Source: Planctomycetota bacterium (GTDB lineage Bacteria; Planctomycetota; SZUA-567). Taken from it: a stretch of 37,536 nucleotides of DNA. Location: assembly GCA_031289115.1 (NCBI GenBank), contig JAITQC010000171.1, forward strand, positions 1-37,536, written 5' to 3'. Position 1 is the stretch's first letter, and the number at the start of each line of letters is the position of its first letter. The translations under genes were made by a program, and so were the position numbers. Below, in pieces: positions 1 to 37,536 of this stretch. The notes under the pieces are model-generated. The model did not search any database, was not told the origin of the DNA, and worked only from the letters and a program-made list of their open reading frames with translations.

Positions 1-605
1 AGATAGGTGGCGGTGAAAACCAGGGGGGCGACCCAGGCCGGAACGAGAAAGGCGGCGACAAAAAGAGGAATGGCTAGACCCAAGCGCAGGCGCCGGTAAA
101 ACTCGCCCCGCCCCGCCCCTTCCGCCTGTCCAGGCGGATGGCGGTTTGACACCCGCACTCCCGGGCAACTGGTGGTGACACGGGTTCGGGCCGCCCGGAG
201 GGTAGGAGCCGGCACCCCATCCCGCTCCGCCTCCAGGCGGATTTCTTTTCCCTGGCCGGCCAAACTGGCGCCAGCCAGCCCGGGAAGGCGGCTAATCCCC
301 TCAAGAAGGGAGGTGACTACTTCCTCCGGCAGGGTCTGGGAAAGGTGGAGGGTACGGTAACCCGGGGGCGGGAGTTCCAGTATTTCCACCCCGGGCTCGT
401 GCTTGGCCACTAGTTTAGCCAAAGCCGGGGCTAGACCAGTCAGGAGTTCGTTGTCTTCAAGGGACAGAACCAGGCGCTGGGAAGAGAAATCCAGCTCCGC
501 CCGGACCACGCCGCTGAGAGAGGCGGCGTCCTGGCGGATAGCCTCGCCACAACGCGGGCAGCAAAGGCCGTTTAAACGGTATTCCCTTCGGATCAGGGCT
601 TGCAT
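1..605 (-). CDS. Heavy-metal translocating P-type ATPase, N-terminal part (gene runs off the left edge of the window)
   Basis: Reading the minus strand from ATG at 605 gives MQALIRREYRLNGLCCPRCGEAIRQDAASLSGVVRAELDFSSQRLVLSLEDNELL..., an HMA-like domain with CxxC (CCPRC), followed near the edge by a hydrophobic stretch (FYRRLRLGLAIPLFVAAFLVPAWVAPLVFTATYL). Open to the window edge and downstream of an HMA gene and an ArsR gene. Not listed in the ORF track because it is truncated. Confidence 0.7.
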   Translation of the reverse strand, partial: MQALIRREYRLNGLCCPRCGEAIRQDAASLSGVVRAELDFSSQRLVLSLEDNELLTGLAPALAKLVAKHEPGVEILELPPPGYRTLHLSQTLPEEVVTSLLEGISRLPGLAGASLAGQGKEIRLEAERDGVPAPTLRAARTRVTTSCPGVRVSNRHPPGQAEGAGRGEFYRRLRLGLAIPLFVAAFLVPAWVAPLVFTATY

Positions 606-619
606 GTGAATCTTGCCTC

Positions 620-835
620 CTAAGCCCTCTTCACCACCACCTCGTCATCCACCTCCTGCACCAGGTCAGTCACCTCTTTTTCAAGTTCACGGGGCGGCCC
701 GGAAAACTCCAGGGTCAGGGTGGTGGCGTCAAAGTCCACCTTGGCTGACTTCACCCCCGGCAGTTTCCCCGCCGCAGCCTCGATGGCGGCGGCGCAGTTG
801 GGACAAGCCAAACCTTCCAGAATAAATTGGCGCAT
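620..835 (-). CDS. Heavy-metal-associated (HMA) domain protein, metallochaperone-like
   Basis: MRQFILEGLACPNCAAAIEAAAGKLPGVKSAKVDFDATTLTLEF: classical HMA fold motif with CxxC. ATG at 835 is about 8 nt after GGAGG; the ORF-track start at 856 is a TTG further upstream. Confidence 0.8.
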   Translation of the reverse strand: MRQFILEGLACPNCAAAIEAAAGKLPGVKSAKVDFDATTLTLEFSGPPRELEKEVTDLVQEVDDEVVVKRA

Positions 836-852
836 CGACATATCCTCCGGTT

Positions 853-1251
853 TCAAAGGGGGAGTGCCTCACTGGCGTGCAGCAATCCCTGGTGGAAAAG
901 AGTACCCACATGCTGGTCGTCCAGGGCGTAAAAGACTTCCTTGCCCTGGCGGCGGTAACGCACCAAGCGCGTCTGCCGCAGCACCTGAAGATGATGCGAG
1001 ATGGCTGGCTGGGAAAGACCGGAAAGGATCACCAGTTCCCCCACCCGGGTTTCCCGGATCAAAAGAGCGTTGATTATCCGTAGCCGGCTGGGGTCGGAGA
1101 GGACCTGGAAAAGCTCGGCTGTACGCTGGAGAAGCGCCGGAGAGGCGATGCTTTCACTGCCTAGCGGCCCGGGTTCGACTTGAGCCGCGGCGGTCGGGAC
1201 AGCTTTTTTCCCAGGTCGGCGGCGGCTTGGCTTTGGCTTTAAGTTTATAAT
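853..1251 (-). CDS. ArsR/SmtB-family metal-responsive transcriptional repressor (start likely non-canonical ATT at 1251)
   Basis: In-frame translation upstream of the 69-aa ORF gives ...LLQRTAELFQVLSDPSRLRIINALLIRETRVGELVILSGLSQPAISHHLQVLRQTRLVRYRRQGKEVFYALDDQHVGTLFHQGLLHASEALPL, an ArsR winged helix. C-terminal D-x-H-x10-H-x2-E matches the SmtB alpha5 zinc-site pattern. The frame has no ATG/GTG/TTG between 1251 and 1062. Confidence 0.75.
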   Translation of the reverse strand: MINLKPKPSRRRPGKKAVPTAAAQVEPGPLGSESIASPALLQRTAELFQVLSDPSRLRIINALLIRETRVGELVILSGLSQPAISHHLQVLRQTRLVRYRRQGKEVFYALDDQHVGTLFHQGLLHASEALPL

Positions 1252-1269
1252 AAGGCACCTCCTGTCTTC

Positions 1270-1306
1270 AACATATCTATATATGTTTATATGTTTGTAA
1301 TGTCAA
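1270..1306 (-). promoter_or_regulatory. sigma70-type promoter with overlapping palindromic operator for the arsR-HMA-ATPase operon
   Basis: Minus strand: TTGACA (1306-1301), 17-nt spacer, TATATA (1283-1278). Overlapping it, the plus strand reads AACATAT-CTAT-ATATGTT-T-ATATGTT (1270-1295): a perfect 7-bp inverted repeat plus a second copy of the right half-site. Confidence 0.7.
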
Positions 1307-1513
1307 GTTTTTTTCGCGGGAGTTTAACCCTGGCGAAACCCAGCCAAGGCATTGGGGCGGGAAAACACTGGCGCCACTGGCGAATTTAGCTTTGCCACCA
1401 TCCCGGGAGCTGGTTCTGCGTTGGATTGACCTGCCGCTTTTATAAGGACCGGGAAATTTAGAAAAGGAAAAACTGGATGGGTATGGTCTGGCTTTTAGGG
1501 AAACCTTGGCACC

Positions 1514-1542
1514 AAAAAAAACCAGCCAGATAGTCTGGCTGG
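1514..1542 (-). terminator. Rho-independent terminator for the ybaK-pfkB transcription unit
   Basis: CCAGCCAGA (1522-1530) TAG TCTGGCTGG (1534-1542) is a perfect 9-bp stem; on the minus strand it is followed by eight Ts (A-run at 1514-1521). Confidence 0.8.
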
Positions 1543-1620
1543 AGCGGATTACACTAGAACCGGCTTTTCCTACCCGCTACCTCTCGGGTAACAACCCGGC
1601 GTCGGCTGAACACGCCGGGT

Positions 1621-2805
1621 TCAGGAGGGCTGGTAGACTCCGGAAGGGTCACGCTGCCAACTGGCTGGGATTAGGCTCGAGGGTGACGCGGGCCAGCCGG
1701 CGGCAATACGTTGGCAAACACTGTCCCAGGGCTGGACGCCGGAGGCTGAGTCAAGCGCCTCCACCGACTCGCCACCAGTGGCGACGGCCATAACCGCCGC
1801 CGCCTCGGGTGTCAGACCCTTGAGGAGACCCCCTAGAAAACCGCCGATAGTGGCGTCCCCAGAACCAGTGGTCCCCACCACCTTGGCCTGGAAACAGGGA
1901 ACAATAAGCTCGCGGCCTAGCCAAGCCTCCAGGTTGGCAGGAGCGGCCATGCCGGTGTCAGCCAGCCGCTTCCGGTCAGCGGTGGTCAAAAGATAAAAGC
2001 CCTGGTCGCCAAGCTTGAAGCCGACTACGGCCGGACCAAGGGAGAGGAGACGCTTGGCGAGGGAGCGGAGCGTCGCCAGGCCGCCGATGTGGTTAGCGAT
2101 GTTCCCTCCTTTGGCAACCGCCTGGTCAAAGAGGGGGCGGTCGTACATGAAGATGATCTCGTCGATACTGGGGAGGAAAATATCGGTGTGGGGAAGGGCG
2201 CGGTCCAGGAGGCTCTGCCAATCCACCTGACCGGAAGGAGCGTCCGGATCAGGACGGGCCATGTCCAGGGAAGTAGTGAGTCCTCGTCCCTTTAAGCGTC
2301 GGAGAATCTTCTCCGTCTCCACCCCGCCATTTTGGAAAAAACTGGTCATCAGGGGAGGGTAGCCGAAATGGGCCAGGCGCGGACCGTCCAGACTAGCCTC
2401 AGGAAGGTCGTCGGCGACAAAACTGGCATTGGTGCCGGCGTAGTGTAGAAAAACCCGGTCGATCCCGGGGGGGTTGAGGATAACGGTGAAGCTGGATCCC
2501 TCGGTGGCGGAGATTATCATGTCGCCAACCAGGTTTTCGCTAAGAGTCCGGAGGTTGTCGAGAATGGCTCGGCCAATAAAATCCTCCGCCAGCTTCCCGA
2601 CAATCCGCACCGGAAAACCCAGCCGGTGCATAGCCTGGCCGGTATTGTTGGCAGAACCGCCGTTGGAAATGTACATGCCGTCAATGTCAATAAGCTTGCC
2701 CGGCACCAGGATGTCGGCGATGGAACTGCCGCCCACCGCGAACTTGGGAATAATATCCAAGCAGAGGTGCCCCACCAAAAGGACATCCGGTTTATTCTCG
2801 GCCAT
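1621..2805 (-). CDS. PfkB-family carbohydrate kinase
   Basis: GGSANNTGQAMHRLGFPVRIVGKLAEDFIGRAI and C-terminal VVGTTGSGDATIGGFLGGLLKG (PfkB signature). ATG at 2805 preceded by GGAGG with 6-nt spacing. Confidence 0.85.
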   Translation of the reverse strand: MAENKPDVLLVGHLCLDIIPKFAVGGSSIADILVPGKLIDIDGMYISNGGSANNTGQAMHRLGFPVRIVGKLAEDFIGRAILDNLRTLSENLVGDMIISATEGSSFTVILNPPGIDRVFLHYAGTNASFVADDLPEASLDGPRLAHFGYPPLMTSFFQNGGVETEKILRRLKGRGLTTSLDMARPDPDAPSGQVDWQSLLDRALPHTDIFLPSIDEIIFMYDRPLFDQAVAKGGNIANHIGGLATLRSLAKRLLSLGPAVVGFKLGDQGFYLLTTADRKRLADTGMAAPANLEAWLGRELIVPCFQAKVVGTTGSGDATIGGFLGGLLKGLTPEAAAVMAVATGGESVEALDSASGVQPWDSVCQRIAAGWPASPSSLIPASWQRDPSGVYQPS

Positions 2806-2850
2806 TCTCACCCTCCCCTCGCCAAACGCTAATTCCGCCCCGGGAAACCT

Positions 2851-3363
2851 TCACCCCGGCGTCTCCATTTCCTGGGAACCTGACGGGGCCGCCACCGCCA
2901 CCCAGCTTCCCCCGCTCCACTCGAAGAGCTCCTCCGGGGTCAGGACAATACAGTTGTTGGGCTCCCCCGCCGCCGGATAGACCTCTGAATAAGCGGTCAA
3001 ACTCCGGTCCAGATAGACTTTCACCCCCGGTTTAAGCCCAAGGGGCGACACCCCGCCCGGCGGATGGCCAGTGGCGGCCAGGCAGTCCTCCCGGCCGACA
3101 AACTGGGGTTTACCCCCAAACTCCGCCCGGAACCGGGCGTTGTCCACCCGGGCGCCTCCGGGAAGAACCAGGACAAAAACCTCCCCCGCCCCTTTCACCC
3201 GCACCGCCAGGGTCTTGGCTATCCGGTCGGGTGGGACGCCTAGAGCTTCCGCAGCCGCTGCGACACTGGCGGTGCTGACAGGAAAAGTCCTTATCCGCTC
3301 GCCAGCGCCGAAGCGTTCGAGTTGCTCCCGCACTTCCTCAACTGACATGCGCCGGTCCTCCAT
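2851..3363 (-). CDS. YbaK/EbsC-family aminoacyl-tRNA deacylase
   Basis: VSTASVAAAAEALGVPPDRIAKTLAVRVKG...FVLVLPGGARVDNARFRAEFGGK...TGHPPGGVSPLGLKPGVKVYLDRSL: YbaK-type core. Confidence 0.85.
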   Translation of the reverse strand: MEDRRMSVEEVREQLERFGAGERIRTFPVSTASVAAAAEALGVPPDRIAKTLAVRVKGAGEVFVLVLPGGARVDNARFRAEFGGKPQFVGREDCLAATGHPPGGVSPLGLKPGVKVYLDRSLTAYSEVYPAAGEPNNCIVLTPEELFEWSGGSWVAVAAPSGSQEMETPG

Positions 3364-3386
3364 CCCGCCGGGTAAACCAGGGGAAC

Positions 3387-3415
3387 TTGACGGGACTGGC
3401 TACTCGCAATATAAT
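3387..3415 (+). promoter_or_regulatory. sigma70-type promoter for the Na/Pi cotransporter gene
   Basis: TTGACG (3387-3392), 17-nt spacer, perfect TATAAT (3410-3415), in the divergent gap between the ybaK start and the transporter start. Confidence 0.65.
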
Positions 3416-3494
3416 GAAATTTTTGAGAATATTTTCAGTCCTCCACCTGCATGTTAAAATAAAACACCTCCCTGTACAAGGATTATTCACCCCT

Positions 3495-5993
3495 ATGCCC
3501 AAGACCATTCCTGCGGTCTTTCTGTGTCTTTTCCTCTCCCTCTTCCTGCCGGGATGTGTCAGCAAAGAAAAACCTGACACGGTTGCCATCCTGACTATTG
3601 GGCACTCGGTCATCGCTGGCCCCTTAGAAAAGGAACTGGTGGCGGATCTCCGTTTCAGCGTGCGGGGGAAAAAAGCCTCCGACCCCATAAACGCCGCCAG
3701 TGTAGCGGTCGCCGATGAAGCAGTGGTTTTTCGCCTTAGCCAGGAACCAGCCGGAGCCGGAGCACGCCTAGGAGACACTACCGCCACCAGCGACGCCCGG
3801 GGTGACGTGGCGACCCGTTTAAGTCTAGGTAACCGCCCTGGCCTTTACCAGGTCGAGGCCAGGCTCGTCAACCATCCCGATATTCCCCCGGCCGAGATAA
3901 CAATCCTGGGCGGGATAACCCTTGGCGGATCAGAACAGGACGGCTGGATCGGGGAAGACCTGGCGCGGCCTATAAGCATACGTATCGAAAGCGCCCCCGG
4001 GGTGTTTCTGGGGCCTGGCGAAGGTCAGGTCAGGTTTGACCTGCGTAGCGGCCCAGTAGGAACCCGCCTCACCCAGGAAGCAGCCAGCATCGACAGCGAA
4101 GGAAGCGCCAGCACCCGGGTCACACTCGGCAACCGCTCCGGACCGGGTGAAATCGGCGTTCGCATTGAACGGGGTATTCCCGGAGTTGGTAGCCTGGACG
4201 TTTTTCTCCCCGTCACTTTCCTGGCGGTGGACGGTTGGTCCATGCTGTCCAGTATCCTCGGCGGACTCGCCCTCTTCCTTTTCGGCATGCGCCTGATGTC
4301 AGACGGTCTTCACCGCACCGCTGGCGACCGCATGCGTTCACTCCTAGGCATCCTAACCCGCAACCGCTTGATGGCGGTGGCGGCTGGGGCCGGTGTCACC
4401 GCCCTTATCCAAAGCTCCTCCGCCAGCACAGTGATGGTTGTCGGCTTCTTGAACGCCGGCCTGATGCAGCTTGAACAAGCTATCGGAATTATCATGGGTG
4501 CCAACATCGGCACCACCCTCACCGCCCAGATCATCGCTTTCCGCCTTTCCAACATCGCCCTCCCCGCCATTCTGGTAGGGGTCATACTAACCATAGTCGC
4601 CCGGCGCCAGCTGCTACGCAACTGGGGTGGCACCATCATTGGCTTTGGCATCATTTTCCTGGGCATGAACACCATGTCCGGCGCCCTGGAAATCGTGAAG
4701 AACTCGGCCTACATGACCTCCCTTTTCCGTAACATCGACTTCTACCCGGATATCAACGGCTGGGTGCCGTTCCTGCCTTTCTTTCGTTCCATCGGCATAG
4801 GCCTAGCCGCCACCCTCCTGATGCAGAGTTCAGCCGCCACCATCGGTGTTCTCCTGGTTCTAGTCGAGTCGGGACTAATCGGACCCTTCGCCGCCTTCGG
4901 TGTACTCCTAGGCGACAACATCGGCACCACCGTCACCGCTGTACTCGCCGCCATCGCCTCGGGAATCGCCGCCCGGCGGGCAGCCTGCTTCCATGTCATG
5001 TTTAACGTCTGCGGCTGCGCCCTCATGATCGGCCTCAACTACGTTGAGTGGCCAGGCCACCGCGGTCGTCCCATTTTCATGGATTTCGTCAACACCTTCA
5101 CCCCGGGAGATGTTTTTGCCGGCCAGAACATACCGCGTTTCCTGGCGAACGCCCACACCCTGTTTAACTTTAGTTGTACTATTCTCTTCCTCCCCTTCGT
5201 CACCCAGTTCGCCACCCTGTCGCGGCTAATAATCAAGGGCGGTTCCGGGTCATCGGAAATGGCGGACAGCCGCCTGATCCTCGAGCCGCATCTCCTCTCC
5301 ACCCCTTCCCTGGCTATCCAACAGGTATGGGCCGAAGTCGGCGTGATGCTTGGGAAAGGGCGAGAAGCCCAGACCGAAGGATTCCGGACCATCACCAGCA
5401 CCGATACTCCGGACTGGGACCAGGTGGCGAAAAATGCCCGGCAACTGGAGCAGGAAACCGACGAGCTCCAGGCTGCCATAACTGACTACCTCAGCAACAT
5501 CCCCCTCACTGGCCTAAGTGAAACCCAGTCCGAACTTTTCCCCCACCTGATCCGCACGGTAAACGACGCCGAGCGTATCGGCGACCTGGGACGCCACCTC
5601 TCTAAACTTGGCAAACGGGTAAAGAAGCGCTCCCTCCCCATCTCCCCTGAGGCGATAGAGGAAATGACCGCCCTGACCCGGGTTGTCGACACCACCCTGC
5701 AACTGGCGGAAAAAGCGGTGACCACCAACGCCGATGGCATAGAAACCGGTGCCGGTGGCGCAGCGCTCCGGATGAAATTCCTGGAAGAGGGAAAACGGCT
5801 GGAGAAATCCGCCAAGACCATGGCTAACGAGTTCCGCAAAAGCCATGAGAAACGCCACGCCCTGGGAACCTGCGACATCCGTTCTGGCGTGATTTTCATT
5901 GAGGCGGTGAATTCCCTGGCCCGTTCCACTGGACACGCCGTTAACGTTATCGAGGCGGCTTGTCATTCCGCCTATAAACGACAGGAAAAATAG
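3495..5993 (+). CDS. Na/Pi-cotransporter family protein with N-terminal lipoprotein signal and Ig-like segments, and a C-terminal PhoU-like domain
   Basis: MPKTIPAVFLCLFLSLFLPGCVSKEKPD (lipobox LPGC), two Ig-like stretches, then ILGGLALFLFGMRLMSDGLHRTAGDRMR..., repeated QSSSAST / QSSAATIG and GANIGTT / GDNIGTT motifs of Na_Pi_cotrans, and a helical PhoU-like tail. The ORF-track start at 3387 lies on the -35 element. Confidence 0.85.
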   Translation: MPKTIPAVFLCLFLSLFLPGCVSKEKPDTVAILTIGHSVIAGPLEKELVADLRFSVRGKKASDPINAASVAVADEAVVFRLSQEPAGAGARLGDTTATSDARGDVATRLSLGNRPGLYQVEARLVNHPDIPPAEITILGGITLGGSEQDGWIGEDLARPISIRIESAPGVFLGPGEGQVRFDLRSGPVGTRLTQEAASIDSEGSASTRVTLGNRSGPGEIGVRIERGIPGVGSLDVFLPVTFLAVDGWSMLSSILGGLALFLFGMRLMSDGLHRTAGDRMRSLLGILTRNRLMAVAAGAGVTALIQSSSASTVMVVGFLNAGLMQLEQAIGIIMGANIGTTLTAQIIAFRLSNIALPAILVGVILTIVARRQLLRNWGGTIIGFGIIFLGMNTMSGALEIVKNSAYMTSLFRNIDFYPDINGWVPFLPFFRSIGIGLAATLLMQSSAATIGVLLVLVESGLIGPFAAFGVLLGDNIGTTVTAVLAAIASGIAARRAACFHVMFNVCGCALMIGLNYVEWPGHRGRPIFMDFVNTFTPGDVFAGQNIPRFLANAHTLFNFSCTILFLPFVTQFATLSRLIIKGGSGSSEMADSRLILEPHLLSTPSLAIQQVWAEVGVMLGKGREAQTEGFRTITSTDTPDWDQVAKNARQLEQETDELQAAITDYLSNIPLTGLSETQSELFPHLIRTVNDAERIGDLGRHLSKLGKRVKKRSLPISPEAIEEMTALTRVVDTTLQLAEKAVTTNADGIETGAGGAALRMKFLEEGKRLEKSAKTMANEFRKSHEKRHALGTCDIRSGVIFIEAVNSLARSTGHAVNVIEAACHSAYKRQEK

Positions 5994-6046
5994 GAGCGGT
6001 GGTATTCTTGCTCCTCCACTGATACGAAGAAAAAGGAGAATTGACT

Positions 6047-7060
6047 ATGCAGCAGCGTGAACTTGGCTCTTCCGGAATCATGGCTTCGGTTATCGGGTTC
6101 GGAGCCTGGGCTATTGGCGGCTGGATGTGGGGCGGCTCAGATGACCAGGCGGCGGTGGAGGCGATTCACACCGCCATCGACAATGGTATCAATCTTATCG
6201 ACACCGCACCCATTTATGGTTTCGGGCATTCGGAAGAGGTGGTGGGAAAAGCCTTGAAGGGTGGCTGGCGTAACAAAGCGGTTCTCGCCAGTAAGTGCGG
6301 TCTGGTCTGGGAAGGCAACCGGGGCGAACACTTTTTTGACTCTTCCGACGGTATTGTCGAGGAGAATGACAATCCCCAGGCCAAACGCCACGTTTACCGT
6401 TACCTGGGAGCCCAGTCTATCCGCCAAGAGGTGGAAAACAGCCTCCGGCGGCTGGGGACTGATCACATCGACGTCATGCAGACCCACTGGCAGGATCCCA
6501 CCACTCCCATTGAGAAATCCATGGAGGAGCTCCTACGATTGAAGGAAGAGGGAAAAATACGCGCCATTGGCTGCTCCAACGCCACCCCGGCGAATATGGA
6601 CAGCTACCGTTCCCTCGGCCCCCTGGACGTCGACCAGGAGAAGTACAGCCTACTTGACCGGGAACGGGAAGCGGACAACCTGCCCTATTGCCAGCAGCAC
6701 CGGGTGGCTTTCTTCGCCTATTCTCCCCTGGCGCAGGGCCTCCTTACCGGCAAGATCGGCCCTGAGCGCAAGTTTTCCCCCACCGACCAGCGCGCCAACG
6801 ACCCCCGGTTCAGCCTGGATAATCGCCAAAAAGTGGCCGCGTTCCTGCGCGAACTTACCCCGGTCAGGGAAAAACACGGTATCACCACCGGACAACTGGT
6901 GGCGGCCTGGACTGTGGCCCAGCCCGGCCTCAGCCACGCTCTCCTCGGAGCCAGGACCCAGGAGCAGGTGGTGGAAAACGCCGCGGCGGGAGCGGTGCAA
7001 CTCACCCCGGAGGATCGGGAATTTATCAAGCGCGCCATCGCCAACGTCAAGTTGTCGTAA
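6047..7060 (+). CDS. Aldo/keto reductase
   Basis: ELGSSGIMASVIGFGAWAIGG...NLIDTAPIYGFGHSEEVVGKAL...DVMQTHWQDP...GCSNATPANMDSY...AYSPLAQGLLTGK: AKR family motifs. ATG at 6047 is 8 nt after AAGGAG. Confidence 0.9.
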   Translation: MQQRELGSSGIMASVIGFGAWAIGGWMWGGSDDQAAVEAIHTAIDNGINLIDTAPIYGFGHSEEVVGKALKGGWRNKAVLASKCGLVWEGNRGEHFFDSSDGIVEENDNPQAKRHVYRYLGAQSIRQEVENSLRRLGTDHIDVMQTHWQDPTTPIEKSMEELLRLKEEGKIRAIGCSNATPANMDSYRSLGPLDVDQEKYSLLDREREADNLPYCQQHRVAFFAYSPLAQGLLTGKIGPERKFSPTDQRANDPRFSLDNRQKVAAFLRELTPVREKHGITTGQLVAAWTVAQPGLSHALLGARTQEQVVENAAAGAVQLTPEDREFIKRAIANVKLS

Positions 7061-7085
7061 AACCGCCGGCCGGATACCCTCACCA

Positions 7086-7115
7086 CCCTGTTTCCCACCG
7101 GGTAGGGCGTTTTTC
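7086..7115 (+). terminator. Possible terminator after the aldo/keto reductase
   Basis: CCCTGTTTCCCACCGGGTAGGGCGTTTTT: imperfect hairpin (CCC-acc-GGG with outer CCCT/AGGG) followed by five Ts. Confidence 0.4.
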
Positions 7116-7358
7116 GTCCGCCAATCCCCGGGTTGACAACACCGGAACCCTAGGCTTCGGGTTTTACCTCGCCCCTAACTAGCCTGGCCGGGGGTGCTGG
7201 CGTTTCCCGCCTCCGGGGTTGGATTTTTCGCGTGGAAGGTGGTATTTTCCACGCTCCACCCCACCCACCTCTGGCGGTGGGCCGTGTTTTCACTTATCAT
7301 CAAGCCCTCCCCGGCAATGGGGAGGGCAGTGTTTCGACGACAGGCAAAGGATGGAAGA

Positions 7359-8669
7359 ATGGAAAAGTACCGGACGCAGCGGGATGCGGCCAGACGAGGG
7401 GTGGTGACTCCGGAGATGGAGCTAGTAGCCAAGGACGAATCGCGCCCAGTGGCGGAAATCCTGGGTCTGGTTGCCAAGGGGGAAGTGGCTATCCCCTGTA
7501 ACCGCCACCACCAGAGTATCGCCCCGAAAGGCATCGGCCGTGCGCTACGCACTAAGATAAATGTCAACCTCGGCTCTTCGCGTGACTGCCAGAGCCATGA
7601 CAAAGAACTGGCGAAAGTGCGCTCGGCTGAGGCGATGGGCGCGGACGCCATCATGGACCTTAGCACTTTTGGCGACACCCAGGGCTTCCGGCGCCGCCTG
7701 GCGGCGGAATGCCGGGCGGTATTGGGGACGGTGCCCATTTACGACGCCCTGGTGCACCTGGATAAACCCCTGGCCGAAATTACCTCGGACGAGTGGCTGG
7801 CGGCCGCCAGAATGCATTGTGAGGACGGCATGGATTTCCTCACTATCCATGTCGGTCTCAACCGCGCCACCGCCGAACGCTTCAAGCGAACGCGGGACCG
7901 CATCACCAACATAGTCTCCCGGGGTGGATCGCTGATGTTTTCCTGGATGGAGATGACGGGGGAAGAGAATCCCTACTACGCCCGCTTTGATGAACTCCTG
8001 GACATTTGCCGTGAACACGACGTCACCCTAAGCCTTGGTGACGCCTGCCGCCCCGGTTGCATCCACGATGCCACCGACGCCTGCCAAGTGGAAGAGTTGA
8101 TTGTCCTTGGCGAACTCACCCGCCGCGCCTGGGAGCGGGACGTCCAGGTGATTATCGAGGGCCCAGGACACATGCCACTGGACCAAATCGAAGCCAACAT
8201 GCGCCTACAGCAACGCCTCTGCCATGGCGCGCCTTTTTATGTCCTAGGCCCCCTGGTTACTGACGTTGCCCCCGGTTACGACCACATCACTTCCGCCATC
8301 GGCGGAGCTTTGGCCGCCTGGCACGGCGCGGCTTTCCTTTGTTATGTAACCCCGGCTGAGCATCTGCGACTCCCTAGCCTAGACGATATGCGGGAGGGGA
8401 TAGTCGCCGCCAAGATCGCCGCCCACGCCGGTGACCTGGCCAAAGGTCTCCCGGGAGCTGGCGACTGGGACCAGGCCATGAGCCAGGCCCGGCAAGCTCT
8501 TGACTGGGAGGCGATGTTTAAATTGGCCCTGGAGCCGGAAAAACCCCGGCGTTACCGGTCCGAGTCACCCCCGGAAAAAGCCGACACCTGCAGTATGTGC
8601 GGGGATATGTGCGCTGTCAGGAATATGAACCGGATTCTGGGGGGGGAAGTGGTGACAGCCCGCCCCTAG
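7359..8669 (+). CDS. thiC: Phosphomethylpyrimidine synthase ThiC, or the 5-hydroxybenzimidazole synthase (BzaF-type) paralog
   Basis: [22 protein letters not shown]..., [80 protein letters not shown]-terminal CSMCGDMCA [4Fe-4S] motif. The start at 7194 is probably too far upstream. Confidence 0.85.
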
Positions 8670-8830
8670 GTAGAGGGTGCGGGCCAACCGAAAGAGAGTC
8701 GGGAGACGTCCCGTCCTTTGGCTGTGGCTTAGCCAGGATAGGATTAAACCGCCAAAACACCGCGCCAGAGTGGGGGGACGCCTGGGACCTGACTCTTCCC
8801 GCTTTCCCTTCCCGCCCAGCAAAAACCTCC

Positions 8831-11800
8831 TCAGGGCAGACTCACCTGCATGCGCTTGCTAGTCACTCCCCGCGCCTCCCGGCCTGACTCGAAGAGTGAG
8901 TAAACCACCGGAATCACCAGAAGAGTGATGAAGGTAGAACTTACAAGACCACCCACCACCGCCCGGGCCATGGGAGCCTGCGCTTCACCCCCGTCACCCC
9001 AGCCTAGGGCCAGAGGAACCAAACCAAGGACAGTGGTCAAGGCAGTCATGAGAATCGGCCTTAAACGCCGCCGGCCCGCCTCCTCCAGAGCATCCCTGAC
9101 TGTCATGCCGTCCCGGCGGCGTAGAAGGTTGGTGTAATCAACCAGGATAATGGCGTTGTTGACCACGATGCCGGCTAGCATTATGCAGCCTAGAAGAGAC
9201 TGCATGTTAATAGTGGTGTCAGTGACAAAGAGAATCACCAGTACCCCCACCGAGGCTAGCGGCACTGAGAAAATCACCACGAAGGGGTCGCGGATCGACT
9301 CGAACTGGCAGGCCATAACCATGTAGACCAGAACCAGAGCGAGGACAAAACCGAGAACCAAGTCTACCATCATATCCTGCTGGTCCTGGTAGTCGGTGCC
9401 AAACTCCAGGGAGAAACCACTGGGCAGGGGTATGACTTTCACCGCTTCTCGCAGCTCTTCCATGGCCGAGCCAAGGGCGCGGTTGGATAGCCCGGCCCTG
9501 ACACTCATGATGCGCTGCTGGTTTTTACGCTCAATAACGGTGGGACCGCTGGCGTCAGCCTCAGACATGACGTTACGTAGTGACACGGGTAAACCCTGGG
9601 AGTTAGTGACCGAAAGATTAAGGATATCGTCCAGACTCATCCGCTCCGAATCGCGCAAGCGTACCACTATCGGGTATTCCTTGCCCATGTCGCGGTACTG
9701 GGCGGCAGTCTTGCCAGCCAGGCAAACCTCCAGGAAGGAGGCAATGTCCTCTACCCAAAGCCCGAGGTCGGCCGCCTTGCGACGGTCGATATCCATCAGG
9801 GCCTCCGGCACCCCGCCGGCGCGGGAGATTCGGGAGTCTACCACCCCGGAAATTTCCCGCATAATTCCATGGACCTGGCGGGCGAGTTCGTTAGCGACAT
9901 CCATGTCGTAACCCCGCACCTCCACCGCCACCTGTTCCGCCCCTCCCCCCATCCCCCGGCCGAGGAAGCTGCTGCCCTCGCGCACCCGGATGGTCATGCC
10001 AGGAATTTGGGAAAAACGCTCGCGTAAGTCCGCCGCCACCGCCTCGGACGACCTGAGTCCAGCCTGGAGGCGCTCTTCCCGAGTCCCCAGGCGGATGTTC
10101 ATGTTGGCCTGGTGGGTCGCGACCCCCGAGAACCAGTTGCCGCCGATGGAAGTTATTAGGGTGATTACTTCAGGAACGTCACGGAGGACCACCCTCTCCA
10201 GCTCCTGCACCTTCTCCGTGGTCAAGTCGAGCCGTACTCCGGTGTCCATCTCGGCGTTAAGGACGATGTAACCCTCGTCAGTCTTGGGCATCATCTCGAT
10301 ATCGATTTTCCTGACCAGCGCCACGCTGCCAGCCAGTACCAAGAGGACCAGAAATATAGTGATGAGGCGGTGGTCAAGAGCCTGGCCGATAGCCGATTTG
10401 TAATTCTCTTCCAGGTAGTTAAACATCCGTTCGCCCAGGTTAAAGAACCAGTCGAGGACCCGCCCCCGTTTTACTCCTTGCTGCCACTTCATAATCCGGG
10501 CCGCCAGCATCGGCACCACCATGATGGCTGCCACCAGGGAACAGAGTAGGGAGAAGGACACCACAATCGCCAATTGCTTAAACATCACTCCCGCCATACC
10601 CTCCATGAAGGTCACCGGCAGGAACACCACCAGGGTGGTGATAGTGCTGGAAATAATGGCGTCCAGGACTTCGTTAGCGCCTTTGTCAGCCGCCTCTTCC
10701 GGAGGAAGACCCTCCTCGTCCCGGATGCGATAGATGTTTTCCAGGACCACAATGGAGTTGTCGACTAGCATCCCCACCCCAAGGGCGAGACCGCCCAGGG
10801 TCATTAGGTTCAGGGTAAGGCCCTCCCAGAAAAGAAGGGCGAAAGTGGCGATTATTGACACCGGGATGGAAACCGCAATCACCAGGGTGGAAAGAACATT
10901 ACGCAGAAAAATCAGGATGATGATAATAGCCAGGCCACCGCCTAGGGCGGTGGAAGTGGCGACGTTACGGATGGAGTTGTTGATATAGTCGGCGCTATTC
11001 ATGATGACTTTGAAGTTTAGCTGCGGGTAGTCATTCTTGACATTCTCCAGCTCTTCGATGATTTTCGCCGCCACATCCACCGTGTTAGATCCCGACTGCT
11101 TGGTGATCGCCAGACGCACCCCCTCCATCCCGTCGATCCGAGCCACCCGCCTAACCCGGGACATGCTGTCGCTTACATCCGCCACGTCCTTAATCATCAC
11201 CGGGGCCCCGTCCCGCAGCGCCACCACCGTTTCACCTATCTCGCCTATGGAGGAAAACTCACCCGGAGCGCGGATCGTCACCTCGTAGTTGCCATCGTCA
11301 ACATAGCCAGCCGGGCGGTTGATGTTGGCGCGCTGAATAACACTCAGCACCTGGTGGATGTTCAGGCCCATGGCCTTGATCCGGTAGGGATCAATATCAA
11401 CCGCAATCTCGCGGTCCCGGCCGCCAAAAACGTTGAGTGACGCTACCCCGGGTATGCTTTCGAAGCGGAATTTAATCTGGTCCTCAAGGATGCGTTTCAA
11501 CTCCACCTGGTCCATACTGGATGAGGCGCCCATGAAAACGATAGGCATGGCGGAGAGGTCGAACTTGAGAAGCACCGGGCGTTCGGCGTCGTCCGGGAGG
11601 CGTCCCATCACCCGATCCAGGCGGTCGCGGACGTCGGCGCTGGCGGCGTCCAGGTCTATTCCCCAGGAAAACTTGACGGTGACGTTACTGCTGCCCTCGG
11701 AAGAGTTGGAAGTTACCTCCTCCGCCCCCGGCACCGCCGCCATCGCTTCCTCAATGGGGCGGGTCACCAGCTCCTCAACCACCTCCGGATTGGCGTTCTC

Positions 11801-11953
11801 GTATTCAGTCATGATGCTGATCGTTGGATAGGTGATGTCGGGCATGAGGTCAATCGGGAGGCGGGTCAGGGACACCCCACCAAGTATCAGCACCATCAGG
11901 GTCACCATGGAGGTGAAAACAGGACGGCGTATGGAGAAACGGGGAATGTTCAT
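8831..11953 (-). CDS. RND (AcrB/HAE-type) efflux permease
   Basis: [71 protein letters not shown]...; [37 protein letters not shown]; 1040 aa. Confidence 0.95.
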
Positions 11954-12094
11954 CGAGGTTTGATTTCCAATATCTTTGAGGTAAGGTCAACGACTAAACC
12001 ATGCCGGCCCTAGCCGCGGCTGGCATTCACAGGGGTGACACCACCAGTGGTAAAACCGGCGCGGAGCCGGCCAAAAAACCCGCCACCGGGTCGT

Positions 12095-13252
12095 TTAGGA
12101 CTCGAAAAACGTGACTTTGGACCCTTCCTTTAGGAGGTGCTGGCCCATAACCACAACCTCACTACCCAGAAGGTCACCCCCACCCACCAGCTCCACCCAG
12201 CCGCGATCAAGGATACCCTCGGTAATTGACTTGAAAACCACCTCGCCCAACTCGCGATCCACCACGAATACGCCGCGGTCGCCGTCTTCGCGGCGCACCA
12301 CCGCCTCCAAGGGAGCAGCCGGAATGGCGTCATGCCGGGAAAAAACCATCTCGGCCCGGATAAACATGCCGGGTTTAAGGGCGTGGTCCGGGTTGTCGAT
12401 CACAATGGTGATTTCGGCCTCGCGGGAGAGGTCTCCCAGTTCCTGGGCAATAGCCCCCACCCGACCGGTAAACTCGCGGCCAGGAAAAGCGTCGGTACTT
12501 AGGATTACCGGGAAGTCGGCGGCTATTTTCGTATACTCCTTCTCATTGACATTTATCACCGCCTTCACCGTGTCGATATTGATTATGGCGAGGATGGGGT
12601 CATTGGCGCCAGCAATCGCCCCGGGGTCAACATAGCGTTTGGCAACTATTCGCCAGTCGGAGCCGTCAGTCCAGTCCGCCACTAGACGCGTATGCTTCAG
12701 CCGCAGGCGCGCTGTCTCCAAGGTTGACTCAACTAGCTTGACTTGCGCCTCCGCCACCTCGCATTTGGCGGCCTGAGCCTGATGGGCGGCGGCGTAGCGG
12801 TCATACTCCTGTGCCGCGATAACTGTCTGCTCGTGCAGCCTTTTGGCCCGGTCAAAGTCCCGCTGGGTTATGTCCAGCTGCATTCTGGCGTCATTGGCGT
12901 TGGCGCGGGCGACGGCGAGATTGGCCTCGGCCTGTTCCACCGCCAGGGTGTATTCCTCATCGTCCAATACGGCCAGTACTTCGCCCCGCCGCACTACGTC
13001 CCCGGCGTCCACCCGGATCTCCCGCACCGACTCGGTGAGGCGGAAAGCGGCGTCAAAGCGCTCGCTCGCACGGATAGCGCCGGTAAAAATAGCCCGGTCG
13101 CTAAGGTCGCGTTCCTTTACCCTGGCGGTCTCCACCGCCACACTGGTGGCGGACTGTCCGCTGCGACCCGCCACCGGCGCCTTGTTTACATAAAGCCAGG
13201 CGACATAGGCCGCCCCCGCCACCAACACCAGAATCAACAGATACTTTGCCAT
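12095..13252 (-). CDS. RND efflux periplasmic adaptor subunit (HlyD/MFP family)
   Basis: N-terminal TM segment, then VREIRVDAGDVVRRGEVLAVLDDEEYTLAVEQAEANLAVARAN (lipoyl/hairpin) and ALKPGMFIRAEMVFSR; directly upstream of the RND permease. Confidence 0.9.
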   Translation of the reverse strand: MAKYLLILVLVAGAAYVAWLYVNKAPVAGRSGQSATSVAVETARVKERDLSDRAIFTGAIRASERFDAAFRLTESVREIRVDAGDVVRRGEVLAVLDDEEYTLAVEQAEANLAVARANANDARMQLDITQRDFDRAKRLHEQTVIAAQEYDRYAAAHQAQAAKCEVAEAQVKLVESTLETARLRLKHTRLVADWTDGSDWRIVAKRYVDPGAIAGANDPILAIINIDTVKAVINVNEKEYTKIAADFPVILSTDAFPGREFTGRVGAIAQELGDLSREAEITIVIDNPDHALKPGMFIRAEMVFSRHDAIPAAPLEAVVRREDGDRGVFVVDRELGEVVFKSITEGILDRGWVELVGGGDLLGSEVVVMGQHLLKEGSKVTFFES

Positions 13253-13447
13253 AAATTGACCCTATCGTGATTTGCCGCCGGCCAAGCAACCGGTCTTGAC
13301 ATAGATTTATCCACGCCTTACCATGACAACACCATCGTTTCCGCCAAATAAATGCGAAGCTCCACGATGGGCCAAATGCTCACATCCCCCAGTCAGGCGC
13401 CGGACAGAGGACCGCTCCATAGAGTAAGTGTTTGATCTGGAGGAAAA

Positions 13448-13874
13448 ATGTCAAAAGAATTTACCGATTTCCTACCAAAATTTTCCGGTATTAGTGGAAT
13501 TCGTATCCTTGTCTAGGTTGTTGATGGCGTAATGACCGACTGGATAATAAGTTACATAGACACCGGCCAGGCGGTTAATTTTTTTGACGCCCACGCCGGT
13601 CTGGCCCTAAAATATTGGAAAAAGGCTGGTCACCCGAGCGATATCACTAGCGCTCGCGCCATTCCGGGGTTAGAACAGTGAGCGCGGGAGCTAGGAATTG
13701 ACCGCCTGCTCCTCCGGACCGCTGACAAACTCCCCCGCCGCCAGCGCCATGCTCCTGGAGGCTGGGGTGGCCTTCCTAGAGACATTGGTGACAGGTAACG
13801 CTATACCCGACCTACCCCTTCTACGCCGGGCCGGTCTTGGGGTGGCGGTGGCTAGCTCCGGCCTGGAGTCTTAG
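13448..13874 (+). pseudogene. kdsC: Decayed kdsC (3-deoxy-D-manno-octulosonate 8-phosphate phosphatase, HAD family)
   Basis: Frame 1 from ATG 13448: MSKEFTDFLPKFSGISGIRILV*VVDGVMTDWIISYIDTGQAVNFFDAHAGLALKYWKKAGHPSDITSARAIPGLEQ*ARELGIDRLLLRTADKLP; then the +1 frame: AASAMLLEAGVAFLETLVTGNAIPDLPLLRRAGLGVAVASSGLES*. Compare the KdsC pattern LDVDGVLTDG...RDGLGIKLL..AGI..AIITGR.S..VE.RARELGI...KDK...GDD.PDLP.....GL.VAVA. TAG at 13514-13516, TGA at 13679-13681, a frameshift near 13730-13745. Confidence 0.8.
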
Positions 13875-13973
13875 CCGTCGCCCATTGCGCCACCCGGAAA
13901 AGAGGCGGCCGGGGAGCGGTCAGGTGGCACCGCCTTCCCGTTTTTACCTTGCGCTAAAGATCCCGAGGATTAC

Positions 13974-16900
13974 ATGAAGCCCAGCCATCTCCTTTTGACC
14001 TTCCTACTCCTCTCCCCCATCCTGCTTTCCGGCGAGGAGACGACCGCCCAGCCCTACGAAAAGATCCGCTACCCCACTTTCGTGGACGGGCGCCTAAATA
14101 CCCTTCTGGAGGCAGACAAGGCCGAGGCCTTCGAGGTGGCCGAGGGTACCCCGCGGGTAAACCTGCAAAACGTGATCATAACCCTTTACGACCAATCCGC
14201 CGCCGCTCTGGCTGCCACTCCCCAAGGTTCACCCCTGCCGGTGAAGATGACTATCACCAGCGACCATGGCTACTTCACTCGCCGCCCTCCCGAACCCGGC
14301 GCTCCCATAGAGGAGATAGCCAACCTTGAGGGTAACGTGGTGCTCCGGCGTTACCGGACTGGCAACTCCCCGCCACCCATCACCAGCGTCAACCGCCGCC
14401 GCCGCCTCCCCCCGGAACTGGAAACCGAGGTGCATTGCCAGCACGCCCAGTGGAACAACACCCTGCGCAAGATGAACGGCGACGGCGAAGTGGAGTTTAT
14501 CCAGGAAGACAGCCGGATAATTGGCACTGGTTTCCTCTACCTCGCCGACGACGAAGTGATGATGGAAAGTACCGGCGCGTCCGGGAACAGCATCCGGGAA
14601 TGGGGGGGGATAATCTTTATCGAGCACAACGCCCGGATGGAGATTGAGCGGGAAAACCTCGGCGGCGCTGGCGCCTACGGAAGGACCGTGATCACCTGCA
14701 AGGACACGGCCAGTTACAAGTTGCGGGAGAGGGAGGTGCAGTTCGAGCGGGAAGTGAAAATCAACCGACCTGGCCTAATGATTGAGTCTGACATCCTCCA
14801 GGTCCTGCTCCGCCGCGAGGACGACCTTGAGACCAAGGACTCTACTGGCCCCGCTCCAATCCCTGGCATGGTGCGTTCCATCATCGCCACCATTGGCAAA
14901 CGCCCGGGGTCAGTGGTCATAACTGGCTTTGAACTTACCAACTCCGGGGAGGGAGCGGTACAGTACGTGGCCCGGGGCGGTCGGGCCGATTTCGACTACG
15001 ACGCCAACAGCATCAACCTAACCGACAGCCGCCTGGAACGGGTGCCGGAGGTGGAATTTGGTAACGATCGCATTTCTGACCGCAACCTCGACTTCACTTT
15101 CGCCTCCACTAGCGAGGATGAAAGTAGCGCCACCCCTCTGGAAGAGCTTAACGCCAGTGGCGGTCAGGGCATGGTCACTATGCGTCCTCGGCCGCGGACA
15201 GTGGGCGGAGCCGCCATCGTCACCGAGGTGTCTTACAAGGGGAGCATGCGCTACCTGCGTCCAGAAAGCATGATCCGTTTCCGCGACTCCATCTTCCTCC
15301 AGCATGGCGACCTGCGTATACGTTCGGAATTCCTGGACATACGCCTGCAGGACGGCCTGACCTCGGGTTCGGCCCAGGTGCGTAACATCACGGCTGAGAC
15401 TGATGTGGAAATCCGCACTGGCAACCGCGAGGCTCAGTCGCACCGGGCTGAATATGAGTTTGACTCCGCCACTGGCCTAGACACCCTCCGGCTTTTCGGC
15501 CTCCCTAGCCGCACCCCTCCCCACCCCTGGATCCGTGACGACGAGGGGAACCAAATCACCGCTCCCACCATTGTGATGCACCGCCTCCAGGGCGGTGGCA
15601 ATCAAAAAGACAAACACCTCCTTACCGCCGCCGATGGCACCATTGTTTGCGATTTCATCACCAGTCCTGACAACCTTTCCGACCGGGGCAAAGTGATTTC
15701 GGTGAAATGCGAACGGGCGATGGAATACAACGAAGCCAAGCGGATGGCCTGGTTTGAGGAACAAGTGATGGCCACCTCCGATGCTCCGGAGGACAATTAC
15801 GTCCTGACCAGCGACCGCCTGGAAATATACCTGGTTGAGAAACCCGATCCCAACGATCCTAGCCGAGTCAGCATCCGCCCCCGCCGCATTGACGCCAACG
15901 GCAACGCCAGGCTTATGCAGGACACCCGCGTCTGTGAGGCTAACCAGATCATCCGCGATTTTCCCAGCGAGCAGCTTAATGAGGGCGACATCTACCTGGA
16001 GGGGAGTCCCGCCCGTAACGGCCGCCCGCCAGAGATGGCGATATACCGCGAGCAGGACGGAGACAACCTGGGGTCAATGTTTACCGCCCCCCGGATCAAA
16101 GCGGCGGCTATCGGCAACCTGATCCAGGCCAACGGTCCGGGCGAACTATCCATTCCTGACGAAATACCCGGTTTCCGTTCGGAAATCGATTTCGAGGGAG
16201 CGGCCCGCTACGAGTCCTACCACGACGGTTTAGTAAGCGAGGCCAAGTTCCGTACCGGCGTGGTGCTGCGTCAACCCTCGAAAAATCTGGTAATGAATTC
16301 CGAGGAGCTAGACGCCCGCTTTCTCCAGAAAGACACTTCCGCCACCACCGCTGGCACGGTGACCATTCCCCTGGAGCGTATCGGTAACATTCGCCGGGCC
16401 GAGGCAAGGGTCGGAGTCAAAATCGAACACGGACTTCCCCGCCAGGGACGCCGCATCGCCACCGGTGACCGCGGGGTGGTAGAGTTTACCGAAAGCGGCA
16501 ACGTCATAACTCTGGCGGTAGACCGCCGTCTGGGCGAACGCCGCTGGGTCATGGCCCGCGACCATGACGGAATGACCCTGTGGGCCCCGGAAATCGAGGT
16601 CCGGCAGGAGCAGGGAGTGACCCGCGCCGCCGGGCCGGGCGAACTACGGGTCCCCGGGGACAGCTCCTCGGAGGGGATGAACCGCATTCCTACCCGCGTC
16701 GCTTACGGCGAAAAAGGAACGCTTATTTACAACGAACTGGCTCTTAACATCCGCGCCACCGACAATGTGCGCATCCTCCAGCCGTCCCCTAACGGACGCT
16801 GGGAGACCCCAAGCCTGGACGGGCGTTGCGACCGCCTGGAAATCATCCTACTTGAACCTCCCGAACCGGGCATGGGTGGTACAGGGGACGCCCTGTCGCG

Positions 16901-17252
16901 CGTGCTACGAATGGACGCGACTGGTTCAGTGCTACTACGAGTCTACGCCGACCCGGTAGCGGGTCTACCCGAGACTGACTGGATGAACCGGCCGGGCACC
17001 ACCTTTTTCACCCGTGGCGACCAGGCGGTTTACGACGTGCCGGAGGGACGCATAACCATGTCCGCCCTCACCGGCCGGCAACCCCAACTTCTGCTTAACG
17101 TGGTAGAGGACGGTTTGTCACCCCGCCGGCAGCGCATGCGGGCTGACCGTTTCGTCCTCAACACCAATTCCATTCCCCGTCGCTGGTATTTCGAGGGGCA
17201 GCTGGAAAGTTCCACCCTACGCCCTGGAGAACCCTTCGGATTTATTGATTAA
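13974..17252 (+). CDS. Large LptC/OstA (LptA)-like LPS-transport periplasmic protein
   Basis: Signal peptide MKPSHLLLTFLLLSPILLSGEE; N-terminal LptC-like region (MTITSDHGYFTRR...IANLEGNVVLRRYR...EVHCQHAQWNNTLRKMNGDGEVEFIQEDSRIIGTGFLYLADDEVM); then recurrent OstA-like units (ITCKDTASYKLREREVQFEREVKINRPGLMIESDILQVLLR; VKCERAMEYNEAKRMAWFEEQVMA...YVLTSDRLEIYL). Preceded by the kdsC relic, the classical kdsC-lptC-lptA order. Confidence 0.7.
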   Translation: MKPSHLLLTFLLLSPILLSGEETTAQPYEKIRYPTFVDGRLNTLLEADKAEAFEVAEGTPRVNLQNVIITLYDQSAAALAATPQGSPLPVKMTITSDHGYFTRRPPEPGAPIEEIANLEGNVVLRRYRTGNSPPPITSVNRRRRLPPELETEVHCQHAQWNNTLRKMNGDGEVEFIQEDSRIIGTGFLYLADDEVMMESTGASGNSIREWGGIIFIEHNARMEIERENLGGAGAYGRTVITCKDTASYKLREREVQFEREVKINRPGLMIESDILQVLLRREDDLETKDSTGPAPIPGMVRSIIATIGKRPGSVVITGFELTNSGEGAVQYVARGGRADFDYDANSINLTDSRLERVPEVEFGNDRISDRNLDFTFASTSEDESSATPLEELNASGGQGMVTMRPRPRTVGGAAIVTEVSYKGSMRYLRPESMIRFRDSIFLQHGDLRIRSEFLDIRLQDGLTSGSAQVRNITAETDVEIRTGNREAQSHRAEYEFDSATGLDTLRLFGLPSRTPPHPWIRDDEGNQITAPTIVMHRLQGGGNQKDKHLLTAADGTIVCDFITSPDNLSDRGKVISVKCERAMEYNEAKRMAWFEEQVMATSDAPEDNYVLTSDRLEIYLVEKPDPNDPSRVSIRPRRIDANGNARLMQDTRVCEANQIIRDFPSEQLNEGDIYLEGSPARNGRPPEMAIYREQDGDNLGSMFTAPRIKAAAIGNLIQANGPGELSIPDEIPGFRSEIDFEGAARYESYHDGLVSEAKFRTGVVLRQPSKNLVMNSEELDARFLQKDTSATTAGTVTIPLERIGNIRRAEARVGVKIEHGLPRQGRRIATGDRGVVEFTESGNVITLAVDRRLGERRWVMARDHDGMTLWAPEIEVRQEQGVTRAAGPGELRVPGDSSSEGMNRIPTRVAYGEKGTLIYNELALNIRATDNVRILQPSPNGRWETPSLDGRCDRLEIILLEPPEPGMGGTGDALSRVLRMDATGSVLLRVYADPVAGLPETDWMNRPGTTFFTRGDQAVYDVPEGRITMSALTGRQPQLLLNVVEDGLSPRRQRMRADRFVLNTNSIPRRWYFEGQLESSTLRPGEPFGFID

Positions 17253-17293
17253 CCCATAGCTCCCGTCCGGCACGGGACAGAGGCTAGAGAGAG

Positions 17294-18037
17294 ATGGAAA
17301 AAACGACGGCGGCGGAAGAGGCCATGCAGAAAGTCAAGGACGGCGACTACGAGGGGGCGGTTGCCACCCTTTTCGCCGCCTGGTCGGCCGACCGCGCCAA
17401 TCTGGACCTCGCCATCGCCTACGCTTGCCTCTTAACCAGCATCGACCGCGAGAACGAGGCGGAAGAACTGTTTTCCGCCCTGGCCGAGGAGTCCCCGGCC
17501 GACAGCCGGATATGGAACAACTGGGGTTTCCTCCTCCTGCAACGCGGGGATGTCATGGGAGCTATCCCTCGTCTGGAAAAAGCTCTGGAACTCTCCCCGT
17601 CCGACTTTGAGGCTCTGGTGAACCTGGGTATCGCCCTGGACCGTAACGGCCGGACCGCCGAAGCCATTCGTCTCTACCGCCAGGCGGTGACGGTGAACCC
17701 GGAGTCCTCGGTAGTCTACAACAACCTGGGCACCGCCCTCTGGCGTTCGGGAGAGGCGGAAGAGGCTCTGGCCGCTTTTCGTAACGCCATCCTTTACGAC
17801 CCCCGTGACGCCAGCGCCAACAACAATCTCGGCATTATCAAGCTTTCCCAAGGGCATTACCGCGAAGCGGCGGAGTTTTTCCGCCTTGCCCTGGAAATCG
17901 AACCCTCCGGCAATGCCGCCCGCCACAACCTCAAGGCAGCCGAAGCGGCACTGAAAGAAGATAGTAACCGCGACAAAACACTAAAACCCGATGTTGGGAG
18001 GAAGAAAAAATGCCCCGAGCCACCCACCCTCTTTTAA
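17294..18037 (+). CDS. Tetratricopeptide repeat protein
   Basis: AIPRLEKALELSPSDFEALVNLGIALDRNGRTAEAIRLYRQAVTVNPESSVVYNNLGTALWRSGEAEEALAAFRNAILYDPRDASANNNLGIIKLSQGHYREAAEFFRLALEIEPS: tandem TPRs. Confidence 0.9.
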   Translation: MEKTTAAEEAMQKVKDGDYEGAVATLFAAWSADRANLDLAIAYACLLTSIDRENEAEELFSALAEESPADSRIWNNWGFLLLQRGDVMGAIPRLEKALELSPSDFEALVNLGIALDRNGRTAEAIRLYRQAVTVNPESSVVYNNLGTALWRSGEAEEALAAFRNAILYDPRDASANNNLGIIKLSQGHYREAAEFFRLALEIEPSGNAARHNLKAAEAALKEDSNRDKTLKPDVGRKKKCPEPPTLF

Positions 18038-18987
18038 CCCTGCTTCTTCTTCTCGCCCTGGCCACGGGTAGCCAGGCCAGTGGCGCTGGCCTACTTTCCC
18101 GCTTCCGCGGCAACACCACCGCCTCCTCCGGCATGTTTCCCGATTCCGGGTCAGTCCCACAGCTCGAATTAACCGGCCGGATACTGACTTACCGCGGCAA
18201 CACTTTCACCGACACCTACGGCACCACCGCCAACATCTATCTGGTCTACGGCTTCACCGGCCTAAAATCCGCCACCTACAACTATGGCGGCCCTGACCGG
18301 CCACTGGTGATTGAGATAGCCGCCATGACCACTCCCGACGCCGCCGCCGGGATTTTCCACCACCACACGGTGAAGGTGCTGCAAAACCAGGCGGAAGATG
18401 TGGCGGTGGGTACGGAAGGAGCGCTAGACACCCCTCGGGGTGGCCGCACCCTGTATTTCTACAAAAGCAACCTTTTTGTGAAGATTATCTACAGCGGCAA
18501 GACCCCTATTCCCGACCTGCTGCCAGTGGCGCAGGCGGTGAACCAGCGGATAGGGGGAAGTGGCGGGCAAAAACCCCAGGGATTCAACTACATCGACATC
18601 CCAGGAGTTGACCTGAAGACCGTGTCAGTCACTCCCGGCAACTGTTTCCAGATCCAGGAACTGCCGCCAGCCGTGTGGGCAAGCGCCCCCGGCGGGGGTA
18701 GCACCGCCTCTGACCTCTTCATCATCACGCGGGGAAGCCGCCGCGAGGCGGCGCGAGTAGCCAGGGATTATTCCGCCTATGTAAGGCTGGTGGGACAGAA
18801 TTACGACGAGTACCGGGTGGGCAAGCAAACTTTTTGGCGGGGGGTAGACCCACAGCAGGGACGGGTGGTTTTCACCAGTTACCGCTCGGTGATGATTATC
18901 GCCGCCCGACCCGACGGCTTTGACAAGGGCGAGGAGTTGATAAAGGCGGTGATGCGTAAGATTGACGCGGTGGACGGGGTGAAATAA
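18010..18987 (+). CDS. Secreted DUF6599-like protein
   Basis: Signal peptide LLTLLLLLALATGSQASG; ILTYRGNTFTDTYGTTANIYLVYGFTGLKSATYNYGG...LVIEIAAMTTPDAAAGIFHHHTV resembles DUF6599. Overlaps the TPR gene end by 28 bp; GGAGG precedes the ATG. Confidence 0.65.
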   Translation: MPRATHPLLTLLLLLALATGSQASGAGLLSRFRGNTTASSGMFPDSGSVPQLELTGRILTYRGNTFTDTYGTTANIYLVYGFTGLKSATYNYGGPDRPLVIEIAAMTTPDAAAGIFHHHTVKVLQNQAEDVAVGTEGALDTPRGGRTLYFYKSNLFVKIIYSGKTPIPDLLPVAQAVNQRIGGSGGQKPQGFNYIDIPGVDLKTVSVTPGNCFQIQELPPAVWASAPGGGSTASDLFIITRGSRREAARVARDYSAYVRLVGQNYDEYRVGKQTFWRGVDPQQGRVVFTSYRSVMIIAARPDGFDKGEELIKAVMRKIDAVDGVK

Positions 18988-19005
18988 AGCGCCGCTTTCC
19001 CGGGT

Positions 19006-19830
19006 TCAGACCTGGCAGCGGGGGCAGAAGAAAGTGGAGCGTCCACCCTGGCGGATAATTTCCACCTCTCCGTCGCAGGCGGGACAGGATTCACCGCCTC
19101 GCCCGTAGACCTGTAGAGAACGCTGGAACCCTCCCTCCCTTCCGTCCACCCGGCGATAGTTGCGAATGCTACTGCCACCGCTTTGGATAGCCTGGCGGAG
19201 GATTTTCCGGATAGCCGCCACCAGCCGGCGCCACTCTGCCGAAGACAAGTCCTTCGCCAGCCGCCGCGGATCAATGCGGGAGCGGAAAAGCGCCTCGCTG
19301 GCGTAAATGTTACCCACTCCCACCACTGTCGCTTGGTCCATAATGAAGGTTTTCACCGGAGTACGCCGCCCCACCGCCCGGGCCTCCAGGACACTGGCCC
19401 GAAAGGCAGGATCAAGGGGTTCTGGTCCTAAACGGGCGAGTTCCGGCGGCCAACGCTCCTGCCCCTCCAACCCGACTGGCTTAAGGAAGCCGAAACGCCG
19501 GGGATCGGCGTAGCGCAGTTCTTCGCCGTCAGCAAGGGTCAGGACGATCCGGTCGTGCTTACCCACCTCCACTCCCGGTTTCTCCAGCCGGAAAGAACCA
19601 GTCATGCCGAGGTGTGCCAATAACCCGCCCGCCGCCGCGCATTCAATAACAATGTATTTCGCCCGCCGCCGCACTCCGACAATGCGCCGTCCCAGCACCA
19701 GGCGTTTTGTTTCCTCTTGGGAAAAGGGTAGCCGCACCCGTCCGAGTTCACGGGCGGCGACAAAAACCCGTCCCGCCAGGGCCTGGTCCAAGGCCCGCAC
19801 CACCGTTTCCACCTCCGGCAATTCCGGCAT
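19006..19830 (-). CDS. mutM: Formamidopyrimidine-DNA glycosylase (Fpg/MutM)
   Basis: MPELPEVETVVRALDQAL N-terminus; ...VGNIYASEALFRSRIDPRR...; GGSSIRNYRRVDGREGGFQRSLQVYGRGGESCPACDGEV...TFFCPRCQV zinc finger. Start moved to 19830 from the ORF-track 19869. Confidence 0.95.
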   Translation of the reverse strand: MPELPEVETVVRALDQALAGRVFVAARELGRVRLPFSQEETKRLVLGRRIVGVRRRAKYIVIECAAAGGLLAHLGMTGSFRLEKPGVEVGKHDRIVLTLADGEELRYADPRRFGFLKPVGLEGQERWPPELARLGPEPLDPAFRASVLEARAVGRRTPVKTFIMDQATVVGVGNIYASEALFRSRIDPRRLAKDLSSAEWRRLVAAIRKILRQAIQSGGSSIRNYRRVDGREGGFQRSLQVYGRGGESCPACDGEVEIIRQGGRSTFFCPRCQV

Positions 19831-19967
19831 GCCGCCATCCTTTCCTGGCCCGCACTCCCTCTGGTCCACCGACTATTCGACGCCATTCCACCCCTCCTGG
19901 CAACCGGAAAACCCTCAGTGTTTCCGGTCGCCCTAAAGCCACAGCGGGCGAGGAGAGCGGAAAATCC

Positions 19968-19997
19968 TTGAGCCCGGGGTTGTTCTGGGCTTATAAT
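19968..19997 (+). promoter_or_regulatory. sigma70-type promoter for glgA
   Basis: TTGAGC (19968-19973), 18-nt spacer, TATAAT (19992-19997), 45 nt upstream of the glgA ATG. Confidence 0.55.
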
Positions 19998-20041
19998 GAA
20001 CAGGCTACCCATTTGGTTTAAAAAGGAGGCGAGAACCACCG

Positions 20042-22288
20042 ATGGCGTCAAAAAAAGAACACCAGCGGAAATCCAAGGGGGCCCAAAAAGAAAAACCGCG
20101 AAACAAGCCCTCCCCGATACAACCGATATTTGAACCGGAAATTAATTCTCTTAGCATCGTGGAGCTTGCTTCCGCATCCTCCCCTACGGAGACGGAAGGC
20201 GAAGCGGCTTCCATTCCGGCGGAAAGTTCCACCCCGCCCGCTCCCCAGGCACCCGACGAAACTCCGGTGCCACCGGTGGAGGATTCCCCCGACCCAGCCG
20301 ACGACGCGGCGCCGGTTGACAACCCGACTTCCATTCCGGCGGAAGATTCCACCCCGCCCACTCCTCAGGCACCCGACGAAACTCCGGTGCCACCGGTGGA
20401 GGATTTCCCCGACCCAGCCGACGACGCGGCGCCGGATGACAACCCGCCTTCCATTCCAGCGGAAGATTCCACCCCGCCCGCTCCCCAGGCACCCGACGAA
20501 ACCCCGGTGACGCCGCTGGTGGCGACTGTCTCCGACCCAGCCGAACCGCCCTTCCACCCGGAGGAGACGGAAATACCCGCCTCCCCCTACCAGGAACCGC
20601 CACCCTCCCCAAAAAATCCCGACCCCAGTCCAGAAGGCGCGGGTGAACTGGAGCAGGCAACTTCCTATTGGGAAAAAACCGCCCCTTCCCGACCTGGGAA
20701 ACCGGAGTTGGCAATAACCCCGCCTCCCCCCCCCAGCGCCCCGGTGGAGTGCCAAGAGCCGGCGCCGACGGTTCAGGAAAATCAGGGTGAGTATGCCTTG
20801 CCAAAGGAGAAGCGGTTGTACATTGTGATGATCACCCCGGAAGTGGCGCCCTGCGCCAAAGTTGGGGGTTTGGGGGACGTAGTACAGGGTCTAGGCCGGG
20901 AACTGGAAAAACGCGGCCACAAAGTGGAAATCATCGCCCCCATGTACTCCTGCATGCGTTACGAAACCATAGAGGACCTTCACGAGGTATACGGGGAACT
21001 CTGGTGCCCTCACTACAACCAGTGGCGGTCGGAAAAAGTGTTCCAGGGACGGGTGGGTGGTGGTCTCACAGCCAACTTTATCACCGGTGGCGACTATACC
21101 CAGCGCCCCGCCATCTATGGCTACAACGACGATCTCCAGCGCTTCTCGTATTTCTGCCGCCAGGCCATGGAATTCATGTTCAAGACCAATCGCCGGCCTG
21201 ACATCATCCACTGCCACGACTGGACCACCGGCCTGGTGCCGGCCATCCTCTGGGACATCTACCAGCCGCTCGGCTGGAACAACTCCCGGGTCGTCTACAC
21301 CATCCACAACAACGAGTGCCAAGGTCTCTGCGGCTTCCCGGACAAGCTTCTTGGTCTAGTCGGCTTGAACCACGCCCAATGCCACCGCCCAGACCGCATG
21401 CAGGACGACAAGAACCGCAGCTGCATTAACCTGATGAAAGCGGGGATAATCTATTCCAACTTCACCACGACCGTTAGTCCCAGCTTCGCCAGTGAACTTA
21501 AAACCGTCGCCGGTGGACGCGGCCTAGAGCAAAGCATCAACAAAAACGCCGCCCGGATCGGCGGCATCCTCAACGGCATCGACTACGAAACCTGGAATCC
21601 CCAAACCGACAGCAAGCTGGCGGCCGTCTATTCACATGGCGAGAACTTCTTCGAGAAGTACAAAAACAAGACCGCTCTACGCGAATGGCTCTACCTCTGG
21701 GACGCCTGGAAGCCGATTGTATCGGTGGTCACCCGCCTCACCCACCAGAAGGGGATTGAGCTAATCAAGCGGGCCATCTATTCGACCCTGGAAGAAAAAT
21801 CCCAGTTTGTCCTTCTCGGCAGCGCCCCTGACCCCAAGATCAACAACGAGTTCATGCGCCTGCAGAACGAGTTCAAGGACAACCGCGATGTCAATCTCTA
21901 TATTGGCTACCACGAGGACCTCTCCCGCCTGATTTATGCCGGTAGCGACATTTTCCTCGTCCCCAGCCTGTTTGAACCCTGCGGCCTTACCCAGATGATC
22001 GCCCTGCGTTACGGCACCGTACCGGTGGTGCGGGAAACTGGCGGCCTGAAAGACACCGTTTTCGACCTTGACAATTCAGCCATGGGTCTGGGCGGGGCGA
22101 ACGGCTTCTCCTTCCGCGACCCCACCAACGCCAGCCTGGACTACGGCCTTAAACGGGCCATACGGCTCTGGTTTGACCAACCCGACATATTCAATCAACT
22201 AGCCCGTAACGGCATGCAATGCGACTACTCCTGGCGGCATCCGGCCGTCCATTATGAGAACATCTATAACTATATCCGGGCCGAGTGA
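20042..22288 (+). CDS. glgA: Glycogen/starch synthase (GT5) with a ~255-aa Pro/Glu/Asp-rich N-terminal extension
   Basis: Catalytic part begins RLYIVMITPEVAPCAKVGGLGDVVQGLGRELEKRGHKVEIIAPMY; DIIHCHDWTTGLVPAILW; TVSPSFASEL; GILNGIDYETWNPQTD; SDIFLVPSLFEPCGLTQMIALRYGTVPVVRETGGLKDTV. Confidence 0.92.
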   Translation: MASKKEHQRKSKGAQKEKPRNKPSPIQPIFEPEINSLSIVELASASSPTETEGEAASIPAESSTPPAPQAPDETPVPPVEDSPDPADDAAPVDNPTSIPAEDSTPPTPQAPDETPVPPVEDFPDPADDAAPDDNPPSIPAEDSTPPAPQAPDETPVTPLVATVSDPAEPPFHPEETEIPASPYQEPPPSPKNPDPSPEGAGELEQATSYWEKTAPSRPGKPELAITPPPPPSAPVECQEPAPTVQENQGEYALPKEKRLYIVMITPEVAPCAKVGGLGDVVQGLGRELEKRGHKVEIIAPMYSCMRYETIEDLHEVYGELWCPHYNQWRSEKVFQGRVGGGLTANFITGGDYTQRPAIYGYNDDLQRFSYFCRQAMEFMFKTNRRPDIIHCHDWTTGLVPAILWDIYQPLGWNNSRVVYTIHNNECQGLCGFPDKLLGLVGLNHAQCHRPDRMQDDKNRSCINLMKAGIIYSNFTTTVSPSFASELKTVAGGRGLEQSINKNAARIGGILNGIDYETWNPQTDSKLAAVYSHGENFFEKYKNKTALREWLYLWDAWKPIVSVVTRLTHQKGIELIKRAIYSTLEEKSQFVLLGSAPDPKINNEFMRLQNEFKDNRDVNLYIGYHEDLSRLIYAGSDIFLVPSLFEPCGLTQMIALRYGTVPVVRETGGLKDTVFDLDNSAMGLGGANGFSFRDPTNASLDYGLKRAIRLWFDQPDIFNQLARNGMQCDYSWRHPAVHYENIYNYIRAE
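20211..20512 (+). repeat. In-frame tandem repeat, 120-bp (40-aa) period, about 2.5 copies
   Basis: CCATTCCGGCGGAA... recurs at 20211, 20331 and 20451, exactly 120 bp apart; copies 1 and 2 differ at about 7 positions by eye. Encodes IPAE(S/D)STPP(A/T)PQAPDETPVPPVED(S/F)PDPADDAAP(V/D)DNP(T/P)S. Confidence 0.95.
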
Positions 22289-22291
22289 GCC

Positions 22292-23176
22292 ATGCCGGTT
22301 TTCACCGTCAAAGAGCCAACCCACCTTATCGACTTCCTGAAGGCGTCCCTCCCGGACTGGGGTGCCGGAACCCTGAAGTCCCGCCTGAAGAGTGGGTTGG
22401 TCCAGGTGGGAGGCATGGCGATACGTTCCGGCGCCACCCGTCTGGTTCCCGGCGACCTGGTAGAGGTCCTTCCCCGTCCCCCGGAGGCGGGAGGTTTTTT
22501 CCCCACCCACCTTGGCCCGCCCCCCTTGCCGCTTCTCCACGCCGATCCCGACCTTCTGGCGGTAGACAAACCGCCCGGCCTCCTTTCCGTGGCCTCGGCC
22601 AGGGAAAAGGTGCTGACCGCCATCCGCCTGATGCGGGAGTGGCTAGGTGAACTGGCGCCGGAGGAAGCGGAAAACCTCCACGCCGCCCACCGCCTTGACC
22701 GGGACGCCTCCGGCGTCCTTCTCCTTGCCCGCTCACTGGAGGTTAAACGTGAACTCGCCAGCGCCTGGCACACCTACAGCAAAATCTACCTTGCCCTGGT
22801 GGACGGCCGACCCCGGCAGGAAGAAGGTGAAATAAACTTGCCGCTGTGGGAGGACAAGGGACTTTTCGTGCGGGTGGCGCGTCCGGAAGAGGGTTGGGCC
22901 GCCACTACGCGTTACCGTCTCCTGGCTAGCCGGGGTGGACGCTCCCTTCTGGAGGTGGAGCTGGTGACTGGCCGCAAACACCAAATCCGCGTCCATCTAG
23001 CCCAGCTTGGCTGCCCCATCGTTGGCGACCGGCGCTACGGTTTTTCCCGAGGCACCCGTCTGGCTCTCCACGCCAAAAGCCTCCGGCTCACCCATCCCCG
23101 TTCCGGACGGGAAACCTATATCGAGTCCCCTCCCCCTCCCTTCTTCTCCCGCCACTGGCAACCCCGCCGTCCCTGA
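22292..23176 (+). CDS. RluA-family pseudouridine synthase (with S4-like N-terminus)
   Basis: LLHADPDLLAVDKPPGLLSV...LHAAHRLDRDASGVLLLARS...ELVTGRKHQIRVHLAQLGCPIVGDRRYG: RluA signature HRLDRxxSG. Starts 4 bp after the glgA stop. Confidence 0.92.
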   Translation: MPVFTVKEPTHLIDFLKASLPDWGAGTLKSRLKSGLVQVGGMAIRSGATRLVPGDLVEVLPRPPEAGGFFPTHLGPPPLPLLHADPDLLAVDKPPGLLSVASAREKVLTAIRLMREWLGELAPEEAENLHAAHRLDRDASGVLLLARSLEVKRELASAWHTYSKIYLALVDGRPRQEEGEINLPLWEDKGLFVRVARPEEGWAATTRYRLLASRGGRSLLEVELVTGRKHQIRVHLAQLGCPIVGDRRYGFSRGTRLALHAKSLRLTHPRSGRETYIESPPPPFFSRHWQPRRP

Positions 23177-23204
23177 CTTCTTTCGGCGAAAAAACAGCAC
23201 CCAA

Positions 23205-23234
23205 TAAAAAACCCCGGAGGTCTCCCTCCGGGTT
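23205..23234 (-). terminator. Rho-independent terminator downstream of deoR
   Basis: CCGGAGG-tctc-CCTCCGG stem; on the minus strand followed by TTTTTT (A-run 23206-23211). Confidence 0.75.
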
Positions 23235-23273
23235 ACCAAGGTTACCAGGCGCCGGTTGCTACCAGGATCCCGG

Positions 23274-24041
23274 CTAGTCCGCGATAATAACGTCAATGCC
23301 CCGCGATTCGAAAAGCTCCCGGTACGGGCGGCTTATCCCGGAATCGGTTATCAGGTGATGCACCAATTCAATGCTACCCAGGTTAGCAAAGGCGACGCAA
23401 CCCATCTTGGTGGAGTCAGCCACCAGGAAAACTTCCTTGGCCGCCGTTATCATCGCCCGCTTCATCGGGATGTCAGCCAGTCCCGGGTAGGAGAGGATGC
23501 CGTCTTCGGAAATACCCACCACCGCCAGGAACAACTTGCCTAGAGCGATGCTTTTGTCGAAAAAAGCCGCCGCCTTCTCGCCGGTGACCGAAAGGGTGGG
23601 TTGTTTAAACTCGCCGCCGGTCAGCATCACCTGGGCGTTGAAACAAGAACCCAGGATCAGGGCGATATTGAGGGCCGGGGTTACCACTTTCAGGTCGTTC
23701 ACGCCCTCAAGGTGACGGGCGATTTCGGTAATGGTGGTGCCAGCGTCAAGAATAACCGAGTCGCCGTTACAGATGTATTCCGCCGCCTTTATCCCCAGTA
23801 GCTTTTTCTTGTCCATGTTCTGGCTACGCTGCAGGGAAAGAGTGCGCACTTGGTCGGGTATGGACTTGAGAAACGCCCCGCCGTGCCGGCGCACCACGTG
23901 GCCATCCAACTCCAGACGGTCCAAATCCTGGCGGATAGTGGGTTCGGTCACGGAAAAAAGCGTCTTCAGGTAAGACACTTTCGCCGACCCCTCCTCCTGA
24001 ATCAACTCAAGAATCTTGCGGCGTCTTTGTTCAGCTAACAT
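23274..24041 (-). CDS. DeoR/GlpR-family transcriptional regulator
   Basis: MLAEQRRRKILELIQEEGSAKVSYLKTLFSVTEPTIRQDLDRLELDGHVVRRHGGA HTH; DSVILDAGTTITEIARHL sugar-phosphate sensing domain. Confidence 0.93.
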   Translation of the reverse strand: MLAEQRRRKILELIQEEGSAKVSYLKTLFSVTEPTIRQDLDRLELDGHVVRRHGGAFLKSIPDQVRTLSLQRSQNMDKKKLLGIKAAEYICNGDSVILDAGTTITEIARHLEGVNDLKVVTPALNIALILGSCFNAQVMLTGGEFKQPTLSVTGEKAAAFFDKSIALGKLFLAVVGISEDGILSYPGLADIPMKRAMITAAKEVFLVADSTKMGCVAFANLGSIELVHHLITDSGISRPYRELFESRGIDVIIAD

Positions 24042-24068
24042 ACGGGCGCTTTCACAACAGGTGGGAGG

Positions 24069-24713
24069 CTACTGCAAAAGCAGGCGGATGCCATCAACCA
24101 GGCACTTGAGGATAAGCCAGCAGGAGGTGGCGCCGGCGTCCAGAGTGCCGATGGAGCGCTCCCCTAACCGGCTGGCACGGCCGATACGGGCCTGGAGGTT
24201 CTTGGTGGACTCCCAACCCGCCTTGGCGGCTGCCTCCATGGCGTCCAGGGACGCAGCGAAACCGGCCCCTCCCGCACGGGCCGCCTCGAAAGACTCGCTA
24301 GCCGGGATCAAGGTGTCCATCAAGGTTTTGTCGCCCTTTTTGGCCGACCCCAGGCTCTCCACCCCGGCTTGGGCCGCCTGGAGCATCTTGCCGAACAAGA
24401 CGGCATCCACCTGATCCTGGTCCTTGATGACCTTCGACATCTCGATGAAAAAAGTGCCGTAGATTGGGCCCATTGAGCCCCCGATCTCGGTCAGAAGCAC
24501 CCGCCCCAGCGCTTTCAGGGCTGTCCCAAAATCAAGGTCCGCTATGTTGTTCTGCTCGGCGAAAAGGGTGAATCCCTTGTTCATATTAATGCCATGGTCG
24601 CCATCGCCAATAGCGCCGTCTATTTCACTTAGGTAAACCTTGTTGTCTTGGATGGTCTTGACCAGGTTGGTCGCCAGGACCGCCGCGTCTTTTTTACTGA
24701 ATGATTCCGCCAT
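24069..24713 (-). CDS. dhaL: Dihydroxyacetone-kinase-type subunit DhaL (ATP-binding)
   Basis: IDGAIGDGDHGINMNKGF; GGSMGPIYGTFF; KKGDKTLMDTLIPA; GRASRLGERSIGTLDAGATSC. Confidence 0.9.
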   Translation of the reverse strand: MAESFSKKDAAVLATNLVKTIQDNKVYLSEIDGAIGDGDHGINMNKGFTLFAEQNNIADLDFGTALKALGRVLLTEIGGSMGPIYGTFFIEMSKVIKDQDQVDAVLFGKMLQAAQAGVESLGSAKKGDKTLMDTLIPASESFEAARAGGAGFAASLDAMEAAAKAGWESTKNLQARIGRASRLGERSIGTLDAGATSCWLILKCLVDGIRLLLQ

Positions 24714-24806
24714 GGGGAGAACTCCTTAATCAATCGGGGGGACGGGAACAAAACAGCCAGCGGTGGGGAGTGCCGCCCTCCCCCACCGCCGATCCACTGA
24801 GCGAAG

Positions 24807-25802
24807 TTAGAACTGGGTGAGGCCCATGCAGTCGCAGGGACTGTCAATCAACTGCTTTAGTTCATCGTCAAGTTTCATCACCGTGAGAGTCGCGCCCATC
24901 ATTTCCAGGGAAGTGAAATAGTTTCCGACATAGGGACGGTGGATTTTTATCCCCTTGTCGGCAATGAGACCGGCGATATGGTCGTAAAGGATGTAGAGTT
25001 CCATCACCGGAGTGGCGCCTAGACCGGAAACCAGAACCACCACGGAATCCCCGCTGGCAAAGGGCAGGTCGGGAAGAACGACGTTAACCATCATTTCCGC
25101 CACTTCGTTGGCGCTTTTAAGGTCGGTGACTTTTATACCCGGCTCGCCGTGGTGGCCGATACCCAGTTCCATCTTGCCAGGTTCAATGGCAAAGTTGGGT
25201 TTGCCAACCTCCGGGATAGTGCAAGGGGTGAGACCCACCCCGATAGAACGGGTGTTGTTAATCGCCTTCTGGGCGACGGCGATGACTTGCTCAAGACTGC
25301 CGCCTTGGTTCGCCTTGGCCCCGCCCGCCTTCCACATGAAAATTTCCCCCGCCACTCCCCGGCGTTTTGCCTCATCGCCCTTGGCAGCTGAGGGGACATC
25401 GTCGTTGGCAACCACGGTCTGGACCTTGATACCGTCCTCCTCCGCCATATCCCGCGCCATTTTTACGTTCATGTTGTCGCCGGCGTAGTTGCCGTAAAGA
25501 CAGGCCACCCCGCGGCCACCATCCGCCGCCTTGAAGGCGTCGTAGAAGGATTTGGCGGTGGGCGAGGAGAAGATCTCGCCAATCGCCACCGCGTCTACCA
25601 TGTTTTTCCCCACGTACCCGACAAAGGCGGGCTTGTGTCCGCTGCCGCCACCAGTCACCACCCCGACCCGGTCCTTGACCGGGAAGTTGGATTTAACCAC
25701 TCGCGGATTGCCGGTAGCCTGGACGATGTGGGCGTGGGATTTCAAAAACCCCTTCACCATCTCGTCCACCACCTTGGAAGGATCGTTGATAAACCTCTGC
25801 AT
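24807..25802 (-). CDS. dhaK: Dihydroxyacetone-kinase-type subunit DhaK (ketose-binding)
   Basis: VGVVTGGGSGHKPAFVGYVGKNMVDAVAIGEIFSSP; LYGNYAGDNMNV; ELGIGHHGEPGIKV (covalent-His region); VVVLVSGLGATPVMELYILYD. Confidence 0.9.
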   Translation of the reverse strand: MQRFINDPSKVVDEMVKGFLKSHAHIVQATGNPRVVKSNFPVKDRVGVVTGGGSGHKPAFVGYVGKNMVDAVAIGEIFSSPTAKSFYDAFKAADGGRGVACLYGNYAGDNMNVKMARDMAEEDGIKVQTVVANDDVPSAAKGDEAKRRGVAGEIFMWKAGGAKANQGGSLEQVIAVAQKAINNTRSIGVGLTPCTIPEVGKPNFAIEPGKMELGIGHHGEPGIKVTDLKSANEVAEMMVNVVLPDLPFASGDSVVVLVSGLGATPVMELYILYDHIAGLIADKGIKIHRPYVGNYFTSLEMMGATLTVMKLDDELKQLIDSPCDCMGLTQF

Positions 25803-25871
25803 TGTCGTTCTCCTAGGTTGAAACAGGATACTCGGCCGCCCCTCCCGGTTACCCGGACCAGGCGGCTAGTC

Positions 25872-26645
25872 CTACTGAATGGAATAACCCCCGTCAATGA
25901 CCAGGTTGGCACCAGTCACCAGATTGGCGGCTTCGCTAGCGAGGTACACCGCCGACGCCGCCACTTCCTCCGGATAGCCGAAGCGCCGGGCCGGAATCTT
26001 TTTCTTCATCGCCTCTCCGACCTCTCCGGCCCAGGCTTTCTTGCCTAGCTCAGTAAGAATAACCGTGGGGGAAATGGCGTTGACCTGGATATTAAACTCG
26101 GCCCATTCGCAGGCGAGAATCTTGGTGAGCATGATGATCGCCGCCTTGGAAGAGTTGTAGGCGATGTGCTTGTCCAGGGCTATAACCCCGCCCTGCGAGG
26201 CCATATTGATGATTTTGCCCCGTTTCTGCTGAATCATCTGCCGGCCTACCGCCTGCGCCATGAAGAAGGAGGCGCTAAGGTTTACCGCTATGGTCTTGTT
26301 CCAACCCTCGGCCGACAGATTTTCGGCGTCATCGAGGATAGCGATGCCGGCGCAATTGACCAGAATATCGATCCGGCCGAACTCCTTGACCGCGGCTGTC
26401 ACCATGGGGGGAATCACCCCGTCCTTGGTGATGTCACCCACCTGCACCAAGGCCCGGCGACCGGTCTGCCGGATCTTTTCCGCCACGGTACCGGCGGCGG
26501 CGGCATTCAAGTCCACTGCCACAATGTCCGCTCCCTTGCGGGCAAACATCAGGGATATAGCTTCGCCAATACCGGCACCAGCGCCGGTAACCAAGGCGAT
26601 TTTGTCTTTAAGTGAGAAATTCTCGTCAAAAGGCTGGAAATCCAT
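25872..26645 (-). CDS. SDR-family oxidoreductase (polyol dehydrogenase-like)
   Basis: LKDKIALVTGAGAGIGEAI (TGxxxGIG); NCAG; YNSSKAA (YxxxK); ISPTVILTELGKKAWAGEVGEAMKKKIPARRFGYPEEVAASAVYLASEAANLVTGANLVIDGGYSIQ. ATG at 26645 preferred over ORF-track 26777. Confidence 0.9.
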   Translation of the reverse strand: MDFQPFDENFSLKDKIALVTGAGAGIGEAISLMFARKGADIVAVDLNAAAAGTVAEKIRQTGRRALVQVGDITKDGVIPPMVTAAVKEFGRIDILVNCAGIAILDDAENLSAEGWNKTIAVNLSASFFMAQAVGRQMIQQKRGKIINMASQGGVIALDKHIAYNSSKAAIIMLTKILACEWAEFNIQVNAISPTVILTELGKKAWAGEVGEAMKKKIPARRFGYPEEVAASAVYLASEAANLVTGANLVIDGGYSIQ

Positions 26646-26765
26646 GTTCGCTTCCTCCCATAAACAGGACTCCGCCATGGAGTCCCGGGTTATCCACAAG
26701 CAGAAAAACCGTGAAGCCCCCCGGACCAAAGTACACAGAGTCGACTGGCGGGAGTGGCAACAACA

Positions 26766-26810
26766 GGGTGGCACCAAAATGCCACCCGGGCGGGCATACC
26801 CGCCCGGGTG
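26766..26810 (-). terminator. Two overlapping, mutually exclusive hairpins between the substrate-binding-protein gene and the SDR gene
   Basis: GGGTGGCA-ccaaaa-TGCCACCC (26766-26787) and CACCCGGGCGGG-cata-CCCGCCCGGGTG (26783-26810), both perfect, sharing 5 nt. On the minus strand the 12-bp stem is followed by GCATTTTGG. Confidence 0.6.
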
Positions 26811-26822
26811 GAGAGGAAAAAA

Positions 26823-27836
26823 CTAGCGGCTGGTAAGATCCTGGCGTTTGGCCCACTGCTCGTCGGCGTTAGCCTTGGTGATGGGGGTCCATGGCACATC
26901 GTAGACCTTGAGTTTTCCGCCTTCCCACTTCATGTCGGCGTAGTCTTTCCAGCAGGCGGACAAAGGCTGGTAGTTGGGGATTATCTGACCCAGGGCGATA
27001 TCCAGCGCGCCTTGGGCTTGGGACACGGCGTCCTGAAGGATGGAAAGATCCATCTCGCCGTTTTTCACTGCCGTGATGGCGTCGGAGACGCCGTCGATGC
27101 CGGCGATGGCGAATTTGCTCAGGTCAAGCCCGGCCGCTTTGATCGCCTGGACCGCGCCCAGAGCCATTTCGTCGTTCTGGCCGATGACACCCTGGATCTG
27201 CCCGGGGTGGGCGGTGAGCCAGTTTTCCATCAGGGCCAGAGCTTCGGCGCGGGACCAGTTGGCGGTTTTCTGTTCCAGAACCTTGATGTTGGGGTATTCA
27301 GCCAGGGCTTTTTTGTTGCCTTCGAGGCGCTCAATTTGGGCGGACTGGCCGATTGGACCCTCGATAATCACCACATTGCCCTTGCCACCCATCTTGTCGA
27401 TAACCGCCTTGGCTTCCAGATAGCCGGAAACCACGTCGTTGGAGCCAATATAGGCGGTGAGCAGGTCAGAGTTGACACGGGTGTTGGAACCAATTACCGG
27501 GATGCCAGCGGCGCTGGCGGTGGCGACGGCGGCGGCACCAGCTTCAATGTCGATGGGAACGAAAAGAATGGCATCGTACTTCTGGGCCGACATGGTCTCG
27601 AACTGGCTCTGCTGGACCGAAGCGTCGTAGCGGCCATCGAAAACCGTCACCTGCACCAAACCCTGGGTAACCGCCGGATGACGCTCAAGAGCGGTAGCCC
27701 AAAGCTTCATGTACTCGCCGCTAAGACCGTAGGCGGCGCCACCAATACGGTAGACCTTTTCGCCCGCTTGGCTAAGACAACCCATAACAGCCAGACAGGC
27801 TGCCATAACCATCAGACTCCTGATCAACTTCGACAT
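26823..27836 (-). CDS. Sugar ABC transporter substrate-binding lipoprotein (RbsB-like)
   Basis: MSKLIRSLMVMAACLAVMGCLSQAG lipoprotein signal; KYDAILFVPIDIEAGAAAVATASAAGIPVIGSNTRV; VIGQNDEMALGAVQAIKAAG. Start set at 27836. Confidence 0.9.
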   Translation of the reverse strand: MSKLIRSLMVMAACLAVMGCLSQAGEKVYRIGGAAYGLSGEYMKLWATALERHPAVTQGLVQVTVFDGRYDASVQQSQFETMSAQKYDAILFVPIDIEAGAAAVATASAAGIPVIGSNTRVNSDLLTAYIGSNDVVSGYLEAKAVIDKMGGKGNVVIIEGPIGQSAQIERLEGNKKALAEYPNIKVLEQKTANWSRAEALALMENWLTAHPGQIQGVIGQNDEMALGAVQAIKAAGLDLSKFAIAGIDGVSDAITAVKNGEMDLSILQDAVSQAQGALDIALGQIIPNYQPLSACWKDYADMKWEGGKLKVYDVPWTPITKANADEQWAKRQDLTSR

Positions 27837-27939
27837 ACTTTGCTCCTTTGACACATACACAGGAAAACACCAGCGGCAATGGTCCCGGGCCCTACCCGGA
27901 ACCCACCCCCGGTGAAAAAAACCTTTTGTTCCTCCACTC

Positions 27940-28923
27940 TTAGCGGTCACTGTCGGCCTGGAAGTAGTCAAGCATTACCGCCCCGACAATGATCAACCCC
28001 TTCACCACCTGCTGGTAGTAGGAGGACACACTTAGTAGGTCCAGACCGTTGTTGATAACGCCGATAATGAGAACGCCCATGAGGGTGCCCAGAAGCGCCC
28101 CCTTGCCCCCAGTCATGCTGGTGCCGCCGATAACCACCGCCGCGATGGCGTCAAGTTCATAAGCCTGGCCTGCCTGGGGGAGTCCGGCACTGGTCCGGGC
28201 GGTTAGGAGAATGCCACCAAGGGCGCAGAGAAAACCACTTATGACATAGACCATGAAAATAATGAAGCTGACGTTGATACCGGATATCCGGGCCGACCTG
28301 GCGTTGCCACCCACCGCATAGACATAGCGGCCGAATTTCATGCCATAGAGAATAACCCAGGCCAGGATGAAGGCGGCCAGGAAGATCACCACCGGCACTG
28401 GCAGAAACCAGATGTAACCCTGGCCAATCACGAGGAAATCTTTGTTCAGGTCAGTAACCGGCATGCCGTTGGTGTAGATAAAGGTGAGACCCCGGGCAAT
28501 CGAAAGCATGCCTAGCGTCATGATGAATGGGGTTACCTTGACCTTGGAAATTACCAGGCCGTTAACCGCCCCCAGCGCCACCCCAGCGCTTAGACCTATG
28601 AGGATGGCTAGCAAAGGATGCAGGTTGGGGACATGCTTGTAGGCGTTAGAGACAAAACTCGCCGTCACCACCCCGCCAAAAGCCAGCATCGATCCGACCG
28701 AAAGGTCAATACCGCCGGTTAGGATGACAAAAGTCATGCCAATCGAAAGGAGGCCGTTTATCGACACCTGCCGGAGGACGTTGATGAGGTTGCTCTGGAT
28801 CAGGAAATAGTCACTGGCGAAGGAAAGAATGATACAGATAACCAGAAGGGCGATAATGATCCGGAGTTCCCAAACGAAGGACCAGAAACGGGAGGCGCCT
28901 TTAGAGTCGGTACTTGTTGCCAT
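27940..28923 (-). CDS. Sugar ABC transporter permease (RbsC-like)
   Basis: GMTFVILTGGIDLSVGSMLAFGG; TPFIMTLGMLSIARGL; VYAVGGNARSARISGINV; IAAVVIGGTSMTGGKGALLGTLMGVLIIGVINNGLDLL. Confidence 0.95.
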   Translation of the reverse strand: MATSTDSKGASRFWSFVWELRIIIALLVICIILSFASDYFLIQSNLINVLRQVSINGLLSIGMTFVILTGGIDLSVGSMLAFGGVVTASFVSNAYKHVPNLHPLLAILIGLSAGVALGAVNGLVISKVKVTPFIMTLGMLSIARGLTFIYTNGMPVTDLNKDFLVIGQGYIWFLPVPVVIFLAAFILAWVILYGMKFGRYVYAVGGNARSARISGINVSFIIFMVYVISGFLCALGGILLTARTSAGLPQAGQAYELDAIAAVVIGGTSMTGGKGALLGTLMGVLIIGVINNGLDLLSVSSYYQQVVKGLIIVGAVMLDYFQADSDR

Positions 28924-29025
28924 GGGAAATTCCTTTCAAAACGTGGGGCAACGGGGACGGGCGGAAAGAACCCCAGCCGGGCGATGGTCCAGTCGGCGGT
29001 TCCGGTAGCGAGATATCCTGGCACC

Positions 29026-30531
29026 CTAGGTAGCCATTTGCATGAGGATTTCTTCGCTAGCGTCCTTGCGCGCTATCTCACCCGAGAGGGCGTGATTCTT
29101 GAACACCAGTATGCGATCCGACATTCCCATGATTTCCGGTAGTTCGGATGACACCAGAATCACCCCATTTCCCTGACGGGTGAAATCCGATATGAACTTG
29201 TAAATCTCCCGCTTCGCTCCCACATCGATACCGCGAGTGGGTTCGTCCATCAATAGGACGCTGGGGGTAGTAAGGAGCCACCGGCCAAGCACCACCTTCT
29301 GCTGGTTGCCACCGGAAAGGTTGCGGACCAGTTGCCGTTCCGAAGGTGTCTTTATACGGAAAAAATCAATGGCGCGTTGAACATCCTGGCTTTCCTTCTT
29401 CCGGTTGATCAACACCCCCCGGTAGGACTTGCGCATAGAGGCAAGGGATGAATTGTCCTTGACCGAAAGGATGAGGGCGAGACCTGACCCCTTGCGGTCC
29501 TCGGTGACAAAAGCCATGCCATTCTGGATAGCGTCGTAAGGCGAGCGTATCCGCAGGGTGCGGTTGTTAATTAAAATTTCTCCGCCGTCCGGACGCTCCA
29601 CTCCAAAGACGCTTTCCAGAAATTCGCTACGCCCTGCCCCCACCAAGCCATAGATGCCAAGGATCTCCCCCCGGTGAAGGTCGAGGGAGATTGGCTGGTG
29701 GCGGTTTTTCCGGTGTAGGTCGCGGACACTTAGGAGGGGGGTGGAGGTGGGGGTGTTTTCCTTAACATACTGGCCTTCGAGTTTCCGGCTGATCATCAAG
29801 CTCACCAGGGAGTCCTGGTCAAGCTCGCTCGCCGGTTTGGTACAGATGTACTCGCCATCCCGGAGAATGGTTATTTCATCCGCGATGCGGAAAATTTCCT
29901 TCATGCGGTGGGAGATATAGAAAATTCCGGTGCCCTGGCGCTTGAGTTCCGCGATGATGCCGAAAAGGATATCAGTCTCTTTTTCACCCAGGGCGGAGGT
30001 GGGCTCGTCCATGATAAGGATTTCTGAATGGTAGGACAGAGCCTTGGCGATTTCCACCATCTGGAGTTCCGCCACCGACAGGGTCTTCATCTTCCGGTTG
30101 GGGTCGAGTTGAACCTTGATCCGGGCAAGAATTTCCCCAGCCTTGCGGTTAAGTTCGCCATAGTTGACAAACAGGCCGGCGTACAGCGGTTCCCGCCCCA
30201 GGAAAATGTTCTCGGCGATGGTCATGTCGTGGATCGGAGTCAGTTCCTGCTCAATAATGGCAATACCGGCTGCCAGCGCCTGGCGCGGCGACTGGAATAA
30301 AACCGGCTGTCCCTTGAGGTACATGTTTCCGGCATCGGCCTGGTAGTCTCCCATGAGAATTTTCATGAGGGTTGACTTGCCCGCCCCGTTCTCGCCACAG
30401 ATAGCGTGTACTGTGCCCCGGCGCAGGGTAATTGACACCCCCTTCAAGGCATGCACGCCATGGAAGTGCTTTTCCGCCTGTTCCATGCTTAAAAGCACCT
30501 CGGGGTCATCCTTCTTTTCCTTGGTTACCAT
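29026..30531 (-). CDS. Sugar ABC transporter ATP-binding protein (RbsA-like, two NBDs)
   Basis: CGENGAGKSTLMKIL; LSVAELQMVEIAKAL; ILIMDEPTSAL; GIYGLVGAGRSEFLE; LSGGNQQKVVLGRWL; VLLMDEPTRGIDVGAK. Start MVTKEKKDDPEVLLSMEQ at 30531 preferred over 30753. Confidence 0.93.
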   Translation of the reverse strand: MVTKEKKDDPEVLLSMEQAEKHFHGVHALKGVSITLRRGTVHAICGENGAGKSTLMKILMGDYQADAGNMYLKGQPVLFQSPRQALAAGIAIIEQELTPIHDMTIAENIFLGREPLYAGLFVNYGELNRKAGEILARIKVQLDPNRKMKTLSVAELQMVEIAKALSYHSEILIMDEPTSALGEKETDILFGIIAELKRQGTGIFYISHRMKEIFRIADEITILRDGEYICTKPASELDQDSLVSLMISRKLEGQYVKENTPTSTPLLSVRDLHRKNRHQPISLDLHRGEILGIYGLVGAGRSEFLESVFGVERPDGGEILINNRTLRIRSPYDAIQNGMAFVTEDRKGSGLALILSVKDNSSLASMRKSYRGVLINRKKESQDVQRAIDFFRIKTPSERQLVRNLSGGNQQKVVLGRWLLTTPSVLLMDEPTRGIDVGAKREIYKFISDFTRQGNGVILVSSELPEIMGMSDRILVFKNHALSGEIARKDASEEILMQMAT

Positions 30532-30795
30532 AGGGTTGTCTCCCAGGAAGCGGGTTGGAGAATTGGCGGCGGCGGAACAAGGACCGGCGCTTGACTCTTC
30601 AGCGGTAAAATACAACGGAAACCCGGCTGACCAGAGTTCCATGACTTTGGCTAGGTGAAGAACGCAGGGAGAAAAGCAGGGGCTGGGGGATAAAGAATCG
30701 GCGTAGGCGCAGTATCGGTTGTGAGAATAGCGGCGAAAGAGTGATATTGTCAAGATCAGGGGGTTAGCACGACCAAGCCGGGCAAAGACGACTGA

Positions 30796-30823
30796 ATAAT
30801 AGTATAGACGGTAGAAAAAGCAA
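30796..30823 (-). promoter_or_regulatory. Candidate sigma70-type promoter for the ABC/SDR/DhaKL/DeoR operon
   Basis: Minus strand TTGCTT (30823-30818), 16-nt spacer, TATTAT (30801-30796); an A/T-rich A-tract region (30824-30870) lies upstream, as for an UP element. Confidence 0.45.
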
Positions 30824-31054
30824 GATTTTTTTTCTTTTATTTTCTTTTTTATTTGTCTTTGTTTGCTTTTTCTTTCTTGGCTATTGCCCTGAGCCAGGCA
30901 AAGGCGTCACCCTTGCTAGCCAAAAGCTGCCCCCAGCCCACCTGTTTAGCTGCCCCCAGGTCAACCCCCCAACCCGGACAGGCGCCAAGGTTTCCCTCCC
31001 CGACCAGGGGTGTGGGGCGACCGGCAAAATGGGAGTAAGTTTATCCCGGAGTAG

Positions 31055-32302
31055 TTAACCCCGCCGGCGTTCCGCCTGTTTAACCCCGACCGCCAGGACC
31101 ATGATCAGCAATCCGTAAAAGGTGGTGGAGACATGCAGATAGAGGGGTTCGTTGGCGTAGCCAAAGATAATCCAGAGTAAAACCACCCCCAGCCCCGAAA
31201 GCGCTGGACAAACCACTTCCGGGTCAGGCGAGCGCCAGCGCCGGAGAAAAAAGACCAACGGCACGCCGTAAAGGAGAAGGATGGCTGACAACCCCAGGAT
31301 CCCCCGCATAGCCATAGCGTTCAGTAACTCATTGTGCAGGGTTCCGTAGGGATTGAGTTTGGCCTTGGTGAACCCTTCCTCCACGAGTTGTTGATGGAAA
31401 ATTTGCCGCTGCTTAAGGCCAAGTCCGAGGAGGGGTGACTCCTGGAAGTAGCGTAAAGCCAATTTCCACATGACCAATCTGGCTCCGATACTGGTGCTCA
31501 TAACGATTGTTTCGTCTTCCTGGTAGACGCTTATGTCACTCATCCCTTCCCGCAGCCGCGAATCCACTACCGACCGGAAATCACGGAGCAGAAAAATCGC
31601 CAAGCCAAGACCCAGGCATAGCCCCAGGGCAAGCAACAGGCGCTGGTAAAGCATTTTGTTATCCCGGCGAACCAGCATGGTGGCTAGGAGAGTCGCCGTC
31701 ACCAGAATCACCGCCAGCCAGTTGGCGCGTAGCCCAGTCAGAAACACCGCCAGTCCAGCGAGGGGAATCGCCAGGACACTAAGTAATAGCCATTTCCCGC
31801 GGTCAGCGAAAAAGAGGAAAGTAATGGCGACCAGGAACAGCGCCCCTGTCAGGTTGCCGAAGGAGTTGACATTCACCCCCCCCGACACCCGCCGGATGTC
31901 CTGGAGGTAAAATTGGACCAAGGCGTAAACTCCGGATCCAATACCTGCGAGAAGCAGGGAAAGGCGTAACCAGACCCCCCGCAATTCCACCCTCCCCAAT
32001 ATGACCCCGGTAAAAATCAGCCCGACCAGGAGGAAGCGGGAACTGTGGTCCAGAGCGCGCCCGGTAAAACCCAGATCCATAATCACCTGGGGAATGGCTG
32101 ACAGGAAGGCCCAGAAAAAAATCCCCAGCAGGCATTTCTCCTCCCCATCGGGTCGCTGGCGCGGCGGGTAAAAAAGGCGGATCGCCAGTAAAATTAGCGC
32201 TCCCAGGGAAAAGACGTAGATGCCGTGGTGAACCAGGCTGGCGGTGAAAAGGGCGAGGGCGAGGAAGAGGGTTACCGCGGCGGGAAACAGGGCGGGGGTC
32301 AT
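31055..32302 (-). CDS. O-antigen ligase/polymerase family membrane protein (WaaL-like)
   Basis: 415-aa polytopic protein; RVSGGVNVNSFGNLTGALFLVAITF; TGLRANWLAVILVTATLLA; GLGLKQRQIFHQQLVEEGFTKAKLNPYGTLHNELLNAMAMRGILGLSAILLLYG: Wzy_C-type loop with a conserved His. Confidence 0.8.
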   Translation of the reverse strand: MTPALFPAAVTLFLALALFTASLVHHGIYVFSLGALILLAIRLFYPPRQRPDGEEKCLLGIFFWAFLSAIPQVIMDLGFTGRALDHSSRFLLVGLIFTGVILGRVELRGVWLRLSLLLAGIGSGVYALVQFYLQDIRRVSGGVNVNSFGNLTGALFLVAITFLFFADRGKWLLLSVLAIPLAGLAVFLTGLRANWLAVILVTATLLATMLVRRDNKMLYQRLLLALGLCLGLGLAIFLLRDFRSVVDSRLREGMSDISVYQEDETIVMSTSIGARLVMWKLALRYFQESPLLGLGLKQRQIFHQQLVEEGFTKAKLNPYGTLHNELLNAMAMRGILGLSAILLLYGVPLVFFLRRWRSPDPEVVCPALSGLGVVLLWIIFGYANEPLYLHVSTTFYGLLIMVLAVGVKQAERRRG

Positions 32303-32415
32303 GCTACTCCTTTGCTTTCGCTGTCAGCCCAAAAATGCGGGAAGGTACCGCGATTTACCAAGTCCCACTGGCGAAACCGGCGGGGCAGGACAGGGTAAGT
32401 TTTTTCGGGGACAAA

Positions 32416-33366
32416 CTAGCCAGCGGGTGCCTTTCCGCCTCGCTCCCGCCAGGCGGAAGCCATTTCCTGGAAAGCCGCCTCGGCGGAAAACACCGGCTTC
32501 CAGGCCAGTTCGTCCCACAGGGGTTTGCTATCGACATAACTGTCGCCCAGTAACTTCTCCGCCCGGCTGGTTTGTCCCAGCAGTTTAGCCAAGCCCCTGA
32601 TATAGCTGGCGGGAATGGGGAGTAAACGAACCTTTCTCCCCAGGGCGGCGGCTATCCGCCGCAGTAGTTCCGGGGTGGAGTAGACCGCCCCGTCGCTCGC
32701 CGCATAAACCCCGTCCAGGGGTTCGGGGCGGCGTAGACAAGCGAGTATCAGGTCAGCGAAATTACGCACATTCATGATGCTACGGCGGTTCTCTACCCCT
32801 CCCAGAGGGAAGGGAACGCCAAGGTCGATCCAGCGCATCAGGGAGGCCAGGTTTCCCCGCACCCCTTTACCCAGCATTAGGCAAGGACGTAGTATTGCCA
32901 GGCTAGTCAAGCTTCCCGCCGTCCGTTTCCGGATCGCCTCCTCGGCGTCCTTCTTGGCTTCGCCATAAAAACCCACCCCCTGGTCACCCGACTCCCAAGA
33001 ACCAGCGTGCTGGGAACTGACAAAAACAAAGCGGGGAATTTTACCCGCCACCGCCTGCTCGGCCAAGTCCGCCGCCGCCTGGACATTTATCCGGCGCATC
33101 CGCTCCCTGGCTTCCCCCTGCCCAATGTTGGTGTGGGCCACCCCGGCCAGATGCACCACCGCGCCAACTCCTTTCAGATGGGGCGTCCAGTCGAAATCCT
33201 CTGCCAGGTTAGCCATGATGAAAGGTGGGGCGGCAGCCGGAGAGCGGGGCGTCAAACCGCTGGCTTGACCTAGCCAGGCAATGCCAGCGGCCTGGCAGGC
33301 GTCCACCAGGGCTTGCCCGACAAAACCGCTGGCGCCAGTGATAAGCAAGCGTCCTTCCATTTCCAA
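32416..33366 (-). CDS. NAD-dependent epimerase/dehydratase (extended SDR)
   Basis: MEGRLLITGASGFVGQALVDACQAAG; VVHLAGVAHTN; FVFVSSQHAGS; GEAKKDAEEAIR; RRSIMNVRNFADLILACL. Confidence 0.88.
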   Translation of the reverse strand: MEMEGRLLITGASGFVGQALVDACQAAGIAWLGQASGLTPRSPAAAPPFIMANLAEDFDWTPHLKGVGAVVHLAGVAHTNIGQGEARERMRRINVQAAADLAEQAVAGKIPRFVFVSSQHAGSWESGDQGVGFYGEAKKDAEEAIRKRTAGSLTSLAILRPCLMLGKGVRGNLASLMRWIDLGVPFPLGGVENRRSIMNVRNFADLILACLRRPEPLDGVYAASDGAVYSTPELLRRIAAALGRKVRLLPIPASYIRGLAKLLGQTSRAEKLLGDSYVDSKPLWDELAWKPVFSAEAAFQEMASAWRERGGKAPAG

Positions 33367-33648
33367 CCCCCGGTGTATATCACTTGTCTCTACCCTGTCC
33401 CGGCGGGACCAGAGGAAACACCAGTATGGCCGCCAGGCTGAAAACAGTCAAGCCGCCAGGCGCCTAGCGCCGGGTCCTCTCCCCCCCAGTAAACTTCCCG
33501 GCCCGGCCGGGAAGCCAGGCGGGGGTGGGCGGTTTTAATTTTGACCTAGCCGCTTTCCGGCATTAGCATTGGCGTAAGTCATTTATTTCACCCACCGAAC
33601 GGGTTTTCCGCCTTTTTCACCCGCCCGGGACAACCAAGGAGAAGAACC

Positions 33649-34725
33649 ATGCCGGAGTCAGACGACCTCGCAGTCATTACCGAGCTATCCCACGAGTTCG
33701 GTGTCCCAACCTATGTCAGGGGTGGCGGTGGAAACACCTCCGTCAAGGATGCCTCCACCCTGTGGATCAAGCCAAGCGGCACTTCCCTTGGTGAAATGAC
33801 CCGGGAGAGTTTCATCCCGATGTCCCGGGAAAAACTCGCCGGCCTCTACCAGACCACCTTCCCGACCGAGGACAAGGCCCGCGAAAGCGCTGTGAAGGAC
33901 TTTATCGCCACCACCCTCCTCCCCGGCGCCACCGGGCGGCCTTCGGTGGAGGCGCCTCTCCACAATTCCTTCCCCCAGCGTTTTGTCGTCCACACCCATC
34001 CTTCCCTGGTAAACGGCATGACCTGCGGCAAGAACGGACGCACCTTCGCCGCCACCGCCTTTCCCCAGGCGCTCTGGGTTGACTTTATCGAGCCGGGTTA
34101 CACCCTAAGCCAAGCGATACGCAAAGAGATGCTGGCCTATGCCGAGCGCACCGGTTCGCCTCCGGAAATACTTTTCCTCGGTAACCACGGCGTCTTTATC
34201 GCCCACGATACCGCCGCCGGAATACGTTCCCTCTACCAGGAGGTGATGACAAAAATCTCCGCCCGGGTAAGCGGAGCCGGTTTCGCTGGTGACCCGGAAA
34301 AGGGGCCCGAACCTAGCCCGGCGGCCCAAGAGGCGGCGAAGCGGGTCCTCGCCAGTGTCCTCGGGGCCGACGCCAGTGAAATAGTGGCTGCTGGCCATTT
34401 CAGCCTTCCCACCGGAGCCATAAGTCCGGACCACATCGTCTACTGCAAGTCTTACATGTACCGGGGAGAAATCAGCGCCGCTGGCCTAACCGCTTACCAG
34501 GCCCGTTATGGTGTCTGGCCCCGGGTAGCCGAGGCGTCAGACGCCGTCTATGGGTTTGGCAGCAGCCGCAAGGTGGCCGACCTCGCCTTGGAAATGGCCT
34601 GGGACGCCGCTTTGATCGTCCGTTACGCCCAGGCCTTCGGCGGCATCCAATACCTTAGCGAGCGTTTCGTCAAGTTTATCGAGGGCTGGGAAGTGGAAAG
34701 CTATCGCCAGAGGTTGACCCAATGA
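33649..34725 (+). CDS. Class II aldolase/adducin family protein
   Basis: RGGGGNTSVKDASTLWIKPSGTSLGEM; SVEAPLHNSFPQRFVVHTHPSLVNGMTCG; EILFLGNHGVFIAHD. AAGGAG upstream of the ATG. Confidence 0.88.
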   Translation: MPESDDLAVITELSHEFGVPTYVRGGGGNTSVKDASTLWIKPSGTSLGEMTRESFIPMSREKLAGLYQTTFPTEDKARESAVKDFIATTLLPGATGRPSVEAPLHNSFPQRFVVHTHPSLVNGMTCGKNGRTFAATAFPQALWVDFIEPGYTLSQAIRKEMLAYAERTGSPPEILFLGNHGVFIAHDTAAGIRSLYQEVMTKISARVSGAGFAGDPEKGPEPSPAAQEAAKRVLASVLGADASEIVAAGHFSLPTGAISPDHIVYCKSYMYRGEISAAGLTAYQARYGVWPRVAEASDAVYGFGSSRKVADLALEMAWDAALIVRYAQAFGGIQYLSERFVKFIEGWEVESYRQRLTQ

Positions 34726-35861
34726 CCGACCCTCGGCCAACTCCCCTCGCTCCCGCTGGCCGCGGCCCGGCCACCCCCCTCCCCCGGCGTATGCTGGTGA
34801 CCGGTGGCTCGGGGTTTATCGGGGTTAACTTTATCCGCCTGGTCCTTGCCAGCGAACCCGAAGTCAAGGTGCTTAACTTTGACGCCCTGACTTACGCCGG
34901 CAACCCCCACGCCTTTGCCGACCTCCCGGCGGAGGAACAATCCCGCTACCAGTTTGTCCGGGGCGACATCCGAGAGCGCCCGGACGTCCTAGCGGCTTTC
35001 ACCTCCTTCCAGCCGGAGGCGGTGGTAAATTTCGCCGCCGAAAGCCATGTCGACCGCTCTATCGACAACCCCCTGGCTTTCGTGGAGACTAACGTACTGG
35101 GGACTGCCAATCTGCTCCATCTCGCCCGGGAGTTTTCCCAGAAAGGCAGTCCCGTCCATTTCCACCATGTCTCCACCGATGAGGTTTACGGTTCCCTGGG
35201 CGACAGCGGTAGTTTTCGGGAGGACTCGCTTTACGACCCCTCCTCCCCTTACGCCGCCAGCAAAGCCGCCTCCGACCACCTGGTGCAGGCCTGGCACCGT
35301 ACCTACGGTCTACGGACAACCCTTAGCAACTGTTCCAACAACTACGGTCCCTGGCAGTTTCCGGAAAAATTGATCCCCCTGGTCCTGGGTAACGCCATCG
35401 CCGGGAAGCCAATTCCAGTCTATGGCGACGGCGGGAATATCCGTGACTGGCTCCATGTCGAGGACCACGCCCGGGCCATCCTGACAATTCTCCGGCTTGG
35501 ACGCCCCGGCGCCTGCTACAATGTCGGGGGTCGGGGGGAACTCAGTAACCTCAACCTGGTCCAGCGCCTCTGCGACATCCTGCAGGAACTTTCACCCCTC
35601 CCGGACCGGCACTACCGCGACCTCATAACCTTTGTCCCCGACCGCCCCGGCCACGATCGCCGCTACGCCATTGACCCAGGACGAATTGAAACCGAGCTTG
35701 GCTGGAAGGCGGGACACAGCCTGGATAGCGGGCTCCGGGACACGGTTCTTTGGTATCTGTCCCACCAGGATTGGTTACGGACAATCCAACAGGAGGTTTA
35801 CGACGGCCGCCGCCTGGGGGGAGGGTCAGCCACCCCACCGCGGTCCCCGGCGGCTGGATGA
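34722..35861 (+). CDS. rfbB: dTDP-glucose 4,6-dehydratase
   Basis: RRMLVTGGSGFIGVNFIRLVL; LNFDALTYAGN; VNFAAESHVDRSIDNPLAFVETNVLGTANLL; HVSTDEVYGSLGD; YAASKAASDHLVQAWHRTYGLRTTLSNCSNNYGPWQFPEKLIPL. 4-bp ATGA overlap with the aldolase gene. Confidence 0.95.
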   Translation: MTDPRPTPLAPAGRGPATPLPRRMLVTGGSGFIGVNFIRLVLASEPEVKVLNFDALTYAGNPHAFADLPAEEQSRYQFVRGDIRERPDVLAAFTSFQPEAVVNFAAESHVDRSIDNPLAFVETNVLGTANLLHLAREFSQKGSPVHFHHVSTDEVYGSLGDSGSFREDSLYDPSSPYAASKAASDHLVQAWHRTYGLRTTLSNCSNNYGPWQFPEKLIPLVLGNAIAGKPIPVYGDGGNIRDWLHVEDHARAILTILRLGRPGACYNVGGRGELSNLNLVQRLCDILQELSPLPDRHYRDLITFVPDRPGHDRRYAIDPGRIETELGWKAGHSLDSGLRDTVLWYLSHQDWLRTIQQEVYDGRRLGGGSATPPRSPAAG

Positions 35862-37165
35862 GTCAAACAGGGAAAGGACGGCAAATGCGACGGCGACTGG
35901 CCTACTCTGAGGCCGCCACCCCCGAGGGTGACGACAGCAAGGCAGGGGCGACACTATCGGTAAGTGAACTAACCCGGCGGATAAAAAACCTGCTGGAGAC
36001 AAGTCTAGGCACCCTCAGCGTGGTGGGTGAAATTTCCGGCCTCAAGGCGTCGCCCTCCGGACATGTCTATTTCTCCCTGAAAGACCGGGAAGCCTTGATT
36101 GACGCCGTGGTCTGGCGTAGCGCCGCCCAGCGTATCAAAACCTTCCCCCGCGACGGGGAGAAGGTGACGGTGCGGGGAAAACTGGCGGTCTACGAACCCC
36201 GCGGACGCTATCAATTGATAGTAACCTCCTTCGAGACCGCCGGGAAAGGCGACCTCTGGCAGATGTTCGAGGCGCTGAAGGAAAAACTGGCGTCCGAAGG
36301 CCTGTTTGACCCAGCCCGCAAGAAGCCTCTTCCCGCCAATCCTGCCGTGCTAGGCATTGTGACTAGTCCAGGCGCCGCCGCCCTGCGGGACATCCTGAAA
36401 ATTGTCCGGCGCCGTTCACCGGGACTGAAGACGGTGATCGCCCCGTGCCGGGTCCAGGGCCAGGAGGCGGCGGAAGAGGTCGCCCGGGCCATAAACAGCC
36501 TGGAGCGCTGGGGCGGGGCCGACATTATCCTGGTCAGCCGTGGCGGGGGTTCGATGGAGGACCTCTGGACTTTCAACACTGAGACCGTGGCCAGGGCTAT
36601 AGCCGCCGCCGTCACCCCGGTAGTGAGCGCGGTGGGCCACCAAACCGACTTCACCATAGCCGACTTTGTGGCTGATGTCCGCGCCGCCACTCCGTCCGAG
36701 GCGGCGGAAATGATCGCCCCCGACCAGGAAGGTATGCTTCTCGTCCTGGCGCGGGGGGTTACTTCGCTACGGCGGGCCCTGACCGGCCTCCTCCGGGAAA
36801 AGCGGCTGGAACTCGCCGGCCTCACCCAAGCGGCGGTTTTCCGGAAACCACTGGAAATGTTCATGCCCCACTGGCAACGCCTGGATGATGTTTTTTCCCG
36901 CTATGCGGAAAACAGCCGACGGCGGCTGGAAGGAGCTAGCAACCGACTGGAACTGGCCCGGCTCCGTCTTCAGGGACTTTCCCCCTACGGAGTCCTCTCC
37001 CGTGGTTACGCGGTGGTGACCGACCCAGCCGGCCACTCCCTTACCGAGGCGGGGAAATTAAAGGCCGGCGACCAGCTGAAAGTGGTACTTTACCAGGGAA
37101 GGTTAGGGGTGGAAGTCAAGAAAGTAGAGCCGTCTCCCGCCCCCCTGAAGCCAACCAAGAGTTGA
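35858..37165 (+). CDS. xseA: Exodeoxyribonuclease VII large subunit
   Basis: LSVSELTRRIKNLLETSLGTLSVVGEISGLKASPSGHVYFSLKD; LGIVTSPGAAALRDILKIVRRRSPGLKTVIAPCRVQGQEAAEEVARAI; DIILVSRGGGSMEDLWTFNTETVARAIAAAVTPVVSAVGHQTDFTIADFVADVRAATPSEAAE. ATGA overlap with the rfbB stop; ORF-track start 35750 is inside rfbB. Confidence 0.95.
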   Translation: MSQTGKGRQMRRRLAYSEAATPEGDDSKAGATLSVSELTRRIKNLLETSLGTLSVVGEISGLKASPSGHVYFSLKDREALIDAVVWRSAAQRIKTFPRDGEKVTVRGKLAVYEPRGRYQLIVTSFETAGKGDLWQMFEALKEKLASEGLFDPARKKPLPANPAVLGIVTSPGAAALRDILKIVRRRSPGLKTVIAPCRVQGQEAAEEVARAINSLERWGGADIILVSRGGGSMEDLWTFNTETVARAIAAAVTPVVSAVGHQTDFTIADFVADVRAATPSEAAEMIAPDQEGMLLVLARGVTSLRRALTGLLREKRLELAGLTQAAVFRKPLEMFMPHWQRLDDVFSRYAENSRRRLEGASNRLELARLRLQGLSPYGVLSRGYAVVTDPAGHSLTEAGKLKAGDQLKVVLYQGRLGVEVKKVEPSPAPLKPTKS

Positions 37166-37536
37166 CCTTTCGGAGACACTCCCCGCCAAAGTCCAGGTAA
37201 GGTTGAATAAGCAGGGAGTCTCCGGAGAGGTGAGTGGTCTCCCGGCGAAGAGGGATTGGAACTGTTTTTTCCCAGGTTTTTTTGTCGTCTCTCCACCGCC
37301 ACACTCCCATTCCAAGCGGAAGAATGGAAATAACCGGGGATATCCTGGAGAGAAGGCAAGCGGAAGGCGGAAGGGAGTATTTTTTCCCGGTGGATACCAA
37401 GAATGGCTTGCCTGATTGGGAATTGCTACTTTCCCTCTTCCGACCAGCGGGCGGAGTGGATTAGCTTGGTTCCAACGCAAAAACCACTATTCTGGAGTTA
37501 CCGGCTTGCCCGGAGGTCGGGACAAAGGGAAAAACC

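Follow-up and report, generated by a model that had tools for sequence, protein, structure and literature searches.

In E. coli the periplasmic bridge for LPS is made of separate small proteins, LptC and stacked LptA, joined by non-covalent contacts, and the genes lie in the order kdsC-lptC-lptA-lptB. The jellyrolls of these proteins stack C-terminus to N-terminus (PMC7237710). In modelling, one LptA spans about 40 A, and LptC-LptA-LptD built with a single LptA comes to about 15 nm (PMC10863985); the number of LptA units in the bridge is stated to be unknown (PMC7237710, PMC10094684, PMC10863985). Lpt is said to differ from single-polypeptide systems in that it bridges with small proteins, and LetAB is a single-polypeptide tunnel for phospholipid trafficking (both PMC8727689). 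For Methylacidiphilum (Verrucomicrobiota), distinct genes for LptA and LptC are listed next to each other (PMC10542722), and a survey finds Lpt systems graded down to a "largely reduced" form, Planctomycetes being one example (PMC8871954). One study uses LptD as a marker and does not mention LptA, LptB or LptC (PMC3422733), and Lpt goes unmentioned in one on the genes essential to a planctomycete (PMC10632474). The literature searched, with subscription papers mostly outside it, contained no description of an LptC-LptA fusion or of a one-chain Lpt bridge. This is weak evidence that the one-chain LptC-LptA(5) considered here, a variant of the known Lpt system, is apparently undescribed.

The window, by which is meant the whole stretch of 37,536 nucleotides that was analysed, comes from a Planctomycetota bacterium whose near relatives are represented by MAGs that bear isolate names (Nc350 and Ct408, for instance) and are suspected to come from termite-gut samples. 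On its forward strand lies a gene (13974-17252, ATG start, no internal stops) for a protein of 1092 aa. The preliminary description had read this protein as LptC-like at its start and OstA-like, recurrently, thereafter. All of the sequence stretches it quoted are found in the protein, and the reading is borne out by Pfam matches and by in-register repeats that go beyond shuffled and reversed controls. The protein is one LptC-like domain followed by five homologous OstA/LptA units, in keeping with the five or six jellyrolls estimated from its length. Residues 1-26 (13974-14051, forward strand) form an export signal, as judged from sequence and hydropathy, with a hydrophobic core at residues 6-20. 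This stretch is short and is followed by a possible cleavage site, so that it is ambiguous as a membrane anchor. Orthologues carry small-residue, cleavage-like sites (VSA-GE, VPA-GE), and the signal is therefore probably cleavable.

Both domain names turn up in a domain scan, one above its Pfam cut-off and the other sub-threshold in this protein but significant in relatives. The LptC-like jellyroll, placed at residues 30-200 (14061-14573, forward strand) by Pfam and an LptC profile, with LptC structures also among the Foldseek matches to the model as a whole, is the weaker: Pfam LptC (PF06835) reaches 16.6 bits at residues 38-195, against a cut-off of 21. In an alignment of 14 members (A1, the protein and 13 relatives) it matches nine at E<=0.1, the best, a relative, at 3.1e-9, and in fused homologues from other families it is well above the cut-off. 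Pfam LptD_N/OstA (PF03968, the LptA family) exceeds its cut-off of 20.4 with 22.9 bits at residues 429-534 and matches all 14 aligned members (best 7.8e-25), with OstA_2 also among the family's matches. NCBIfam finds the same two families in the protein, LptC and LptD_N/OstA, below cut-off.

The five OstA/LptA jellyroll units, all on the forward strand and delimited by self-comparison and unit profiles, lie at residues 231-376 (14664-15101), 412-541 (15207-15596, the unit containing the Pfam LptD_N match), 570-712 (15681-16109), 731-880 (16164-16613) and 904-1040 (16683-17093). They are visible to profiles only: BLAST self-comparison of the single sequence finds no repeats, and PDB searches with the single sequence give no match. 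When sub-profiles of A1 were compared with the whole A1 profile, five in-register copies emerged, the best pairs scoring 120-128 at a probability of 98.7-98.8%, as against maxima of 25.6 (2.4%) for column-shuffled and 27.7 (3.8%) for reversed controls. Residues 30-200 have no significant alignment with the OstA units in this comparison.

An AlphaFold2 model built on A1 is almost entirely beta, with a mean pLDDT of 80.3. At a pTM of 0.53, how the units lie relative to one another is uncertain and the geometry from unit to unit insecure. Against the PDB, Foldseek returns LptD as the top match, followed by LptC (4b54, TMt 0.75; 6mit_C, TMt 0.61), LptH (TMt 0.72) and LptA (2r1a_H, TMt 0.71, rmsd 2.8), and also one eukaryotic bridge-like match, LPD-3. 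What is predicted is thus a confident all-beta model matching Lpt proteins and not disordered segments or unrelated folds. The predicted model of a 655-aa relative shows a membrane helix at its N terminus and matches LptA at up to TMt 0.80.

The gene occupies the place that lptC-lptA has after kdsC in E. coli, except that the kdsC upstream of it is a pseudogene. The pseudogene (13449-13924, forward strand) has in-frame stops and frame changes and stands where relatives have intact kdsC; a TIGR01670 match at 13499-13732 has a TGA and a TAG inside, and the remnant matches the kdsC of a relative by tblastn at 3.5e-18. Four relatives (G002, G005, G006 and G016) have the fusion gene directly or closely 3' of an intact kdsC. 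An intact KdsC is encoded on another contig (G000:C118:3095-3538), and since it is only 36-42% identical to KdsC of relatives, replacement of the kdsC of this locus by another copy is possible. On the other side, domain and neighbourhood searches make the next gene (17294-18037, forward strand) that of a TPR-repeat protein, and in G005 a TPR-like-looking gene likewise lies 3' of the fusion.

Elsewhere in the window, a DUF6599 protein is encoded two genes 3' of the fusion (18010-18987), and a GlgA-type glycogen synthase at 20042-22288 has about 258 extra N-terminal residues without a Pfam match. O-antigen ligase-like (Wzy_C), epimerase and GDP-mannose dehydratase-like genes at 31055-35861 make up a surface polysaccharide region. 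A scan for defence families gave no match.

Partners with which such a protein would work are present elsewhere in the genome: LptB (contig C106), two LptF/LptG-type permeases (C61 and C77) and LptD (C219). A normal, separate pair of lptC and lptA, which would have told against a fusion, was not detected in the genome, 83% complete in 221 contigs, by profiles for the OstA unit (A3) and the LptC domain (A4). The first finds five matches, all within the 1092-aa protein; the second finds one, at 1.4e-49, in the same protein, whose domain was included in building A4. Whole-genome Pfam searches for LptC and LptD_N lack the sensitivity needed, missing even the 1092-aa protein, and their silence about the rest of the genome is accordingly not counted as evidence. 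Given the state of the assembly, the missing sequence could contain a separate LptA, though nearly complete relatives make this less likely. Five genomes of one family (f47), 99-100% complete and assembled in one to three contigs, give three OstA units and a single LptC domain, all in one protein of about 660 aa, and the sole exception is a weak OstA match in a 928-aa frame of G270, perhaps LptD to judge by its length. With the partners present, no separate LptC or LptA detected here, and essentially none in nearly complete relatives, the 1092-aa protein most likely stands in for LptC as well as for the LptA oligomer. A 392-aa protein with a membrane helix, encoded 3' of one LptF/G gene, was considered as LptC and rejected, being a LysM protein. 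Overlapping the end of one LptF/G gene (L109:6053-6877) is a frame with RIO1, APH and Kdo/WaaP-type kinase matches just above or below their cut-offs.

Then there is the evidence from the rest of the phylum. The gene is open and nearly full-length in seven further genomes of the family, where identity is about 60%, more remote versions are 24-31% identical, and in many Planctomycetota families one long protein is encoded 3' of kdsC, with lengths of 359, 559, 575, 635-655, 793, 834 and about 900-1220 aa. An HMM of the OstA unit, made from this protein's family and its sister family alone, detects units in most of these long proteins, at full-sequence E values of 1e-51 to 1e-4, reversed sequences reaching 0.05 at best. 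The countable units rise with length: one in 359 aa, three in 635-655, four in 793 and 834, and five in the 1092-aa protein. In some families the long proteins are more diverged and the HMM recognises few units or none, so their numbers are not countable. Pfam bears out the fusion independently, with LptC (7e-17) and three LptD_N (1.3e-23) in the 655-aa relative, and LptC (7.4e-11) and four LptD_N (6.5e-24) in the 793-aa one. By these sequence comparisons, LptC-OstA(n) fusions with about one to five recognisable units occur across many Planctomycetota families. An LptC profile matches in 88 of 392 genomes, in frames of at least 303 aa (the 303-aa one near a contig end); as the profile derives from fused forms, this census is biased towards them. 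Unfused forms were met with too: a 174-aa protein 3' of kdsC in G056, and in G063 a 226-aa frame followed by a 168-aa OstA-like protein. Unrelated-looking genes lie beside kdsC in G054, G078 and G097, and many of the regions surveyed yielded no kdsC frame.

Gene order in this wider set offers some observations of its own. At L139, L141-L145 and L154 (f47 and f78) the gene after the fusion looks, from its motifs, like a glycerophosphodiester phosphodiesterase, and the order is conserved. In some families, at L195 (G044), L178 (G053) and L179 (G047), kdsC and LptD-family matches share a contig and are about 5 kb apart, which suggests kdsC-lptCA-lptD clusters. At L117 (G046) a 301-aa LptA-like protein is followed by what appears by eye to be an RpoN-like gene, an order resembling the proteobacterial one, on what could be a contaminant contig.

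I propose that the 1092-aa protein is very probably the periplasmic part of an LPS export machine made as one chain. One could instead suppose that it is only an oversized LptA, a string of OstA units, and that a separate LptC too divergent to be seen lies elsewhere, the LptC-LptA contact being needed as before. The sub-threshold Pfam score and the failure of the LptC part to align with the OstA units lean that way. It is unlikely nonetheless, for the LptC profile matches once per genome, always in the fused protein; in relatives from several families the N terminus of that one chain matches Pfam LptC at 1e-16 to 1e-17; and most fused forms of other families begin, as LptC does, with a membrane helix that looks uncleaved.

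Harder still to credit is a bridge for some other lipid, in which case the protein would be a phospholipid conduit resembling TamB/AsmA or LetB and would share only the jellyroll look. Long single-chain lipid conduits do exist, and LPD-3 is among the Foldseek matches, but Pfam and NCBIfam find no TamB, AsmA or MCE match. The matches of the family are LptD_N, LptC and OstA_2, its neighbourhood is that of kdsC, and the genome's LptB, LptF/G and LptD would otherwise be without LptC or LptA. Least credible of all is that the fusion is an assembly artefact or a gene in decay. The adjoining pseudogene does indicate that the locus has been eroding, but independent assemblies refute this account, with the gene open and nearly full-length in seven other members of the family and with long versions of their own in many Planctomycetota families. 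The fusion reading of the preliminary description, a single-polypeptide LptC-LptA bridge, is thus largely upheld by domains, repeats, fold, neighbourhood and the failure to detect LptC or LptA as separate proteins.

Such a one-chain bridge might work as follows. The N-terminal LptC-like jellyroll would sit on the LptB2FG transporter, at the LptF jellyroll, and the five OstA jellyrolls, stacking C-terminus to N-terminus, would build a single, presumably continuous hydrophobic groove, with the last unit docking on LptD at its N-terminal jellyroll. LPS that LptB2FG takes out of the inner membrane would slide along this groove to LptD. Since the LptC-LptA and LptA-LptA contacts would lie within one chain, LptA oligomerisation would be unneeded and the number of units would be set by the gene, at five after LptC. 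Six linked units at 40 A per LptA (PMC10863985) would give a bridge of about 6 x 4 nm, or about 24 nm. A more tentative idea, which may well prove wrong, is that the gene-encoded number (about one to five or more after LptC, depending on the family) is a ruler matched to the width of the periplasm, and that a covalent chain replaced the dynamic LptC-LptA(n) oligomer in Planctomycetota. A natural bridge with its unit number fixed genetically would bear on the open question of how many jellyrolls are used, its length could be tested against periplasm width, and it would offer a stable target for a whole-bridge structure. Fused and diverged LptC and LptA are also easily missed, which may help explain the "largely reduced" system of Planctomycetes (PMC8871954).

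How, then, does the protein compare with what is known? LetB/MCE tunnels, TamB and AsmA-like bridges are also single-chain, periplasm-spanning movers of lipid, but they belong to unrelated families. The N-terminal jellyroll of LptD is of the same family, but the 1092-aa protein has no beta-barrel and the genome has an LptD of its own. The multi-unit OstA proteins of other Planctomycetota (655, 793 and about 1000 aa) share the LptC-like plus OstA architecture beside kdsC and differ in length, in unit number and, mostly, in keeping an N-terminal membrane helix that looks uncleaved. With LptC and LptA of E. coli (PF06835, PF03968) the protein shares the OstA/LptA jellyroll family and apparently the LptC one, the order of LptC and then LptA, the place after kdsC and the partner genes LptB, LptF/G and LptD. 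The protein departs from LptC in that its family probably has a cleaved signal in place of the membrane helix, and from LptA in that its OstA units are not a stand-alone small soluble protein but five in one chain of 1092 aa. Where E. coli uses small proteins in a copy number that is unknown, here there is one gene, one chain and a fixed five LptA units.
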